Of a stretch of 64,000 nt of DNA, positions 1-64,000 are shown piece by piece (the first letter of the stretch is position 1; each line of letters begins with the position of its first letter). The stretch is from Microvirga sp. SRT01. GTDB taxonomy: Bacteria > Pseudomonadota > Alphaproteobacteria > Sphingomonadales > Sphingomonadaceae. The translations under genes were made by a program, and so were the position numbers. The stretch lies in assembly GCA_018139225.1 (NCBI GenBank), contig JAGSNX010000004.1, positions 248,001-312,000 of the forward strand. Reading direction: 5' to 3'. The notes below the pieces were generated by a model. That model saw only the letters and a program-made list of their open reading frames with translations. It did not search any database and was not told the DNA's origin.

Positions 1-1366
1 GATCGGACTGCCGGACGTGCCGGGTCTGCGCGAACAGGACGATGGTGCCGACGATGAAGGCGATGGCGAGCCCGAACTGGAACACGACCAGCGCCTCGCG
101 CGTGCGCGTTCCCGCACGACCGCCGCCCGGCGACCGCGCCGACGCCAGCACCGCCGCTGCCGGATAGCGCGACAGCAACAGCGCCGGGTAGAACCCCGCC
201 GCAACGCCGACCACCAGCACCAGCAACATCAAAAGCGGCACGACCACCAGATACGGGATCGTCAGCGACAGACCGCCCGCGGCATTCACCAGCGGCAGGC
301 TCAGTTCCGCCAGCATCAGCCCGATCAGCGCGGCGAGCGCGACCGTCAGCACCGCCTCGCCCAAAAACTGGCGGACCAGCGCGCCGCGATCCGCACCCAG
401 CACCTTGCGCATCGCGACCTCGCGCGCCCGCAATCCTGCCCGCGCCGTCGCGAGGTTCACGTAATTGACGATCGCGATCAGCAGCGTCAGCAGCCCGACG
501 ATCCCCAGCGTGACGACGGTCAGCTTCTGCCCGGCGCTCTGCGTGCCGGTCGGCTCCAGATGCCAGCGTTCGATCGGCAACAGGCCGAGACTCAGCGTCT
601 TGGACGCGTCCTTGCCCATGTCCTGGGTTGCGCGGCGATCGACGAACGTGCCGGTCTTGCGCTCGAACGCCCGCGCCGCCTCGGGCGTTTCGAAGCGCAG
701 GAATGTCTGCAACTGGCTGCTGCCCCAATGGTACCAATTGTCGGTCGGCGGCGTCTTCGCCAGCGGGATCAGGATCGACAGCTTGAACTCGCTGTTCTTC
801 GGCAGGTCGCGGAACACGCCTGCCACGCGGTAGCTGTTGGCGCTGTCCATCGCGACCGTCATCGTCTGACCGATCGGATCGCTCGACCCGAAATACTTCT
901 TCGCCGCGCTCTCGCTGATGATCGCGTTGGCCGGCGACGTCAGCGCGGCGCGGCCGTCACCCTGCGCCATCGGCAGGTCGAACAGGTCGAAGAAGGTCGG
1001 ATCGACCTGCGCGACGTCTTCGCTGACGGCGGCACCGCTGCGCACGACGCTGCCGGCATCCTCGCCGCCGCGCACCCGCGTGCCGACCGTGCCGGGGAAA
1101 TCCTCCCGCATCTGGTCCAGCAGTCCGCCCATCGTCCACGGAATCGCGCCATTGAACGCGCTACCGGGCATGTTCCAGACCGATTGCACGAGGTAGATGC
1201 GGTCATACCGCGGCAGCCATTTCTCGTAGCTCGTCTCGAACCGCGCATAGAGCGACAGGACGAGGAACACCGCGATCCCCACCGCCAGCCCGCCGATGTT
1301 CAGCGCGGCGTAAAGTTTGTGGCGGGTGAGCGAACGATACAGGGTCAACAAGGCAAAGCGGTTCAT
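1..1366 (-). CDS. ABC transporter permease, MacB/FtsX type (3' end outside window)
   Basis: Membrane subunit of an ABC3/MacB-type exporter. The reading frame is open from the ATG at 1366 to the window edge, so about 455 residues are present and the C-terminal half is missing. It starts MNRFALLTLYRSLTRHKLYA, followed by a hydrophobic first membrane segment (NIGGLAVGIAVFLVLSLY), an extracytoplasmic MacB_PCD-like domain, and an FtsX core with LLIAIVNYVNLATAR and REVAMRKVLGA. It lies 36 bases downstream of a second permease with an almost identical N-terminus and FtsX core, so the two look like a tandem duplication. It is the last visible gene of the operon that starts with the fusion protein at 6591. 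The family is clear; the substrate is unknown. Confidence 0.85.
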   Translation of the reverse strand, partial: MNRFALLTLYRSLTRHKLYAALNIGGLAVGIAVFLVLSLYARFETSYEKWLPRYDRIYLVQSVWNMPGSAFNGAIPWTMGGLLDQMREDFPGTVGTRVRGGEDAGSVVRSGAAVSEDVAQVDPTFFDLFDLPMAQGDGRAALTSPANAIISESAAKKYFGSSDPIGQTMTVAMDSANSYRVAGVFRDLPKNSEFKLSILIPLAKTPPTDNWYHWGSSQLQTFLRFETPEAARAFERKTGTFVDRRATQDMGKDASKTLSLGLLPIERWHLEPTGTQSAGQKLTVVTLGIVGLLTLLIAIVNYVNLATARAGLRAREVAMRKVLGADRGALVRQFLGEAVLTVALAALIGLMLAELSLPLVNAAGGLSLTIPYLVVVPLLMLLVLVVGVAAGFYPALLLSRYPAAAVLASARSPGGGRAGTRTREALVVFQFGLAIAFIVGTIVLFAQTRHVRQSD

Positions 1367-1402
1367 CGCGAACGCTCCAGACCAGAGGAAAGGGTGAAGA
1401 CA

Positions 1403-3829
1403 TCAGTCATGGCGCAGCGCCCGGGCGGGTGCGGCGCGGCTCGCCCGCAGCGACTGGCCGATGACGGTCAGCGTCGCGATGACGAGGGCGAGCAGGCTCG
1501 CCGCCACGAAATACAGGGGTGACAGCGCGATCGGGTCGGCGAACCCAGCCAGCCACAGGCGCATCGCCGCATAGGCGATCGGCCAGGCGAGCAGATTGGC
1601 GATCAACACCGGCCGCAGGAACTGGCCGACCAGCAGCCGGACGATGTCCGCCGCCGACGCGCCCAGCGTCTTGCGGATGCCGATCTCGTGCATCCGCCGC
1701 GCGGCGTTGAACGAGGCGAGGCCGCACAATCCGATACAGCCGATGAAGACCGCCAGCCCCGATCCGATCGCGAACAGTCGCGCCGCCCGCTCGTCCGCCT
1801 CGTGCAACGGAGCAAGGCGTCGATCGGCGCTCTCGACGATCAGCGGCACGTCGGGCGCGATCCGCCGCCACGCGCGGCCGATCGCATCGGTCATCGTGCG
1901 TCGGTCGCCCGTGAAGCGGATCGCCGCCACCGGCGTCGGCACGAACTCGCGGTAGTAGACATAATAGGTCGCCTCGTCGGGCGTGCGCGGCGAGAAGAAG
2001 CGCAAGCGGTCGATCACGCCGACGATCGTGCGCGGCATCGACCCGCCGACCGTCTTGCCGATCGCCTCCGCCGGCGTGCGGAACCCCAGCGCGACCGCCG
2101 CCTTCGCGTTCAGGACGACGTTGCGCCCCTTCGGCCAGCGCTGCCAGTCCGTCGAATCGTCGGCACGGTGCGCGTCGTCGAACAGGCGGCCGGCCAGCAA
2201 CGTCGGGGCATAGGTGCGGAAGAAATCGGGTCCGGTCACCAGCGTCATGACCGACAGGCCGGGCGCGGGTCGCCCCGGCATCTCGACCACGTCGACGTTC
2301 GCACCGCCGTCGCCACCGGGCCCGGCACCGCCCACCCCCACCGACGCGACGCCGGGCAGCGTGCGAAACGCGGCGAGCAAAGCGCGCGTCCGCTCCGGCC
2401 CGACGCCTTTATCGGCGAGCGACGGCACCATCAGCAGGCCGTCGCGCCGGAATCCCAGATCGGCGTTACGGACGTGCGCGACCTGCACGACCAGTACGAT
2501 CGTGCCGATGATGAAGGCGGTGACGAGGCCGAACTGGACGACGACCAGCGCCTCGCGCAGGCGCGCTCCCGCCCGACCGCCGCCGGGCGCGCGTGCGGAT
2601 GCCAACACCGCCGCCGCGGGGAAGCGCGACAGCAGCAGCGCCGGGTAGAAGCCGGCCGCGACCCCCACCAGCAGCGCCAGTACGGCCAGCGCCGGCACGA
2701 CGAGGGCGTAAGGGATCGTCAGCGCCAGTCCACCGGCCGCGTTGACGTAGGGCAGCCCGAGCTCGGCGATCATCAACCCGACCAGCGCGGCGACCGCGAC
2801 TGTGGCCACCGCCTCGCCCAGAAACTGCCGGACCAGCGTGGCGCGATCCGCGCCCAGAACCTTGCGCATCGCGACTTCCCGCGCTCTCAGCCCGGCGCGC
2901 GCCGTGGCGAGATTCACGTAATTGACGATCGCGATCAGCAGCGTCAGCACGCCGACGATCCCCAGCGTCGCCACCGTCAGCGACCGGCCGGCACTCTCCG
3001 GGCCGACCGGGCGCAGGTGGCCGTCCGCGATCGGCATCAGCGGCAGGGAAATCACGTCGGTCGGCCGCGGCCCCAGGTCCATTCCGGCATGACGCTGGAT
3101 GAACGCGGGCATCGCGCGTTCGAAGGCGCGCGCCTGCGCTGGCGTGGCGAAGCGCAGGAAGGTCGCGGCGGACGCGGTGCCCCACTTATACCACATCCAG
3201 TCACCCGCCGGCGGCGTGCGCGGCATCGGCAGCAGGATCGAAAAGCGCAGGTCGCTGTTCGCCGGCAAATCATCGAAGATACCGGCGACGCGGTACGTCG
3301 CGGGCGCATCCACTGCGATCGTCATCGTCTGACCGATCGGGTCGCTGCTCCCGAAGAACTTGCGCGCCGCCGACCGGCTGAGCAGCGCAGCCGTGGGATC
3401 GGCCAGCGCCTGCGCCCCGTCGCCGCGAACCATCGGCAGGTCGAACACGCGGAAGAACGCGGCATCGACCTGCGCCACGTCCTCCTTCGTCGCGGTGTCG
3501 CCGCGAAGGACGCTGCCGCCCTTGCGCCCGCCGCGGATGCGGGTGCCGACGAGACCGGGGAAATCCTGCCGCATCTGTTCCAGCATGCCCGTCATCGTAT
3601 CCGGGTACGCGCCGTTGAACGCGGTGCCGGGCAGGTGCAACTCGGTCAGCATGCGGTAGATTCCGGCATGGCGCGGCAGCCATTTCTCGTAACTCGTCTC
3701 GAACCGGACATAGAGGCCCAGCACCAGGAACACCGCGATTCCGACCGCCAGCCCACCGATGTTGAGCACGGCGTGCATCTTGTGCCGCGTCAGCGATCGA
3801 TAGAGCGTCAGGAGCGCGAAGCGGTTCAT
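1403..3829 (-). CDS. ABC transporter permease, full-length MacB/FtsX type
   Basis: An 808-residue integral membrane permease of the ABC3 (MacB/FtsX) exporter class. The first membrane helix lies near residues 20-42 and is followed by a periplasmic MacB_PCD-like domain. A first FtsX module (about 285-400) contains LLIAIVNYVNLATARAGL and AMRKVLGADRATLV; a second (about 690-800) contains ASFNAARRMHEIGIRKTLGA. The length of about 800 residues with two FtsX modules fits the duplicated-permease type rather than the 400-residue LolC/E type. The ATG at 3829 lies 28 bases after the GIN-domain gene and a second permease follows 36 bases downstream. It probably pairs with that neighbour and with the ATPase at 4619-5299. 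Cargo is unknown. Confidence 0.9.
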   Translation of the reverse strand: MNRFALLTLYRSLTRHKMHAVLNIGGLAVGIAVFLVLGLYVRFETSYEKWLPRHAGIYRMLTELHLPGTAFNGAYPDTMTGMLEQMRQDFPGLVGTRIRGGRKGGSVLRGDTATKEDVAQVDAAFFRVFDLPMVRGDGAQALADPTAALLSRSAARKFFGSSDPIGQTMTIAVDAPATYRVAGIFDDLPANSDLRFSILLPMPRTPPAGDWMWYKWGTASAATFLRFATPAQARAFERAMPAFIQRHAGMDLGPRPTDVISLPLMPIADGHLRPVGPESAGRSLTVATLGIVGVLTLLIAIVNYVNLATARAGLRAREVAMRKVLGADRATLVRQFLGEAVATVAVAALVGLMIAELGLPYVNAAGGLALTIPYALVVPALAVLALLVGVAAGFYPALLLSRFPAAAVLASARAPGGGRAGARLREALVVVQFGLVTAFIIGTIVLVVQVAHVRNADLGFRRDGLLMVPSLADKGVGPERTRALLAAFRTLPGVASVGVGGAGPGGDGGANVDVVEMPGRPAPGLSVMTLVTGPDFFRTYAPTLLAGRLFDDAHRADDSTDWQRWPKGRNVVLNAKAAVALGFRTPAEAIGKTVGGSMPRTIVGVIDRLRFFSPRTPDEATYYVYYREFVPTPVAAIRFTGDRRTMTDAIGRAWRRIAPDVPLIVESADRRLAPLHEADERAARLFAIGSGLAVFIGCIGLCGLASFNAARRMHEIGIRKTLGASAADIVRLLVGQFLRPVLIANLLAWPIAYAAMRLWLAGFADPIALSPLYFVAASLLALVIATLTVIGQSLRASRAAPARALRHD

Positions 3830-3857
3830 GATCCGGAGTCCGGTTCGAGACGGGGGA

Positions 3858-4595
3858 TCAGCCGCAGGACACGTCGGCGGTGCCGGTCTTGCGCACGCTG
3901 CAGCGCGGATGCCCCGCGACCGTCACGTCGCCCGTTCCCCCCGCGGCGACCCGCGCCGTGTCGCTGGCGAAGGTCTTCACATCGCCCGATCCGCTCAGGT
4001 CGACCTGAACGCGCGCCGTCCGGACCGCACTCGTGTCGATGTCACCGGATCCGACCAGCCGCACGGCGACATTCCCGGCGTTGCCGCGCGCGACGACATC
4101 GCCCGACCCCAACAGGTCGATCGCCAGCACCCCCGCGACATTGCCGTCGAGCGTGACGTTGCCCGAGCCGCCCACCTCGATCCGCGCATCGCCAACGCGA
4201 ACGTCGTGCAGCCGCAGGTCGCCCGAGCCACCGACCTTTGCCGCGAACGCAGCCCCGGCGACGCGCCCCACGTCCAGATCCCCCGATCCGGTGATCGTCG
4301 CGGCGCGGATCGCGGGCATCGTCACCGTGACCACGGCGCCCTTATCGCGCCAGTTGCCCGGCCGCCGCCCGACGCGCAGCGTGTTGCCCCGCACGTCGAC
4401 GGTCAGCGCCGCGACCGCGCGCGGATCGCCGCTCGCCACGACGGAGAATGCCGCACCCGGCACGACGCGAACCGTGTCGGAGCCGGTCAGCTCGACCGCG
4501 TCGAAGCGCCCGACCTCGAACCGGCGCTCCCCGGACTGGGCGATGGCAGCGGTGGACGTGGCGAGGATCAGGGCGGCGAGTGCGAGACGGTTCAT
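3858..4595 (-). CDS. Secreted GIN-domain (DUF2807) beta-helix protein
   Basis: A 245-residue protein with a Sec signal peptide (MNRLALAALILATSTAAIAQ) and a body of repeated GSGD/GSGN turns (TGSGDLDV, GGSGDLRL, GGSGNVTL, LGSGDVVA, VGSGDIDT, SGSGDVKT). These are the hallmark of the putative auto-transporter adhesin head GIN domain, DUF2807, a right-handed beta-helix exported to the periplasm or surface. It ends in a short Cys pair (HPRCSVRK...VSCG). The ATG at 4595 is chosen because the signal peptide begins there, although the frame stays open to 5177 inside the ATPase gene. It lies between the ATPase and permease genes of the ABC operon, so it may be cargo or an envelope accessory. That role is inferred from position only. 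Confidence 0.82.
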   Translation of the reverse strand: MNRLALAALILATSTAAIAQSGERRFEVGRFDAVELTGSDTVRVVPGAAFSVVASGDPRAVAALTVDVRGNTLRVGRRPGNWRDKGAVVTVTMPAIRAATITGSGDLDVGRVAGAAFAAKVGGSGDLRLHDVRVGDARIEVGGSGNVTLDGNVAGVLAIDLLGSGDVVARGNAGNVAVRLVGSGDIDTSAVRTARVQVDLSGSGDVKTFASDTARVAAGGTGDVTVAGHPRCSVRKTGTADVSCG

Positions 4596-4618
4596 GGTCG
4601 GGGTCCTTGCTTCAGGGA

Positions 4619-5299
4619 TCAGAGGGCGCGGGCGACGGAGGCGACGATGCGTCCGTCGAGCATGTCGATGCGGCGTTTCGCCATGTCGGCGTGGCTGGGC
4701 GAGTGGGTGACCATCACGATCGTCGCCCCCTCGGCATTGAGGCCGTTCAGGATGTTCATCACCTGCGCACCATTCTCGGTGTCGAGGTTGCCGGTCGGCT
4801 CGTCCGCGAGAATCAGCTTCGGATCGCCGACGATCGCGCGGGCGATGGCTGCGCGCTGCTGCTGACCGCCCGACAATTGATGCGGATAATGGCGCGCGCG
4901 GTGCGCGATGCCGACCTTGTCCATCGCCGCCGCGACGCGCGCGCGCCGGTCGCCGCTCCGGTCCTTGCGATACGCCAGCCCGAGTTCGACATTCTCGGCG
5001 ATCGTCAGTTCGTCGATCAGGTTGAAACTCTGGAACACGAAGCCCAGCGTCTCGCCGCGGAACCGCGCCAGCGCCGCCTCGTCCAGCGCTGCCAGATCGC
5101 GGTCGCCGAACATGTACCGCCCCCCGGTCGGACGATCGACGGTGCCCAGCGTGTTGAGCAGCGTCGACTTGCCGCACCCCGACGGTCCCATGATCGCGAC
5201 GAACTCGCCCGACTGGACGTGCAGGTCGATGTCGTGGAGCGCGGTCGTCTCGACCTCGTCGGAGACGTAGCGGCGCTGGATATTCTCTAGGCGGATCAT
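4619..5299 (-). CDS. ABC transporter ATP-binding protein, MacB/LolD type
   Basis: A 226-residue cytoplasmic ATPase that powers the adjoining permeases. Visible motifs are Walker A GPSGCGKS (about residues 39-46), Q-loop VFQSFNLIDELT, signature LSGGQQQR, Walker B LILADEPTGNLD and the switch histidine in VTHSPSHA. The ADEPTGNLD sequence and overall size are typical of the MacB/LolD/FtsE group. The ATG at 5299 follows the fusion-protein stop by 11 bases; the open frame running on to 6754 is antisense and in-frame noise over the neighbour. The operon context (fusion protein, ATPase, duplicated permeases) points to a tripartite efflux pump. No outer-membrane TolC-type gene is in the window. Confidence 0.93.
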   Translation of the reverse strand: MIRLENIQRRYVSDEVETTALHDIDLHVQSGEFVAIMGPSGCGKSTLLNTLGTVDRPTGGRYMFGDRDLAALDEAALARFRGETLGFVFQSFNLIDELTIAENVELGLAYRKDRSGDRRARVAAAMDKVGIAHRARHYPHQLSGGQQQRAAIARAIVGDPKLILADEPTGNLDTENGAQVMNILNGLNAEGATIVMVTHSPSHADMAKRRIDMLDGRIVASVARAL

Positions 5300-5310
5300 G
5301 ACGGGGCCTT

Positions 5311-6591
5311 TCAGCGGATGTTGAGGATGTCGCCCTTCACGGCCGACGTGTTGCTGGTGACGATGTGTTCGCCGGGTTCGAGGCCGGACAGGATCTCGAC
5401 CTGTTCGGGGTTGCGGCGGCCGATCTTGATGGTGCGGCGGCGGGCATGCGCGCCGTCGCTGTCGAGGACGAAGACCGACGATCCGCCGCCCGCATCCACC
5501 CAGCCGCCGACCGGCACGACCAGCGCGGGGGCGGTGCTGCCCAGCGTGACGCGCACGTCCATCGTCTGGCCGCGGTTGAGGCCGTCGGGTGCCCGGTCGA
5601 AGGTGAGTTCGACGCGGAAACGACCGTCCTTGACCGCGGGCAGCACCTTGCTGACCGTCAGCCGCGCGTCGTTCGCCGTCGCCTTCTGCCCGACCGCGAC
5701 CCGGCCGAGGTAGAATTCGTCGACATCCGCCTCCAGCTTCCATGCGCCTTCGCTGTCGACCTGTCCGGCGGGATCGCCCGGCTTCAGCGTCTGGCCCGGC
5801 TGGATCGCGAAATTGGTCAACCGCCCTCCGGTGGGCGCGCGCACGACCAGCGCGTCGAGGCCCGCGCGCACCGCCGTCAGGTTCCCCGACAGCCGGTTGC
5901 GCGTGTCCGCGAGACGCGACTCCTGCAACGCCGTGATCCGCGCCTCGGTCGCGCCGCCCGACTGCAACTGCGCCAGCCGCTTCTCCTGATAGGCGGCCTC
6001 TTCGGCGAAGCTCTTCACGCCCGCATCGGACACGAAGCCCTTGTCGTGCAGTTGCTGGCGGATGCCGAGTTCGCGGCGCGCCTTGATGAGGTCGTAGTTC
6101 GCCTGCGCGATCTGGCTGGCGCGATCGAGCCGGTTGCGCTCGATCCCCAGATCCTGCCCGGACACGTCGCCCAGCTGCCCGGCGATCTGCGCCTCCCGCG
6201 TCAGCACCTCCAGCCGCAGTTCCGGGTTGGCGAGCCGCGCGAGCGGCTGGCCCGCCCCGACCATCGCACCGTCCTGCACCAACAGGCTCTCGACCTGTCC
6301 GCCCGACAGCACGCCGACCAGCGTCGTCACCTTCGGCGCGACGGTGGCGCGCACCGGCAGATAGTCGGCGAAAGGCGCGCGTGCGACCAGCCCGGTCTCC
6401 ACATCGGCGGACGCGATATCGGTCGATCCCGCCGCTGGCAGGGAGCGCCACACCGCCACCGCGACCAGCACCACCGCCACGGCGATCAGCGCGGCGCGCG
6501 ACCGCCACCACGGCCGCGGCTTTTTCGCGACCTGCCGGTCCATCCCTGCACCGGGAGAGAGGTTTGCGTGTATGCTCGGTTCGGTCATCAT
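5311..6591 (-). CDS. HlyD/MacA-like periplasmic membrane fusion protein
   Basis: A 426-residue periplasmic adaptor of a tripartite efflux pump. It has a short cytoplasmic N-terminus, one membrane anchor (about residues 33-48, AALIAVAVVLVAVAVW), a lipoyl/barrel-sandwich half (LSGGQVESLLVQDGAMVGAG), a long alpha-hairpin (about 135-245), the second lipoyl half (VVRAPTGGRLTNFAIQPGQ) and beta-barrel and membrane-proximal domains ending LSGLEPGEHIVTSNTSAVKG. The start is taken at the double ATG (6591/6588); an upstream in-frame ATG at 6642 would run through the divergent promoter region. It is the first gene of the ABC operon and is divergently oriented from the regulator that probably controls it. 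Confidence 0.88.
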   Translation of the reverse strand: MMTEPSIHANLSPGAGMDRQVAKKPRPWWRSRAALIAVAVVLVAVAVWRSLPAAGSTDIASADVETGLVARAPFADYLPVRATVAPKVTTLVGVLSGGQVESLLVQDGAMVGAGQPLARLANPELRLEVLTREAQIAGQLGDVSGQDLGIERNRLDRASQIAQANYDLIKARRELGIRQQLHDKGFVSDAGVKSFAEEAAYQEKRLAQLQSGGATEARITALQESRLADTRNRLSGNLTAVRAGLDALVVRAPTGGRLTNFAIQPGQTLKPGDPAGQVDSEGAWKLEADVDEFYLGRVAVGQKATANDARLTVSKVLPAVKDGRFRVELTFDRAPDGLNRGQTMDVRVTLGSTAPALVVPVGGWVDAGGGSSVFVLDSDGAHARRRTIKIGRRNPEQVEILSGLEPGEHIVTSNTSAVKGDILNIR

Positions 6592-6731
6592 GCGGACAGT
6601 GTCGCGCAGGAACTCGAAAATGCCGAAAACACGTGAAATCAATGACTAAGCACGATCCCGCCGACAGTCCTCCGTCCGTGGCCGGACAGGGTGTCCGCGA
6701 CCGGACACCGCACGACGTGTCAAGCGGACAC
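6592..6731. promoter_or_regulatory. Divergent control region with GGACA/TGTCC inverted repeats
   Basis: Four related inverted repeats lie between the fusion-protein ATG and the receiver domain of the regulator: a GACA-G-TGTC site at 6594-6602, GGACA-ggg-TGTCC at 6684-6696, GTGTCCG-cgac-CGGACAC at 6691-6708 (perfect 7-bp arms), and GTGTC-aagcg-GACAC at 6717-6731. Clustered copies of one motif in a divergent intergenic region suggest an operator for the Fis-type regulator next door. I looked for a sigma-54 -24/-12 element (GG-N10-GC) and did not find a convincing one. The sites are visible; the binding protein is inferred. Confidence 0.4.
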
Positions 6732-7958
6732 CGGATCCTGCTCGTCGACGACAATCGTCAGATCGCACAGGCGGTCACGCTCGCCTTCGACTGCGCCGGC
6801 CACCGCGTCGACACCGCGGTCGCCCCGCAGGAGGCGTTCTCCCACCTCGCGCAGTACCGCTACGACGCGATCCTGCTCGATCTGAACTTCACGCAGGGGC
6901 AGACCAGCGGCGAGGAGGGCTTCGCCTGCCTCGCCCGGATCGTCGCCGACGATCCCACCGCCGCCGTCGTCGTCATCACCGCGCACAGCGGCATCCGCAT
7001 CGCGGTCGCGGCGATGCAGGCGGGCGCGTCGGACTTCGTGATGAAGCCGTGGCGCAACGCCGACCTGATCGCCCGCGTCGACGCGGCGGTCGGCAAACGC
7101 CGCCGCCCCAGCTCGCCCAGCCTCGCATTCGGCAGCGCTGCGACCGCCACCCCCGCCGGCCTCCACCGCCTGCTCGGCGATTCGCCTGCGGTCGCCGGAC
7201 TGCGCGACCTGATCCGCCGCGTCGCGCCCAGCGCCGCCGGCGTGATCGTGTCGGGACCGTCCGGCTCCGGCCGCAGCCTCGTCGCGGCGCTGCTGCACGC
7301 CGGCTCTCCGCATGCCGATGCCGATGCGATCACGATCGATGTGCGCGATCCGCTGGCGTGGGAGAAGATCGGCGGCACCGCCGGAACGCTGATCCTGCGT
7401 CACCCCGATCGCCTCGACGAGGTGCAGCAGGCGCGCCTGCTCGACCGCTTGCCCGCGACCGCGCGCACCGTCGCGATCGTTGACGACCCCGCCATGATGA
7501 CGCCGCGCCTGCGCGCCCGGCTCGGCACCGTCGATCTCACGATGCCGCCGCTATCCGCGCGCCACGCCGACGCGCTGCTGCTCGCCCGCCATTTCGCTGG
7601 CCTCGCCGCCGCCCGCCACGGCCGCCCGGTGCCCCCCTTCACCGCCTCCGCAGAGGCGCTGATCCTCGCGCGCCACTGGCCCGACGAGGTCCGTGGACTG
7701 GCGCAGGCGATCGAGCGGGCGGTACTGCTGGACGACGACGGCGTCATCGACGCCGCCGCGCTGACGCCGCGACTGGTGGACGCGGTATCCCCCGTCACGA
7801 CCGCCACGCCGCCGCTCGACGTGTCGCTCGAACAGTCGGAACGTGTGATGATCGAAGCCGCCCTCCGTCACCACCACCACAACGTCTCTCACGCCGCCGC
7901 CTCGCTCGGGCTCAGCCGTCAGGCACTCTACCGTCGCATGACCCGACATGGGCTATAG
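6642..7958 (+). CDS. NtrC-family response regulator with degenerate AAA+ domain
   Basis: 438 residues from the ATG at 6642; a GTG at 6717 (residue 26, VSSGHRILLVDD) is an attractive alternative because operator-like repeats lie between the two. The receiver domain has D36/D37, phospho-acceptor D80 (LLDLN) and K135 (MKPW). The central AAA+ region (about 175-390) has decayed: Walker A is GPSGSGRS with Arg for Lys, the GAFTGA sigma-54 contact loop is absent, and the Walker B position reads GTLILRHP without the DE pair. The C-terminus is an intact Fis-type helix-turn-helix (NVSHAAASLGLSRQALYRRM). It therefore probably binds DNA without activating sigma-54, and pairs with the histidine kinase at 8112. 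The likely target is the divergent efflux operon. Confidence 0.87.
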   Translation: MTKHDPADSPPSVAGQGVRDRTPHDVSSGHRILLVDDNRQIAQAVTLAFDCAGHRVDTAVAPQEAFSHLAQYRYDAILLDLNFTQGQTSGEEGFACLARIVADDPTAAVVVITAHSGIRIAVAAMQAGASDFVMKPWRNADLIARVDAAVGKRRRPSSPSLAFGSAATATPAGLHRLLGDSPAVAGLRDLIRRVAPSAAGVIVSGPSGSGRSLVAALLHAGSPHADADAITIDVRDPLAWEKIGGTAGTLILRHPDRLDEVQQARLLDRLPATARTVAIVDDPAMMTPRLRARLGTVDLTMPPLSARHADALLLARHFAGLAAARHGRPVPPFTASAEALILARHWPDEVRGLAQAIERAVLLDDDGVIDAAALTPRLVDAVSPVTTATPPLDVSLEQSERVMIEAALRHHHHNVSHAAASLGLSRQALYRRMTRHGL

Positions 7959-7972
7959 TGCCCTCCTGATCT

Positions 7973-7992
7973 CCCCTCCCCTCGGGGACGGG
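7973..7992. repeat. GC-rich dispersed hairpin repeat
   Basis: A CCCCTCCCC run faces GGGGACGGG, forming an imperfect hairpin just after the regulator stop codon. The block closely resembles the perfect hairpin at 17963-17984. It may act as a weak terminator, although no T-run follows. The rest of 7959-8111 shows no gene, only a GGACACGTCC site at 8067-8076 near the kinase start. Confidence 0.4.
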
Positions 7993-8111
7993 TTGGGGCA
8001 GGCCCTGTCCGCACGCGCGACCTTCGACGCCGCCCGCAAGGCACGAGTCCGGCATGACGACGCCCCGGACACGTCCCCAACGCGACACCCCCACCCCACC
8101 GGCGCCCCGCT

Positions 8112-9290
8112 GTGAGCCCACCGCCCCCACCCCGAACCGCCCGCCACCTCCGCAATCTCGGCACGCTCGCCGCCGCAATCACTCTCTCAGCAGCCGGCGG
8201 CACGGTCGTCTGGGCGAGCGGGCACCGCTTCTGGGGCACCGTCGTCGTCGCGCTGCTGGTCATGCTCTGGCTCGCCATCCTGCTCTGGGCCGCCGTCACG
8301 CGCGCCGACCCGCGCGGCCAACCGGCACCCGCGAGCCACCCTGACGACGAACGCATCATGCTGCGCGTGCTGCTCGACCAGGCCCCCGGCGCGCTGCTCG
8401 CGGTCGAAAACGGCGGGCATGTCCGCGCCCTCAACCGCGCCGCACGCCGCCTGTTCGCGACCGACGACCGCGTGCTGCCCGCCCCGCCGGCATTGCTGTC
8501 CGCCGACACCACGCGACTGCGCCACGGCGGGCGTAGCTGGCGGATCGACCGCGCCGTCGTCGATGCGCTCGGCACACCGCGCACCCTCGTCGCGCTGGTC
8601 GACGTCGAGCCCGAGGAACATGCGGCGGAGGCGCGCGCCACCCGCGAACTGCTGCGCGTACTCGGCCACGAAGTCATGAACGCGCTCGCCCCGATCACCT
8701 CGCTCGCGGAGAGCGCGCTCGGCGTGCTCGATGCGCCGGCGGAGCGGCGGGAGCGATTGCTGCCCGATATTCTGGGAACGCTCGCCCGCCGCACGGACGG
8801 GCTGCAACGCTTCACCGAAGCCTACCGACAGGTCGCCCGCCTACCGGAGCCGACGATCGAGCCCGTACGCTTGCGCGACCTGCTCGCCGACTGCGCGCGC
8901 CTGTTCGACGGCGAGTGGCAGGATCGCGCCACCCTGACGATCGACGATCCTGGCGATCACGCCGCGCCGCTCGACCGCGGACAGGTCACGCAGGCACTGC
9001 TCGCCGTCCTGCGCAACGGCGCGGAAGCCGGCGCCGGCGACAGTGCGGACGCAACCGTCCACCTCGCTGTGACCGACACCCCCGCCCGCCTGATCTTCGC
9101 GATTTCCGACAACGGCACCGGCGTCGCACCGGCGGATCGCGCGTCGATCTTCCTGCCCTTCTTCACCACCAAGCCCGACGGCAACGGCATCGGCCTCGCC
9201 GCCGCGCGCCAGATCGCGCAGGCGCATGGCGGCGAGCTGATCCTGAAAGACGGCCTGCCGACGACGTTCGCGCTGACTCTGCCCAAATAG
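8112..9290 (+). CDS. Membrane sensor histidine kinase (NtrY-like)
   Basis: A 392-residue inner-membrane kinase. Two hydrophobic segments (about residues 17-34 and 42-62) leave almost no periplasmic loop, so the sensed signal is probably in the membrane or cytoplasm. A PAS-like region (about 80-165) precedes the H-box VLGHEVMNALAPI with phospho-acceptor H186. The HATPase domain has N-box RNGAEA (N302), G1 SDNGTGV (D333), F-box FLPFFTTK and G2 GNGIGLAAA. The start is a GTG at 8112; no ATG lies upstream in this frame near the first helix. It sits 153 bases after the degenerate NtrC-type regulator, which is the obvious partner. Together they look like a two-component system for the divergent ABC exporter. 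Confidence 0.87.
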   Translation: MSPPPPPRTARHLRNLGTLAAAITLSAAGGTVVWASGHRFWGTVVVALLVMLWLAILLWAAVTRADPRGQPAPASHPDDERIMLRVLLDQAPGALLAVENGGHVRALNRAARRLFATDDRVLPAPPALLSADTTRLRHGGRSWRIDRAVVDALGTPRTLVALVDVEPEEHAAEARATRELLRVLGHEVMNALAPITSLAESALGVLDAPAERRERLLPDILGTLARRTDGLQRFTEAYRQVARLPEPTIEPVRLRDLLADCARLFDGEWQDRATLTIDDPGDHAAPLDRGQVTQALLAVLRNGAEAGAGDSADATVHLAVTDTPARLIFAISDNGTGVAPADRASIFLPFFTTKPDGNGIGLAAARQIAQAHGGELILKDGLPTTFALTLPK

Positions 9291-9296
9291 GCTGGA

Positions 9297-10292
9297 TCAG
9301 CCGCGCAACAATCGCATGACCAGCGCGCGGATGCGTCCGTAATTCTCCTTAGCCGCGCCGAGGATGCCGTGCTGCTCGGGCGGCAGGAACGCGAGCGGGT
9401 GCCCATCCGGCCGGAATACATAATGGTCGAACCACGCCCGCCACGCGGCCCGCTCCGCCGCCGGCCGGTCCGCGATGGCGATCAACGCCAGCATCATCGC
9501 CGTGTACGGCTGATCGGGACCGCCCGCGAAGCCGTCCCACCAGTAATTCACCAGGATGTTGACGTCGCCCGTCGCCTCCACCTGATGCCACCACAGCTTC
9601 GGCAGATACAGCGCGTCTCCCGCCTCCAGTTCCACGACGATCGCCCGCCCGCGCGCCTGTTCGAACCGGGGATAACGCGGATCGCCCGGCGCGCTGCCGA
9701 CCGCCAGACCCACCGGTTGCCCGGCCATCGTGTGATCGATCGGCCCGACGTACAGGTCCTTGATCGTATCCGGGGGGAACAGCGTGAAGCGCCGCCGCCC
9801 CGCCGCGACGCAGGCGACATTGTCCATCGTATCGTAATGGCAAGCGACCGTCGACGCGTGCCCGATCCAGAAGCGCGGCCGCACCGTCGCGGGCACGAAC
9901 GGCAATCGCACGCTGTCCTCGATCCCCGGAAAGAACGTCTCGGCGGTCAGCGATCCCATGTAGAGGCTCGGGCGATCGCCCTGTCCGGCGGTCGTCAGTA
10001 TTGCGCTCAGCGCGTCGCGGAACGGCATCGTCCGCCGCTCGAAATTGAACCCCGCCAGCGTGTCGTCATAATGGTAGCGGGCACCGATCGACGGTGCCCC
10101 GACGAACACCTCCGCGGATCGTCCCGCGTCGAACCGCTCCAGTTCCGCCGCCGCCGCGGCGACCGTCCCGCCCGCCAGCATCGGCCAGTCGCGCGCGATC
10201 CCGCGCAGCACCACGGGTTCGCCGCGCGCCATCACCTCCGCGCGAAACCGTTCGGGATCGCGCACATGCTCGGACGCGGCCTCCCGGATCAT
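9297..10292 (-). CDS. Cupin-like (JmjC-fold) protein, putative Fe(II) dioxygenase
   Basis: A 331-residue soluble protein of the cupin_8/JmjC-like group. The metal triad is visible: H152 and D154 in CHYDTMDN and H236 in KLWWHQVEATG. The preceding text (RPRFWIGHASTVACHYD) and FTLFPPDTIKDLYVGP are typical of the family. The ATG at 10292 overlaps the SapC stop by four bases (ATGA), showing translational coupling. In sphingomonads, caulobacters and xanthomonads such cupins recur with TonB receptors, SapC and tryptophan-halogenase-like proteins, as here. The enzymatic substrate is not known. It probably acts in the pathway served by the divergent TonB receptor. Confidence 0.83.
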   Translation of the reverse strand: MIREAASEHVRDPERFRAEVMARGEPVVLRGIARDWPMLAGGTVAAAAAELERFDAGRSAEVFVGAPSIGARYHYDDTLAGFNFERRTMPFRDALSAILTTAGQGDRPSLYMGSLTAETFFPGIEDSVRLPFVPATVRPRFWIGHASTVACHYDTMDNVACVAAGRRRFTLFPPDTIKDLYVGPIDHTMAGQPVGLAVGSAPGDPRYPRFEQARGRAIVVELEAGDALYLPKLWWHQVEATGDVNILVNYWWDGFAGGPDQPYTAMMLALIAIADRPAAERAAWRAWFDHYVFRPDGHPLAFLPPEQHGILGAAKENYGRIRALVMRLLRG

Positions 10293-10975
10293 AGCCCCCC
10301 GTCCAGCAACCGCTCGTTCCTGATTCGGCCCAGCGTGCGCAGATGCCGGATCGAGCCCGCCTGCGCATAGGCGAGTTGCAGATCGCCCGACCGGAACAGC
10401 GTCACCGCGACGTCGTCGGGCAGTGCGTGAAGCGCGTCGAGGCTGACGGTGTAGAGGCCGTCCAACCGCACGTGCTGCCCATCGTCCGAATGCAGCGTCA
10501 CGTCGATCGGCTCCAGCAGCCGGTGCGTCAGCCACCGCCGGATGATCGCATCCGTCGCCGGGATGCCCTGCTCCAGCGTCCGCAACGCCTGCTGCACCCG
10601 CTTCAGCGCCGGCTCCGCCTCACCGTCGGGTCCAAACAGCGGCTGGCCCGCCGGATCGGCGAACGCGACGTGGTCGGGATCGATCACCACCTGCCCCTCG
10701 GCGACGAAGAAGCCCTGTCGCTCCAGATCGGCGGGCCGATAATCCGGTAGTGCGCCGTCGACGGTCAGCAGGTTGCGGCCCGGCTCCACTCCCATCACGA
10801 CGCCGGCATAGAACGCGCCCGTCTCCGCATTCTTGGTGAACAGGATCGGATAATGCGGCGCGGCGAGCGGAAATTCGTCGGCGACGATCTGCGCGAAATG
10901 GCGCGCTCCGTCGATGCGGCGCGAGGCGCGCAGGTCCGCGTGCTGCTCCCGGTTCAACACCTCCCATGCGGGCAT
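10289..10975 (-). CDS. SapC family protein
   Basis: A 228-residue protein matching the SapC family: an early HFAQIVADEFPLAAPHYPILFTKNAETGAFYAGVVMG block, then GYYPVDLxRxGF-like text (DYRPADLERQGFFVAEGQVVID) and a C-terminal LYTVSLDALHALPDD stretch. There is no signal peptide. The name comes from Campylobacter S-layer work, but in Alphaproteobacteria and Gammaproteobacteria these genes travel with TonB-receptor nutrient clusters and their role is unclear. It is the first gene of a two-gene minus-strand operon with the cupin protein and diverges from the TonB receptor at 11223, sharing a 247-base control region with it. Confidence 0.83.
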   Translation of the reverse strand: MPAWEVLNREQHADLRASRRIDGARHFAQIVADEFPLAAPHYPILFTKNAETGAFYAGVVMGVEPGRNLLTVDGALPDYRPADLERQGFFVAEGQVVIDPDHVAFADPAGQPLFGPDGEAEPALKRVQQALRTLEQGIPATDAIIRRWLTHRLLEPIDVTLHSDDGQHVRLDGLYTVSLDALHALPDDVAVTLFRSGDLQLAYAQAGSIRHLRTLGRIRNERLLDGGL

Positions 10976-11073
10976 GCACCCCTCCTCCCGATCGTGTTTT
11001 GCTGCGCGTCTGCTGCATCAGATCGCACAGCGGAGGTCCAAAACAAAGGCGCTACGATCGCTCCGACAAATGC

Positions 11074-11113
11074 TTGCAATCATCCTATATGATCGTATTG
11101 TGAGCGCTACCGT
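11074..11113 (+). promoter_or_regulatory. Candidate promoter with LacI-type operator for the TonB receptor
   Basis: A possible -35 TTGCAA (11074-11079) and -10 TATTGT (11096-11101) are 16 bases apart. The -10 overlaps TTGTGAGCGCTACC (11098-11111), whose central AGCGCT and right half AGCGCTACC resemble LacI-family operators of carbohydrate-uptake regulons. A second GGCGCTACG lies at 11048-11056. Position 110 bases before the receptor ATG fits. No LacI gene is in the window, so any regulator is encoded elsewhere. Confidence 0.4.
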
Positions 11114-11222
11114 AGATTCGCTCGGCCCCGCCAACGGGACTGGAACGGCTCTGCACACTGGATCGCCTGCGACTACCTCGCATCAGAAGAGGAGCCGCAG
11201 CGGACATAGAGGGGATGTTGAA

Positions 11223-14200
11223 ATGCTTCCGAATACGCGTGCCGTTTCGATCAATCCGGGCCTGTCGCGGCGTATGCGCGCGCTCGCCTGCGCTACCAGC
11301 GTGGCAGCGCTGACGTGCGCGACGCCGCTCCTGGCGCAGGATCAGGGCAACCTTCAGAACAGCACCACCGGCCAGCCCGCCGCACCGCAGCCGGCCGTGC
11401 CCGCAACCGCCAACACGACCAGCGCCGCCGAAGCCGGTCGGCCGCAGGACGCGGCGACGGCGCAGGACGAGTCGCAGGGTAACACCGCCCAGAACGACGA
11501 TATCGTCGTGGTCGGCCTGCGCGGATCGCTCCAGCGCAACCTCGACATCAAGCGCACATCGTCGGGCGTCGTCGACGTCATCTCCGCGGAAGACATCGGT
11601 AAATTCCCCGATTCGAACGTGGCCGCCTCGCTCCAGCGTCTGCCCGGCGTGTCGATCCAGCGCTCCGGTTCGCGCGGCGAGCCGACCGGCATCACGGTCC
11701 GGGGCTTCGGCGGCGATTTCAACACCACGCTGTACGATGGCCGCCGCATCTCGACCGCGACGGGTGGTCGCCAGATCGACTTCAGCACCGTCGGCGTCGA
11801 CTTCATCGGCCAGCTGAGCGTGCTCAAGACGCCGGACGTGTCGCTCTCGGCGAGCTCGATCGGCGCGACCGTCAACATCCAGTTTCCGAACCCGTTCGAT
11901 CATCCCGGCTTCCGTCTCGCGGCGACCGCATCGGGCTCGATCCAGGACCGCGCCGACAAGATCGTGCCGACCGCCGGCCTGCTCATCAGCAGCACGACCG
12001 CGGACGACCGCTTCGGCATCCTCGCGGACGTGATCTACACCCGCCGTGATACCGATACCAACCGCGTCTACGTGTCCGGCTGGCCCGGCGGCAACTACGC
12101 GCCGTGCCAGCTCACCGCGAACTGCACCGCGGCGCAGGCCGGCAGCAAGACCATTGCCGGCTGGTTCCCCCAGCAATATGGTGCGGAACAGCAGCGGGTG
12201 GAGGACGAGCGCGTCGACGCCCGGATCTCGCTGCAATACCACCCGACCGACGCGCTGATGGTCACGATCGACAACAACTTCTCGCGCCAGACGATCGACC
12301 AAAACAACTATGCGTTCGGCGTCTGGTTCAACCAGGGCGACCTCCGCAACGTCACGCTCGACGCGAACGGCACCGCCGTCGACTTCACGCAGGCCGGCAC
12401 CCCGACCGACTTCACCGCCGCGCTCAACAAGCAGGTGCTGCAGACCAACCAGACCGGCCTGAACGTCAAGTTCGACGCGACCGACAACCTGACGCTGGAG
12501 GGCGACGCCGCCTATGCGAAGAGCTGGCTGAACCCCGGCGACATCATCGGCAGCCGCAACGGCGACATCGGTTACGGCGGCAACCTCGGCAACACGCTGC
12601 GCTTCCAGGTCGGCGGCAACAGCAAGGACGCCTTCCCGTCGATCAGCAATTTCGGCCCCGCCGGCGACAGCGCGCGCTGGGCGGACCAGTCGGTCATCGG
12701 TTCGCACGTCACCGTCAACCAGACGCAGCACAACACCGACGAACTGATGCAATTCCGCGGCAACGCCACGTGGAAGCAGGACAATCTGACGCTGAAGGCG
12801 GGTGGCCAATATTATCAGGACACCTTCAACTTCCGCAACCAGAGCACCTTCACCAACAATTTCTGGCAGGCTTATGCCGGCTACGGCGCGCCGTCCGGCC
12901 GCACGTCGGGTATCTCGCCGCTGCCGGGCGACCTGTTCCAGGGCAATGTCAGCCTGAACAACTTCATCCCCGGCTTCAACGGCTCGCTGCCGCCGTCGGT
13001 GTTCATCTTCGATCCCGTTGCCTATCAGAACTACCTGACCGGCCTCGGCAATCCATCGGCGCAGAACATCCCCGGCTTCAACTATGGCAGCGTCAACGGC
13101 TTCACCGGGACGTTCGACGAGGCGGTCGATCCGGGCAGCGTCCTGCGCGTGCGGGAGAAGACGTGGTCGCTGTATTTCAGCGCGAACTTCAAGACGGAGA
13201 TCGGCGGCCTGCCGTTCACCTTCAACGCCGGCATCCGTAACGAGGTCACCAACCTGTCCTCGACCGGTCAGGGCCGCCAGCCGGTCCGGATCGTCACCAG
13301 CTCGGCCGATCCGACGCTGCTCACGGTCGACCAGTATACCGAGATCCAGCCGGTCACGAACACCAGCTCCTATTCGTACCTGCTGCCCAGCCTCGATGCG
13401 AAGCTGGAGCTGACCGACAATCTCGTGCTGCGCGTCGATGCGTCGCGCACGCTGACCCGGCCGGGCCTCAACCTGCTGACGCCGGTACTCAACGTCGGCA
13501 GCGGCCAGCGTGTCGGCGCGCTGACCGCCAGCGGCGGCAACCCCAATCTGCGGCCGTATCTGGCGGACAATTTCGACCTCGGCGCCGAATGGTATTACCG
13601 TCGCAACTCCTATCTGGCGGTCAACTTCTTCCTGAAGAACGTCAGCAACTTCATCATCGGCGGCGTGACGCGTCAGGCGATCAACGGCGTCGTCGACCCC
13701 ACCACCGGCCAGCCCGCATCCTTCGCGGTGTCGCAGCAGGTGAACGGCCCCGACGCCACGGTGCGCGGAGTGGAGCTGGCATGGCAGCAGGTGTTCGGCG
13801 ACAGCGGCTTCGGCTTCCAGGCGAACGCCACCTTCGTCAACACCAACCGCCCCTATGACGAAACCAACATCTCGCAGACGGGCTTCGCGGTCACCGGTCT
13901 GGCGAACTCGGCGAACTTCGTCGGCTTCTACGACAAGTCCGGCTTCCAGTTCCGCGCCGCGGTCAACTGGCGCGACAAGTATCTGCTGCAATTCGGTCAG
14001 AACCAGAACACCGGCTCGTTCGGTGCGGAACCGACCTTCGTCAACCAGAGCTTCCAGGTCGATCTGACCACCAGCTACGACATCAGCAAGAACTTCAGCA
14101 TCTTCGGTGAAGCGCTGAACGTGAACAACAATCAACAGAGCACCCACGGCCGCTTCAGCAACCAGCTGCTCGACGTGTTCGATTACGGTCGCCGCTATAC

Positions 14201-14225
14201 GTTGGGCGCCCGCTACCGCTTCTGA
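11223..14225 (+). CDS. TonB-dependent outer-membrane receptor, Xanthomonas/Caulobacter type
   Basis: A 1000-residue outer-membrane receptor for energy-dependent import of a bulky nutrient. The ATG at 11223 is chosen because it is preceded by AGAGGGG and starts a plausible long signal peptide ending ATPLLAQDQG; the frame is open further upstream without initiation features. A low-complexity Ala/Gln/Thr spacer (about 40-90) is followed by the TonB-box-like DDIVVVGLRGS, the plug (SAEDIGKFPDSNVAASLQRLPGVSIQR) and a large beta-barrel ending YTLGARYRF with a terminal Phe. The plug wording is characteristic of the oligosaccharide-type receptor family of Xanthomonas and Caulobacter. SapC, cupin, halogenase-like and esterase neighbours suggest a plant-polysaccharide side-chain utilisation locus. 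Confidence 0.93.
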   Translation: MLPNTRAVSINPGLSRRMRALACATSVAALTCATPLLAQDQGNLQNSTTGQPAAPQPAVPATANTTSAAEAGRPQDAATAQDESQGNTAQNDDIVVVGLRGSLQRNLDIKRTSSGVVDVISAEDIGKFPDSNVAASLQRLPGVSIQRSGSRGEPTGITVRGFGGDFNTTLYDGRRISTATGGRQIDFSTVGVDFIGQLSVLKTPDVSLSASSIGATVNIQFPNPFDHPGFRLAATASGSIQDRADKIVPTAGLLISSTTADDRFGILADVIYTRRDTDTNRVYVSGWPGGNYAPCQLTANCTAAQAGSKTIAGWFPQQYGAEQQRVEDERVDARISLQYHPTDALMVTIDNNFSRQTIDQNNYAFGVWFNQGDLRNVTLDANGTAVDFTQAGTPTDFTAALNKQVLQTNQTGLNVKFDATDNLTLEGDAAYAKSWLNPGDIIGSRNGDIGYGGNLGNTLRFQVGGNSKDAFPSISNFGPAGDSARWADQSVIGSHVTVNQTQHNTDELMQFRGNATWKQDNLTLKAGGQYYQDTFNFRNQSTFTNNFWQAYAGYGAPSGRTSGISPLPGDLFQGNVSLNNFIPGFNGSLPPSVFIFDPVAYQNYLTGLGNPSAQNIPGFNYGSVNGFTGTFDEAVDPGSVLRVREKTWSLYFSANFKTEIGGLPFTFNAGIRNEVTNLSSTGQGRQPVRIVTSSADPTLLTVDQYTEIQPVTNTSSYSYLLPSLDAKLELTDNLVLRVDASRTLTRPGLNLLTPVLNVGSGQRVGALTASGGNPNLRPYLADNFDLGAEWYYRRNSYLAVNFFLKNVSNFIIGGVTRQAINGVVDPTTGQPASFAVSQQVNGPDATVRGVELAWQQVFGDSGFGFQANATFVNTNRPYDETNISQTGFAVTGLANSANFVGFYDKSGFQFRAAVNWRDKYLLQFGQNQNTGSFGAEPTFVNQSFQVDLTTSYDISKNFSIFGEALNVNNNQQSTHGRFSNQLLDVFDYGRRYTLGARYRF

Positions 14226-14238
14226 CGGTCCCTCCCTC

Positions 14239-14277
14239 GGGCGGAGCACGACGCTACGTTGTGCTCCGCCCTTTTTT
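14239..14277 (+). terminator. Strong rho-independent terminator after the TonB receptor
   Basis: GGGCGGAGCACGAC at 14239-14252 pairs with GTTGTGCTCCGCCC at 14258-14271, with one G-T pair in the 14-bp stem, and is followed directly by six T. It ends only 17 bases before the halogenase ATG, so that gene must rely on read-through or on initiation within this short gap. Confidence 0.88.
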
Positions 14278-14293
14278 GATTACGCTTCCGCCC

Positions 14294-15835
14294 ATGCGCC
14301 CAATCCAGAATATCGTGATCGTCGGGGGCGGCACCGCCGGCTGGCTGACCGCGGGCGTCATCGCCGCCCGGCACAAGGCGCGGGCGCCGCACGGCTTCAC
14401 CGTCACACTGGTCGAATCGCCGACCGTCCCGATCATCGGCGTGGGCGAGGGCACCTGGCCGACCCTGCGCGATACGCTGCGCCGCATGGGCGTGTCCGAA
14501 ACCGAGTTCTTCCGCCAATGCGACGCCTCGTTCAAGCAGGGCGCACGCTTCAACCGCTGGACCACCGGTGCGCCCGACGACGGCTACTACCACCCGCTGA
14601 TGCTGCCGCAGCAGTTCGGCAGCGTAAACCTCGCCCCGCACTGGCTCGCGCACGATACGGAAGACAGCTTCTGCGACACCGTCACGCCGCAGGGCCGGAT
14701 CTGCGACGAAGGGCTGGGCCCGAAGACGATGGCGACGCCCGAATACGACGCGCACGCCAACTACGCCTATCACCTCGACGCGGGCAAGTTCTCGACCTTC
14801 CTCCAGCGGCATTGTTGCGACACGCTCGGCGTCCGCCACGTCCTCGCTGATGTGACCGGGGTGACGCTGGACGATCAGGGCGACATCGCCAGCCTCGCCA
14901 CCGCACAAGGACCAACAATCACCGGCGACCTGTTCGTCGACTGCACCGGCTTCCGCGCGCTGCTGATCGGCGAGGCGATGGGCGTGCCGTTCAAGAGCTG
15001 TAGCGACATCCTGTTCTGCGACACCGCCCTGGCGATGCAGGTCCCCTACGACGCGCCCGACGCGCCGATCGCCAGCCACACCATCTCCACCGCGCAATCC
15101 GCCGGCTGGATCTGGGACATCGGCCTGCCGACCCGCCGAGGGGTCGGCCATGTCTTCTCCAGCAGCCACATAAGCGCCGACCAGGCCGAGAGCGAGTTGC
15201 GCGCCTATATAGGCCCCGCCGCGCGCGACCTGTCGGCCCGCACCCTGTCGATCCGCGCTGGCCACCGCGAAACCTTCTGGAAGGGCAATTGCGTCGCGGT
15301 CGGCCTCGCCGCCGGGTTCCTCGAACCGCTCGAAGCCTCCGCGATCGTGCTGATCGAATTGTCTGCGAAGATGATCGCCGAACAGATGCCCGCCTGTCGG
15401 GAGGTGATGCCCGTCGTCGCGCGCCGCTTCAACGACACGACGCTGTATCGCTGGGGCCGGATCGTCGACTTCCTGAAGCTCCATTACGCGCTGACGAAGC
15501 GCACCGACACCGACTTCTGGCGCGACAATGTCCGGCCGGAATCGATCCCCGATCGCCTGCGCGGGCTGATGGAGCTGTGGCGCTACCAGTCGCCGTGGTT
15601 GCACGACGAGTTCGACCGCGCCGAGGAGGTCTTCCCCTCCGCCAGCTACCAATATGTCCTGTACGGTATGGGCGCGCGCACCGCGGTGCCGCCCGGCACG
15701 GTGGACCGCGATGCCGACCTCGCGAGCCGCGCCCGCCGCGAGAACCGCGCACAGACCCAGCGGTTGACGAGCAGCCTGCCCAAACATCGCGACCTGATCG
15801 AGCGCATCGTCCGCCACGGCCTGCAACCGATCTGA
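14294..15835 (+). CDS. Tryptophan 7-halogenase-like flavin-dependent protein
   Basis: A 513-residue protein of the flavin-dependent tryptophan halogenase family. The N-terminal FAD site is IVIVGGGTAGWLTA (about residues 7-20). The active-site lysine of the family is present as K81 in SFKQGARFNRW. The halogenase motif WxWxI is present in AGWIWDIGLP, lacking only the usual final Pro spacing. LEPLEASAI, the late FAD/halide-region motif, is intact. Homologues in TonB-receptor clusters of sphingomonads and caulobacters are abundant and mostly uncharacterised, and no biosynthetic cluster lies here, so the substrate is probably not tryptophan for secondary metabolism. It is followed 26 bases later by the esterase gene. 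Confidence 0.85.
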   Translation: MRPIQNIVIVGGGTAGWLTAGVIAARHKARAPHGFTVTLVESPTVPIIGVGEGTWPTLRDTLRRMGVSETEFFRQCDASFKQGARFNRWTTGAPDDGYYHPLMLPQQFGSVNLAPHWLAHDTEDSFCDTVTPQGRICDEGLGPKTMATPEYDAHANYAYHLDAGKFSTFLQRHCCDTLGVRHVLADVTGVTLDDQGDIASLATAQGPTITGDLFVDCTGFRALLIGEAMGVPFKSCSDILFCDTALAMQVPYDAPDAPIASHTISTAQSAGWIWDIGLPTRRGVGHVFSSSHISADQAESELRAYIGPAARDLSARTLSIRAGHRETFWKGNCVAVGLAAGFLEPLEASAIVLIELSAKMIAEQMPACREVMPVVARRFNDTTLYRWGRIVDFLKLHYALTKRTDTDFWRDNVRPESIPDRLRGLMELWRYQSPWLHDEFDRAEEVFPSASYQYVLYGMGARTAVPPGTVDRDADLASRARRENRAQTQRLTSSLPKHRDLIERIVRHGLQPI

Positions 15836-15861
15836 CCTCGTCCCGAAGGAGCAAAACCCCC

Positions 15862-17820
15862 ATGCGATCCGTCGCCGCGCGCCTGACCCTGACCGCCATC
15901 ATGACCGGCGCTGCGTGGGCCGAACCGGCCGGTGCCGCACCCCGCCTCGACGGCGTCGTGAGCGATCACGCCGTACTCCAGCGTAACCAGCCGATCGATC
16001 TCAGTGGGCAGGCCGCCGTCGGCGAGACCGTGATGATCTCGCTCGCCGGGCGGAGCGTCAGCGCGAAGGCCGGGCGCGACGGTCGCTTCACGGCGCAGCT
16101 CCCGGCCCTGCCCGCCGGCGGCCCCTACGACCTGACGATCGCCGCCGCGAGCGGCGCGGCGGTGCTGCACGACATCCTGATCGGCGACGTCTTCCTGTGC
16201 TCCGGCCAGAGCAACATGGAACTGAAGGTCAGCGATGCGCAGGACCTGATCCCGGACGCGCACGCACCCACCGACGACAGGCTGCGCCTGCTGACCGTAC
16301 AGAAACGCGCCGCGCCGATTCCGCTCGGGACCTTCGCCGATCCGCCGCGCTGGGTCGTCGCTGGTCCGACCACGCAGCCCGACTTTTCCGCCGCCTGCTT
16401 CTACATGGTGCAGGCCCTGCGCCGCACCGCGGACGTACCGATCGGCGCGATCCATTCCAGCTGGGGCGGATCGCGGATCAGCGCGTGGATGAGCGACGCC
16501 GCGCTGCGCCGCACCGGCATGGCCGATCAGGCCGACCTGCTCGCCCTCTACGCCCGCGACCCCGCCGCCGCGAACGCCCGCGCGATGACGATCTGGGAGG
16601 GGTGGTGGCGCGCCGGCTCGGGCGACGCCGCCGGTCGCGAACCGTGGCAACCGGCGGCCGCGCTCGACTGGCGTCCGGTCCCCGCGATGACCAATTTCGA
16701 GACGTGGGGCGTGCCCGAACTCGCCGACTACAACGGCATGGTCTGGTACCGCCGCGAGGTGGAGCTGACCGCCGGGCAGGCGCGCGGCCCCGCCACGATC
16801 GTCCTCGGCGCGGTCGATGATGCCGACCGCACCTGGGTCAACGGCAAGGGTATCGGCGGCAGCAGCCTGGCGTCGCAATCACGCGTCTATGCCCTCCCCG
16901 CCGGCACGCTGAAGGCCGGGCGCAACGTCATCACCGTCAACGACGACGACGTGTATGCCAATGGCGGCATGACCGGACCGGCGGATACGATGCGGATCAC
17001 CTTCGCCGACGGCAGCAGCGTACCGATCGGCAGCGAATGGCGCTACGCCGTCGCGAAACCATTCGCCGGCTCCGCCCCCCGCGTGCCGTGGGACGACATC
17101 AACGGCGCGGGCACGCTCTACAACGCGATGATCGCGCCGCTCGGCCGCACGCATGTCGCCGGCATGGCGTGGTATCAGGGCGAGTCCGACACCGGCATTC
17201 CCGGGTATGACAAGCGACTGGCGACGATGATCGCCGACTGGCGCACGCGGCTCGGCAGTCCCGACGCCGCCTTCGGCATCGTCCAGCTCTCCTCCTATGG
17301 GAAGCCCGCGACCGCACCGTCGGACAGCGGCTGGGGCGACGTGCGCGACGCCCAGCGCCGTGTCGCCCTACAGGACCCGCATGCCGGCCTTGCCGTCACG
17401 CTCGACCTCGGCGATCCGCTCGACATCCACCCCGGCGAAAAGCACGCGGTCGGCCAGCGGCTCGCCCGCGTCATGCGCGCGGCCGTCTATGGCGAGCGCA
17501 TCGCCCCGTCCGGTCCCTCGATCGCCGACGCGCAGGCGGGTGCGGGCGCCGGCGTCACGCTGCGCTTCACCGGCGTCACCGGCACGCTGCACGCGCTCGG
17601 TGCGGGACAGGCGATCGGCTTCGAACTCTGCGGCACCGCGCCCGCCTCGTGCCGCTACGCCGCCGGCCGTGTCGACGGCGCGCAGGTGACGCTGCCCGGC
17701 GACGGCCAGCCCGTCACCCGCATCCGCTACGTCTGGGCCGACGCCCCCGCCATCAACCTCGCCGACGACGCCGGACTCCCGGTCGGCACGTTCGAAGTGC
17801 CGGTGATGGCCGCGCGCTGA
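15862..17820 (+). CDS. Sialate O-acetylesterase family SGNH hydrolase, secreted
   Basis: A 652-residue secreted or periplasmic carbohydrate esterase. AAGGAG at 15846-15851 precedes the ATG at 15862, and residues 1-25 form a signal peptide (ending GAAP). The catalytic Ser is S117 in CSGQSNME; the late DxxH pair appears as DIHPGEKHAVGQRL. Between them lies a jelly-roll-like insertion (ETWGVPELADYNGMVWYRRE) and WYQGESDT, all typical of the sialate O-acetylesterase/acetyl xylan esterase family. In a plant-associated sphingomonad it more likely removes acetyl groups from polysaccharide than from sialic acid. It closes the TonB-receptor nutrient locus. Confidence 0.88.
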   Translation: MRSVAARLTLTAIMTGAAWAEPAGAAPRLDGVVSDHAVLQRNQPIDLSGQAAVGETVMISLAGRSVSAKAGRDGRFTAQLPALPAGGPYDLTIAAASGAAVLHDILIGDVFLCSGQSNMELKVSDAQDLIPDAHAPTDDRLRLLTVQKRAAPIPLGTFADPPRWVVAGPTTQPDFSAACFYMVQALRRTADVPIGAIHSSWGGSRISAWMSDAALRRTGMADQADLLALYARDPAAANARAMTIWEGWWRAGSGDAAGREPWQPAAALDWRPVPAMTNFETWGVPELADYNGMVWYRREVELTAGQARGPATIVLGAVDDADRTWVNGKGIGGSSLASQSRVYALPAGTLKAGRNVITVNDDDVYANGGMTGPADTMRITFADGSSVPIGSEWRYAVAKPFAGSAPRVPWDDINGAGTLYNAMIAPLGRTHVAGMAWYQGESDTGIPGYDKRLATMIADWRTRLGSPDAAFGIVQLSSYGKPATAPSDSGWGDVRDAQRRVALQDPHAGLAVTLDLGDPLDIHPGEKHAVGQRLARVMRAAVYGERIAPSGPSIADAQAGAGAGVTLRFTGVTGTLHALGAGQAIGFELCGTAPASCRYAAGRVDGAQVTLPGDGQPVTRIRYVWADAPAINLADDAGLPVGTFEVPVMAAR

Positions 17821-17885
17821 AGCCCAGACGCCCCTCCCCTTCGGGGATCGTAGCGAATAGCTTCGCTGCCTGTCACCAAGCCACC

Positions 17886-17905
17886 ACCCCGGCCAAGGCC
17901 GGGGT
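17886..17905. repeat. Perfect hairpin repeat ACCCCGGCC-AA-GGCCGGGGT
   Basis: Nine-base arms with a two-base loop. A degenerate copy (ACCCCGGCGAGCGCTGGGGT) lies at 39271-39290 after tadC, so this looks like a dispersed intergenic element of the kind common in sphingomonads. Confidence 0.6.
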
Positions 17906-17962
17906 CGTAGAAGATGTTTTTGCGAAGAGCCTTCTCAGGATCGGGGAGGCTCGATCGATTCT

Positions 17963-17984
17963 CCCCTCCCCTTCAGGGGAGGGG
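17963..17984. repeat. Perfect hairpin repeat CCCCTCCCCT-TC-AGGGGAGGGG
   Basis: Ten-base arms and a two-base loop, followed by TTGGGGGTGGGG. A related copy is at 7973-7992. It probably acts as a transcription block or is simply a dispersed element. Confidence 0.6.
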
Positions 17985-18312
17985 TTGGGGGTGGGGCCTC
18001 TCCGCCGGACCGATCGCTGGTGGCTCGACCAGCCAACGTATCCACCAAAGCCGAATCCCTGTCCTACAAGCGCCGACTCGTATATTTCGAGCTCGCGCCC
18101 ACAATACGCCCGCTCTTTGACAACCGGCTTCCGGTAACCGACCCGACTACCGCCGCGTGACCGCGAGGAGGGAGGCGACACGGCAATCCAGCGCCGTGCC
18201 CCATTCCAGACCACCTCACCACGCCCGCGAAAACGACTGCGCGAAAACGCCGCGTAGGACTAACCTTAGCCTAACCTTCCGGACGAAATCGTTCGATATC
18301 AGACGCTCGGTG

Positions 18313-20136
18313 TCAGCCCTCGTCCCCCATGCGCAGCGCCGCGATGAACGCCTCCTGCGGGATGCTGACCGAGCCGTACTCGCGCATCTTCGCCTTGCCC
18401 TTCTTCTGCTTCTCCAGCAGCTTCTTCTTGCGGCTGGCATCGCCGCCATAGCATTTCGCGGTCACGTCCTTGCGCATCGCGCTGATCGTCTCGCGCGCGA
18501 TCACCTTGCCGCCGATCGCCGCCTGGATCGGGATCTTGAACAGATGGCGCGGGATCAGTTCCTTCAGCCGCTCGACCATGCCGCGACCCCGCACCTCGGC
18601 GGTGCCGCGATGGACGATCATGCTCAGCGCGTCGACCGGCTCCTCGTTGACGAGGATCGACATCTTGACAAGGTCGCCCTCGCGGTAGCCGATCTGGTGA
18701 TAGTCGAAGCTGGCATAGCCCTTCGACAGCGATTTCAGCCGGTCGTAGAAGTCGAACACCACTTCGTTCAGCGGCAGTTCGTAGGTCGCCTGCGCTCGGC
18801 CGCCGACATAGGTCAGGTTCTTCTGGATACCGCGCCGGTCCTGACACAGCTTCAGGATCGAGCCGAGATACTCGTCGGGGACGTAGATCGTTGCCTCGAT
18901 CCACGGCTCGCTGATCGTCTTGATCTTGTTCACGTCCGGCATGTCGGCGGGATTATGCAGGTCGATCTGCGTGATCCCGGCCGGATCGGGATGCGTGAAC
19001 TCGATCTGGTACACCACCGACGGCGCAGTGGTGATGAGGTCGAGGTCGTACTCCCGCGTCAGCCGCTCCTGGATGATCTCCAGATGCAGCAGCCCCAGGA
19101 ACCCGCAGCGGAAACCGAAGCCCAGCGCGGCGCTCGTCTCCATCTCGAACGAGAAGCTGGCATCGTTCAGCCGCAGCTTGCTGATGCTCTCGCGCAGTTT
19201 CTCGAAGTCGTTGGCATCGACCGGAAACAGGCCGCAGAACACCACCGGCTGGACTTCCTTGAAGCCCTCCAGCGCCTCCGCGGCGGGGCGCTTCGCATCG
19301 GTCAGCGTATCGCCGACACGGGCCTGCGCCACGTCCTTGATCTGCGCGGTGATGAAGCCGATCTCGCCCGGCCCCAGATCGGCCAGCTGCTCGATCTTCG
19401 GCCGGAAACACCCGACGCGGTCGACGAGGTGCATCGTCCCGGCCTGCATGAACTTGATCTGCTGGCCCTTTTTCAGGACACCGTCGATCACGCGGACGAG
19501 GATGACGACGCCCAGATACGGATCGTACCAGCTGTCGACCAGCATCGCCTTCAGCGGCGCGTCGGCATCGCCCTTGGGCGGCGGGATACGCTTGACGATC
19601 GCCTCCAGGATTTCGGCGATGCCGATTCCCGATTTGGCCGACGCCAGCACCGCCTCCGACGCGTCGATGCCGATCACGTCCTCGATCTCCTTGCGAACCA
19701 TCTCGGGCTCGGCGGCGGGCAGGTCGATCTTGTTGATGACAGGCACGATCTCGTGGTCGTGCTCGATCGACTGATAGACGTTGGCCAACGTCTGCGCCTC
19801 GACGCCCTGCGCCGCGTCGACGACCAGCAGCGCACCCTCGCACGCCGCCAGCGACCGCGAAACCTCATAGGCGAAGTCGACATGGCCCGGCGTGTCCATC
19901 AGGTTCAGGACGTACGTCTCGCCGTCCGACGCGGTATAGGCCAGGCGCACCGTCTGCGCCTTGATCGTGATCCCGCGCTCCTTCTCGATGTCCATATTGT
20001 CGAGCACCTGCTCGGACATTTCGCGCTCGGTCAGGCCACCGGTCTGCTGGATCAGACGGTCCGCCAGCGTCGACTTGCCGTGGTCGATATGCGCGATGAT
20101 GCTGAAATTACGGATGCGGTCGAGCGGGGTTGCCAC
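18313..20136 (-). CDS. lepA: Elongation factor 4 (LepA), ribosomal back-translocase GTPase
   Basis: A 607-residue translational GTPase that acts on stalled ribosomes and in 30S biogenesis. GTPase motifs are AHIDHGKST (P-loop, about residues 16-24), DTPGHVDF and NKIDLP, followed by EF-G-like domains and the LepA-specific C-terminus with [17 protein letters not shown] (about 580) and the end [11 protein letters not shown]. Length matches the family (about 600). The start is a GTG at 20136 giving [20 protein letters not shown], the usual N-terminus; no in-frame ATG is close. It is a stand-alone gene convergent with the esterase, and here lacks the usual lepB partner. Confidence 0.97.
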
Positions 20137-20270
20137 GGATGTCCTGACGATGTGCGGGTTTCGCCGGCCATAGCATCCGCTCGCCCCAAGGCAAACGCGG
20201 GTTCCGCCCGGCCTTCACCTTCGCTAAAGGCCGGAGTCGTTACGGGGCAAGTAACAAAGGGGGACAATCA

Positions 20271-21221
20271 ATGAAGACGTTCGCAGTAACGGCTGGCTTG
20301 GTCGCGGCCGTTACACTGTCTAGCGCACAGGCCGGTGCACAGGCCCGCGCATCCAAGGGACAGCAGATGCAGGTGCAGGCCGTCAACGACGTGCCGCGCT
20401 GCACCCGCAAGCTGGGCACCGTGTCGATCGCGGACGGCGACGATCCCTCCGCCTGGACGCAGAACAGCCTCGCACCTCCGCAGAAGCTGCTACGGGTGCT
20501 CGTCCAGCGCTCGGGCTGCTTCAACATCGTCGATCGCGGCACCGGCCTGAACGCCGCCAGCCGCGAACGTGCGATCGGCGGCGGCCTCGGCCTGCAACGC
20601 GGCGCGAACGTCGGTCAGGGTCAGATCAAGGCGGCGGACTATGTCCTCGTCGCGGAGATCGCGGGCGCGAACAGCAACGTCAGCGGCAGCGGTGTCGCCG
20701 GCGGTATCGGCGGGCTGGTCGGTGGCCGCATCGGCGGTCTGCTCGGCGGGCTGAAGAGCAAGAAGATGGAGGCGAACACCCAATTGTCGCTGACCAACGT
20801 CCGCACGACGGAGACGATCGCGGTCGAGGACGGCTATGCCGCGAAGAACAACCTGGCGTTCGGCGCGGGCGGCTTCCTCGCGATCGGCGGCGCGGTCGGC
20901 GGCGGCTACGACAACACCGATATCGGCCGGATCGTGACGCTGTCGTTCATCCAGGCCTATACGAAGATGGTCAACACGCTCGGTCTCGTCACCCCCGGCG
21001 ACGCGGGCACCGCACAGGCCGCACCGACCAAGACCTTCACCGCTCAGGGCCCCGTCGCGATGCGCGCGTCCGGCGTCGCCTCGGCCAGGGTCATCCGCAC
21101 GCTGCCGGTCGGCTCGATCGTCTACCCGACCGGCCAGAAGGCCGGCCTGTGGTGGGAGGTCGCGGACGAGAACGACAATGTCGGCTGGGTCCTGAACACC
21201 AAGCTCGCCCCCAGCAACTGA
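20271..21221 (+). CDS. CsgG/HfaB-like secreted protein with C-terminal SH3 domain
   Basis: A 316-residue exported protein. The signal peptide (about residues 1-24, MKTFAVTAGLVAAVTLSSAQ) lacks the lipobox Cys that CsgG lipoproteins normally carry. Residues about 60-240 follow the CsgG pattern: LLRVLVQRSGCFNIVDRG, QGQIKAADYVLVAEI, and VRTTETIAVEDGYAAK. A Gly-rich hydrophobic stretch (GGIGGLVGGRIGGLLGG, about 145-161) lies in the middle. The C-terminus (about 262-316) resembles a bacterial SH3 domain (AMRASGVASARVIRTLPVG ... WWEVADENDNVGWV). CsgG proteins form outer-membrane secretion pores or adhesin-attachment factors; no curli genes are adjacent. The SH3 part suggests contact with peptidoglycan, which is inference. 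Confidence 0.78.
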   Translation: MKTFAVTAGLVAAVTLSSAQAGAQARASKGQQMQVQAVNDVPRCTRKLGTVSIADGDDPSAWTQNSLAPPQKLLRVLVQRSGCFNIVDRGTGLNAASRERAIGGGLGLQRGANVGQGQIKAADYVLVAEIAGANSNVSGSGVAGGIGGLVGGRIGGLLGGLKSKKMEANTQLSLTNVRTTETIAVEDGYAAKNNLAFGAGGFLAIGGAVGGGYDNTDIGRIVTLSFIQAYTKMVNTLGLVTPGDAGTAQAAPTKTFTAQGPVAMRASGVASARVIRTLPVGSIVYPTGQKAGLWWEVADENDNVGWVLNTKLAPSN

Positions 21222-21242
21222 CGATCCGCACAGGTGACGTTC

Positions 21243-21275
21243 AGCGGTCGCGCACCGATTCGGTGCGCGACCGCT
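21243..21275 (+). terminator. Long perfect hairpin between csgG-like gene and tRNA
   Basis: AGCGGTCGCGCACCG (21243-21257) pairs perfectly with CGGTGCGCGACCGCT (21261-21275) around a three-base loop. There is no long T-run, but a 15-bp stem placed 21 bases after a stop codon is a likely terminator that insulates the tRNA promoter. Confidence 0.65.
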
Positions 21276-21303
21276 TGCCAGCCCGCAAAGTGCTGGCTAT
21301 AGG
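21275..21303 (+). promoter_or_regulatory. Sigma-70-type promoter for tRNA-Pro
   Basis: -35 TTGCCA (21275-21280) and -10 TATAGG (21298-21303) with a 17-base spacer. The tRNA starts about 47 bases after the expected transcription start. Confidence 0.55.
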
Positions 21304-21357
21304 CGCGCCTCCAAGCACCGGCAGGCCCCCGAAAAGGCCGATGACCCGGGACTCCGT

Positions 21358-21434
21358 CGGGGAGTAGCTCAGCCTGGTAGAGCACTGTCTTCGGGAGGCA
21401 GGGGCCGGAGGTTCGAATCCTCTCTTCCCGACCA
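21358..21434 (+). tRNA. tRNA-Pro (anticodon CGG)
   Basis: A 77-base cloverleaf. Acceptor CGGGGAG pairs with CTTCCCG, the first pair is C1-G72 as expected for bacterial tRNA-Pro, the anticodon arm CTGTC-TTCGGGA-GGCAG gives anticodon CGG, the T-arm contains GGTTCGAATCC, and CCA is encoded. It reads CCG, a frequent proline codon in this GC-rich DNA. Confidence 0.96.
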
Positions 21435-21493
21435 TAACTCAGCGACATACGCCGCACCGCACGCGCAACGTGGGCGTCGAGACCGACCGCGGC

Positions 21494-21520
21494 TTGACAG
21501 CGTACCGACTTCAGTAGCTT
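21494..21520 (+). promoter_or_regulatory. Possible promoter of the HWE kinase gene
   Basis: A consensus -35 TTGACA (21494-21499) lies 68 bases before the GTG start. The -10 is weak (TAGCTT, 21515-21520, 15-base spacer). No EcfG-type GGAAC/CGTT pair is seen here. Confidence 0.3.
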
Positions 21521-21566
21521 ACCTGCATCAGGTCCGCCGGGGGGCGGTACGGATAGCGAGATTCGG

Positions 21567-23153
21567 GTGAGCACGGAACAGGACGCCTCGCGGGCACGCG
21601 CGCTGGCCAGCTTGCGGGTGCTCGACACCCCTGAGGAGCAGGCGTTCGAAGACATCGTCTTCATCGCCTCGCAGACCTGCGACGCCCCGATCGCGCTCAT
21701 CAGCCTGCTCGATACCGATCGCCAGTGGTTCAAGGCCCGTCATGGCCTCGACGTCGGCGAAACGCCGATCGACCAATCGGTGTGCCGCATCGACATCGAT
21801 GACGCGCACCTGCTGGAGGTTACCGACCTGTCGCAGGACGGCCGCACCCACGCCAATCCGCTGGTCACGGGCGAACGCACCTTCCGCTATTATGCCGGTG
21901 CCCCGCTGACGCTGCGGTCCGGCGAGGTGGTCGGACGGCTGTGCGTGATCGATACGACGGCGCGCCCGGCTGGTCTGAGCGATACGCAGAAGACACTGCT
22001 GCTCGCCCTAGCCCGACAGGCCAGCGACCATCTCGAACTTCGCCGGATCGCGCGCGCCAGCGAGCGCATGGCGGAATTGCAGACCGCGCTCGTGGAGATC
22101 GGTGAGCACATCCGCAACAGTCCCGACGCCAGCCAGATGACCCATGCCGCCGCCAAGATCGTCGGCCGCGTGTTGAACGTGGAGCGGGCCGGCTTCGGGT
22201 TCGTCGACGACGATGTTCGCTCGATCGACATCGAAAGCGATTGGACCGCACCCGGTACCGCGAGCATCGCCGGACGTCATCGGTTCGAGGATTACGGCGC
22301 AATCCGCGATCATCTCGCTCGCGGCGAACCGCTGGTGATCGAGGACGTGCTGACCGACGAACGCACCGCGGCGGACCCCGCGGCGATGCAGGCGGTCGGG
22401 GTCGAGGCGCTGGTCAACATGCCGGTGCGCCAGCATGATCGAACGGTTGCCGCGCTGATCGTCAACTCCGCCCATCGCCGCATCTGGATGCCGGAGGAGC
22501 TCACCTTCCTGCGCAGCGTCGCCGACCGGCTGGAGGCGGGCGTGGCGCGCTTCCGCGGCGAACAGCAGCAGGAGATGCTGAACGGCGAAATCTCGCACCG
22601 GCTAAAAAACATGCTGTCGATGGTGCAGGCCATCGCCAGCCAAACCCTGCGCGACGTCCCCGATCGCCGCCCGGTCGAGACCTTCGAACAGCGGCTGATG
22701 GCACTCAGCGCAGCACACGACGTGCTGCTGCAGAAAAGCTGGATCAATGCCGATCTGCGCACGGTTGCGGACGCGGTGATCGACACCGTCGGCTTCGGCG
22801 ACCGTGTCCACATGGCCGGTCCGCCCGTGGCGCTCGGCGCGCGCGCCGCTTTGTCCTTTTCCCTCGTCCTGCACGAATTGATGACCAACGCCTGCAAATA
22901 TGGCGCATTGTGTCGCGAGAACGGGCGTGTCGACGTCGGATGGAGCATCGAGGGTACCGGAGACGACGCCGATCTCGTCATGCACTGGCGCGAAAGCGGC
23001 GGCCCCCTTGTCGTACCGCCAACACGTCGCGGCTTCGGATCGAAGCTCGTACGGATGGGCCTGGTCGGAGCGGGCGGTGTCGATCTCCGCTACGAACCGA
23101 CCGGATTCCAGGCAGACCTGCAAGCGTCGATTCGACATTTGGCGCAGGCGTGA
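21567..23153 (+). CDS. Cytoplasmic GAF-GAF sensor histidine kinase, HWE family
   Basis: A 528-residue soluble kinase starting at a GTG (21567). Two GAF domains (about residues 25-160 and 175-325) precede the kinase core. The phospho-acceptor is H344 in EISHRLKNMLSMVQAIA, and HELMTNACKYGAL (H436, N441) and MHWRESGGP give the His and Trp-x-Glu hallmarks of the HWE family, confined mainly to Alphaproteobacteria. The first GAF has the VLDTPEEQAFEDIV start common to redox or light-responsive kinases, but no bilin-binding Cys can be assigned. It overlaps the response-regulator start by four bases (GTGA), so the two are translationally coupled. The signal is unknown. Confidence 0.9.
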   Translation: MSTEQDASRARALASLRVLDTPEEQAFEDIVFIASQTCDAPIALISLLDTDRQWFKARHGLDVGETPIDQSVCRIDIDDAHLLEVTDLSQDGRTHANPLVTGERTFRYYAGAPLTLRSGEVVGRLCVIDTTARPAGLSDTQKTLLLALARQASDHLELRRIARASERMAELQTALVEIGEHIRNSPDASQMTHAAAKIVGRVLNVERAGFGFVDDDVRSIDIESDWTAPGTASIAGRHRFEDYGAIRDHLARGEPLVIEDVLTDERTAADPAAMQAVGVEALVNMPVRQHDRTVAALIVNSAHRRIWMPEELTFLRSVADRLEAGVARFRGEQQQEMLNGEISHRLKNMLSMVQAIASQTLRDVPDRRPVETFEQRLMALSAAHDVLLQKSWINADLRTVADAVIDTVGFGDRVHMAGPPVALGARAALSFSLVLHELMTNACKYGALCRENGRVDVGWSIEGTGDDADLVMHWRESGGPLVVPPTRRGFGSKLVRMGLVGAGGVDLRYEPTGFQADLQASIRHLAQA

Positions 23154-23530
23154 CCCGCGTGACGGGTGTGGAAGCCAGACCCATCGTCCTGGTGGTCGAG
23201 GACGAGCCGTTGTTGCGCCTGTTCGCGATGGACATGATCGAGGAGGCGGGGTTCGAGGTGCTGGACGCCCGCAACACCGCCGAGGCGCTGACGATGATGG
23301 AAACCTGTGCCGGCATTCGCGTCGTCTTCACCGATGTCGACATGCCCGGTGGCGCGGACGGCATCGCGCTGGCGACGAGCATCCGTCGGCAATGGCCAAA
23401 GATCGCGATCGTCATCACGTCCGGCAAGCCGTGGCCGATCGGCATCCGCTTGCCCGAGGATGCCGTGTTCTTCAGCAAACCCTATCGGCAGGACCGCGTC
23501 ATCGCCACGATCAGGGACATGGCCGGCTGA
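23150..23530 (+). CDS. Single-domain response regulator coupled to the HWE kinase
   Basis: A 126-residue stand-alone receiver domain. The acidic pair is in VLVVEDEPLL, the phospho-acceptor is in VFTDVDMPGG, the switch Ser is in VITSGK and the conserved Lys is in FFSKPYRQD. It has no output domain. The GTG at 23150 overlaps the kinase stop (GTGA); the same frame is open well into the kinase gene, so the overlap and the receiver boundary set this start. It is probably the cognate phosphate acceptor of the kinase, acting by protein contact or as a phosphate sink. Confidence 0.85.
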   Translation: MTRVTGVEARPIVLVVEDEPLLRLFAMDMIEEAGFEVLDARNTAEALTMMETCAGIRVVFTDVDMPGGADGIALATSIRRQWPKIAIVITSGKPWPIGIRLPEDAVFFSKPYRQDRVIATIRDMAG

Positions 23531-23555
23531 CCTAGCGCACCTCCCGAGCAGCTCC

Positions 23556-23567
23556 ACAATCGATTGT
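23556..23567. promoter_or_regulatory. Palindrome ACAATCGATTGT upstream of the sucrose-type genes
   Basis: A perfect 12-base palindrome 81 bases before the MFS start, overlapping a weak -35 TTGTTG (23564-23569) with TAGAAT (23589-23594) 19 bases on. It may be an operator for the transporter/GH68 pair. Evidence is positional only. Confidence 0.3.
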
Positions 23568-23648
23568 TGCACTCCTTGCTCCAGCCGCTAGAATTCCCGG
23601 ACAACCCGCGGCAGACGAGTCTGTCGGCCCGAGGGGATCCCTTCGCCC

Positions 23649-24989
23649 ATGCGCTTTCCTGACTCCAAGCCGCATCTGTCGCTGCCGCGCATACTGGAAA
23701 TGAACCTCGGATTTCTGGGGCTTCAGTTCAGTTTCGGCCTGCAACTGGGCAACATGGCGCCGATCTACAGCTATCTCGGCGCGTCGGAGGCGGCGCTGCC
23801 GATCCTCAACCTCGCGGGGCCGATCACCGGCCTGCTGGTGCAGCCGCTGATCGGCGCGATGAGCGACCGGACCGACTCGCGCTGGGGTCGGCGAACGCCG
23901 TATTTCCTGTGCGGCGCGGTGCTGTGCGCGATCGGGCTATTCTTCATGCCGCTGTCCTCGTCGCTGCTCATGGCGGTGTCGATGCTGTGGATCCTCGATG
24001 CCGGCAACAACATCACCATGGAGCCGTACCGCGCCTATGTGTCGGATCGCCTGAACGCGAACCAGCATCAGGTCGGGTTCCTGACGCAGTCGGCGTTCAC
24101 CGGCCTTGCGCAGATGCTCGCCTTCCTCATTCCGTCGCTGCTCGTCTGGGCGGGCATGAACCAGGACTGGGTGGACGCGCACAACATCCCGTATACTGCA
24201 CGCATCGCGTTCATGGTCGGCGCGGTGCTGAGCTTCACGACGATCCTGTGGTCGATCCGCCGGGTACCGGAACTGCCGCTATCGCTGGCCGAGCGCGCCC
24301 GCATCGCCGCCGAGCCGAAAGGCGTCGTCGCGACCCTCACGGAAATCGTCAGCGCGATCCGCGACATGCCCATGGCGATGCGCAAGCTTGCGGTGATGAG
24401 CCTGTTCCAGTGGTACGCGATGGCAGCCTATTGGGCCTATGTGATCTACGCGATCGGACGGTCCGTCTACGGCACCGATGCGCCCACCTCGACCGGCTTC
24501 CATTCCGCGGTGCTGACCAATGGAGAAATGGCGGCGTTCTACAACGCGGTGGCCTTCGTCGCCGCGTTCGCGATGGTGCCGCTGGCGAAGCGTTTCGGCG
24601 CGGCCGGACTGCATGCCGCCTGCCTCGTGCTCGCCGGCGCGGGTATGCTGTGGCTGCCGCATATCACCGAGAAGTGGATGCTGTTCCTCCCCGCGATCGG
24701 CGTCGGCATCGGCTGGGCGAGCATCATGGGCAATCCGTACGTCATCCTCGCAGGGTCGATCCCGCCGCACCGCACGGGGGTGTACATGGGCATCTTCAAC
24801 ATGATGATCGTCATCCCGATGCTGCTGCTCGCGGCGACGTTGCCCTTCTACTACCAGCCGATGATGAACGGCGATCCGCGTCACGTGCTGACGCTGTGCG
24901 GGCTGTTGATGATGGCGGCCGCGGTCGCCGTCTGGTCGGTTCGCGAGCGCAACACCGGGGGCCTGCCGGTGGGAGCGACGCAGGCGTGA
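23649..24989 (+). CDS. MFS transporter, sucrose/glycoside (SLC45-like) type
   Basis: A 446-residue, about 12-helix inner-membrane sugar transporter. Typical text of the SLC45/sucrose-proton symporter group is seen: GFLGLQFSFGLQLGNMAPIYSYLGA near the N-terminus, the loop-2 motif GAMSDRTDSRWGRRTPYFL (about 76-94), and GNNITMEPYRAYVSDRL in the fourth helix region. The hydrophilic mid-loop is about 195-245. It is followed by a GH68 sucrose-cleaving enzyme, so sucrose or a fructosyl-glycoside is the probable substrate. It overlaps a 46-codon frame by four bases at its end. Confidence 0.87.
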   Translation: MRFPDSKPHLSLPRILEMNLGFLGLQFSFGLQLGNMAPIYSYLGASEAALPILNLAGPITGLLVQPLIGAMSDRTDSRWGRRTPYFLCGAVLCAIGLFFMPLSSSLLMAVSMLWILDAGNNITMEPYRAYVSDRLNANQHQVGFLTQSAFTGLAQMLAFLIPSLLVWAGMNQDWVDAHNIPYTARIAFMVGAVLSFTTILWSIRRVPELPLSLAERARIAAEPKGVVATLTEIVSAIRDMPMAMRKLAVMSLFQWYAMAAYWAYVIYAIGRSVYGTDAPTSTGFHSAVLTNGEMAAFYNAVAFVAAFAMVPLAKRFGAAGLHAACLVLAGAGMLWLPHITEKWMLFLPAIGVGIGWASIMGNPYVILAGSIPPHRTGVYMGIFNMMIVIPMLLLAATLPFYYQPMMNGDPRHVLTLCGLLMMAAAVAVWSVRERNTGGLPVGATQA

Positions 24990-25126
24990 TCGCCCTGCAC
25001 GGCCCGTCGTCCAGCATCGTGCTGGAGCCGCGCGACGGCGAACCGTCGGCATGGCGCCGGTGGGGACTGCCGTTGCCCGCGATGAAGGCGGAAAGCGTCG
25101 CCGTCTTCCACGTCACCGCCGCGTGA
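24986..25126 (+). CDS. Short coupled ORF, possible remnant of a longer gene
   Basis: A 46-codon frame starting with GTG in a GTGA overlap with the MFS stop and ending 23 bases before the GH68 ATG. It has no signal peptide or recognisable domain. The text WRRWGLPLPAMKAESVAVFHV resembles the last beta strands of a carbohydrate-active enzyme or similar C-terminus, so it could be a deletion remnant. It could equally be non-coding. Confidence 0.3.
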   Translation: MIALHGPSSSIVLEPRDGEPSAWRRWGLPLPAMKAESVAVFHVTAA

Positions 25127-25149
25127 CGAAAGGCCCGCACAGGACCCCC

Positions 25150-26292
25150 ATGCCCGACCCCCTCTGGATTCCCACCCACTGGTCCACCGCCGATGTCGCC
25201 GGCATCCGCGATCAGCGCGGCGCCGCCCTGCCCGTGATCCGCGCCGCCGACCTCGCGCCGGTCGTCGCCGGTCACGATGTCTGGGATATGTGGCCGATCG
25301 CCGACCCCGACGGACGCACCGTGTTCGCTGAGGGGCGCAGTTTCTGGTTCTTCCTCGCCACCCCGCGCTTTCCCGATCCCGACCTGCGCCACGACGCCGC
25401 GCGCATCCGCCTGACCAGTTATGGCGCGGACGGATGGCGCGACCATGGCGACACCTTCGCAGAGGGGTTCACGCCCGGCAGTCGCGAATGGTCCGGCTCG
25501 GCGGTGCTCGGCGGCGACGGCGAGACGCTGACGATATACTTCACCGCCGCTGGCCGCCGTGGCGTATCTCGCAGCTTCGAGCAGCGCCTGTTCGAAAGCA
25601 CCGGCCGGTTCGTCGCCGCGGCGGCGCGAACCGAAGGCTGGTCTACACCCGTCGAATCCGTCGCCAACGATCGCGCCACCTACGCCCCTGCCGACCAGAC
25701 GGAGCCTGTGAACGACCGGATCAAGGGATTCCGCGACCCCGGCTACTTCCGCGATCCCGCGGACGGTGCGGAGTATATGCTCTTCGTCGGCTCCGCCGGA
25801 TGGTTGGACGCCATATTCGACGGTGTGATCGGCGCAGCCCGGCGGGAGGGCGATCGCTGGGTGCTCACGCCACCTCTGATCGAGGCGGTCGGTACCAACA
25901 GCGAGATGGAACGCCCGCACATCGTCGTGGCCGACGGCCGCTACTATTTGTTCTGGTCGACACAGGCGAAACGCTTCTCCCCCGCCGCCACCGAAGGCGT
26001 GACCGGCCTCTACGCGATGGTCGCAGATCGGATCGCGGGGCCCTGGCGACCGGTCAACGGCACCGGACTCGTCGCGGCGAACCCGGCTGAGGAGCCCTTT
26101 CAGGCCTATTGCTGGTGGGTGACGGGCGAAGGCGACGTCATCAGCTTCGTCGATTTCCCGGGTCTGGAGGGCCGATCGCCCGACACGCCGGAGACTCGCC
26201 GCGCCCATTTCGGCGGCACGGCCGCACCCTGGTTCCGTCTCACCATCGACGGCGACCAAGTGGCCATCTCGCCCGATCCATCGATTTCATAG
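25150..26292 (+). CDS. GH68 family enzyme (levansucrase / beta-fructofuranosidase)
   Basis: A 380-residue five-bladed beta-propeller glycoside hydrolase. The GH68 catalytic set is visible: nucleophile D46 in VWDMWPIAD, the EWSGSA motif (113-118), the stabiliser D196 in FRDPGYF, and the general acid E254 in EMERPHIV. Family levansucrases are usually exported and 415-500 residues long; this one is short and has no signal peptide from the ATG at 25150. It would thus act inside the cell on sucrose brought in by the adjacent MFS transporter, as a hydrolase or transfructosylase. Which activity dominates cannot be told from sequence. Confidence 0.85.
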   Translation: MPDPLWIPTHWSTADVAGIRDQRGAALPVIRAADLAPVVAGHDVWDMWPIADPDGRTVFAEGRSFWFFLATPRFPDPDLRHDAARIRLTSYGADGWRDHGDTFAEGFTPGSREWSGSAVLGGDGETLTIYFTAAGRRGVSRSFEQRLFESTGRFVAAAARTEGWSTPVESVANDRATYAPADQTEPVNDRIKGFRDPGYFRDPADGAEYMLFVGSAGWLDAIFDGVIGAARREGDRWVLTPPLIEAVGTNSEMERPHIVVADGRYYLFWSTQAKRFSPAATEGVTGLYAMVADRIAGPWRPVNGTGLVAANPAEEPFQAYCWWVTGEGDVISFVDFPGLEGRSPDTPETRRAHFGGTAAPWFRLTIDGDQVAISPDPSIS

Positions 26293-26310
26293 GCTGTTGT
26301 GGTTTGAGCC

Positions 26311-26829
26311 ATGTTAGGCGGCGCGATGATCGCATCGCCCCTCACCCTCCCGAATGACGGCGTCCGGCGCGCGGCATCGCTGGACCGGGCGCATGAGACA
26401 TTGATGCGCGGCGCTGCCTATCTCGACCGTCACGTCGCGCCACGGTGCGACGCAGGCGTCCACGCGCCCTTCATCGGCAACGCGCTCGGCGAGCTCGATC
26501 GCTTCCTGAACGTGCTGGTGGATGAGGTCGCCGACTGGATCGGCGCGCCGGTTAGGCCCAAGCAGCGGAACACCGCCAATAAACTGTCGGCGCTGCACCG
26601 TGTCACCGGCGCTGCGGTGCATCGCCGTACCGGCCACGCACGACTCTCGGCGATCGGCCGCTCGCGCGAATTCTTGAAACATGCCGGGGGCCGCGATGCC
26701 ACAGGCGCGGGCCGGATGCCGAAGGCGATCCTACCGCTGTCGTCGGCGGAGATGACGGCGATCTGCCGCCTCTACAGCGACACCGCCCGCGATCTCCACG
26801 CGACGGCGCTGGCGTTACGCCCCCGCTGA
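26311..26829 (+). CDS. Hypothetical protein, 172 aa
   Basis: I do not recognise this protein. It is basic and soluble, with no signal peptide or membrane helix. A helical mid-region (NALGELDRFLNVLVDEVADWIGAPV) and a C-terminal helix (SSAEMTAICRLYSDTARDLHATALAL) are seen. ATG at 26311 or 26326 could be used. It begins 18 bases after the GH68 stop and could be co-transcribed with it, but nothing links the functions. It ends five bases before the convergent gene at 26835. Confidence 0.6.
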   Translation: MLGGAMIASPLTLPNDGVRRAASLDRAHETLMRGAAYLDRHVAPRCDAGVHAPFIGNALGELDRFLNVLVDEVADWIGAPVRPKQRNTANKLSALHRVTGAAVHRRTGHARLSAIGRSREFLKHAGGRDATGAGRMPKAILPLSSAEMTAICRLYSDTARDLHATALALRPR

Positions 26830-26834
26830 TTGCG

Positions 26835-27062
26835 TCAGGCCTCTGCCGATTCCTCGGCCATTTCGGACACCGGCTCCGCGGAGGTCTTGGAACCCTCACG
26901 CTGGGCGCGCATGATCTGCGTACGCTCGGCGCGGACCGCCATCTGTTCCCACGTGCTCGCCGCACGGTCGCAGCGGTCCTTGACGTTCTGGAGCGTCGCG
27001 GCCTCCGAGTTGGAGCGCTCTACGGTCGCGCGGTTGCGATAGAAGGCTGCATCGTCGGACAT
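26835..27062 (-). CDS. Small hypothetical coiled-coil protein, 75 aa
   Basis: A 75-residue acidic/basic helical protein (FYRNRATVERSNSEAATLQNVKDRCDRAASTWEQMA) with no signal peptide. It looks like a single amphipathic helix pair, ending in a Glu/Ser-rich tail. It lies 81 bases downstream of the cold-shock gene on the same strand and may share its transcript. Function unknown. Confidence 0.6.
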   Translation of the reverse strand: MSDDAAFYRNRATVERSNSEAATLQNVKDRCDRAASTWEQMAVRAERTQIMRAQREGSKTSAEPVSEMAEESAEA

Positions 27063-27143
27063 GATATTCCTTCCGCCATCGGGCAGGATCGTCTGGGAAG
27101 ATCGGACGACGAAACGCCGTAGCGCGCCGTCGCCCGAGCGGAC

Positions 27144-27353
27144 TCAGTCCGCCGGCTGCAGGTTCACTGCCGCCATCTTGCCGCGGCGATCCTCTTCCAT
27201 TTCGAAGTGGACGCGCTGGTTGTCGCGCAGCGTCACCATGCCGGCGCGCTCCACGGCACTGATGTGCACGAACGCGTCCTTGCCGCCCTCATCGGGGGTG
27301 ATGAAGCCATACCCCTTGTCGGCGTTGAAGAACTTGACGGTTCCGGTAGTCAT
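27144..27353 (-). CDS. Cold-shock domain protein (CspA family)
   Basis: A 69-residue single-stranded nucleic-acid-binding beta-barrel, an RNA chaperone. RNP1 is KGYGFIT and RNP2 is DAFVHIS, with the standard TGTVKFFNADKGYGF start. Of two in-frame ATGs, the second (27353) is chosen because the ribosome site GAAGGA directly abuts the first and is nine bases from the second. The 5' untranslated stretch 27354-27500 is free of genes, as usual for cold-shock mRNAs. Expression may be cold- or stationary-phase-dependent; the sequence does not show which. Confidence 0.95.
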   Translation of the reverse strand: MTTGTVKFFNADKGYGFITPDEGGKDAFVHISAVERAGMVTLRDNQRVHFEMEEDRRGKMAAVNLQPAD

Positions 27354-27541
27354 GAAAGGCATTCCTTCTTTCGTGTCCGTCGCTCCCCGTGTGGGAACGC
27401 CGGCGCCAGGGCAGCAGGGAAAGAAGGAAGAGGGTGCCGCAAAGCGCCGAAGACCGTCGATATGCGACTATAGCGACTCCTATATGCGCCTCGTACGCCG
27501 CAATCGCAAGGTGACGCCCCGGTAAGGGCAGGCATGCGCCT

Positions 27542-28279
27542 CTACGCAGCCTCGCGCATCCATCCCCGCGCGCGCCGCTGCGCGATGTCCGGCGCCGCCC
27601 GGTACCGCTCCAGCCGCTCCGGGAGTATCCCGCCGATGACGTCGGTCCAGCGCCCCGGCAAAGGCTCGGCCGGAGCAAGCCGCGCCGGATCATCCATATT
27701 GGCGTAGTAGCCGAACCACTCCGCCTCCAGATGGAACACGTCCGGCTCGGCATCCGGGAAATGCCGGTCGACCAGCCCCAGCAGGCACGGTCGCGCGCGT
27801 GCGAACTTCGTTCGGTCGCGGGGGTCGAGGTCCATACCCCAGAACGCGCCCGGCGCGGCGCGGATCAGCACATCGCCGGTCAGCATCGCCAGATCGCCCA
27901 TAAAGGACAACACGATCGCATCACCCGCGCGGTCCGACATCTCCCATGCCTCCCGACGCGCCAGTTCCGGTCGATAGAGCGCGGGCAGTTCCGCCAGCAT
28001 CACGGGATGCAGCCGCCCAACGAAGCCTGCCGCGTCGGTATAAGCCTCATCCAGCACCAGCCCCAGATCACGCAGCACCAGACGCAGGATGTCGATTCGC
28101 ACCGGCACGGCGTCGCGATACGCCTGCAGGTTATCCCGCGCCTCGGACGGGGTCAGCAGCGGCGCATCCCCGTCGCCAAGCTTCAGCACCGTTCCACGAT
28201 GGGGCGGCGACCACGCGGGATATCCGGCGAGACCGTCCCTAAGTCGCGAATCACGACTGCCACCGAACCACAGGGTCAC
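27542..28279 (-). CDS. Hypothetical protein, 245 aa, coupled to phospholipase D
   Basis: I do not recognise the family. It is a soluble 245-residue protein without signal peptide, rich in Asp, Arg and Leu, with SEARDNLQAYRDAVPVRIDIL and DAEPDVFHLEAEWFGYYANM as its most distinctive text. The ATG at 28279 overlaps the stop of the upstream phospholipase D gene by four bases (ATGA), so the two are made together. A role in membrane-lipid handling is a guess from this coupling. It ends 189 bases from the cold-shock start. Confidence 0.65.
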   Translation of the reverse strand: MTLWFGGSRDSRLRDGLAGYPAWSPPHRGTVLKLGDGDAPLLTPSEARDNLQAYRDAVPVRIDILRLVLRDLGLVLDEAYTDAAGFVGRLHPVMLAELPALYRPELARREAWEMSDRAGDAIVLSFMGDLAMLTGDVLIRAAPGAFWGMDLDPRDRTKFARARPCLLGLVDRHFPDAEPDVFHLEAEWFGYYANMDDPARLAPAEPLPGRWTDVIGGILPERLERYRAAPDIAQRRARGWMREAA

Positions 28280-29736
28280 GCCCGCGACAGCCGCCTGGCC
28301 GATCGCCGTTCCCGCCAGCGTCGGAACAGCCCCCGCTTCGAAAACACCTCGAACATCTCGTCAGGTCCTTCCGGATCGAGCACCTCGTTATCGGCCAGCC
28401 ACGTCTCGACGGCGGTCAGGTCGGGCACCTCGTACGGGACCAGCGTCTTGCGCCCCTGCCCTTCCCGCACCCGCAAAGCCTCGATCGTCGCGATCAGCGA
28501 TCCGTGCTCCGCGACGGCCGCCGCGACCTGGTCGACCGGCAGGCCGAGATGCTCGGCCAGCAGTCCGTCCCGGATCGCGACGATGCACGCATGCTGCCCC
28601 TCGTCGGTCGGCGCGATCGACAGGTCGCACTCCGTGTCCAGCCGCAACGAGCGGTTGTTGATGTTCGACGACCCCAGCCGCAGCACTTCTCCGTCGGCGA
28701 TCAGGATCTTCGCGTGGCAATAGATCGGCGTGCCGCCCGCGGTGTGGGGGTGATACATGCGCAGCCGTCCATGCCGGTCGCGCCGCCGCAGCGCCTCCAT
28801 CAGCCGCGCCCGCGCCGTATCCATCGCCAGCGGCTCCAGCCAGCCCTGCGCCGTCACCGGGTTGATGATGACGATTTCCGGCGGCTCCGCTTCGTCCAGC
28901 CGCCGTGCGATCGCCTCGGCGATCTTGCGCGACGCGAAATACTGGCTCTCGATATACAGCGTGTGGCGGGCGGCCGCGATCTGCGACAGGAACAGCGCCT
29001 CGCTTTCGTACACCGGCTGCTGGTCGTCCATCTCGGGGAAGGTGCGCGCGATGCCGACCTCGATGTTCTCGAAATCGATCGGCAGCCCGTCCGGCCAGCA
29101 TGGCCCGGACGGCTCGGGCTCGGGCAACAGCGCCATGTCGCCGCCCGCCGCCCGCCACCGCTCGCGGAACAGCACGCCAAGTGCTCCCGCGATCGGCCCC
29201 TGCACCGCACTGATCGCGTCGTGCCAAGGCTTGTAAGGCTGGCCGCCGGGGCGATGCCGCAGCGGCTGGTCGTCGAGATGCTCGCGCGTGTCCCAACGTT
29301 CCGCGGTCATGTCGATGCCCCCGCAAAAGGCGAGGCAGTCGTCGATGATGACGATCTTCTGGTGATGCGACGCCGCAGTCGGGTGGTGCCCGTCCAGCTT
29401 GGTATGGATGCGCGGGTGCCGCATCCAACGCAGCACCGTGAAGAACGTCGATCCCCGGAACAGGGATTTGATCGCACCGGTATCCCAGCGCAGCACGAAC
29501 ACCTCCAGCGCGGGGTTCGCCTCGACCAGATCGTGGACGAACCGGCCCAGCGGGCGCGGTTGCGAGACGGTGTTGTCGAGCACGATGCGCGCATCGAAGT
29601 CCCAGCCGATCAGCAGGATCCGCCGCTTCGCAGAGAGCATCGCACGCCGCGCAACCCGGAAATATTCATCGGCGTCGATGATGACCGCCATCTTGTCGGC
29701 GTGCTCGACCCGCCAGAACTCGTCGCCGGTCCGCAT
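28276..29736 (-). CDS. Phospholipase D-like / cardiolipin synthase-like protein
   Basis: A 486-residue PLD-superfamily enzyme with two HKD motifs: HQKIVIIDDCLAFCGGID (about residues 136-150) and CHAKILIADGEVLRLGSSNIN (about 345-365). It lacks the N-terminal membrane helices of bacterial cardiolipin synthases and has the MYHPHTAGG and NNRSLRLDTECDLSI text of soluble PLD-like phosphatidyltransferases. It likely hydrolyses or transfers phosphatidyl head groups, probably in the cytoplasm or peripherally at the inner membrane. It overlaps the downstream unknown gene by four bases. Confidence 0.87.
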   Translation of the reverse strand: MRTGDEFWRVEHADKMAVIIDADEYFRVARRAMLSAKRRILLIGWDFDARIVLDNTVSQPRPLGRFVHDLVEANPALEVFVLRWDTGAIKSLFRGSTFFTVLRWMRHPRIHTKLDGHHPTAASHHQKIVIIDDCLAFCGGIDMTAERWDTREHLDDQPLRHRPGGQPYKPWHDAISAVQGPIAGALGVLFRERWRAAGGDMALLPEPEPSGPCWPDGLPIDFENIEVGIARTFPEMDDQQPVYESEALFLSQIAAARHTLYIESQYFASRKIAEAIARRLDEAEPPEIVIINPVTAQGWLEPLAMDTARARLMEALRRRDRHGRLRMYHPHTAGGTPIYCHAKILIADGEVLRLGSSNINNRSLRLDTECDLSIAPTDEGQHACIVAIRDGLLAEHLGLPVDQVAAAVAEHGSLIATIEALRVREGQGRKTLVPYEVPDLTAVETWLADNEVLDPEGPDEMFEVFSKRGLFRRWRERRSARRLSRA

Positions 29737-29837
29737 TCCCGTTCATTCCCCCGCATACACGCGTCACGCGCGCCGCCGCTCTACGCATGGCGGTGCCTAC
29801 TGTCTCCGGCTCCCGCGACCGGGCCGTTCGGGCTTCG

Positions 29838-30011
29838 TCAGATTTCTTCCACCGGCGCCTCGGGGCCGTTCTTCAGGATGGAGGCGATCGCATTGCGCGC
29901 GGCGGCCTTGCTCGAATAGCCCTCCGTCCAGAAGATGACTTCGCTGTTGTGCTTGAAGCGCGCGATATACTCGCCGGCCTTGTTCTGCTCGATCGTGAAC
30001 TTGTGGGCCAC
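29838..30011 (-). CDS. YegP-family (DUF1508) small protein
   Basis: A 57-residue protein: VAHKFTIEQNKAGEYIARFK then SEVIFWTEGYSSKAAARNAIASI and the ending GPEAPVEEI. This is the single-repeat form of the DUF1508/YegP alpha-beta fold (E. coli YegP has two repeats). The GTG at 30011 is used, with AGGAG eight bases upstream; the nearby ATG is out of frame. The function of the family is not established. It lies 17 bases downstream of the FAD oxidoreductase on the same strand. Confidence 0.87.
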   Translation of the reverse strand: MAHKFTIEQNKAGEYIARFKHNSEVIFWTEGYSSKAAARNAIASILKNGPEAPVEEI

Positions 30012-30028
30012 GGCATCGTCTCCTGACG

Positions 30029-31099
30029 TCAGCCCGCGGCGAAGCGGGCGGGGGCATAGCGCGCCGGATCGACGCCCGGCACCGCGGGATCATGCCCCAG
30101 CAGCAACGCCGCCGCCAGTGCCGCCGCCGCGGGCGCGGTCTGGATACCGAAGCCGCCCTGTCCCGCACACCAGAAAAAGCCCGGTTCGGCAAAGCCATAG
30201 ACCGGCAGCCGGTCGGGCGCGAAGCTGCGCAGCCCCGCCCAGCGCCGCTCGACCGCGTCGACGTGCCAGTCGACCGCACCCTGGAACCGGTCGATCGCCA
30301 GCGCCACGTCATACTCTTCCGGCGCGGCGTCGCAGGGGTCGGTCGGCGTCTCGTCGTGCGGCGACAGCCACAGCCGCCCGCCCGCCTCCGGCTTGAAGTA
30401 GAAGCGCCCGGCGATGTCCGCGATATGCGGCAGGCCCGCCGGAGGTGGTGGCGAGGTTCGCAGCTGCGCGACGGTCCGGCGATAGGCCCGGATACCAAGC
30501 GGGCGCGCCCCGGACCGCTCCGCGACGACATCCGCCCACGCACCCGCGGCGTTGACCAGCATGGTCGCGGCGAACGTCCCGGCTCGGGTGTCGATCGTCC
30601 AGCGGCCATCGGCCCGCGTCGCAACATCCAGCCCGGCATCGACCACCAGCGTCGCGCCCCCGCGCCGCGCCCGCGACAGACAGTCGGCATGGACCCCGGC
30701 TACGTCGATATACGCACAGCTCGGTTCCATCACGCCCAGCGTCCAGTCGGCGCGCAGGCCGGGGATCAGGCTCGCCGGGTCGACGCGGTGCAGTTCGACA
30801 TCGCTGTCCGCAAACTCCTCCAGGAACGCATCCACCGCGCCCTCGTTCTCGACCCGCCCGATATGAAGCGATCCGAGCGGTTGCAGGAAGGGCGCGAGCC
30901 CCTCGGCGGAGGCGGTGGTCAGCGGCTGGATCAGCGGCCCGCCATAGGTTTCCGACCAGAACGCGGCCGATCGCCCGGTGGCGTGGCGACCGGGCATGTC
31001 CTCCGCCTCCAGCAGCAGCACGCGGGCGTGAGGGGCCAGTTCCGCGGCCAGACTCGCGCCGGCGATCCCCGCGCCGACGATCGCGATGTCGTACGTCAT
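30029..31099 (-). CDS. FAD-dependent amino-acid/glycine oxidase-like oxidoreductase (DAO family)
   Basis: A 356-residue DAO-family flavoprotein. The Rossmann dinucleotide motif is IAIVGAGIAGASLAAEL (about residues 5-21), followed by EAEDMPGRHATGRSAAFWSE, where RSAA is near the flavin ring. The C-terminal FWCAGQGGFGIQTAPAAAALAA is the second FAD-contacting region. No membrane segment is seen. The substrate (a D-amino acid, glycine derivative or 2-hydroxyacid) cannot be told. It overlaps the upstream hydrolase stop by four bases, forming a small operon hydrolase - oxidase - YegP-like. Confidence 0.87.
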   Translation of the reverse strand: MTYDIAIVGAGIAGASLAAELAPHARVLLLEAEDMPGRHATGRSAAFWSETYGGPLIQPLTTASAEGLAPFLQPLGSLHIGRVENEGAVDAFLEEFADSDVELHRVDPASLIPGLRADWTLGVMEPSCAYIDVAGVHADCLSRARRGGATLVVDAGLDVATRADGRWTIDTRAGTFAATMLVNAAGAWADVVAERSGARPLGIRAYRRTVAQLRTSPPPPAGLPHIADIAGRFYFKPEAGGRLWLSPHDETPTDPCDAAPEEYDVALAIDRFQGAVDWHVDAVERRWAGLRSFAPDRLPVYGFAEPGFFWCAGQGGFGIQTAPAAAALAAALLLGHDPAVPGVDPARYAPARFAAG

Positions 31100-32043
31100 C
31101 GGCGCGGCGCCTCCGCATCGAGGAAGCCGTCGATCGCGGCCAGCGCACGCAGTCGCACGGGGTCGGCCTCGCGCAGGATCTCGTGCGCCGACTCGGTTCC
31201 GAACCGCAACACCTCGACGTTCGGCAGCGTCGCCGCGACGCGCAACGCGGCCCGTGCATCGACCAGTTGATCCGCTTCGGCGACCAGCATCTGCACCGGC
31301 GTCGTCACCCCACCCAACCGCGGATCGTTGCGCAGGGCGGCGGTGGCGGCGAACGCCTGCACGATCCAGCCCCAGCTCGGCGGCCCGAGTCGCAACGCCG
31401 GATCACGGTCGAACCACGCCTGCTCGTCCCGAAACCGCGTGAGGTCGTGCGTCAGGCGACGCTGACGATCGCGGATCGCCCGCGGCGTCGTTCCGTGCCG
31501 CCACGCCGCCCGCCGCACATCGCCCCGCGACGCCAGCAGCCGCGCGACTCCGCCGCCGATCCACGCCCCCAGCGGGTTGCGCAGCCCCAGCATCGGCGCG
31601 ACGAGCACTACCGCGTCCGGCGCGATCGCGGCCTCCACCAGCGCTTGCAGCGCCACGAACCCGCCCATCGAATGGCACACCAGCACGTGCGGCCCCTCAC
31701 CCTCCGCCGTCCAGTCGCGCCAGAACGCGGCGAGGTCGGCCACCAATGTCGCGAAATCGTCGAGGTGGCCGATATCGCCCTCGCCCAGCCGACCCGAACC
31801 ACCCTGTCCGCGCCAGTCGAACGCCGTCGTCGCCCAGCCGCGATCGTGGAAATGCTCCAGCGTCTCCAGATATTTCTCGATCATGTCGGCGCGCCCCGCC
31901 TGCAACAGCAGCCGCCCGCGTCCGTGCCCGTCGCGATCGTAGCGTCGGTGCGCCCAGCCATCGGCCGCATGCCACTCGCCTCGCACCGAGTCGGTGGGCC
32001 AGTCCTGCAACGTTGCGGTGGTCGGGGGCGGGTTAACGATCAC
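31096..32043 (-). CDS. Alpha/beta hydrolase, lysophospholipase type
   Basis: A 315-residue serine hydrolase of the monoacylglycerol lipase/lysophospholipase group (Hydrolase_4). The oxyanion region is TTAFDWRGQGGSGR, the nucleophile elbow is VCHSMGGFVAL (Ser about residue 127), the acid lies in VAEADQLVD and the His in TESAHEIL. There is no signal peptide. The substrate is unknown, likely a lysolipid or acylglycerol. The gene is divergent from cpaA and overlaps the DAO gene start by four bases (ATGA). Confidence 0.87.
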   Translation of the reverse strand: MIVNPPPTTATLQDWPTDSVRGEWHAADGWAHRRYDRDGHGRGRLLLQAGRADMIEKYLETLEHFHDRGWATTAFDWRGQGGSGRLGEGDIGHLDDFATLVADLAAFWRDWTAEGEGPHVLVCHSMGGFVALQALVEAAIAPDAVVLVAPMLGLRNPLGAWIGGGVARLLASRGDVRRAAWRHGTTPRAIRDRQRRLTHDLTRFRDEQAWFDRDPALRLGPPSWGWIVQAFAATAALRNDPRLGGVTTPVQMLVAEADQLVDARAALRVAATLPNVEVLRFGTESAHEILREADPVRLRALAAIDGFLDAEAPRR

Positions 32044-32093
32044 CGGCCCCGGTTACGGTTTCCTAAGCCCTGCCGTCTAGGACGGATGCTGTG

Positions 32094-32567
32094 ATGCTAT
32101 GGGATTTCGTCCGGATCGGGCTGGCGTTCGTCGCCGGCGGCCTGCTGTTGTCGGCGGGGATCGAGGATGCTCGCACGCGCGAGATCGCGGACTGGAAAAG
32201 CGTCGCGTTGTGCGCGCTCGCCCCACTCTGGTGGTGGGCCAACGCCGCGACCTTCTGGCCGGGAGCGGCGGTCCAGATCGCCGCCGCCGCGATACTGTTC
32301 GCGATCTTCGCGGCCGCCTTCCACTTCGGCATGATGGGCGGCGGCGACGTGAAATTGATTTCGGCGCTGACGCTGTGGCTGCCTCTCCCCGAGCTGGTGG
32401 GGATGTTGGTCGTGATGTCGCTGGTCGGCGGCGGCGTGACCGTGGCGATGCTGATTGATCGGCGATTCGCATGCTCCGACCGGCCGATCGAGGTGCCGTA
32501 CGGCGTCGCGATCGCCGCCGCAGGCATACTGGCGTTCAGGGAACCCATCCTTAACCATTTTGCCTGA
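32094..32567 (+). CDS. cpaA: Prepilin peptidase CpaA/TadV of the Tad pilus
   Basis: A 157-residue polytopic inner-membrane aspartyl protease that cleaves and matures Flp prepilins. The catalytic Asp residues are in IEDARTREI (about residue 25) and GGGDVKL (about 84), the latter being the diagnostic GxGD-type motif. Four or five hydrophobic helices are visible. ATG 32094 (AGGACGG eight bases or more upstream) or the adjoining GTG 32091 may be used. It starts the cpa/tad run, though a 53-base gap before cpaB could hold a further promoter. Confidence 0.88.
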   Translation: MLWDFVRIGLAFVAGGLLLSAGIEDARTREIADWKSVALCALAPLWWWANAATFWPGAAVQIAAAAILFAIFAAAFHFGMMGGGDVKLISALTLWLPLPELVGMLVVMSLVGGGVTVAMLIDRRFACSDRPIEVPYGVAIAAAGILAFREPILNHFA

Positions 32568-32620
32568 TGCTTAACGCCTGAAGAACCGGATTAAGTCGCG
32601 AAAGGCGCGGGATACGCAAC

Positions 32621-33658
32621 ATGGACAGTCGTAAACTCATCCTGCTGGTCGGCGCGCTGTTCGTCGCCGGTCTGACCGCATTCCTCGCCCGATCGATGAT
32701 GCAGGGCAGCGCCGCGCCGGTCGCGATGGCCGCGCCCGCCGTCGTGATCGACGGACCGGAGGTGCTGGTCGCCACCCGCTCGCTGCCGGTCGGCACGATC
32801 CTCGACGCGACCGCGCTGAAGTATCAGCCCTGGCCCAAGGAACTGGTCGACGGCGCCTATTACCTGCGCTCGCAAAGCGACCTGAAGGCGTTGCAGGGCA
32901 CCGTCGTCCGCAACGCGATCACCGCCGGTCAGCCGGTCACGCAGGGCGCTCTCGTGAAGCCGGGCGACCGGGGCTTCCTCGCCGCCGCGCTCGGACCCGG
33001 CATGCGCGCCGTCACCGTGCCGGTTTCGGCGCAGGCCGCCGTCGCCGGCTTCGTCTTCCCGGGCGACCGCATCGACCTCGTGCTGACGCAGACCGTCGCC
33101 GGTGGTGGCGACGGCCCGCCGCTGAAGGTGTCGGAGACGATCATCCGCAACATGCGCGTGCTGGCGACCGACCAGCGCACCGACAATGTCGTGGGCGAGG
33201 ACGGCAAGACCAAGGTCAGCACGTTCAGCAACGTCACCGTCGAAGCGACGCCCAAGATCGCCGAGCAGATCGCGGTGGCGCAGACGCTGGGTACGCTATC
33301 GCTGTCGCTGCGCAGCCTGGCGGACAATTCCACCGAACTCGAAGAGGCGATCGCATCGGGGGCCGTCACGGTGCCCAACGGCGATCCCAAGGCCGAGAAG
33401 GCGATGATGATGCAGCTGGCGACCCAGCCGGTGTCCGGCAACTCCAGCTTCGCCACCGGCGCCGACGTGTCGCGGTTCCAGCGGCGCAGCGTCCCCGGCA
33501 AGTCGGATCAGGGCGCGGGCGCATCGTCGATGAGCGCCGCCAACCCTGCCACGCCGGCCGGCAATTTCCCGGGCTCCGCGCCCGCAGTCGCCCAGGGGCC
33601 GGTCGTTCGGATCGCCCGTGGCAGCAACGTGACGGCCGTGCCCGTCGGGGGTAAGTGA
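32621..33658 (+). CDS. cpaB: Tad pilus assembly protein CpaB/RcpC
   Basis: A 345-residue periplasmic protein anchored by one N-terminal helix (LILLVGALFVAGLTAFLARS). An SAF domain follows (VLVATRSLPVGTILDATALKY, about residues 43-105) and then the RcpC/CpaB domain (RAVTVPVSAQAAVAGFVFPGDRIDLVLT). The C-terminus is Ala/Pro/Gly-rich. It is thought to assist the secretin in threading the pilus across the periplasm. It is followed two bases later by the secretin gene. Confidence 0.93.
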   Translation: MDSRKLILLVGALFVAGLTAFLARSMMQGSAAPVAMAAPAVVIDGPEVLVATRSLPVGTILDATALKYQPWPKELVDGAYYLRSQSDLKALQGTVVRNAITAGQPVTQGALVKPGDRGFLAAALGPGMRAVTVPVSAQAAVAGFVFPGDRIDLVLTQTVAGGGDGPPLKVSETIIRNMRVLATDQRTDNVVGEDGKTKVSTFSNVTVEATPKIAEQIAVAQTLGTLSLSLRSLADNSTELEEAIASGAVTVPNGDPKAEKAMMMQLATQPVSGNSSFATGADVSRFQRRSVPGKSDQGAGASSMSAANPATPAGNFPGSAPAVAQGPVVRIARGSNVTAVPVGGK

Positions 33659-33659
33659 G

Positions 33660-35270
33660 ATGCGCGTTTCCACGATGACTCTGACGGGGGCGCTCGCCAT
33701 CGCCCTCGCCGGCCCTGCCGCCATCGCCGTTGCCGGCCCCGCCGCCCTCGGCGCACCGGCTCCCGCGCGCGGCAAGCCGAACGCCCGCCCGGCAGTGGTT
33801 CGGCCGGCTGCTCCTGTATCGGTGCCCGCCGCGATCGTGTCGGTGAACACCGGTCGCGGCCAGTTGGTCCGCCTCGCCCAGCCGATGACCGACTTGTTCA
33901 TCGCCGACGACGGGATCGCCGACGTTCAGGTCCGCTCCCCGACGCAGCTCTACATCTTCGGCAAGAAGACCGGCGAGACGACGATCTCCGCCACGTCGAA
34001 GAGCGGCGCCGTCGTCTATGCCGCGACCGTCCGGGTCGGCACGAACCTGAATTCGGTCGGACAGATGCTGTCGCTGGCGATGCCGGAGGCGCAGATCACC
34101 GCCACGCCGATGAACGGCATGGTGCTGCTGACCGGCACCGTCGCTGCGCCGGACGATGCCGCCGAAGCCGAACGACTGGTGCAGGCGTTCGTCGGGGATT
34201 CCACGAAAGTGCTGTCGCGCCTGAAGACCGCGACGCCGCTACAGGTGAACCTGCAAGTGCGCTTCGCGGAAGTCAGCCGCAGCTTCATCAAGAACGTCGG
34301 TGTCCGCCTCAACACCAGCGACCGTGCCGGCAGCGGCTTCCTGTTCGGGTCGAACTCCGGCAATGCCGGCACGATCACCTACGACGCGGCCACGGGTGGG
34401 AAGACGTCGACCTATTCGGTCGGCACCCAGCGCAGCACGCTGGGCATCGCGGGCCGCCTGTTCGGCACCGACATCCTGTCGGCCATCGATCTGGGCGAGA
34501 CGATCGGTCAGGTGACCACCCTGGCCAATCCGAACCTGACTGCGCTGTCGGGGGAGACGGGTACGTTCCTGGCCGGTGGCGAGGTCCCCATCCCGATCGC
34601 GCAGGCGCTGGGCACGATATCGGTCGAGTACAAGCAATACGGCGTCAGCCTGTCCTACACGCCGATCGTGTTGTCGGACGGGCGCATCTCGCTGCGTGTC
34701 CGTCCGGAGGTGTCGCAACTCGACTATTCCAACGCGATCACGATGAACGGCACGCGCGTTCCCGGGCTGACCAGCCGTCGCGCGGAAACGACGGTGGAAC
34801 TCGGTTCCGGACAGAGCGTGATGATCGGCGGACTGCTCCAGAACAGCCACAACAACTCGATCGAAAAGACGCCGTTCCTCGGCGACCTGCCGATTCTCGG
34901 TTCGCTGTTCCGGTCTAACGCCTTCCAGCGCAACGAGACCGAACTGGTCATCATCATCACGCCGTATCTGGTGAAGCCGGTGAACTCCTCATCGGACATC
35001 GCGCTGCCGACCGACGGCTACCGCGCGCCGACCGATGCCGGCCGCATTCTCGGCGGACAGCTCAGCGCACCCTATCTGCCGGGTACCCCGATCGACCGGC
35101 GTCCGGTGCCGACGATGGCACCCCAGACAGACGCCGCACCCGCGATCGGCGCCACCGCAACGGTTCCCGCCGTCCCGGTCCCGCAAGGGCCGGTTCGCGA
35201 AGACCGCGAACGCGCCCTCCCCGCGTCGTCGAAGAAGGGCAGCTCCGTAATGCCCGGCTTCTCCCGCTGA
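33660..35270 (+). CDS. cpaC: Outer-membrane secretin CpaC/RcpA of the Tad pilus
   Basis: A 536-residue secretin with signal peptide (about 1-30) that forms the outer-membrane pilus pore. The N-terminal pilus/secretion domain (VNTGRGQLVRLAQPMTDLFIAD) is about residues 60-125, a BON-like part is about 130-190, and the secretin core (about 195-445) includes VPIPIAQALGTISVEYKQYGVSL and GQSVMIGGLLQNSHNNSIEKTPFLGDLPILGSLF, the family signature. A Pro/Ala-rich tail follows. Its stop overlaps an ATG of the cpaD frame (TGATG). Confidence 0.94.
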   Translation: MRVSTMTLTGALAIALAGPAAIAVAGPAALGAPAPARGKPNARPAVVRPAAPVSVPAAIVSVNTGRGQLVRLAQPMTDLFIADDGIADVQVRSPTQLYIFGKKTGETTISATSKSGAVVYAATVRVGTNLNSVGQMLSLAMPEAQITATPMNGMVLLTGTVAAPDDAAEAERLVQAFVGDSTKVLSRLKTATPLQVNLQVRFAEVSRSFIKNVGVRLNTSDRAGSGFLFGSNSGNAGTITYDAATGGKTSTYSVGTQRSTLGIAGRLFGTDILSAIDLGETIGQVTTLANPNLTALSGETGTFLAGGEVPIPIAQALGTISVEYKQYGVSLSYTPIVLSDGRISLRVRPEVSQLDYSNAITMNGTRVPGLTSRRAETTVELGSGQSVMIGGLLQNSHNNSIEKTPFLGDLPILGSLFRSNAFQRNETELVIIITPYLVKPVNSSSDIALPTDGYRAPTDAGRILGGQLSAPYLPGTPIDRRPVPTMAPQTDAAPAIGATATVPAVPVPQGPVREDRERALPASSKKGSSVMPGFSR

Positions 35271-35287
35271 TGCGCGCCGAAGGAACC

Positions 35288-35926
35288 ATGATGAAGCAGC
35301 CTGTTCTTCTGTCCGCCCTCGTCCTCGCTCCGGCCCTCCTGTTGGGCGCGTGCATGGGCAGCGATGCCCAGCGCCGGGGGATGGAATCGATCCATCAGCC
35401 CGTCGTGCAGCGGTCCGACTATCTGCTGGACCTTCAGCTGGCAGGCGACCGTCTCGCCAGTGGCGAATCGCAGCGTCTGACGGGCTGGCTCGACGGCCTG
35501 CGGGTCGGCTACGGCGATCATGTCGGGCTGGACGATCAGGGCCGCTCGTCGGCGATGGTCCGCGGCCAGGTGTCGGGCACGCTCGCTGCGCGCGGGATGC
35601 TGATCTCGGACCAGATGCCGGTCACCGCCGCGCCGATCGCTCCCGGCACGGTGCGCGTCGTCGTCAGCCGCATGAAGGCGACGGTTCCGGGCTGCCCCGA
35701 CTGGGAGCATCGGCTGGACACCACGTTCGAAGCCGCCACCTCGCCCAATTACGGCTGCGCCATGAACCGTAATCTGGCCGCGATGGTCGCCCGGCCGGAG
35801 GATCTGATCCGCGGCGCGGGTACCGGCGACACCGATCCCACGACCAGTTCGCGCGCGATCAACAGCTATCGCAAGGCAGCGCCCACGGGCGGCGGCGGCA
35901 CCACGGTGAAGTCGGAAGGAAAGTAA
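35288..35926 (+). CDS. cpaD: Tad pilus lipoprotein CpaD
   Basis: A 212-residue outer-membrane lipoprotein with lipobox LLLGACMG (Cys about residue 22 from the chosen start). It matches the CpaD family: YLLDLQLAGDRLASGESQRL and VTAAPIAPGTVRVVVSRMKATVPGCPDW, and FEAATSPNYGCAMNRNLAAMVARPEDL. ATG 35288 is chosen because GAAGGA sits five bases upstream; ATG 35270 overlapping the cpaC stop is the alternative. CpaD helps to localise or assemble the CpaC secretin. Confidence 0.92.
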   Translation: MMKQPVLLSALVLAPALLLGACMGSDAQRRGMESIHQPVVQRSDYLLDLQLAGDRLASGESQRLTGWLDGLRVGYGDHVGLDDQGRSSAMVRGQVSGTLAARGMLISDQMPVTAAPIAPGTVRVVVSRMKATVPGCPDWEHRLDTTFEAATSPNYGCAMNRNLAAMVARPEDLIRGAGTGDTDPTTSSRAINSYRKAAPTGGGGTTVKSEGK

Positions 35927-35927
35927 G

Positions 35928-37223
35928 ATGAACGCTCCCTGGAAGCCCACCGGCGTGGGCACGCGCGATCCCTTCTTCGCCTATGTCTGCGACGACACGA
36001 CCGCCGACTCGCTGCGGCCGATCGTCAGCGAACTGGGCTGGTCGGTGGAGAAAATCCACAAGGGCGGGCTGCGCAACGCGATCCAGTCGCTGTCGGTCTC
36101 CGCCAGCCCGCAGATCCTGTTCGTCGATCTCGCCGAATCGGGCGATCCGCTCAACGACATCAACGCGCTCGCCGAGGTGTGCGAGCCCGGTACGGTCGTC
36201 ATCGCCGCGGGTCAGGTCAACGACGTGCGGCTGTACCGCGACCTGATCGCCAGCGGGATCCAGGATTACCTGCTGAAGCCGCTGCATCCGGACATGATGC
36301 GCGACGCGTTCAGCCACGCCCAGGCGATGCTCAACGCACCCAAGCCCGTCGACGCGGTGGTCGACCGGCCGCATTATTCGGTCGGCATCGTCGGTGCCCG
36401 CGGCGGCGTCGGCGCGTCGATGGTCGCGACCTCGATCGCGTGGCTGCTCGCGGAAAAGGAGGGGCGCACCACGGCGCTGCTCGACCTCGACGTGCATTTC
36501 GGCACCGGCGCGCTCAGCCTTGATCTGGAACCGGGCCGCGGCCTGACGGATGCGATCGACAATCCCAGCCGGATCGACGGGCTGTTCATCGAGCGCGCCA
36601 TGGTGAAGGCGTCGGAGAAGCTGGCGGTGCTGTCCGCCGAAGCGCCGATCAACCAGCCGCTGATGACGGACGGCGCGGCCTTCTTCCAGTTGCAGGAGGA
36701 GATGCGCTCGGCGTTCGAATGCACTGTGGTCGACCTGCCGCGCGGCATGCTGGTCCAGCATCCGCACCTCGTCAGCGACATGCAGGTGATCGTCATCGTC
36801 ACCGATCTGACGCTGGCGGCGGCGCGCGACACGATCCGGCTGCTCTCGTGGTTCAAGACCAACGCCCCGAACACCTCGGTCACCGTGCTCGCCAACCGCG
36901 TCGCGGGGACCGGCCAGCCGGAGATCACGCGCAAGGACTTCGAAACCTCGATCGAGCGCAAGATCGATTATCTCGTGCCCCTCGACATGAAGCTCGCCGC
37001 ACAGGCTGCCAAGCTGGGCAAGCCGGTCGCCGAAGCCGGCAAGAATTCGAAGACCGTCACGCCGATCGGCGATCTGGTCCGCGCGATCACCGCGATCGTG
37101 CCCGATGACGTCAAGGATGCGGGCAAGGGCAAGAAGGGCAAGGGCGACAAGCCGGCCGGCGGATCGTCGCTGCTCGGCGGGCTCAAGGGCCTGATGACCA
37201 AGCGCGGGGCGAAGGCGAAGTAA
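35928..37223 (+). CDS. cpaE: Tad pilus localisation ATPase-like protein CpaE/TadZ
   Basis: A 431-residue protein with an N-terminal receiver-like domain (about 10-125, phospho-site region LFVDLAESG) and a ParA/MinD-type domain. The deviant Walker A reads GARGGVGASMVA (about 148-159), without the usual lysine pair; this RGGVGAS form is familiar in CpaE. The C-terminus is Lys/Gly-rich (GKGKKGKGDKPAGG). CpaE/TadZ places the Tad secretion apparatus at the cell pole. It is followed 25 bases later directly by tadB; the cpaF gene usually found here is missing. Confidence 0.92.
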   Translation: MNAPWKPTGVGTRDPFFAYVCDDTTADSLRPIVSELGWSVEKIHKGGLRNAIQSLSVSASPQILFVDLAESGDPLNDINALAEVCEPGTVVIAAGQVNDVRLYRDLIASGIQDYLLKPLHPDMMRDAFSHAQAMLNAPKPVDAVVDRPHYSVGIVGARGGVGASMVATSIAWLLAEKEGRTTALLDLDVHFGTGALSLDLEPGRGLTDAIDNPSRIDGLFIERAMVKASEKLAVLSAEAPINQPLMTDGAAFFQLQEEMRSAFECTVVDLPRGMLVQHPHLVSDMQVIVIVTDLTLAAARDTIRLLSWFKTNAPNTSVTVLANRVAGTGQPEITRKDFETSIERKIDYLVPLDMKLAAQAAKLGKPVAEAGKNSKTVTPIGDLVRAITAIVPDDVKDAGKGKKGKGDKPAGGSSLLGGLKGLMTKRGAKAK

Positions 37224-37248
37224 GCCGGCAACGGCGGAAGGGCGCGTC

Positions 37249-38220
37249 ATGGACATGATGCCACTAATCATCGTCACGGTCGGCGGTGCCTTGATCCTGG
37301 GGATGATCGCGCTGGCGTTTGCCGGCCCCTCGCCTCAACGAGCGCAGGCGCGCCGCATCGGTGCGCTGCGCGAACGGCACGGCGACTCCGCCGTCGCCGT
37401 CGACGCGAAACTGCGCCGCATCACGAACTCGCGCGACACCAGGATGGACGTCGCGGTCGGCCGCCTGCTCCCCAACCGCGCCGCCCTGGCCAAACGGCTG
37501 GCGATGACGGGCAAGGACTGGACGGTCGGCAATTACGGCATGGCGACCGCCGGCGTCACCGGTGTCGTCGCGCTGCTGCTGCTGCTGAAGGGCGCACCCC
37601 TGCTGCTCGCGCTGTTGCTGGGGCTGGCGATGGGTGCGGGCATCCCGCATTTGGTGGTCGGCAAAGTCATCAAACGCCGCATCGCCAAGTTCACGTCCAA
37701 GTTCCCCGACGCGATCGAACTGCTCGTTCGCGGCCTCCGCTCCGGCCTGCCGATCAGCGAGACGATGGGGGTCGTGGGCGCCGAGGTCGACGGCCCCGTC
37801 GGCGAGGAATTCCGTGCGATCGCCGACAAGATGAAGATCGGGCGGACGATGGACGCGGCGATGCAGGACACCGCCGATCGCCTCGGCACCCCCGAATTCC
37901 AGTTCTTCGTCATCACGATCGCCATCCAGCGCGAAACCGGTGGCAATCTGGCGGAGACGCTCGCGAACCTGGCGGAGGTGCTGCGCAAGCGCAGCCAGAT
38001 GAAGTTGAAGATCCGGGCGATGTCGTCCGAATCCAAGGCGTCCGCCTACATCATCGGGTCGCTGCCGTTCGTCGTCTTCGGCCTGATCTGGACGATCAAC
38101 GATACGTACATGCAGAACTTCTTCGTCGATCAGCGGCTGATCGTGGCGGGGCTCGGCGGCATGATCTGGATGAGCATCGGCGCCTTCATCATGGCCAAGA
38201 TGATCAATTTCGAGATTTAG
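37249..38220 (+). CDS. tadB: Tad pilus inner-membrane platform protein TadB
   Basis: A 323-residue polytopic protein with a T2SSF domain (KFPDAIELLVRGLRSGLPISETM, about residues 143-165, and IQRETGGNLAETLANLAEVLRKR). Helices lie at about 5-25, 95-135, 270-290 and 300-320. TadB and TadC form the membrane platform on which the motor ATPase acts. The start ATG (MDMMPLI) follows cpaE by 25 bases. Good length for the family. Confidence 0.93.
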   Translation: MDMMPLIIVTVGGALILGMIALAFAGPSPQRAQARRIGALRERHGDSAVAVDAKLRRITNSRDTRMDVAVGRLLPNRAALAKRLAMTGKDWTVGNYGMATAGVTGVVALLLLLKGAPLLLALLLGLAMGAGIPHLVVGKVIKRRIAKFTSKFPDAIELLVRGLRSGLPISETMGVVGAEVDGPVGEEFRAIADKMKIGRTMDAAMQDTADRLGTPEFQFFVITIAIQRETGGNLAETLANLAEVLRKRSQMKLKIRAMSSESKASAYIIGSLPFVVFGLIWTINDTYMQNFFVDQRLIVAGLGGMIWMSIGAFIMAKMINFEI

Positions 38221-38227
38221 GACAGCG

Positions 38228-39223
38228 ATGATGACCCCAGCTCATGGCCCAACGCTGCTCGGCATCGACGTCCTGTGGGTCGCGACGTTGCTGTCCGGCG
38301 TCGCCGCCTTCGCGGTCATGGTCGCGATCTACGCCGCGACCAGCGTCAAGGATCCGATGGCGAAGCGCGTCAAGGCGCTGAACGATCGGCGCGAGCAGTT
38401 GAAGGCGGGCATCACCGCCTCGACGAAGCGCCGCGCAAAGCTGGTCCAGCGCAACGACACCGCCGACCGCATGAAGACGATGCTGTCGTCGATGAAGGTG
38501 TTGCAGGACAGCCAGGTCAAGGCGGCGCAACGCAAGCTGTTGCAGGCGGGCATCCGGTCCAAGGAATGGGCGGTCGCGGTCATCTTCGGCCGCATGGTCC
38601 TGCCGATCGTGTTCGGCGGCATGGCGGTCTTCTGGGTATACGGCACCGACGGTTTCGCAGACTGGTCGCCGTTGAAGAAATACGGGCTGGTCGCGGTGAC
38701 CTTCATCCTGTCGTACAAGGCACCCGACATCTTCCTGACCAACAAGATCAAGAAGCGCACCGACCTCATCCGCAAGGGGCTGCCCGACGCGCTCGACCTG
38801 CTGGTGATCTGCGCAGAGGCTGGCCTGACCGTCGATGCAGCGTTCCACCGCGTGGCGCGCGAACTGGGCCGCGCCTATCCCGAACTGGGCGAGGAATTCA
38901 CGCTCACCGCAATCGAGCTCGGCTTCCTGACCGATCGACGTCAGGCGTTCGAGAACCTCGCGATGCGCGTCGATCTGGACGCGGTGAAGGGCGTCACCAC
39001 GACGATGGTCCAGACCGAGAAATACGGCACGCCCCTGGCATCGGCGCTTCGCGTCCTGTCCGCGGAGTTCCGCAACGAACGCATGATGCGCGCCGAGGAA
39101 AAGGCGGCACGGCTGCCGGCGATCATGACGGTGCCGCTGATCCTGTTCATCCTGCCCGTACTGTTCGTCGTCATCCTTGGGCCGGCCGCCTGTTCGATCA
39201 AGGACGCGCTGATGACCGGCTGA
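38228..39223 (+). CDS. tadC: Tad pilus inner-membrane platform protein TadC
   Basis: A 331-residue T2SSF-family membrane protein, partner of TadB. The T2SSF signature is KGLPDALDLLVICAEAGLTVDAAFHRVARELGRAYPELGEE, with VQTEKYGTPLASALRVLSAEFR afterwards. Helices are seen at about 12-35, 112-150 and 298-320. It starts seven bases after tadB and ends the cluster: no tadD, tadE/F or tadG follows; instead hairpin repeats and small unknown genes. Confidence 0.93.
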   Translation: MMTPAHGPTLLGIDVLWVATLLSGVAAFAVMVAIYAATSVKDPMAKRVKALNDRREQLKAGITASTKRRAKLVQRNDTADRMKTMLSSMKVLQDSQVKAAQRKLLQAGIRSKEWAVAVIFGRMVLPIVFGGMAVFWVYGTDGFADWSPLKKYGLVAVTFILSYKAPDIFLTNKIKKRTDLIRKGLPDALDLLVICAEAGLTVDAAFHRVARELGRAYPELGEEFTLTAIELGFLTDRRQAFENLAMRVDLDAVKGVTTTMVQTEKYGTPLASALRVLSAEFRNERMMRAEEKAARLPAIMTVPLILFILPVLFVVILGPAACSIKDALMTG

Positions 39224-39270
39224 CGCCGGCCATCATAGCCTGACGCCTCGGGTTACGTGGGCCAACCGTC

Positions 39271-39295
39271 ACCCCGGCGAGCGCTGGGGTCTTTC
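39271..39295 (+). terminator. Probable terminator of the cpa/tad operon
   Basis: ACCCCGGCG-AG-CGCTGGGGT forms an interrupted stem at 39271-39290, followed by CTTTC. It also resembles the dispersed repeat at 17886. Confidence 0.55.
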
Positions 39296-39326
39296 TGAGG
39301 AGAGAACCGGTGCTCCTCACCACGAG

Positions 39327-39357
39327 CCCCCCTTCCCTACGGTGACGTGAAGGGGGG
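39327..39357. repeat. GC hairpin CCCCCCTTC ... GAAGGGGGG
   Basis: Nine-base perfect arms (39327-39335 and 39349-39357) around a 13-base loop. Together with 39271-39295 this is the only structure in 39224-39528; no gene is seen there. Confidence 0.5.
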
Positions 39358-39528
39358 CGGTGGTGCCTGAAACCTCGGTTTTGTTGGCACCATCCTATCC
39401 AGAGATGCTGTCAGCGTAACGCGAGCTGCTCCCCACCGGATGCCTGTCGCGCTATGAGGATGGCAGCCCCGCCCTCGCCACCCGCCGGAACGATCTCACC
39501 TGCAACGAACAGGTATCGGATGCGTGGA

Positions 39529-39762
39529 TCAGTCCGTGCCTTGCTTTCGTGCGCCATCGATCATCTTCTGCGCGATCGTGCGTACGCCGGCGTCGTTCTT
39601 GGTGGCGTCACTGGCAGGATCGCCCAGATGGTCGAGGCTGTTCTCGAGAAAATCGAGCAGTCCGGGGTGTTGCGCCTCGACATACTCCATCACCTTGAAC
39701 AGCAGGTGCTCGGTCGCGATTTCGCGTTGACGGGTCTGCACGGCGTCGGCGTCGTTCATCAT
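39529..39762 (-). CDS. Small hypothetical protein, 77 aa
   Basis: A 77-residue soluble, acidic, helical protein (TEHLLFKVMEYVEAQHPGLLDFLENSLDHLGD) that I do not recognise. AGGAGA lies just upstream of a double ATG (39762/39759); the longer frame to 39795 lacks a ribosome site. No neighbours on the same strand. It could be a stress-associated small protein but nothing in the sequence shows this. Confidence 0.62.
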   Translation of the reverse strand: MMNDADAVQTRQREIATEHLLFKVMEYVEAQHPGLLDFLENSLDHLGDPASDATKNDAGVRTIAQKMIDGARKQGTD

Positions 39763-39898
39763 TCTCTCCTGACTGGAGGCTCCATAACGCGCCATCGACG
39801 CGTGGGTCCCGGCCGCCGTGCAACCCGGTGCGTGCGATCGTCGCGTCGACGACGCTTCGCGGATGCGACCAACGCGGGCTCCGCATCGTTATCCGCCT

Positions 39899-40084
39899 AT
39901 GGACAACGACCCCCTCGCCGCCGCGCTCGAACATGCCCAGGCATTCGCGCGATCCTACAGCCCCGGCGATCTGATCGACGAGGACAGCGGCTTCACAGTC
40001 GACAACCTTCTTGCGCTGATCGCGGCGGCAACGCCGCCGACGCCGGAAGACAAGATCACCGACGAGCTGGGCGATCTTGCCTGA
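39899..40084 (+). CDS. Small hypothetical protein, 61 aa
   Basis: A 61-residue acidic protein (DNDPLAAALEHAQAFARSYSPGDLIDEDSGFTVDNLLALI) with no signal peptide or recognised domain. The composition and predicted helices are protein-like, but the ribosome site is weak. It is divergent from the 77-residue gene at 39762 across 136 bases. Confidence 0.5.
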   Translation: MDNDPLAAALEHAQAFARSYSPGDLIDEDSGFTVDNLLALIAAATPPTPEDKITDELGDLA

Positions 40085-40214
40085 CCGGAACGCGTGACTG
40101 CGCCCGCCATGATCACGCGTCCCCGCGACTTCCCTTGATCGACATCATAGCGAAAGCCCATTTGCTTCGGTGGCGTTGTCTCCCCTGCCGCGTTGTAATG
40201 ATCGGAGAACCGCC

Positions 40215-40406
40215 ATGAACCAGCCCGTATATGATGAGCCGTCCGATGTAGATGCCGTCGACGGCGTGGTACTCGTCAGCGGACCGGGCGGGGTGGTAGC
40301 CTCGTTTACGCCGGATGCCGCAGCCGACACCTCCGATCGATTGCTTCAGGCTGCGGCGCAGGCGGAGGGCCAGACGATCGAGATGCGGTCGAAGTCTGGC
40401 CACTGA
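40215..40406 (+). CDS. Small hypothetical protein, 63 aa
   Basis: A 63-residue protein (VDAVDGVVLVSGPGGVVASFTPDAAADTSDRLLQAAAQAEG) with GGAGAA well placed before the ATG at 40215. The alternation of short strands and a helix looks like a small globular fold. Not recognised. It ends just before a strong hairpin terminator. Confidence 0.6.
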   Translation: MNQPVYDEPSDVDAVDGVVLVSGPGGVVASFTPDAAADTSDRLLQAAAQAEGQTIEMRSKSGH

Positions 40407-40439
40407 CGGCGTGCAGGCCAACGGCCGGATTGCAAGAAA

Positions 40440-40472
40440 GCCGCCGACCATCATGCGTGGTCGGCGGCTTCG
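40440..40472. terminator. Bidirectional hairpin terminator
   Basis: GCCGCCGACCA (40440-40450) pairs perfectly with TGGTCGGCGGC (40458-40468) around a seven-base loop, between convergent genes ending at 40406 and 40496. TTCG follows on the plus strand and TTTCTTGC on the minus strand. Confidence 0.75.
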
Positions 40473-40495
40473 TGTATCCCGGACGACGGAGTCGG

Positions 40496-41143
40496 TCAGG
40501 CGAAGCTGACGGTCGTCCTGACCGGGCGACGACGGCGCAGGGCGCCACCCGTTGCACCGACGCCTGCGATCATCAGCGCCCAGGACGCGGGCTCGGGCAC
40601 GGCCCCTGCGGACAGAACGACATTGTCGAGGGCGAACTGCGCAAACTCGGGTCCGCCGGTGATCGTCAGGGACGAGAGATTGACGAAGTCGTTAAGGGCG
40701 AAGGTAGAGAATGTTTCAGCCGCCTGCGGGTCGGCGAAGATCGTGGCGGTGATGACGGCGCCAGCCTTCACCCCGGTCACCGTCAGGGTCAGGGGATTGC
40801 CCGACCCGGTAAACGTCTGCGCCGCATCGAGCGAGACCAACGAAAACAGCCCCCCGTTCACGCCGAAGAACGATACGCTGGTTTCGTTCATGCCGTAATA
40901 GGCTGTCGTCCCATTTGAAGGACAGCTTGGATTGCACATTCCGAGGTGTTTCGAGGGATCGTTCAGCAGATACATCCCGAAGATGCTTGTAGGGACGATC
41001 TGCACCTGAAAGCCGTCTTCATTGAACTTGTACTTTTGAGATCCGAAACCATCGAGGGCTTGTGTATTGAAGTCGATCGTTGCTGCCTGAACACTTGTCG
41101 CTGAGAAAGCGGCCGCAATGGCCAGCATTGAAAATCGTATCAT
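40496..41143 (-). CDS. PEPxxWA-CTERM sorting-signal protein, 215 aa
   Basis: A secreted protein with signal peptide (MIRFSMLAIAAAFSATSVQA) and the proteobacterial sorting tail VPEPASWALMIAGVGATGG followed by LRRRR. This tail is the PEP-CTERM variant recognised by exosortase, so the protein is expected to be processed and held at or released from the outer surface. The middle is a Thr/Ser/Gly-rich beta-sandwich-like region (TFTGSGNPLTLTVTGVKAGAVITATIF) with one Cys pair (MCNPSCPS). AAGGAT before ATG 41143 sets the start. No exosortase gene is in the window. Confidence 0.87.
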   Translation of the reverse strand: MIRFSMLAIAAAFSATSVQAATIDFNTQALDGFGSQKYKFNEDGFQVQIVPTSIFGMYLLNDPSKHLGMCNPSCPSNGTTAYYGMNETSVSFFGVNGGLFSLVSLDAAQTFTGSGNPLTLTVTGVKAGAVITATIFADPQAAETFSTFALNDFVNLSSLTITGGPEFAQFALDNVVLSAGAVPEPASWALMIAGVGATGGALRRRRPVRTTVSFA

Positions 41144-41664
41144 CGGCGATCCTTTTTGCGCGATTGATGGACTTGCTGGTTGCAGCTCTGACGTCCTGCC
41201 GGCGTTCTTGTGCACCATGCTGCTTCGACTGGATCGTCCAACGCCAACGCTTCTGCGAGGACGGTCGAAACATGCGGCTAGGCTGCGCCGCTATAGCTCG
41301 CGGCAATGCTCCGTCGTGTCAATATGGTTAATAACTATCTATTATTGCATCGATTTTAGTGTTTCGCGGGGAGCATCGGATCGTTAACCTCCACCCTCTT
41401 CCGGGAAGCGCGGATCATCCGCGACGGCTCGTCGCGATCGCCCTGTTCGCATCGTATTCGCTGTTCGCTCGGAGCTCGCGAGCCGTCCGGTTCGCGGAGA
41501 CTGCACTGGCGCCATCGACGTCCCGCAAGATCCGCGCGCGCCGACCCACTGCCGCGTCAAGGCTCTGGCCTTCGCCGATGAAGGCTCATGGAACGCCCGC
41601 GACACGCGGCGCGCCCGGCGGGACGCCGTCCTGACCTCGCGCGCAGCGTTTACGGCTCGCCCGA
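41144..41664. other. Intergenic region, no gene seen
   Basis: About 520 bases between two minus-strand genes. The part 41315-41365 is markedly AT-rich (GGTTAATAACTATCTATTAT) and may hold the promoter of the PEPxxWA gene. The GC-rich rest has overlapping short frames on both strands, none with a ribosome site or recognisable protein. Confidence 0.5.
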
Positions 41665-42975
41665 TCAGCGCGACGCTTGAGCCGCCGGCCCCTGCAACCC
41701 CGGCGGCGGCGTGGCCTTCGCGTCCGGGTCGACGCCTCTCCGCTCGTCGAGCGAACGCATGATCGGCGTCACCGTCAGCCCGTGCAGCAGGATGGACAGC
41801 AGCACTACCAGCCCGACGATTCCCCACAGGCGTTCCGGATCGGCCACGTCCATATGGTTGATGCCGTACGCCAGATAGTAGATCGACCCGACGCCGCGGA
41901 TGCCGAAGAACGCCAGCGTCATCTTCTCACCCCGATCCGCGTGGTGGCCGAGCAGACCCAGCCAGCCCGTGACCGGCCGAACCACCAGAAGGATGAGGAG
42001 CGCGACGCCTGCATCCCTCCACGTCACCGGTGCCAGCAGACCGCTGACCAGCGCTCCGCCAAACAGGATCAGCAGCACCATCATCGCGAGCCGTTCGATC
42101 TGCTCGGTGATCGCATGCATGTCCGCCTGGAAGTCGTGCTCGCGGTGCGTATGACGGACTGTCAGCGCGGTGACGAAAACCGCCAGGAACCCGTACACGT
42201 GCACGATCTCGGTCAGACCGTACGACACGAATGTTGCCGACAGGGCGATCAGACCGTCGCCCGTCCGCGCCAGTTTCGTCTTCGCCGGGATGTGGAACGT
42301 CAGCCAGCCGAATATCCTTCCGACGATCCAGCCTCCGGCGATCCCGCCGACGATCTCCCACAGCACCCGGTATGTCAGCCACTCGGTCAGCCACGGCTTG
42401 CCGGCGGGTACTGCGACCGCCAGCAGGATGGCGAGATGCACGAACGGGAAGGCTGCGCCGTCATTCAGCCCAGCCTCCGAGGTCAGCCCGAAGCGCACCT
42501 CGTCCTCGTCCCCCGTTTTCGGGGGGCCGACCTGCACGTCGGCGGCCAGGACGGGGTCGGTCGGGGCGAGGCTGGCGGCGATCAGCAACGCCACCGCCCA
42601 CGGCAGGCCGAGCGCCCACCCCGTCAGGAGAGTGATCGCCAGAATACCCAGCGGCATCGTGATCGCGATCAGTCGCCAGGTGATCGACCAGCGTCGCCAG
42701 CCGAACACGCGATCGATCTTCAGGCCTGCGCCCATCAGCGCGATGATGACGACGAACTCGGCAAACCGCTCGGTTACATCCGGATAGAGCATCGGTAGCG
42801 GACGCAACGTAACCTGCGGCAGCAGGAACAGGCCCGCACCGATGCCGATGCACACGATCGGCAGTGACAGCGGCAGGCGCTTCAACGCCAGTGGCAGCCA
42901 CGCCACCAGCGCGATGAGCAGACCGGCACCGGTCATGACAAGAATATAGGGATCGGGAAAAACGCTGGCTGGCAT
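41665..42975 (-). CDS. CPA1-family Na+(K+)/H+ antiporter
   Basis: A 436-residue inner-membrane cation/proton antiporter with about 12-13 helices. Family landmarks are the unwound-helix text SLAPTDPVLAADVQVGPP (about 132-150) and the ion-binding SEAGLNDGAAFPFVHLAI (about 165-182), where the ND pair marks electroneutral CPA1 exchangers. The C-terminal cytoplasmic tail is short (about 30 residues, RRGVDPDAKATPPPGLQ), unlike NhaP2 types with a regulatory domain. It serves pH and sodium homeostasis. It stands alone on the minus strand. Confidence 0.92.
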   Translation of the reverse strand: MPASVFPDPYILVMTGAGLLIALVAWLPLALKRLPLSLPIVCIGIGAGLFLLPQVTLRPLPMLYPDVTERFAEFVVIIALMGAGLKIDRVFGWRRWSITWRLIAITMPLGILAITLLTGWALGLPWAVALLIAASLAPTDPVLAADVQVGPPKTGDEDEVRFGLTSEAGLNDGAAFPFVHLAILLAVAVPAGKPWLTEWLTYRVLWEIVGGIAGGWIVGRIFGWLTFHIPAKTKLARTGDGLIALSATFVSYGLTEIVHVYGFLAVFVTALTVRHTHREHDFQADMHAITEQIERLAMMVLLILFGGALVSGLLAPVTWRDAGVALLILLVVRPVTGWLGLLGHHADRGEKMTLAFFGIRGVGSIYYLAYGINHMDVADPERLWGIVGLVVLLSILLHGLTVTPIMRSLDERRGVDPDAKATPPPGLQGPAAQASR

Positions 42976-43042
42976 GACGGCTCAACGACTGCGTTCCGCA
43001 GACGGCCCCATCGGTCACCCGGACCGCGGTGCCACTCGCCGG

Positions 43043-43333
43043 CTAGCGTTCGTCGAAGGCAGCCAGATCCATGAAGTTCCTGGCGGCATCCCGGTCAGCG
43101 GGATCGGCGAACGCCACATCCAGATCGGGCGCGGCATCCAGCATGTAGAGCAGAGCCCACAGGGCGAACCGCCGCGATCGGTCCCGTTCCAGTCCGAGAT
43201 CGACGCGGATGTGCTCGATCCCCGCCGCCAACGCCTCGCGAGGCACGGCGGCCAGATCGTCCGTGCCAAAATAGCGGCGCACCTGATCGTCCAGATCCAT
43301 GTCGATGCGTACCGTCCGATCGGGGTTCGACAT
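43043..43333 (-). CDS. Small hypothetical protein, 96 aa
   Basis: A 96-residue acidic protein (RIDMDLDDQVRRYFGTDDLAAVPREALAAGIEHIRVDLGLE ...) with no signal peptide. Not recognised. ATG 43333 is chosen over the upstream ATG 43372 because the latter adds an unrelated basic stretch. It lies 67 bases upstream of the antiporter on the same strand and may share its transcript. Confidence 0.6.
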   Translation of the reverse strand: MSNPDRTVRIDMDLDDQVRRYFGTDDLAAVPREALAAGIEHIRVDLGLERDRSRRFALWALLYMLDAAPDLDVAFADPADRDAARNFMDLAAFDER

Positions 43334-43474
43334 AGGCCAAAAATAAGGTCGGGTTTTCACAGCCGCAATCATATAGGATTTACCTTCGCATAGCCCGCCT
43401 GCGCTTCACCGTGCGGATCGGAAGCGCCGTCTGCCCGCGGCGCTTCAGGATCGTGGCCCTATTGGAGGATCGAA

Positions 43475-44362
43475 GTGTCTATCATCCTGCTGCTCGGACT
43501 GGCGCTGCTGAGTCCCTCTCAGACGTCCGCGCGACCTGCGATCGAGCAGGGGAGTGGCGCGTCGCCCGCACTGTACGAGGAACGACCGGATCTACCCGAC
43601 CATGTCGTCTACAGACCCCGCGACCTGACCGCCGTCAAACCCGCGTCGCTGGGCATCTACGTCTTCGGAAATGGCGGGTGCAGCGCGGACGGAACGAGCT
43701 CGCGCAATCATCTGCTGGAGATCGCCTCTCACGGCTATCTCGTCATCGCGTCGGGAACGATCCCGCGCCTCGGGAAGACCACCGAACCCGATGCCGCACC
43801 CGGCAAGCTCACCGCGGCGACGCCCACCCATGCCCTGATCGACGCCATCGATTGGGCCCAGCGAGAAAATAGCCGCGCCGGCAGTCCGTTTCGCGGACGG
43901 ATCGATACCAAGGCGATCGCAGTGTCGGGCTGGAGCTGCGGCGGCCTGCAGGCTCTGACGGCAGCGCAGGACCCGCGCGTGCGAACGGCCGTCATCATGA
44001 ACAGCGGCTTCTTCCCGGAAGGCGCGAACCCGATCGGCGGCGTCGTGTCGGACAAGACGCTGCTCGCAGGATTGCACGGCTCCGTGCTTTATGTCCTGGG
44101 CGGCCCTACGGACATCGCCGCGGCGAACGGAACCGATGATTTCCGACGCATAAACAAGCTCCCGGCCGCCCTGATCAACATCCCCGTGGGGCATGGCGGT
44201 ACCTACACGCAGCCGCACGGCGGCTTGGGAGCGGAGGTCGTCACCGCTTGGCTCGACTGGCGGCTTAAGGGCGACAGCACCGCGGGAGCCCGCTTCGATG
44301 GTCCGAAGTGCGGGTTCTGTGGCGATCGCCGGCTTACGCTCGAGCGGAAGGGCTTCGACTGA
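43475..44362 (+). CDS. Secreted alpha/beta hydrolase
   Basis: A 295-residue protein beginning at a GTG (43475) with GGAGG nine bases upstream. A short signal peptide (MSIILLLGLALLSPSQTSA) exports it. The nucleophile elbow is VSGWSCGGLQAL (Ser about residue 152), and GHGGTYTQPHGGLG near residue 238 carries the likely catalytic His. An early VFGNGGCSADGTSSRNHLLEIASHGY gives the oxyanion region. It resembles the dienelactone hydrolase/PET-hydrolase-like superfamily in outline. A C-terminal CGFC pair is unusual. The substrate is unknown. Confidence 0.8.
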   Translation: MSIILLLGLALLSPSQTSARPAIEQGSGASPALYEERPDLPDHVVYRPRDLTAVKPASLGIYVFGNGGCSADGTSSRNHLLEIASHGYLVIASGTIPRLGKTTEPDAAPGKLTAATPTHALIDAIDWAQRENSRAGSPFRGRIDTKAIAVSGWSCGGLQALTAAQDPRVRTAVIMNSGFFPEGANPIGGVVSDKTLLAGLHGSVLYVLGGPTDIAAANGTDDFRRINKLPAALINIPVGHGGTYTQPHGGLGAEVVTAWLDWRLKGDSTAGARFDGPKCGFCGDRRLTLERKGFD

Positions 44363-44540
44363 GCCGCCGGCTATCCCCGAAACGGGGGGAAGCGCCCACT
44401 GGCGCTCCGCCGGTCGCGATGTAGGTGACGGAGGTTTCGCGGCATGCCACGCGCGCACTACGTCGCGCCCGTTCCGCCATGACAGATCGCGACGGGGCGG
44501 TTATCGCCCGGTGGGGCGACCGGCACAGGCAGGGGGCGAG

Positions 44541-45221
44541 ATGATTGCATTTCTGAAGGACATGATTGCAGCGTTACGCGAGGGTGCCAGCGAGGGCCTG
44601 GCGGAAGCGCGCGAGGAAATCGACGCTGACAAGGCTACTAAGGCACTGACTGTCACGGAACAGCTGGCGGCATTGAGAACACGCCTCGCTCTTGCGCCGC
44701 CCGTGGAGCGGATCGTCACGGCCTTGGCCGCACCCTATCGCGAAACGTTTCTCAGCGAACTCAGTGCTGCGGCAACCGAAGAGCGCCCGTCGATCTACCT
44801 TCTGTGCATGGAGCTCCCTGCCAAGGAATCGCACTCTTGGAAGAACATGATCGCACGGGATTTCGCAGTGGAAAACGCTGGCGCCGCCGAGGCGCTGACG
44901 CGCGCACTGATCGAAGGGGCTCGAGACGCGCCAGAAGGAGAATGCGCGGTTTCGCTGGTCAGGGCATGCCACGTCGCAGCCGCTGCCGCCGGTCTGGGAT
45001 ATGCAGACGTCGATCATGCACTGGGTTGGGCGGCACCCGCCGTCGCCATCGCAGCAGAACGCTTCACCTCCTGGAACGCGTACGGAGAGGCGTTCCTGCA
45101 CGGCGAGCGTGATGCGGCGGGCAGCAACGTCCTTGGTCGCAAGGTGCTGGCACGCACAGTGCAGCGCTTGCGGGATGATCCAGCCAGCCCCTGGCGAACC
45201 CTGTCATGGCTCACGGCATGA
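44541..45221 (+). CDS. DUF1266-like protein (first of two) of the HscC operon
   Basis: A 226-residue soluble protein. An N-terminal amphipathic helix (FLKDMIAALREGASEGLAEAREEID) is followed by an all-helical domain ending SWNAYGEAFLHGERDA ... DDPASPWRTLSWLT. That ending matches the second protein at 48185 (SWAAFGADFVLSRNIW ... DAASPWRTLEWD), and the pattern fits DUF1266, the family of E. coli YbeR and YbeU. AGGGGGCGAG precedes ATG 44541. It starts the HscC operon (25 bases before hscC). The function of DUF1266 is not known; a client or adaptor of the chaperone is the natural guess. Confidence 0.72.
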   Translation: MIAFLKDMIAALREGASEGLAEAREEIDADKATKALTVTEQLAALRTRLALAPPVERIVTALAAPYRETFLSELSAAATEERPSIYLLCMELPAKESHSWKNMIARDFAVENAGAAEALTRALIEGARDAPEGECAVSLVRACHVAAAAAGLGYADVDHALGWAAPAVAIAAERFTSWNAYGEAFLHGERDAAGSNVLGRKVLARTVQRLRDDPASPWRTLSWLTA

Positions 45222-45246
45222 AGATCCGGCATAAGGCGCGCCTCAC

Positions 45247-46950
45247 ATGATCCTCGGCATCGATCTCGGCACCACCAACTCCCTGGCGGCAGTTTGGCGC
45301 GACGGGGTGGAGCTGGTTCCCAACGCGCTCGGCGATGTGCTGACGCCATCGGTGGTCAGCCTCGATCGAACGGGCGAGATCGTGGTGGGTGCCGCGGCGC
45401 GCGAGCGACTGACGAGCCATCCCGAGATGACCGCCGCTGCGTTCAAGCGCTACATGGGAACGTCGCGCCGCATCCCTCTCGGCACGCGGTCGTTCCGTGC
45501 AGAGGAATTGTCGTCCTTCATCATCCGCTCGCTTCATGCCGACGCGGAGGCGTTGCTGGGGGCGCCGGTCGACGAGGCGGTGATCACCGTGCCGGCCTAT
45601 TTCAGCGATGCCCAGCGCCGGGCGACACGGACGGCAGGTGAACTGGCCGGGCTGAAGGTCGAGCGCGTCCTGAATGAGCCAACCGCTGCTGCACTGGCCT
45701 ATGGGCTCGCCGAACGCGACACCGCCGATGGGCCGGTGCTGGTGTTCGATCTTGGCGGCGGCACATTCGATGTGTCCGTGCTGGAGATGAACGACGGCAT
45801 CGTCGAGGTCCGCGCAACGGCGGGAGACAACTTCCTGGGTGGCGAGGATTTCGACGACGCGGTGGCCATGTGGTTCGCCGGGGCGGTCGGTATGGCGTTG
45901 CCCGATGCGCTGACGCCGGAGGGGCAGGTGCCCGCGGCCCGACTTCGTCGCGCGGCCGAAGCTGCGCGCCGTCTGCTGAGCAACGCGCCGACGGCGAGCA
46001 TGTCACTGACGCTGCCCGACGGAACGATGCGTGAGGCGGACCTGACGACTGAGATCTTCGCGCGCATTGCCGAGCCGCTGCTCGAACGCCTGCGCACACC
46101 GATCGCGCGTGCGCTGTCGGATAGCCGCATCCGCCCGGAGGAACTGTCTCACGTCGTGCTGGCCGGCGGCGCAACCCGGATGCCGATCATACGGCGCGAG
46201 GCGGCGCGATTGTTTGGCCGCCTGCCCCTGCAACGGCTGGATCCCGACGAGGTGGTCGGGCGCGGTGCCGGCGTACAGGCGGGGCTGAAGATGCGGTCTG
46301 CTGCGTTGTCCGACATCGTACTGACCGACGTCGCGCCGTACACGCTGGGCATCGAGGTGAGCGAAGGACGACCCGGCGCATCGTCCCCGGGACGGATGTT
46401 GCCCGTGATCGAGCGCAATACCGTCGTGCCGGTAAGCCGGATGCGACCCGTTGTGCCCGGTCGGGACTTCCAGCGGCAGGTGGAGGTCCGCATCTTCCAG
46501 GGCGAGGCACGACTGGTGCGCGACAATATTCCGCTCGGCAGCTTCGAACTCGCGCTGTCGCCCCGTCGCATCTCCGAACAGTCGATCGAGGTGCGCTTCA
46601 CCTACGACGTCAACGGTATCCTGGAGGTGAGTGCCAAGGCTGAGGCTGATGGCGCATCCGAGCGTATCGTCATTCAACATGGATCGGACGCGGCGACGCC
46701 CGAAGAAGCGGAAGCCCGGCTGGCAGCATTGGCTGCGCTGAAGATCCATCCTCGCGATCAGTCGGCCAACCGGCTGCTGCTGGCACGTGGCGAACGGGTG
46801 TTCGAGGAACGGCTGGGCAGTGATCGTGACCAGTTGGGCGTCGTGCTGGGCCAGTTCGAAAGCGCGATCGACACGCAGGATCCTGCAACCATCGAGCAGG
46901 CGGGCGCCGAACTGACCCGCCTGCTCCACGAACTGGAGGCGTCCCGATGA
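45247..46950 (+). CDS. hscC: HscC-type Hsp70 chaperone
   Basis: A 567-residue Hsp70, short like E. coli HscC (556) rather than DnaK (about 638). ATPase-domain motifs are [16 protein letters not shown] (phosphate 1), [28 protein letters not shown] (phosphate 2 region), [15 protein letters not shown] and [13 protein letters not shown] (adenosine site). The substrate domain (about 370-480) includes [14 protein letters not shown], an HscC-like variant of DVTPLSLGIE, and [14 protein letters not shown]; the lid is truncated. It overlaps the J-like gene by four bases (ATGA). E. coli HscC acts with the J-proteins DjlA/DjlC and has been linked to RNA polymerase sigma-70; the client here is unknown. 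Confidence 0.92.
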
Positions 46951-48185
46951 GCGAACTGCCGACACCGGACGACTGGGCCAGCCTGGGCATCGCGCCGACC
47001 GATGCCACCGACGTCATTCGTCGGGCCTATCGTGAACAGTTGAAGAAGACGGGGCCTGAGACCGATCCAGAAGGGTTTCAACGACTGCGTGCCGCCTATG
47101 AGGCCGCCCTGCAGGCTTGCCCCTCGACACCCGCAGCTGTTGTCGGGAGCACGCTGGATGCGAATGCCTTTATCGCTGCGCTGGCCGCACGCCGTGCCGC
47201 CGGTGACGAGGCGGGCGCGATCGCGTTGGTCGATGAAACCCGTGCAGCGCATCCGCCGGGATCCGCCGCCAGCGAAGTGATCGAGAACGCGTTGCTCGAC
47301 CATGTTGCACTCGAACGGATGCTTTCGCCTGCTCTGTTCCTGCATCTAGCGCGCGTGTTTGATTGGCGCGACACGCAAGGCCATGCAGCGCGTCGCGACC
47401 CAGAGCATCATGCGGTCGTGCTCGATCGGATCGCAGCGGAGGATTTCTTCGCCGCCTTCTCCGCCTATGCGCAGACGCCGGAAGGAAAGCTCGAGGCACT
47501 GGTGCTTGCACCGCATGGCGAGGCACTGGAACGACTGACCAAGGACGGCATCGGACCCGAGCAACGCGCCGAGATACGCGGCATCTTCGATCAGTTCCTC
47601 TCTCACGGCGCGTTTCTGATGGGGCGACTGGATGGAGGAACGCTCGCGCTGCTACGGCAGGCGGTTGAGGGCCCGCCGCTGCTTGGCGAGTCCGTCACCA
47701 CACCCCGGCCAGCGGCTGTGGCACCGCCAGCCAGTGCGGCGCCACGCGTCGTTCCGACCTTGTCGAAGAAGACGCAGTGGAAGATCCGCGCCGCAACGGT
47801 TGCACTCATTGGCGCGGTCGTACTTGGCAGGGCCTTGTATAAGTCCGATCGTCCCACTTACGGCGGCAACGACACCGCACTGGCAGCCAGCGTCGCCCTG
47901 CCCCTCCTGAAGGATCCCAAGGTCCCCTGGGTCGATATGGTGCAGGAGCCGGACGGCGTTCGCGTGGACTGGGCACCGGTCATGCGGATGCGGCATGCAA
48001 TTCGCGACCTGCGGATCGGCTACAATGACGGAAAGCCAACCACGGTGTTCCCGCTGCCCCAGTTCGATGCGCCGATCGGCTTTCTGGCGCCGCCCAACAT
48101 CACGGCGATCTCGATGCGGATCCGAACGACCGATGGCGTGTGGTCGGAAATCCGACGCTATCCCGTGCGGCAGGAGAAGAAGTGA
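46947..48185 (+). CDS. Membrane-anchored J-domain-like co-chaperone (DjlB/DjlC type), HPD absent
   Basis: A 412-residue protein. Residues about 8-52 follow the helix I-II-III pattern of a J-domain (DDWASLGIAPTDATDVIRRAYREQLKK ... DPEGFQRLRAAYEAAL), but the Hsp70-stimulating HPD tripeptide is not present; its place is KKTGPETDPEGF. This looks like the DjlB/DjlC class of E. coli, encoded next to hscC. A hydrophobic anchor lies at about 277-300 (KIRAATVALIGAVVLGRALY), followed by a roughly 110-residue C-terminal domain likely outside the cytoplasm. The start overlaps the hscC stop; its own stop overlaps the next ATG (TGATG). Confidence 0.8.
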   Translation: MSELPTPDDWASLGIAPTDATDVIRRAYREQLKKTGPETDPEGFQRLRAAYEAALQACPSTPAAVVGSTLDANAFIAALAARRAAGDEAGAIALVDETRAAHPPGSAASEVIENALLDHVALERMLSPALFLHLARVFDWRDTQGHAARRDPEHHAVVLDRIAAEDFFAAFSAYAQTPEGKLEALVLAPHGEALERLTKDGIGPEQRAEIRGIFDQFLSHGAFLMGRLDGGTLALLRQAVEGPPLLGESVTTPRPAAVAPPASAAPRVVPTLSKKTQWKIRAATVALIGAVVLGRALYKSDRPTYGGNDTALAASVALPLLKDPKVPWVDMVQEPDGVRVDWAPVMRMRHAIRDLRIGYNDGKPTTVFPLPQFDAPIGFLAPPNITAISMRIRTTDGVWSEIRRYPVRQEKK

Positions 48186-48934
48186 TGCCGGACATTGCGG
48201 TCTTCGGAGCCAAGCACCCGTTGCGTTCGATCGAGCAGCGATGGGCCTATGCGGTGGGCGCGCCCTATCACGTCGGCCACGGTCACCCGATCGACGGACT
48301 TCCCGAGGCTGTCGATGCCGATGATGAACGTGCCAAGCTGGCGCGCGATTGGGGTATCGATGACCGCGCGTCGCTGATCGAGGCGATGAATCATCTGGGC
48401 AGCGAAGGCCATCGTCATCGTCTGGCGTTGAAGCTGCGGTATTTCGCGATGATCTGGCGCCCGGCGGTTGCATCGATGCGAGAGGAACTGCGCGCCACGA
48501 TCCGCGAGGGTGGCGACGAGGCCGAGGAAGCCAAGGCCGATTTGTGGCGACTGGATGCGGTACAGGCCAATCTTCCGGGCATCCGGTCGTCGTCATTGCT
48601 CGCGTTTGACGCCGCGCGTGGGATCATGCTGGCGCGTGACGGGCTGATGCTGGGCTGGCTCCAGGAAGACGAGGCCTGGGCGTACATGGGCGAGGTCGCC
48701 CGTGACGTCCGCCGCAGCTACTCGTCCTGGGCGGCATTCGGCGCCGACTTCGTGCTGTCACGCAATATCTGGGCGGGGGACGGTGATCCGGACGTCTTCG
48801 ACGCGGTGATAGCGATGCTCGGGCGCGATGCGGCCAGTCCGTGGCGGACGTTGGAGTGGGATGCAGGCGACCTTGCCGTACCCGCGCCGGTGCGCTTCGG
48901 CGCGGAATTGGCGTGGACGCTGGAGCGGCGCTGA
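48185..48934 (+). CDS. DUF1266 domain protein (second of two) of the HscC operon
   Basis: A 249-residue soluble helical protein with clear DUF1266 text: SIEQRWAYAVGAPYHVGHGHPIDGL, DWGIDDRASLIEAMNHLGSEGHRH and AFDAARGIMLARDGLMLGWLQEDEAWAYMGEVARDVRRSYSSWAAFGADFVL. It corresponds to YbeU/YbeR of the E. coli hscC locus. It begins in a one-base stop-start overlap (TGATG) with the J-like gene and ends in another with the secreted gene. Paralogous to the protein at 44541 in its C-terminal half. Confidence 0.85.
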   Translation: MPDIAVFGAKHPLRSIEQRWAYAVGAPYHVGHGHPIDGLPEAVDADDERAKLARDWGIDDRASLIEAMNHLGSEGHRHRLALKLRYFAMIWRPAVASMREELRATIREGGDEAEEAKADLWRLDAVQANLPGIRSSSLLAFDAARGIMLARDGLMLGWLQEDEAWAYMGEVARDVRRSYSSWAAFGADFVLSRNIWAGDGDPDVFDAVIAMLGRDAASPWRTLEWDAGDLAVPAPVRFGAELAWTLERR

Positions 48935-50073
48935 TGCGAAGCGTTGCGCGACGGTCACTCGCGCTGCCTTGCGCGCTGGCGTTGCCGATCGCGATCGCGG
49001 TCCCGGCTTCGGCGCACCCGGCCTTTCCGCCGGGGATCCAGCCGGTGTACCGAGAGATCGGTGACTGGCTGATCGCTTGCGACAACACCCGCCAGTGTGT
49101 CGCCAAATATGTGCTCGGCGACCATGACGACGACACCAATCCGTACGACGAGGACGCCGGCATCGTGATCGAGCGTGCGGCTGGCCCTGCCGGTGACCTG
49201 TCTGTCGACGTGACCTCGGGTTATGGCTTCGACCCGATCACCCTCCGGATCGACGATGCGATGCCCCGACACCGACCGCAATGGCAACGGTCCGACGAGA
49301 ACCGCGGCGCCAGCATCGACGGCGACGATGCGCTGGCGTTCGTCCGCGAATTGCGGGACGCGAAAACAGCATCGTGGTCGGGCGAAGGGCACACCTCTCG
49401 CGTTCCGCTCCGCGGACTGGCCGCCGTCCTGATCGCGATGGACGAGGCGCAAGGGCGGATCGGCAACGTCAGCGCGTTGGGCCGCCCCGGAACCCGCCCA
49501 GCCGCGAGCACGCCTGCGCCGATCCTGCCCCCGATTATCAGGCAGGGACCAGAGCCGGCTCCGCTGGCGAACCCGGCCGCGCTCGCCGGAACTGTCCGTC
49601 GGCTGCAAGCTCGCGCACTGGCCGCGCACGAATGCGACCGGGAGGCGGGCGTTGGCGACAGCGCGGACCCGCTCGACGCGTCCAGTGCGATTGTCTTGCT
49701 GGGATGCGGGCGCTTCGCATACCAGAGCTCGGTGCTCGCCTTCGTCGTGCCGCGGGCAAGTCCCGGAAAGGCACGGCTGCTGGTGCTGCCGGATCCCCTG
49801 CCCTCGACCCCGCCGGATCCGGAGAGCCGTGGCGAGTATGTCGAGGGAAGCTACGACGCGGCCCGCCGCGTGTTTGGCGAATATGCGAAGGGTCGCGGCA
49901 TGGCCGACTGCGGCTCCGCGCAGGAATGGACCTATGACGGGACCGGGTTCCGCCTGTCGTCCCTCACGCTCCAGCAGCGCTGCGGCGGCGGGCCCGGCGA
50001 CTGGCCGACGTTGTTCCGCACCCGCGCGCAACCGTCACCCGACGAGGCCAGACATTCGTCGCCAGCCCGATAA
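48934..50073 (+). CDS. Secreted DUF1176-like protein at the end of the HscC operon
   Basis: A 379-residue exported protein with an N-terminal signal peptide (RRSLALPCALALPIAIAVPASA). The body begins YREIGDWLIACDNTRQCVAKYV and carries PLRGLAAVLIAMDEAQGRIGNVSALGRPG and QEWTYDGTGFRLSSLTLQQRCGG, the pattern of the DUF1176 family. Cys residues in DNTRQC, HECDREA, LLGCG, DCGSAQ and QRCGG may form disulfides in the periplasm. It is translationally coupled (TGATG) to the DUF1266 gene, which ties a periplasmic protein to a cytoplasmic chaperone operon. Confidence 0.78.
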   Translation: MRSVARRSLALPCALALPIAIAVPASAHPAFPPGIQPVYREIGDWLIACDNTRQCVAKYVLGDHDDDTNPYDEDAGIVIERAAGPAGDLSVDVTSGYGFDPITLRIDDAMPRHRPQWQRSDENRGASIDGDDALAFVRELRDAKTASWSGEGHTSRVPLRGLAAVLIAMDEAQGRIGNVSALGRPGTRPAASTPAPILPPIIRQGPEPAPLANPAALAGTVRRLQARALAAHECDREAGVGDSADPLDASSAIVLLGCGRFAYQSSVLAFVVPRASPGKARLLVLPDPLPSTPPDPESRGEYVEGSYDAARRVFGEYAKGRGMADCGSAQEWTYDGTGFRLSSLTLQQRCGGGPGDWPTLFRTRAQPSPDEARHSSPAR

Positions 50074-50131
50074 TACCGGCCAGGCGTGCCGCTGGCGTAT
50101 CCAGCCTGTGAGTTCTTGCTGCTGTCGCTCG

Positions 50132-50950
50132 TCACGTCTGGCGTACATCGGTGTTGGCGATGATCCTTCGCCGCCATATCGGCGGCACCGGGATACCCCC
50201 TACCCGCCGAACCGAACGCCATTTTCCGTCGGTCCTCGTCTGCAGGGCGACCCAGAAGGGTGACGGCGCGCGCACCGCCTGCCGGATCACGATGCGCCCC
50301 GTGCCGCGGACAAGCGCATCGAGCGCCGCTTCGAGATCGGGCGGCAGCCCCTGTTCGGGACGGCGCAGCTCGCTAGGGTTCAGATCCCACCCTTCTCCCC
50401 AGCAGTGGATCATACCCTTCTCCAGGGCCAGCGACAGCTCGAACGACAGGCCGGGTTGAACGCGGAACGTACAGGGCACCTCGAGCGGCAAGTCGCTGCG
50501 CCAGGACAAGTCGAGCGCATGGCGTCGTGCGAACGCCTCGATCGAGGCCCGGGTAGTGGGCTGATAACTTGCCCACGTCCGCCGGCCATCCGCCCAGACC
50601 CGTTCGGGCGTGAGAGCAGCAGGGATCGGCGACGATATCGGCCATGCCAGGATCTGTACCTTGCCCTGCGCGAACTCGTCATCGGTGATGAGACCGCGCT
50701 CGCGCATCTCGGCCAGCGCCTGAATCTCGTCGACGATGGACCGCATCGGGACGGGTGACGGCGGGGCGAGAGCCGGTCGCATCGACGGCTTCCCTCCCTT
50801 TTGGTCTGAGAGGCACAAGACCAGTGCCACGGCGATCGGACCTATACAGAGGCCGAGACTTATCCAGAGTGCCGGCGATCGCCCTTTGAGGGACGCAATT
50901 ACGCCGCCGACGCCCGCACTGAGCAGCATCGAAAGGGCGAGCATGTTCAT
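50132..50950 (-). CDS. Membrane protein with SHOCT domain, 272 aa
   Basis: A 272-residue protein with two N-terminal helices (about 3-20 and 25-48, ALWISLGLCIGPIAVALVLCL) and a short SHOCT helix pair (IVDEIQALAEMRERGLITDDEFAQGKVQIL, about 71-101). The rest is a soluble domain not recognised (DLSWRSDLPLEVPCTFRVQPGLSFELSLALE). SHOCT domains often mediate oligomerisation at membranes. The ATG at 50950 overlaps the stop of a frame ending at 50947 by four bases, evidence that a real gene once lay upstream. Confidence 0.75.
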   Translation of the reverse strand: MNMLALSMLLSAGVGGVIASLKGRSPALWISLGLCIGPIAVALVLCLSDQKGGKPSMRPALAPPSPVPMRSIVDEIQALAEMRERGLITDDEFAQGKVQILAWPISSPIPAALTPERVWADGRRTWASYQPTTRASIEAFARRHALDLSWRSDLPLEVPCTFRVQPGLSFELSLALEKGMIHCWGEGWDLNPSELRRPEQGLPPDLEAALDALVRGTGRIVIRQAVRAPSPFWVALQTRTDGKWRSVRRVGGIPVPPIWRRRIIANTDVRQT

Positions 50951-51376
50951 GCCGCCATTGTCTTAACCGACACGGCGCGGTTCGACAGCGGCACGGAGGG
51001 CGGGACCGGCGACAGGACATGGGCGGCGAGCGGCACCACCCCGAGACTGGCGCTGAACGTCGTTACCGCACCACGGAAGGTCATGTCGACATTCACCCTC
51101 CCCCGCTGCCTCACGAATGTCGATGCCTTCGACGTCGCCCATGATCGTCGGTGACGGCGAGCCACACGGAAGTCGAGACCACCGGGCGCGACGACCATCG
51201 ACGGCTTGGCGCTTGGCGCCCAGGCACTCCCGGCCAGCAGCGGCTGGAGCTCGCCATGCGCCCTCCACGCGGCTCTCCCGCAAGCCAGCGCGCCGTGCCT
51301 GTGCGGCGGCAGACAGAAAGCCTGCGCCGGAGAGTAGCATCAGAACGCAAGCGCGGCGTAACATCGACGGCATGTA
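50947..51376 (-). pseudogene. Frame-broken secreted-protein gene
   Basis: An N-terminus with a convincing signal peptide (MLRRACVLMLLSGAGFLSAAAQA, ATG at 51376 or 51367) is in one frame. A C-terminal portion in another frame, from about 51198 (MVVAPGGLDFRV) to the stop at 50947, overlaps the SHOCT gene start as ATGA, as a genuine gene end would. The two parts do not join in any single frame, so one or more frameshifts are likely. The alternative is that only the signal-peptide frame (to 50963) is real. Product unknown. Confidence 0.35.
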
Positions 51377-51606
51377 ACCGGGCCGCTCTCCGACGTCGAC
51401 GCTCAAGGGGTGAGCCTGCGGCGATAGGTATCGCTGTTTGCGCGCGGCAGACAGGTTACGTTGTGACTCACCCATCCACGGACATTCATGCCCACTTCTC
51501 CGCTCCCGAACGTTGGTAGTTAGCGGACGCTATCCGCAAGCCACCACGGCGTTTGTCGTTGCGCGTACACAACGCGATTGAATCGAACGCTGCGTCCGTG
51601 TCCGGT

Positions 51607-53280
51607 TCACCGCGAATTCAACTCGTCCGCAATCAGGGCTGGCGGTACGATGCCAGCCTTCAGGATTTCGGCCATCGTGCTGCTCAGCGAGAATGACTGT
51701 CGCCGCTGATCGGCATCATAGCTGGCCGTGGCCAGGAGATGATCCAGCTGAAGCTTGCCGACGATATAGCTGGTGCCGTAGCCCGGCTGACGCAGGTACA
51801 GGAGTTGCTCGAAACCGACCAGTCTGCTCGCCGGGTCGGACCAGCCCCGTGGTGTCCACTCGGCGTGGTAGCGGCCGGCCGTCGCCAGATCCCACTCGTT
51901 CGCCTGGACCTGCAACGACGCAAGCCCACGCGCGGCGCGGTTGGCGAGCATGATCCACACCAGCTCGCGCCCGTGGGGAATGTCGTCGTACAGCCCCGCC
52001 TGCATGACGACCTCTTCCATCGCCGTTGCAAACCCCTCGGAGCGGTCGGCGAAGATGTTGAACAATGGTGCCGTTCGGCGGACCGGGTCCGGATGCGGTT
52101 CATGCCGGAGGCGCGCCAGCTCGATCCAATGCGTCGAATGGCTGAGCAGCGGCAGCGGATCGAGCGCGCTGCCGTGCGAGAAGAAGTTGCGGTCGGCCGG
52201 CGCGACATAGCTGCTGGTCTGCGCCTCCAGCGCCGCCCGGAAATACGGACGATCGGGAACGATGCCCGTCGCGACGAGGAAGTCGTTGAACTTGCGCGTC
52301 TTCGCCTGCGCCATCCGAGCGTAGGCGACGGGATCGTCGATCGGTGCGATCGGCGGAAGCGCCCGGTTGCGCACCTCCTCCAGTCGCAACGAGGTCAAGG
52401 CGCGATCGAGTTCGCGTTGCAGCAGCAGTTGCTGCGCATCCCAATCATAGGGCGAAAGCTGGACGTTCTTCGCGAACCAGTCGTAATTCGCCTTGCCGAC
52501 GCCGGACGGTCCACGCCGGCCCGGCGCCTCCGCCTCCACCCATCGCGCGAAGTCGTCCGTTGCTGTCCGCGCCCCGGCGATGGCCCGCCGCAGCGCTGCG
52601 CTGGCGCCGGTCATCGTCGCCGGGCGACGCCCCGCCAGCGAGCGCAAGGTCAGCGTACCCTTGGCAAGCGCATCCAGTGTCTCGCTCTGCTCGTGAAAGC
52701 TGCGACCGCCATAGCGCCACAGATCGCCTGCCTGACTGCCCGCCAAATTTGTGCGAGCCGCCTTCAGCGTGTCCGGCACCGTACGAAGCAAGGCCGTCAA
52801 CTTGCGATCGTCGGCCGATGATAGAGGCCAGTCAAAGGCCCACAGATCGATGTTCGGTTCGGCCGAAGGTCCCTCGTGCGCGGGCACGTCGCTTTGATCG
52901 GCGAAGACGGTCGCGTAGAAGCTCGGATCGCGCGCCCACGGCTTCAGCACGCGCAGGAAGAAGTCGAAGCCGTTGATCTCCGCGTCGATCAGCCGCGCAT
53001 CGTCGATCGCCTGTTGCGGCCAGCCGGTTCGCTCAATCCGTGCCGATCGTGCCCGCCACTCCGGCAGCGCCGCCAGCTTCCGCGCCATGGCATCCGCCCC
53101 GTAATCCGACGCTACGCCAGCGTTGGCGGGAGACGCCCGGACGAATGCGCGCCAGTCGGCGAACATCTGCTCCAAAGCCGGCTGCGCCGAAGATTCCGGC
53201 GTCAGCTGGGCAGGGAGCGGTGCCGCCACCATGAGCGCGAGGACGGTCGCCAATGGCAACGCAAAATACTTTCCGATCAT
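51607..53280 (-). CDS. DUF885 family secreted protein with altered metal site
   Basis: A 557-residue exported protein; signal peptide MIGKYFALPLATVLALMVAAPLPA. It shows the DUF885 outline: VRASPANAGVASDYGADAMARKLAALPEW, LIDAEINGFDFFLRVLKPWARDP, SEGFATAMEEVVMQAGLYDD and PGYGTSYIVGKLQLDHLL. The usual zinc-type HExxPGH motif of these peptidase-like proteins is not seen; the equivalent region reads LLSHSTHWIELARLRHEPHP. It may therefore be inactive or use different residues. It is divergent from a TonB receptor at 53451, a common pairing for peptide use. No ATG alternative nearby. Confidence 0.82.
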   Translation of the reverse strand: MIGKYFALPLATVLALMVAAPLPAQLTPESSAQPALEQMFADWRAFVRASPANAGVASDYGADAMARKLAALPEWRARSARIERTGWPQQAIDDARLIDAEINGFDFFLRVLKPWARDPSFYATVFADQSDVPAHEGPSAEPNIDLWAFDWPLSSADDRKLTALLRTVPDTLKAARTNLAGSQAGDLWRYGGRSFHEQSETLDALAKGTLTLRSLAGRRPATMTGASAALRRAIAGARTATDDFARWVEAEAPGRRGPSGVGKANYDWFAKNVQLSPYDWDAQQLLLQRELDRALTSLRLEEVRNRALPPIAPIDDPVAYARMAQAKTRKFNDFLVATGIVPDRPYFRAALEAQTSSYVAPADRNFFSHGSALDPLPLLSHSTHWIELARLRHEPHPDPVRRTAPLFNIFADRSEGFATAMEEVVMQAGLYDDIPHGRELVWIMLANRAARGLASLQVQANEWDLATAGRYHAEWTPRGWSDPASRLVGFEQLLYLRQPGYGTSYIVGKLQLDHLLATASYDADQRRQSFSLSSTMAEILKAGIVPPALIADELNSR

Positions 53281-53450
53281 AAGCCACCCCCACCTGAACC
53301 TACACCGCTAACCAAACTCGTCAATTATGTTGCGCCGCGGTGACACTCACCGAAAGATCGTTGCCCTCTTCGGACCGAAACGAGCCTTTCTGTTGCAGTG
53401 CACCATGATCTGCGGAACATCGGCCTCATCAATCAGGGGGCTTTACGACG

Positions 53451-56360
53451 ATGATGAACCGAACCGCGCTGCGCTATGGCCTGTGCCTTCCCGCCATCCT
53501 GCTCGGATCTGCCGGCGCGCACGCCCAGGCTGTGGAGGTAGGCCCAGCAGTAGCGACCACCGCCGCTGCTGACGACGCGACGGAGGCGGGCGACGACATC
53601 ATCGTCACTGGCTCTCGCATCCGGCAGAGTCCGCTGGAGCAGCGCTCTCCCGTCGTCACGCTCGACTCCGCGGCAATCGCGCAGACCGGCCTCACCTCGG
53701 TGGCCGACATCCTGCAGCGTTTGCCCAGCGCCGCCGGCGGCCTGAACACCAAGGCGAACAACTCGGGCAACATCGGCAATCCGCAGGACGGTGGCGGTGT
53801 CGGTGCCGGCTCGGCCGAGATCGACCTGCGCTATCTCCTCGCGAAGCGCACGCTCGTGCTGGTGGACGGGCTTCGCTACGTCAACGGCGCCTCCGCCAGC
53901 GGCATTCCCGGCACCGTCGATCTGAACTCCATCCCCAACAGCTCGATCGAACGCATCGAAGTGCTCCAGTCTGGCCAGTCGCCGCTCTACGGATCGGACG
54001 CCATTGCCGGCGTCGTCAACATCATCACCAAGAGCAGCCAGCAGGGGCTGCGAGCCTCCGGCCAGTTCGGCACGTTCCGCGCGGGCGACGGACATTCCTA
54101 CAATGGTGACATCAGCTACGGCGTCAAAGGTCCGTCGACGTCGATGGTCATCGGCGCCAGCTATGTGAAGGAAGGCAGCGTCCGCACCGCGGATCGCGCC
54201 GGTTCGCAATTCCCGAATCCAGACCAGACGAGCTGCACCGATCCGCGCGGCGGTTGCTCGGGCGCAGCACTGGGCGGGCGCATCGTGTTCAATCCGGGTA
54301 ATGCCCTGCGTCCCCAGGGTGGCACCATCACCGTCCGCCAGAACGGCCTCACCACCCGCGGCGTCTATGATCCCACGCTGGTGGGCGGCGATTTCCGCGC
54401 GTTCACGACGGCAGACCGCTTCAACTTCGCACCGTTCAACTACTTCCTGACGCCGTCCGAGCGCTACGGCGCCTTCGGCAGCTTCAAGCAGGAACTCGGC
54501 TCCGACATCAACCTGCGGGTCAAGGCGGTCTACAACCGACGCAACTCGGAAAATCAGGCCGCCTTCCTGCCGCTGAACGTCGGACCCGATGCGGGTACCG
54601 GCACGCTGACCGATCGCATCTCGATCGATGCGACCAACCCGTTCAATCCGTTCGGCGTGACGCTGTCGGCGGGCGGCCCCGGCCAGCCGCCGGCGAACTA
54701 TGCCCTGATCGGTCGCCGCCTGGTGGAGGCGGGCCAGCGGACCTACAACCAGAAGGTCGACACGATGACCGTCAGCGCGACGCTGGACGGTAAATTCCAG
54801 ATCGGCGACAAGCGCTTCTACTGGGACGTGAACGCCGTGCAGGGTTTCAACGACGCCAAGCAGGTCTTCACCGGCAACATCAACACGCAGCGGCTGGCAC
54901 AGGCGCTCGGCCCCGTCTCCCAGTGCACGGGCGCGTGCGTCCCCTTCAACATCTTCGGCGGCGCGGGTTCGATCACGCCGGAGATGCTCGCCTATGTCGG
55001 CTTCGTCGAGCGCGCGCGGAGCAGCCAGGAGCTGCGGGACTATACCGCGAACGTCACGGGCGAACTGTTCGACCTGCCCGGCGGCCCGGTCGGCGTCGCC
55101 ATCGGCTACGAGCATCGCTACCAGAGGGGATCGTTCACCCCCGATGCGCTCATCCAGGCCGGCTTCGGCGCGGACATTCCCGCCCAGGCCGCCAGCGGCA
55201 AGTTCAATTCGGACGAAGTCTATGGCGAGGTGCGTATACCGCTGCTGAAGGATGTCCCGTTCTTCAGCTCGCTCGAGGCATCGGGCGCAATTCGTCACGT
55301 CAACTATTCGACCAGCGGCAGCAACACGACGTTCACGGCGACCGGGCTGTGGAAGCCCGTCCCCGACCTGCTGCTGCGGGGCTCCTTCGCAGAGGGCTTT
55401 CGCGCGCCGAGCATCGGCGAACTGTTCGGGGCGCAATCACGCTCCGACATCGGCGTCCCCGATCCGTGCAGCAACATCGCCGGCTCGCGGTATCAGGCCT
55501 CCGCCACGGTGCGCGCGAACTGCACCGCGGACGGCGTACCGGCGGACGGCAGCTATCAGGAACCGACCGGCCAGCTCGGCGTGACCACGGGCGGCAACCG
55601 CGCCCTTTCGCCGGAAACCTCGAAGACGTGGCTGTTCGGCGGCGTCATCAGCCCAGCCTTCATGCGCAACAGCGGCATCGCCAGCCAGTTCGCGATCGAA
55701 GCGAACTATTACGACATCAAGGTGTCCGGCGCGATCGCCTCCACCAACCCGCAGGTGACGCTCTCGCGCTGCGCCGAGACGGGTGACGCGCTCAGCTGCT
55801 CGAACGTGCTGCGCAGCAGCAGCGGCCGCATCTCCAGCATCGTCGGCCTGTTGCAGAATATCGGCGAGATCCGCACCCGCGGCATCGACCTCACGCTCAA
55901 CTATCGCTCGCCCCAGACGGGGGCCGGCATCTTCGGCCTCTCGCTCAACGGCAACCACCTGATGAAGTATACGGAGACCACGCCGACGGCGACGGGGTTC
56001 AGCGCGATCAGCTACAGCGGCACGACCCGCGGTTCCCCCGACCAGTCCTACCCCAAGTTCAAGGGCACCGGCGTCGTCAGCTGGAGCATCGCCGATTTCG
56101 AGGCGTCGTTCACCGGCCGCTACATCAACCACGTCACGGAAAACACGGGCGCCCGGCTGGACAACACCTTCTACGGCGACGTCCAGCTCATCTTCGCACC
56201 CGCCTTCCTCGACAAGAAGTTCGACTTCACCGTCGGCGTGCGCAACGTGTTCGATCAGGACCCGCCGGCCTGCACCAGCTGCACCGGCCCGAACTATGAT
56301 CCGACGACCTATGACGTGCCGGGCCAGTTCGGATACCTTCGCATCACCTACAGGATGTGA
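53451..56360 (+). CDS. TonB-dependent receptor, peptide/siderophore-type
   Basis: A 969-residue outer-membrane receptor. Signal peptide MMNRTALRYGLCLPAILLGSAGAHAQ, TonB-box-like GDDIIVTGSRI (about 47-57), plug with TGLTSVADILQRLPSAAGG and RTLVLVDGLRYVNG and LQSGQSPLYGSDAIAGVVNIITK, then a beta-barrel to the C-terminus FGYLRITYRM, which ends in Met rather than the usual Phe. The start may be either of the two ATGs at 53451/53454; AGGGGG lies 11-14 bases before. Its gene faces the DUF885 protein across 170 bases, suggesting joint control. A long hairpin at 56403 follows. Confidence 0.93.
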   Translation: MMNRTALRYGLCLPAILLGSAGAHAQAVEVGPAVATTAAADDATEAGDDIIVTGSRIRQSPLEQRSPVVTLDSAAIAQTGLTSVADILQRLPSAAGGLNTKANNSGNIGNPQDGGGVGAGSAEIDLRYLLAKRTLVLVDGLRYVNGASASGIPGTVDLNSIPNSSIERIEVLQSGQSPLYGSDAIAGVVNIITKSSQQGLRASGQFGTFRAGDGHSYNGDISYGVKGPSTSMVIGASYVKEGSVRTADRAGSQFPNPDQTSCTDPRGGCSGAALGGRIVFNPGNALRPQGGTITVRQNGLTTRGVYDPTLVGGDFRAFTTADRFNFAPFNYFLTPSERYGAFGSFKQELGSDINLRVKAVYNRRNSENQAAFLPLNVGPDAGTGTLTDRISIDATNPFNPFGVTLSAGGPGQPPANYALIGRRLVEAGQRTYNQKVDTMTVSATLDGKFQIGDKRFYWDVNAVQGFNDAKQVFTGNINTQRLAQALGPVSQCTGACVPFNIFGGAGSITPEMLAYVGFVERARSSQELRDYTANVTGELFDLPGGPVGVAIGYEHRYQRGSFTPDALIQAGFGADIPAQAASGKFNSDEVYGEVRIPLLKDVPFFSSLEASGAIRHVNYSTSGSNTTFTATGLWKPVPDLLLRGSFAEGFRAPSIGELFGAQSRSDIGVPDPCSNIAGSRYQASATVRANCTADGVPADGSYQEPTGQLGVTTGGNRALSPETSKTWLFGGVISPAFMRNSGIASQFAIEANYYDIKVSGAIASTNPQVTLSRCAETGDALSCSNVLRSSSGRISSIVGLLQNIGEIRTRGIDLTLNYRSPQTGAGIFGLSLNGNHLMKYTETTPTATGFSAISYSGTTRGSPDQSYPKFKGTGVVSWSIADFEASFTGRYINHVTENTGARLDNTFYGDVQLIFAPAFLDKKFDFTVGVRNVFDQDPPACTSCTGPNYDPTTYDVPGQFGYLRITYRM

Positions 56361-56402
56361 GGAATTCCACGCACCGCCCTGTGAGATCTTAGTGCAGCGC
56401 TT

Positions 56403-56446
56403 GCATGACGCTCAGGGAAGGCCTCGACCCTCCCTCAGCGTCATGC
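56403..56446 (+). terminator. Long imperfect hairpin after the TonB receptor
   Basis: GCATGACGCTCAGGGAAGG (56403-56421) and CCCTCCCTCAGCGTCATGC (56428-56446) pair over 19 positions with two mismatches around a six-base loop. There is no T-run, so it may be a terminator, mRNA stabiliser or remnant of an inverted-repeat element. Confidence 0.5.
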
Positions 56447-56882
56447 CGTCTCATGGGTCCGGGCGGGCGACAGTCTCAGCTTTATAGTTTTCGATCTAGG
56501 CATCGGATCGGTGATGTACGCGGGAATGCGGGCGACAGCGTGATCGCCGCTCGTCCCCTGTCCAACACCAGATATCCCCTCGATCATCGAACGAAGGAAG
56601 GGATCGCACAGCATGCTCGACGGCTAGTTCGACGCTCCACCCACGTCGATCATCGCAACCGCTGCGATGACCAAATCGCCGAGGAGCGTAGGTCGCGAGA
56701 AAATCACCTGAATACGATCAGCTGGCAAAGGCCAAGCTGAGCGGAGGATTGATGCGCCCGCAGATCATCCCGCCCCAATCATCCCGCTCGAAGCGGGACC
56801 AGCTGACGACCCAGATAAAAAAAAACTAAGCGGTAATCTTCAAGCATTGAAGGCCAAGAAGCTGACCAAAAACAGCTAAGAG
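56447..56882. other. AT-richer intergenic region, no gene seen
   Basis: Base composition falls compared with the rest of the window and ends in a run of nine A (about 56818-56826). Short frames are present but none has a ribosome site or recognisable protein. Confidence 0.45.
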
Positions 56883-57312
56883 CTAAATCTCAACGACGAT
56901 CACCGTGCTGTCATCTTTGACACCAGACATTAGAAGCCGTTGCCGAAAACGTTCCAAAGCCTCTTCAATTAAAGATGATTCTTGTAGCTCCTGCACGACA
57001 TGAGCCTTATTGATAATATCATATGCTCCATCTGTCATTGGAACAATGTAGTCGCCCTCATTTACGGACAAACAATCTTCGCATAAGCCAAGCTTCGCAA
57101 TCGCGCTTTAGTAAGAGGTAATCACATTTCGCCGTGGGTAAACTCTCGCTTAAGCTTTTGACAAAACTCCGTCGCGTAGCAAAGCCGCAACTTCGGCTTG
57201 ATCCTCAGTGCGAGACAATCCCGCTGCCTCGCACGTGATAAATCCCAGTATCTCCCACATGTGCAACGTACGCATCACTTCCAAGCAGATGGATCAGAAG
57301 CATAGTTGTTCC
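56883..57312 (-). pseudogene. Decayed PP2C-type serine/threonine phosphatase gene
   Basis: The C-terminal two-thirds of a PP2C phosphatase can be read with one frameshift and two stops. Frame 1 (57312-57208) gives GTTMLLIHLLGSDAYVAHVG then DTGIYHVRGSGIVSH, matching the GTT and VGDSRxY motifs. A +1 shift continues TEDQAEVAALLRDGVLSKA, stop, ARVYPRRNVITSY, stop, SAIAKLGL and on to GDYIVPMTDGAYDIIN (DG metal motif) and DDSTVIVVEI (C-terminal metal motif) at 56883. Typical functional text would be TxDHS..., ARxHPxRNVITRALG, so the stops fall inside conserved blocks. The N-terminal metal-binding part cannot be recovered upstream. The product is probably not made. Confidence 0.75.
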
Positions 57313-57967
57313 CGGAACGGACTGGCCGGTTCGCGTCGGCGTAGCATTCGGCGCCCCTACCCGCTTCAGATTACCCTGACGTGCATTTGTCCTGACGAGC
57401 CCAAAAAGAACGATAAGGCCGCCACGCGGACGAATCACAATCGTGATCCTCGCCGTTGACGCGAGATCATTTGCTACGTTCCCGAAGCTTGTAGCGCGCC
57501 TTGCACCGCATTGCGCTGGCATGGATCCAACGCCCTGTGAGGCGGCTGGTAAGGGAAAGCAAACCAGCCGCCTCGGTTGCCTGATATCGGATGCCATGAG
57601 CGGCCGCAACGTTTGTCCCAAAATGGGACGGTACGCCCAGGTTATGCTGAAGACGGCGAAGCAAGCCCTAGGTTGAAGGTCCAATGAGGATGGTCTGCTG
57701 CATATGCACCGAGTTTGAACCCAACCAATGGCCGTCCCACGAAGTTTCGCAATATACTTTATCTACAATCGTTTGACCGCCTCAAGCCTATGGTTCCGGC
57801 GCATCGATCCTCCCGACGCAAGCAGCGACCCTCCTGCCGCAAAAAGGTGCTTTAAACGGTTTTTATCAATCTTGGTTCCGCTACCCTCATCACGAGCCGA
57901 TAGAGAATGTCGTCGCGGCTCGGCGACTGCCTTGAATGAGCAGCGCTCAATAAGGGGGCTATCAACG
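57313..57967. other. Intergenic/decayed region, no intact gene seen
   Basis: This stretch should hold the lost 5' part of the phosphatase (to about 57480) and the control region of the acyltransferase-like gene. AT-rich segments occur around 57725-57780 and 57850-57880. The open frame from 57728 into the acyltransferase lacks coding character before the GTG at 57968. Confidence 0.45.
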
Positions 57968-58783
57968 GTGCATCAAACTGCAACTTCCTCGACCCTCGCA
58001 GCGCCCTCAGCCGGCCTGCTCTCGACCCGACGAGGCTCCCTCGCGAAGGACCAGCAAAGCAGCGACATATCCGTGCATCTTGCGGACTGTGAAGTGATGA
58101 AGAAGGAGGCCAGTCTCCTTCTGAACCGTATGTATCAATCCCGCGGCTACGGATCCAAACACCAGCTAGCCGATGGGAAGCACTGCGCTGTATTTACGAG
58201 TTGCACTGATAACGATGTCGTTGGAACGCTGACGCTAACTGTAGATTCTGAAGCGGGCCTAGCGACGGATCATACTTTCTCGATCGAGCTGAACAGCCTC
58301 AGGGACGAACCTGGCACCCGGCTGTGCGATTTGACCAAGTTCGCTGTTGACCCCGACACGAGTTCGCCCGCCGTTCTCGCTGCCTTGTTTCACGTCATAC
58401 TTCTCTACGGGATGCAGGTTTTCGGGTGCACAGATGTCGTTATCGAAGTGCATCCAAGACACACGCGCTATTATGAGGCAATGATCGGCTTCGTGCGGGT
58501 TGGCGACCCCAAAATCGATGAATCGGTCGAGTGGTGGCCCAGCGACACGCCCGTGCAGCTGATGCGGCTTAATCTTCGCGATATGCGCAGACGCATTGAG
58601 TGTACGCGGGCGGGAGTAAAGGCGAACAGCCGTTCGCTCTACCCGTACTTCTTTTCACAAGAGGAGGAGCTCGGCATCGCAGATCGCATCGCGCGTCTGT
58701 GCAAGGTAGATGACGAGATGATCTTCGGCATGCCGAGGAGCACGTGCGGACGGCTCCCCGCTGAGTGGCGCGCAGCAGCTTGA
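57968..58783 (+). CDS. N-acyl amino acid synthase FeeM-like acyltransferase
   Basis: A 271-residue GNAT-fold protein similar to FeeM and to the PEP-CTERM/exosortase-associated acyltransferases. Key text is LLNRMYQSRGYGSKHQL, GTLTLTVDSEAGLATDHTF, GTRLCDLTKFAVDP (the acyl-ACP/CoA-binding strand region), and TDVVIEVHPRHTRYYEAMIGF near the C-terminal half. The family joins fatty acyl groups from acyl-ACP to amino acids. The GTG at 57968 (AAGGGGG about 12 bases upstream) is preferred; ATG 57728 would add 80 residues of non-coding appearance. A PEPxxWA gene lies nearby on the opposite strand, which fits the exosortase link but does not prove it. Confidence 0.7.
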   Translation: MHQTATSSTLAAPSAGLLSTRRGSLAKDQQSSDISVHLADCEVMKKEASLLLNRMYQSRGYGSKHQLADGKHCAVFTSCTDNDVVGTLTLTVDSEAGLATDHTFSIELNSLRDEPGTRLCDLTKFAVDPDTSSPAVLAALFHVILLYGMQVFGCTDVVIEVHPRHTRYYEAMIGFVRVGDPKIDESVEWWPSDTPVQLMRLNLRDMRRRIECTRAGVKANSRSLYPYFFSQEEELGIADRIARLCKVDDEMIFGMPRSTCGRLPAEWRAAA

Positions 58784-59042
58784 GCTCGCGCCCGCCCGCC
58801 ACCGATACCATTTCGCGTGCGGGCGACGCTGACCGGCACCTCAGACCAACACGCCCGGAAGCCTCTTGGTGTCTTGCTGCCTCGCACATCGCGGTGTGAC
58901 TCGATCATCGGTCGAGAACGCGAAGGCATGGATTGCGGTCAGTCTCAGCCCGCCGAGAACAGGCCTGCTGAGGAACCGATTCGTTGTCATAGTCTCGATG
59001 CGGCGACCGCAGGCAGCTCGCGGCATCTTGAATCAGCTACTA
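58784..59042. other. Intergenic, no gene seen
   Basis: Convergent gap between the acyltransferase-like gene and the PEPxxWA gene. Only short unsupported frames are visible, apart from the terminator listed next. Confidence 0.4.
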
Positions 59043-59077
59043 TAAAAAAAGGGGCGACAACCGCAGCTGCCGCCCCC
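59043..59077 (-). terminator. Rho-independent terminator of the PEPxxWA gene
   Basis: On the minus strand GGGGGCG (59077-59071) and CGCCCC (59056-59051) form the stem base around CAGCTGCGGTTGT, followed by seven T (59050-59044). It lies 26 bases after the stop at 59103. Confidence 0.78.
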
Positions 59078-59102
59078 GGATAACCGATATTCTGTAACGC
59101 GA

Positions 59103-59666
59103 TCAGGCGAACTGAACGCGCGCACGGCGACGGCGCAGAGTGCCGCCGACCATTCCAAATCCACCGATCATCAGTGCCCAAGCGGCGGGCTCAGGAACGG
59201 CACCAGGAGTGAACGAGAGATTGCCACCATACGAGCCGAGACCATCGGACGTGTAGTTGATGATCAGCTGGTTCAGCGCACCCGCCGTGATCGCAATGCC
59301 GGAACGGCCACCGAACTCGATATCGCCCGTTGGTGTCAGAGTAACGACCAGGCCGTTGAACGTTGCACTCGTGAAGTCGATGTTGGTGCCCGGTCCGGAA
59401 AGGCTGGTCGAGAACGAGCCACTACCGATGCCGTTGATGTCGACGATGAACTGATAGATGTCCGTGAAGGTACCGCTGCCGACGCCATTCCGACCAATAT
59501 CCGCAGACACTTGTCCGGTAATCGGAAAGGTCGTGTCGCCGCTGGTCTGGAATTCGGTATCGCCAGGAACATACGTGCACACGTTGCCGACGCAGGCAGC
59601 CGACGCCGACGTGCTAGCCATTACGCCTGCGACGGCGAACGCTGCAAATGCGAGCTTCTTGTTCAT
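59103..59666 (-). CDS. PEPxxWA-CTERM protein with FxDxF-like region, 187 aa
   Basis: A secreted 187-residue protein with signal peptide MNKKLAFAAFAVAGVMASTSASA and the exosortase tail VPEPAAWALMIGGFGMVGG followed by LRRRRA. The body is a Gly/Ser/Thr-rich beta structure; GTFTDIYQFIVDINGIGSGSFS resembles the FxDxF PEP-CTERM group. One Cys pair lies near the N-terminus (CVGNVC). AAAGGGG precedes the ATG at 59666. It ends in a clear terminator. Related in tail only to the protein at 40496. Confidence 0.88.
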   Translation of the reverse strand: MNKKLAFAAFAVAGVMASTSASAACVGNVCTYVPGDTEFQTSGDTTFPITGQVSADIGRNGVGSGTFTDIYQFIVDINGIGSGSFSTSLSGPGTNIDFTSATFNGLVVTLTPTGDIEFGGRSGIAITAGALNQLIINYTSDGLGSYGGNLSFTPGAVPEPAAWALMIGGFGMVGGTLRRRRARVQFA

Positions 59667-60287
59667 AAAACGATACCCCTTTACTGACCGAGCTTGAAAT
59701 CCAAAACCTGATCAAGCACCCTCGCACGGTGCAAGACGGGACTCGAACAGGTTGAACCTTCTTAACCATATGGCTCATATGAGCCGGCGTCAACAAGATT
59801 AATGCTTGATTAACAACCATCTATTCAGATCAAAAAGTGACTTGGAACGCGCTCGTATGCGCGAGCGAGCATCGTCGAAGCCCTGGTTCTGAGCGGGGCA
59901 ACCAACGAACCTCCGATCCGTTCCTCGACTGGAGCGAATCCATCAGATACGCTCGGTTTCATGGCATATGCCGCTACCGGTTCGAATAGCAGGCTGCGCG
60001 CTCTCCGCGATGAACCGGGAAACGGCGCCTACGTTAGCACGGACAGGCCGATTGCTCGGAGCGACGCGCTGAGGTGGTGTGACGGGCTGTCTGACCGGCG
60101 CGGAGGGCGCACCGTCCGCGCTTACTGAGCCCTACCCCGACAATCCCTGCCTTTGGTCTGACGATGCCCGCAAGACCGAACCACTACCAAGGACGGGCAA
60201 TGCCGCCAACTCGACTGCTGGGGCCTGCTCGATCGTATTGAGTTGCTCCCGGCTCGCCCACTGATCGGTCGTGCCGCAAGGCACCTG
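59667..60287. other. Intergenic region, no gene seen
   Basis: About 620 bases. The part near 59750-59830 is AT-rich (TTAACCATATGGCTCATATGAG includes overlapping palindromic steps) and probably holds the PEPxxWA promoter on the minus strand. Frames further right are short and overlap the small gene at 60288. Confidence 0.45.
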
Positions 60288-60491
60288 TCAGGCCTCCTTG
60301 AACCGCCGCTCCGACCGGTCGTGTTCGTCTTGTTCCGCTGGGGCCTGCCGGCGGTCCAGGTCCGAAGCCGCTGCTTCGTAGGCTGCCCGTGCTTCGGGTT
60401 GACTGTCGCTGGTGATGAGTTCCCGCACGCTTCTGGCGAGGTCACCAAGCTCTGCGCTCCGGTCGCGGCGCTCGCCTCCCATCATCCTCAT
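60288..60491 (-). CDS. Small hypothetical helical protein, 67 aa
   Basis: A 67-residue charged helical protein (SAELGDLARSVRELITSDSQPEARAAYEAAASDLDRR) without signal peptide. Its ATG overlaps the stop of the gene at 60488-60676 by four bases, which supports both as real. Not recognised. Confidence 0.55.
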   Translation of the reverse strand: MRMMGGERRDRSAELGDLARSVRELITSDSQPEARAAYEAAASDLDRRQAPAEQDEHDRSERRFKEA

Positions 60492-60676
60492 CGGCCAGCT
60501 TCCTTCGGTGCGGGAAAGTGCTGCACCTTCCGCACTCCGCTCCTTAATTCCATGCCATAGGAGTGCGAGTGCTGATCTGTCGCAGCCAGTGCGTGATCGT
60601 CGTCCGGGTGATGTAGATCGAATGCCTTGGCGATGCGGCCGTAGCGTCCGAGAATGTAGAGCCGGTAGTGGACCAT
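60488..60676 (-). CDS. Small hypothetical protein, 62 aa
   Basis: A 62-residue protein starting MVHYRLYILGRYGRIAKAFD, then HHPDDDHALAATDQ and GMELRSGVRKVQHF. This layout (xYRLYxL ... GRI ... a D/E-rich turn, then ELWxxxRKV) is familiar from short uncharacterised sphingomonad proteins. It is coupled to the 67-residue gene downstream. Function unknown. Confidence 0.6.
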   Translation of the reverse strand: MVHYRLYILGRYGRIAKAFDLHHPDDDHALAATDQHSHSYGMELRSGVRKVQHFPAPKEAGR

Positions 60677-60883
60677 CAGGGTATCCCGGCGGCCGAGCCT
60701 CTCCCGCCGCTGCCCGGAAAGTGGGCGCTGGTGGTTAACGACATCTTAAAGAACCGGGGCGATGATCGATGCCGTCAGGTCGATCCGAACTGACCCTAAT
60801 GCTGGGTGAATTTCCGTTTGTTGCGAATGGCTTGGTAGGCCAGTAGGCGTGACGTAGTGGTTAATCGAAGTCAGGACCCGAGT

Positions 60884-61237
60884 ATGTGCCACGTGCTGGT
60901 GATCGAAGACGAGCCCATGATTGCCGAGATCATCTGCGACTTCCTCAGGGATGAAGGAGCCACGAGCTTCGACGTTGCGGAGACGGCGGACGATGCGATC
61001 CGGATGGCCGCCGCACATCAACCGAAGGTCATCACGTCCGATATCCGATTGGCGAAGGGGCGCGGTCCCGATGCGGTCAACGTCATTCGCGCCAGGCATG
61101 GAGAACTGCCCACCATCTTCATTACCGGCACACCGGACGAGTGTGGTCCGTGTAAATACGCGGTCGCCGTGCTGGCCAAGCCCTTCTCGCCTCTGATGCT
61201 GGCAGACGCCTTCTCAAAGGCGCTGGCTGCCGCATAG
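60884..61237 (+). CDS. Single-domain response regulator
   Basis: A 117-residue stand-alone receiver. Acidic pocket in VLVIEDEPMIA, phospho-acceptor Asp in ITSDIRLAKGRG, switch Thr in FITGTP and Lys in VLAKPFSP. It carries the sphingomonad/caulobacter-type start CHVLVIEDEP. AGGA lies nine bases before the ATG 60884. There is no kinase next to it; it converges on another receiver gene, their ends overlapping by 24 bases. Confidence 0.88.
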   Translation: MCHVLVIEDEPMIAEIICDFLRDEGATSFDVAETADDAIRMAAAHQPKVITSDIRLAKGRGPDAVNVIRARHGELPTIFITGTPDECGPCKYAVAVLAKPFSPLMLADAFSKALAAA

Positions 61238-61591
61238 TCGCCCCACGGCAGCGAGCAACGCCTCTCGACCTACCCTTTTGTTGAGGAAGACGTCGGCGCC
61301 CGCCTTGTAGCAAGCATCCTCATCGTCGATCGTGTTGAGAACGGAGAGCGCCAGCACCGGAATATGATTGGTGTCGTGTCTGGCCTTCAGGGTCCGGATG
61401 ACCTCGCGACCGTCAAGATGTGGAAGGCGGATATCCGCGATGATGACATCCGGCCGAACCTTCGCCGCCTCCACGTAGGCCACGCGCTCGTCCGTCACGG
61501 TATGTACCGTGTGTCCGCCGAGCTGCAGCCAGATCGTGTAGAGCTTTCGGTGCAGAGGCTCGTCCTCGATCAGCATCACCCGCTTCGACAT
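61214..61591 (-). CDS. Single-domain response regulator, DivK/CheY-like
   Basis: A 125-residue receiver with MLIEDEPLHRKLY, phospho-acceptor Asp in IIADIRLPHLDGREVI, LALSVL (Ser in the switch position) and LNKRVGREAL (Lys followed by Arg instead of the common Pro). ATG 61591 has AGGAAG six bases upstream; the frame to 61615 adds a short basic leader. Convergent with the receiver at 60884. Likely a phosphorelay shuttle, partner unknown. Confidence 0.86.
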   Translation of the reverse strand: MSKRVMLIEDEPLHRKLYTIWLQLGGHTVHTVTDERVAYVEAAKVRPDVIIADIRLPHLDGREVIRTLKARHDTNHIPVLALSVLNTIDDEDACYKAGADVFLNKRVGREALLAAVGRLCGSQRL

Positions 61592-61809
61592 GTGCTTCCT
61601 GCCCCGTCCGCTCATGAGTCCGTGCAGTTCGCCAGGCGCCCGTCGTGACGGGGACTTGCTACACTGATGCCGCCGGATAGCAATGCACCCTCAACGGCTT
61701 GCGGCATCTTGCCCCCACCCCTCAGCCCGCCGAGGCGACGTTGCGCTATGGAGCTTGCCCCCGAGCTACCTCGTGATAGGCTGCGCTCAACCAGCGGGAC
61801 GCCTCACCT

Positions 61810-62511
61810 ATGCATCGTGGCCATTCTCTCCTCTTCCTCGCTGCTACCTCGCTAGCAGCCCCTATGTCCGCCCGCCCCGCCACGCCGCAGGAGCCCCAGG
61901 CCATTCCAGTCCAAGAGGCTCAGGTGGAACTCGCCGGCTATGCGGACTGCGTGGTTTCCAGGAAGAGTTTCAGAAAGCCTGTCGCAGCGTTCCTGCGCAC
62001 CGTGCCTGGCAGTCCCAGCTATTTTCCCACGGCCCTGAAAGCCGCTGACATGACCTGTCTCAACGCAGCAGCCATGCGGCGCCGTGCATCCAAGCTCGAG
62101 ATGAAGATACAGCCCGACACCTTCAGGGACGCACTGTACCCCGCGCTTTACCGCCGGGACTTTGGAAAGCTGGGGCCGCCAACGGGCCTCGTGGACCTTC
62201 AGCCCCTCAGCCTTGCCGCCGAGTTCGAGGGCGGTAGTGCGTCACTCCCGGCCGAATACAAGCCTGGACGGGCGTTTGGAGACTGCGTAGCCCGGAAGGC
62301 GCCTCAGGACGTCCACGCGCTGCTCATGGCCGAGCCTTACTCAGGGGCGGAGACGGCAGCTGTTGAGAAGCTGAAGCCGGCGCTGGGTTACTGTCTGTCG
62401 AACGGTCAGACCGTGAAGCTGAGCCGAGGGGCGTTAAGGGGCTTTACGGGCGAGGCGATGTACAAGCTGGCGGTGGCGGCTCAGCCGGTGGCAGCCAAAA
62501 AGGCAGGCTGA
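61810..62511 (+). CDS. Secreted hypothetical protein with repeated Cys motifs, 233 aa
   Basis: A 233-residue protein with a signal peptide (LLFLAATSLAAPMSA). Two similar halves are visible, each with a GxCVxxK/R start (YADCVVSRKSFRKPV; FGDCVARKAPQDVHALL) and a later Cys helix (DMTCLNAAAMRRR; LGYCLSNGQTVKLSRGALRGFTGEAMYKLA). The four Cys could form one disulfide per half. Not assigned to a named family; the layout suggests an internal duplication. It stands alone upstream of the L,D-transpeptidase gene. Confidence 0.68.
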   Translation: MHRGHSLLFLAATSLAAPMSARPATPQEPQAIPVQEAQVELAGYADCVVSRKSFRKPVAAFLRTVPGSPSYFPTALKAADMTCLNAAAMRRRASKLEMKIQPDTFRDALYPALYRRDFGKLGPPTGLVDLQPLSLAAEFEGGSASLPAEYKPGRAFGDCVARKAPQDVHALLMAEPYSGAETAAVEKLKPALGYCLSNGQTVKLSRGALRGFTGEAMYKLAVAAQPVAAKKAG

Positions 62512-62590
62512 CTGGGATTGTCCGTCATCGGTCCTTGAGGTGCACGTCGCTTAAGTGGGGCGACTGTGGGCGGCAGCATGATAGGGCACG

Positions 62591-64000
62591 ATGATGACCA
62601 CGATGCACAGCCACTCACCTCTGTTGACCCGCTACCGTTGGAAAACGACACTGTGGATACTGCTTGCTGCGTGGAGTTGGTCGGCGGCTTCGCAGGCGCA
62701 GGACGTTGCGCCGCTCGCCCCCACGCCGGTTCCCGAAGTCGTTCCCCCGCCGCCAATGCCCCAACCGGTAGCGCTGCCGCAGCTATCGACCGGACAGCTG
62801 ATCCAGTTGGCCAGTCTGGTCGGCAAGGACGCTGTGGCACAGGGGTTGAGCGATACGCCCCCTGCCGTCCCAACGGACAATGACGGGCTGGTTCGTGCAG
62901 CGTTGGACCACGCCAAGGCCGTTCATTCCGGGCGACTGGCGGAGGCCGACTTTCAGCGCGACTGGGCGATGCGACCCACTGCCTATGATCCCCTGCCGGC
63001 TTTTCGAAATGCCGTCGCCAGCGATCGGCTGGCTGCCTGGATCGCATCGTTGCCGCCGCCCTACGCCGGGTACGACACGCTGGTCGCGGGGCTTGCCCGC
63101 TACCGCGCGATTGCGGCGGCCGACGGCTGGACAATGATGACTCCGGGGCCGGAACTTGCCTTCGGAATGACCGGCGCCCGCGTGACGGCGCTGCGCCGAC
63201 GGCTTGCCGTGGAGGATCTGCAGGTTACGGGCTCGGGCGATCGCTTCGATGCCAGCTTACTCGAGGCAGTGCGACGCGCCCAGCGTCGGTACGGGCTGAA
63301 CCCCAGCGGTAAGGTCGGTGCACAGACGCTGGCCGCGCTCAATGTACCGGTCGACGCTCGCATCCGGCAGATCAAGGCGAACATGGAGCGGTGGCGTTGG
63401 TTGCCACCCGAGTTGGCGAAGAACCGCGTGCAGGTCAATATCGCCGCCGCGGTGTTGACGCTGTTCGACGGCGACGCGCCGGTCCTGTCGATGAAGGCGG
63501 TGACCGGGAGACCCGGTGACGAGACGCCGATGATATCCTCGCAGATCCACAGTATCGTTCTCAATCCACCGTGGAACGTGCCATCCGGGATTGCCAACCG
63601 TGAACTCTGGCCGAAGGAAAAGGCGAGCCCCGGCTATCTCGTCCGCAACGGCTTCCGCATCATCGAAGCTCCGGACGGGACCAAGCGGCTGCAACAATCC
63701 TCCGAGCGTAGTGCTTTGGGCAAGTTCAAGTTCGACTTTGCCAACGCGTTCTCGGTCTACCTTCACGACACACCCGCACAATCGGGGTTCGCGCGATTCG
63801 ATCGGCTCGCGAGCCACGGTTGCGTCCGCCTGGAGAAGCCGGCCGTACTCGCCAAGGCGTTGATGAGCAGCACGCCAGAATGGACGCCCGACGCAATCGA
63901 CAAGGCTGTCGCGACCGGCAAGACCGTTCGCGCCAAGGTGGCCGATCCGGTGGCCGTTTATCTGCTATACTGGACGGCGTTCGCCAACCCGGCGGGGCAG
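62591..64000 (+). CDS. L,D-transpeptidase, YcbB/LdtD type (3' end outside window)
   Basis: An exported peptidoglycan cross-linking enzyme, about 470 residues visible and still open at the edge. An N-terminal signal or anchor helix (TTLWILLAAWSWSAASQAQ) is followed by a Pro-rich linker, a scaffold region, a peptidoglycan-binding module (TGARVTALRRRLAVEDL, about 195-240) and the YkuD catalytic domain with SHGCVRLEKPA, whose Cys is the nucleophile. The NMERWRWLPPEL and VNIAAAVLTLFDGD text are typical of YcbB-like enzymes, which form 3-3 cross-links. The start is one of three ATGs at 62591, 62594 and 62603. Confidence 0.9.
   Translation, partial: MMTTMHSHSPLLTRYRWKTTLWILLAAWSWSAASQAQDVAPLAPTPVPEVVPPPPMPQPVALPQLSTGQLIQLASLVGKDAVAQGLSDTPPAVPTDNDGLVRAALDHAKAVHSGRLAEADFQRDWAMRPTAYDPLPAFRNAVASDRLAAWIASLPPPYAGYDTLVAGLARYRAIAAADGWTMMTPGPELAFGMTGARVTALRRRLAVEDLQVTGSGDRFDASLLEAVRRAQRRYGLNPSGKVGAQTLAALNVPVDARIRQIKANMERWRWLPPELAKNRVQVNIAAAVLTLFDGDAPVLSMKAVTGRPGDETPMISSQIHSIVLNPPWNVPSGIANRELWPKEKASPGYLVRNGFRIIEAPDGTKRLQQSSERSALGKFKFDFANAFSVYLHDTPAQSGFARFDRLASHGCVRLEKPAVLAKALMSSTPEWTPDAIDKAVATGKTVRAKVADPVAVYLLYWTAFANPAGQ

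Follow-up and report, generated by a model that had tools for sequence, protein, structure and literature searches.

The window analyzed here is the whole 64,000-nucleotide stretch G000:C4:248001-312000, taken from contig C4 of the source genome G000. It contains a Tad pilus cluster with the gene order cpaA-B-C-D-E-tadB-tadC at 32091-39223 on the plus strand, and inspection of the open reading frames showed that all seven genes were intact. The features of the cluster are as follows.

32091..32567, plus strand: cpaA/tadV, prepilin peptidase of 158 aa (PF01478, Peptidase_A24, 49.6 bits, cut-off 26.5)
32621..33658, plus strand: cpaB/rcpC (TIGR03177, 195.7 bits, above cut-off; RcpC, PF16976)
33660..35270, plus strand: cpaC/rcpA, secretin (PF00263, 153.8 bits; PF13629, T2SS-T3SS_pil_N, 67.4 bits)
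35270..35926, plus strand: cpaD, lipoprotein (Pilus_CpaD, PF09476, 150.6 bits; TIGR02522, 73.6 bits, below cut-off)
35928..37223, plus strand: cpaE/tadZ, ParA/MinD-like ATPase (weak ParA/MinD matches, below the curated cut-offs)
37224..37248, plus strand: cpaE-tadB junction of 25 bp, read from the sequence; the site of cpaF in other alphaproteobacteria
37249..38220, plus strand: tadB, inner-membrane platform (PF00482, T2SSF, 89.1 bits)
38228..39223, plus strand: tadC, inner-membrane platform (PF00482, T2SSF, 67.8 bits)

The start codon of cpaA is a GTG at 32091, and an ATG is located at 32094. Of 119 genomes sampled from the same bacterial family, 107 gave a CpaE match at E 1e-20, and relatives of the gene stand next to tadB across the family. 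A preliminary description of the locus had stated that tadB follows cpaE after 25 bases without cpaF in between and that no Flp, TadE or TadG is encoded nearby. Both statements were confirmed, the first by the sequence of 37224-37248 and the second by a whole-genome profile search at E 0.001, which gave zero matches on contig C4 for the T2SSE ATPase (PF00437), Flp (PF04964), TadE (PF07811) and TadG-like proteins (PF13400).

The same description had proposed that the motor and the pilins might be encoded elsewhere, and a search of the whole source assembly (4.03 Mb, 9 contigs, 100% complete) for TadA/CpaF and Flp located them. An intact CpaF-type ATPase of 512 aa is encoded on the minus strand at C6:180510-182048, in the middle of a contig of 244055 bp. 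Its best NCBIfam match was TIGR03819 with 338.6 bits, under the cut-off of 373.15, and it matched the solved CpaF chains 9e24 (468.7 bits) and 8rkd (462.9 bits). A protein 97% identical to it is the CpaF found in Sphingomonas sp. Leaf343, and the next named matches were also from Sphingomonas, so that the window derives from a Sphingomonas or a close relative. The protein retains GGTGSGKTT, EDAAEL and GEIRG, which we take to be the motor motifs. Three Flp pilin genes lie at C1:296.3-297.1 kb, of which two score above the Pfam cut-off, and TadE pairs with TadG-like proteins form two clusters at C1:89.6-90.8 kb and C5:295.6-298.3 kb. The components of a Tad (type IVc) system are thus present, namely the secretin, CpaB, CpaD, TadB, TadC, CpaF, CpaE, the prepilin peptidase, Flp and TadE/TadG; the parts are distributed over four contigs rather than placed at the single locus that is usual, and not required, for Tad systems.

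In the PF00437 search of the source genome, the C6 protein was the sole TadA/CpaF-type ATPase found. Three further matches corresponded to GspE on C7, VirB11 on C1 and an XrtA/PEP-CTERM-type ATPase on C7 (sub-cut-off). The earlier suggestion that the machine uses another ATPase held in part: the motor is predicted to be an anciently diverged CpaF paralogue, but by its motifs it is still of the TadA/CpaF type. That the platform is instead powered by the type II secretion ATPase GspE seems scarcely credible to us. GspE does have the top T2SSE score in the genome (471.3 bits; TIGR02533 629.9 bits, at the cut-off of 630.25), but it is grouped on C7 with its own GspD secretin and its own GspF (479.5 bits, above cut-off), and a CpaF-type motor that tracks CpaE across the family is present. 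T2SSF domains were found twice in GspF, once in TadB and once in TadC and nowhere else in the genome. Since TadB/TadC is the only T2SSF platform found besides GspF, no alternative platform is apparent for the C6 CpaF. The genome holds tadB and tadC as its only pair of separate platform genes; with no second T2SSF pair there is therefore no complete second cluster, and no cpaF was found at the junction.

The cpaE-tadB junction was then compared with those of relatives, as the preliminary description had advised. The 119 family genomes were searched with CpaF, CpaE and TadB and classed by the position of cpaF, an orphan cpaF being defined by at least 71% identity and a distance of at least 3 kb from any cpaE match. 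An orphan cpaF together with CpaE, and no cpaF at the junction, was found in 93 of the 119, and in the 91 of these 93 where both CpaE and TadB were found their matches were 9-218 bp apart. In four genomes (G005, G040, G056 and G085) an orphan and a junction cpaF occurred together; another nine carried the junction cpaF only. In five of these nine (G013, G030, G063, G072 and G101) CpaE was less than 40% identical, so that they may represent other Tad types. Among the 98 orphan-bearing genomes, G070 (about 200 contigs) was the sole one without a CpaE match. In G113, CpaE lay at a contig end and no CpaF was found, and 11 of the 119 genomes had neither an orphan cpaF nor CpaE. As to the orphan genes themselves, that of G034 is cut by a contig end, that of G040 matches from residue 65 and that of G059 lies in two frames. 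A more divergent CpaF (45-52%) was additionally present in 17 of the 93 orphan-only genomes; in both loci opened (G077 and G086) it stood between its own cpaE and tadB. An assembly gap or deletion of cpaF at the junction was also considered, and is unlikely because the cpaF of the source genome lies mid-contig on C6 and the cpaF-less junction recurs in 93 of the 119 family genomes.

The pilin genes showed a similar separation. Among the matches listed, 101 genomes had both Flp and cpaE, and the two were no more than 20 kb apart in 3 of them (G013, G030 and G113). In a draw of 59 genomes, 50 had both a TadG-like gene and cpaE; these lay within 20 kb of each other in 2 of the 50 and in none of the 45 that carry an orphan. 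Judged from these genome sequences, the split Tad layout is long established in the family and occurs in many of its members.

Several lines of evidence connected the orphan CpaF to the cluster. CpaE was present in 97 of 98 genomes with an orphan and in 10 of 21 without one (p 4e-9, a value that ignores kinship). Presence of the orphan also compensated for the missing junction copy: among the 107 genomes with CpaE, 94 lack a junction cpaF and 93 of these have an orphan, as against 4 of the 13 in which a junction copy is present (p 2e-9), and when only CpaE of at least 50% identity was counted the figures were 93/93 versus 4/8 (p 2e-5). Furthermore, in the accessible part of an RNA-seq report on Sphingopyxis granuli TFA, cpaABCDEtadBC (1907-1901), Flp (3632), tadGE1E2 (0765-0767) and cpaF (3775) are numbered separately, and all four dispersed parts were repressed anaerobically, as was ctrA under the same condition (PMC6472365). 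Co-occurrence, compensation and this shared repression link the orphan with the dispersed cluster. Upstream regions were scanned for CtrA motifs, with TTAA-N7-TTAA as the full site and TTAACCAT as the half site. The full site at 8/8 gave no general signal upstream of cpaF (0/29), cpaA (0/17) or flp (2/21); one of the two flp regions with a full site is that of the source genome. Half sites (at least 7/8) were found upstream of cpaF in 12/29, cpaA in 6/17 and flp in 8/21, and were rarer in the comparison regions (cpaE 1/18, tadB 1/17, other upstream regions 27/196). This enrichment is only suggestive, because the sequences compared share ancestry and the test was picked after looking.

These results bear on whether the cluster could be a Tad remnant in decay and without a motor, with the C6 CpaF serving another purpose. 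Neither a motor nor a pilin is encoded at the locus, as such a remnant would have it, and the preliminary description had likewise raised a non-functional machine. Against this, the seven genes are intact and the layout is retained in most of the sampled family (93/119); the orphan occurs without CpaE in just 1 of 98 genomes, GspF is the only other platform found in the source genome, and the dispersed parts are co-repressed in Sphingopyxis according to the accessible text (PMC6472365). We therefore consider a remnant very improbable, and the earlier idea of a non-functional machine was not upheld.

The history of the two cpaF copies was examined with the help of genomes outside the family. 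In a search of the alphaproteobacterial class, 59 of 142 genomes matched at E 1e-60; the best 30 were made into loci, of which 28 come from beyond the family. The genes cpaE, cpaF and tadB lie together in 27 of these 28, and L131 shows cpaF alone, so the contiguous cpaE-cpaF-tadB arrangement is likely the ancestral order. In a CpaF tree of 75 rows, for which the tool gave a long-branch warning and which has 37 of its 72 internal branches open, the 36 orphan CpaFs formed one clade (100/100) apart from the junction copies. Seven of the nine family junction copies formed a clade of their own (100/99), and those of G013 and G030 fell among the class rows. The stem of the orphan clade is long (2.62 changes per column), which could reflect an altered function. 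As the orphans form a single long-stemmed clade separate from the junction copies, a paralogue probably replaced the original junction motor.

The order of events was read from a tree of CpaE and TadB (56 rows), that is, a tree of Tad genes and not of species. In this tree, 41 orphan-only rows formed a 100/100 clade; outside it stood all four both-copy genomes and three of the four junction-only genomes, the fourth (G013) grouping with the outgroup. G005, with both copies, and G099, with the orphan only, are two species of one genus and group together. If the ancestor had both copies, the junction cpaF would on this tree have been lost at least twice, because the orphan-only G099 groups with the both-copy G005. 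The cpaE-tadB junction of G099 is short, and a blastn comparison with G005 found no significant cpaF remnant in it. By tblastn at E 0.1, the junction CpaF of G005 had no match in any of 42 cpaE-tadB loci, which comprised those of 41 relatives and that of the source genome, or in positions 30001-42000 of the window; a repeat with controls recovered the three control loci and nothing further.

Alternatively, the junction cpaF may merely have been transposed, without a second copy, and the both-copy genomes would have reacquired one later. The single orphan clade (100/100) would suit such a transfer, as would the fact that a clade uniting the orphans with the junction copies was not rejected (p-AU 0.45). 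However, the both-copy genomes are among the early branches of the CpaE and TadB tree and seven of the nine junction copies of the family group by themselves (100/99), which makes coexistence followed by loss the simpler fit; we regard simple transposition as unlikely, if by no means negligible. Coexistence followed by loss needs the orphan to have been lost or missed in G052, G012 and G022, whose assemblies are 97%, 91% and 67% complete. Since both copies coexist in four genomes, the orphan may initially have served a different function.

The surroundings of the orphan were also analyzed. It is located downstream of atpD (F1 ATP synthase), on the same strand and no more than 20 kb away, in 51 of 98 genomes, and in 24 of these the distance is at most 2 kb; in the source genome it is 11.8 kb from atpD, on the other side and on the opposite strand. 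The remaining orphans were farther away on the same contig (19), on a different contig (24) or in genomes without an AtpD match (3). Among the 80 closest named loci, mostly of Sphingomonas, 63 had ATP synthase genes within about 6 kb of the orphan (35 on the same strand, 28 inverted), 17 had none, and none had a cpaE or tadB match nearby. Of the both-copy genomes, G005 has the orphan 192 kb from atpD and the other three (G040, G056 and G085) have it on a different contig; no ATP synthase genes occurred around it in the stretches taken, and a small DUF6812-like gene follows it in three of the four. Because the orphans of the both-copy genomes have no ATP synthase genes nearby, the linkage probably arose later than the paralogue itself. 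It is conceivable, and we offer it with some doubt, that the diverged paralogue displaced the in-operon copy in most of the family and settled past the ATP synthase genes, with its expression possibly tied to theirs, the both-motor genomes being intermediates.

Taken together, the locus is very probably the secretion and platform half of a dispersed Tad pilus, with the orphan CpaF on C6 as its motor and with a junction copy that was lost after a period of coexistence. We infer that the orphan CpaF drives TadB/TadC of the window cluster, and the order of events is inferred likewise. The C6 CpaF would dock as a hexamer on the TadB/TadC platform and drive the assembly of Flp pilin, supplied from C1, through the CpaC secretin, and minor pilins of the TadE/TadG type would come from C1, C5 or both. 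Early in the family, a second cpaF at its own locus would have existed alongside the usual one between cpaE and tadB; in most lineages, that of the source genome included, the junction copy would then have been lost, leaving the orphan as the only motor of the cluster.

The cluster is a known machine in an unusual layout, its motor relocated and not missing. Tad systems have been described, in the accessible part of that source, as almost exclusively single-locus, with scattered ones very rare (PMC6668835), and the layout is notable because it conflicts with this generalization: within a large family, scattered Tad systems are found in most of the members sampled. Operon-based annotation will label such clusters motorless. 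The family also lends itself to studying how the motor of a multiprotein machine is replaced, with both-copy, junction-only and orphan-only genomes available for comparison. According to the available portions of two reports, CpaF is the ATPase behind Tad pilus assembly as well as disassembly, or behind extension as well as retraction (PMC12019362, PMC11300603). In the titles and abstract openings from a search of open-access literature, no description of a family-wide split was found.

A close likeness is to S. granuli TFA, where cpaABCDEtadBC likewise lacks cpaF, and Flp, tadGE1E2 and cpaF stand at separate gene numbers; the accessible part of that report passes without remark over the split, its age and the position of cpaF (PMC6472365). 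Compared with the alphaproteobacterial Tad/Cpa (type IVc, Flp) pilus, the components are the same (prepilin peptidase, CpaB, secretin, CpaD, CpaE, CpaF, TadB/C, Flp and TadE/TadG). The arrangement differs from the one-locus order cpaE-cpaF-tadB-tadC of that pilus in that cpaF, the pilins and TadE/TadG are here at separate loci, and the motor belongs to a distinct CpaF clade.

In the genomes that carry both an orphan cpaF, at a locus of its own, and a junction cpaF between cpaE and tadB, a small DUF6812-like gene was located immediately 3' of the orphan copy in three of the four, and one of these three genes exceeded the Pfam cut-off.

L086:7002-7256, DUF6812-like gene, directly 3' of orphan cpaF
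L088:7548-7865, DUF6812-like gene, directly 3' of orphan cpaF
L090:7584-7829, DUF6812-like gene, directly 3' of orphan cpaF

Contig C7 encoded an XrtA-associated tyrosine kinase and an XrtA/PEP-CTERM ATPase, each with a match below its own cut-off. In the window, an ORF contained VPEPASWALMIAGVGATGGALRRRR close to its C-terminus, which we take to be a PEP-CTERM-like sorting signal.

40496-41218, minus strand, ORF with VPEPASWALMIAGVGATGGALRRRR, PEP-CTERM-like sorting signal

Several genes of the Tad cluster L098 (G007:C1:2795001-2808000) were divided between reading frames, and these splits are sequence errors or decay, because the genome was 86% complete with 7% contamination.

The Tad clusters L096 (G013) and L097 (G030) look like single-locus systems that were acquired separately, with divergent CpaE and with Flp and TadG-like genes within about 5 kb of cpaE. 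A junction cpaF was present in both.
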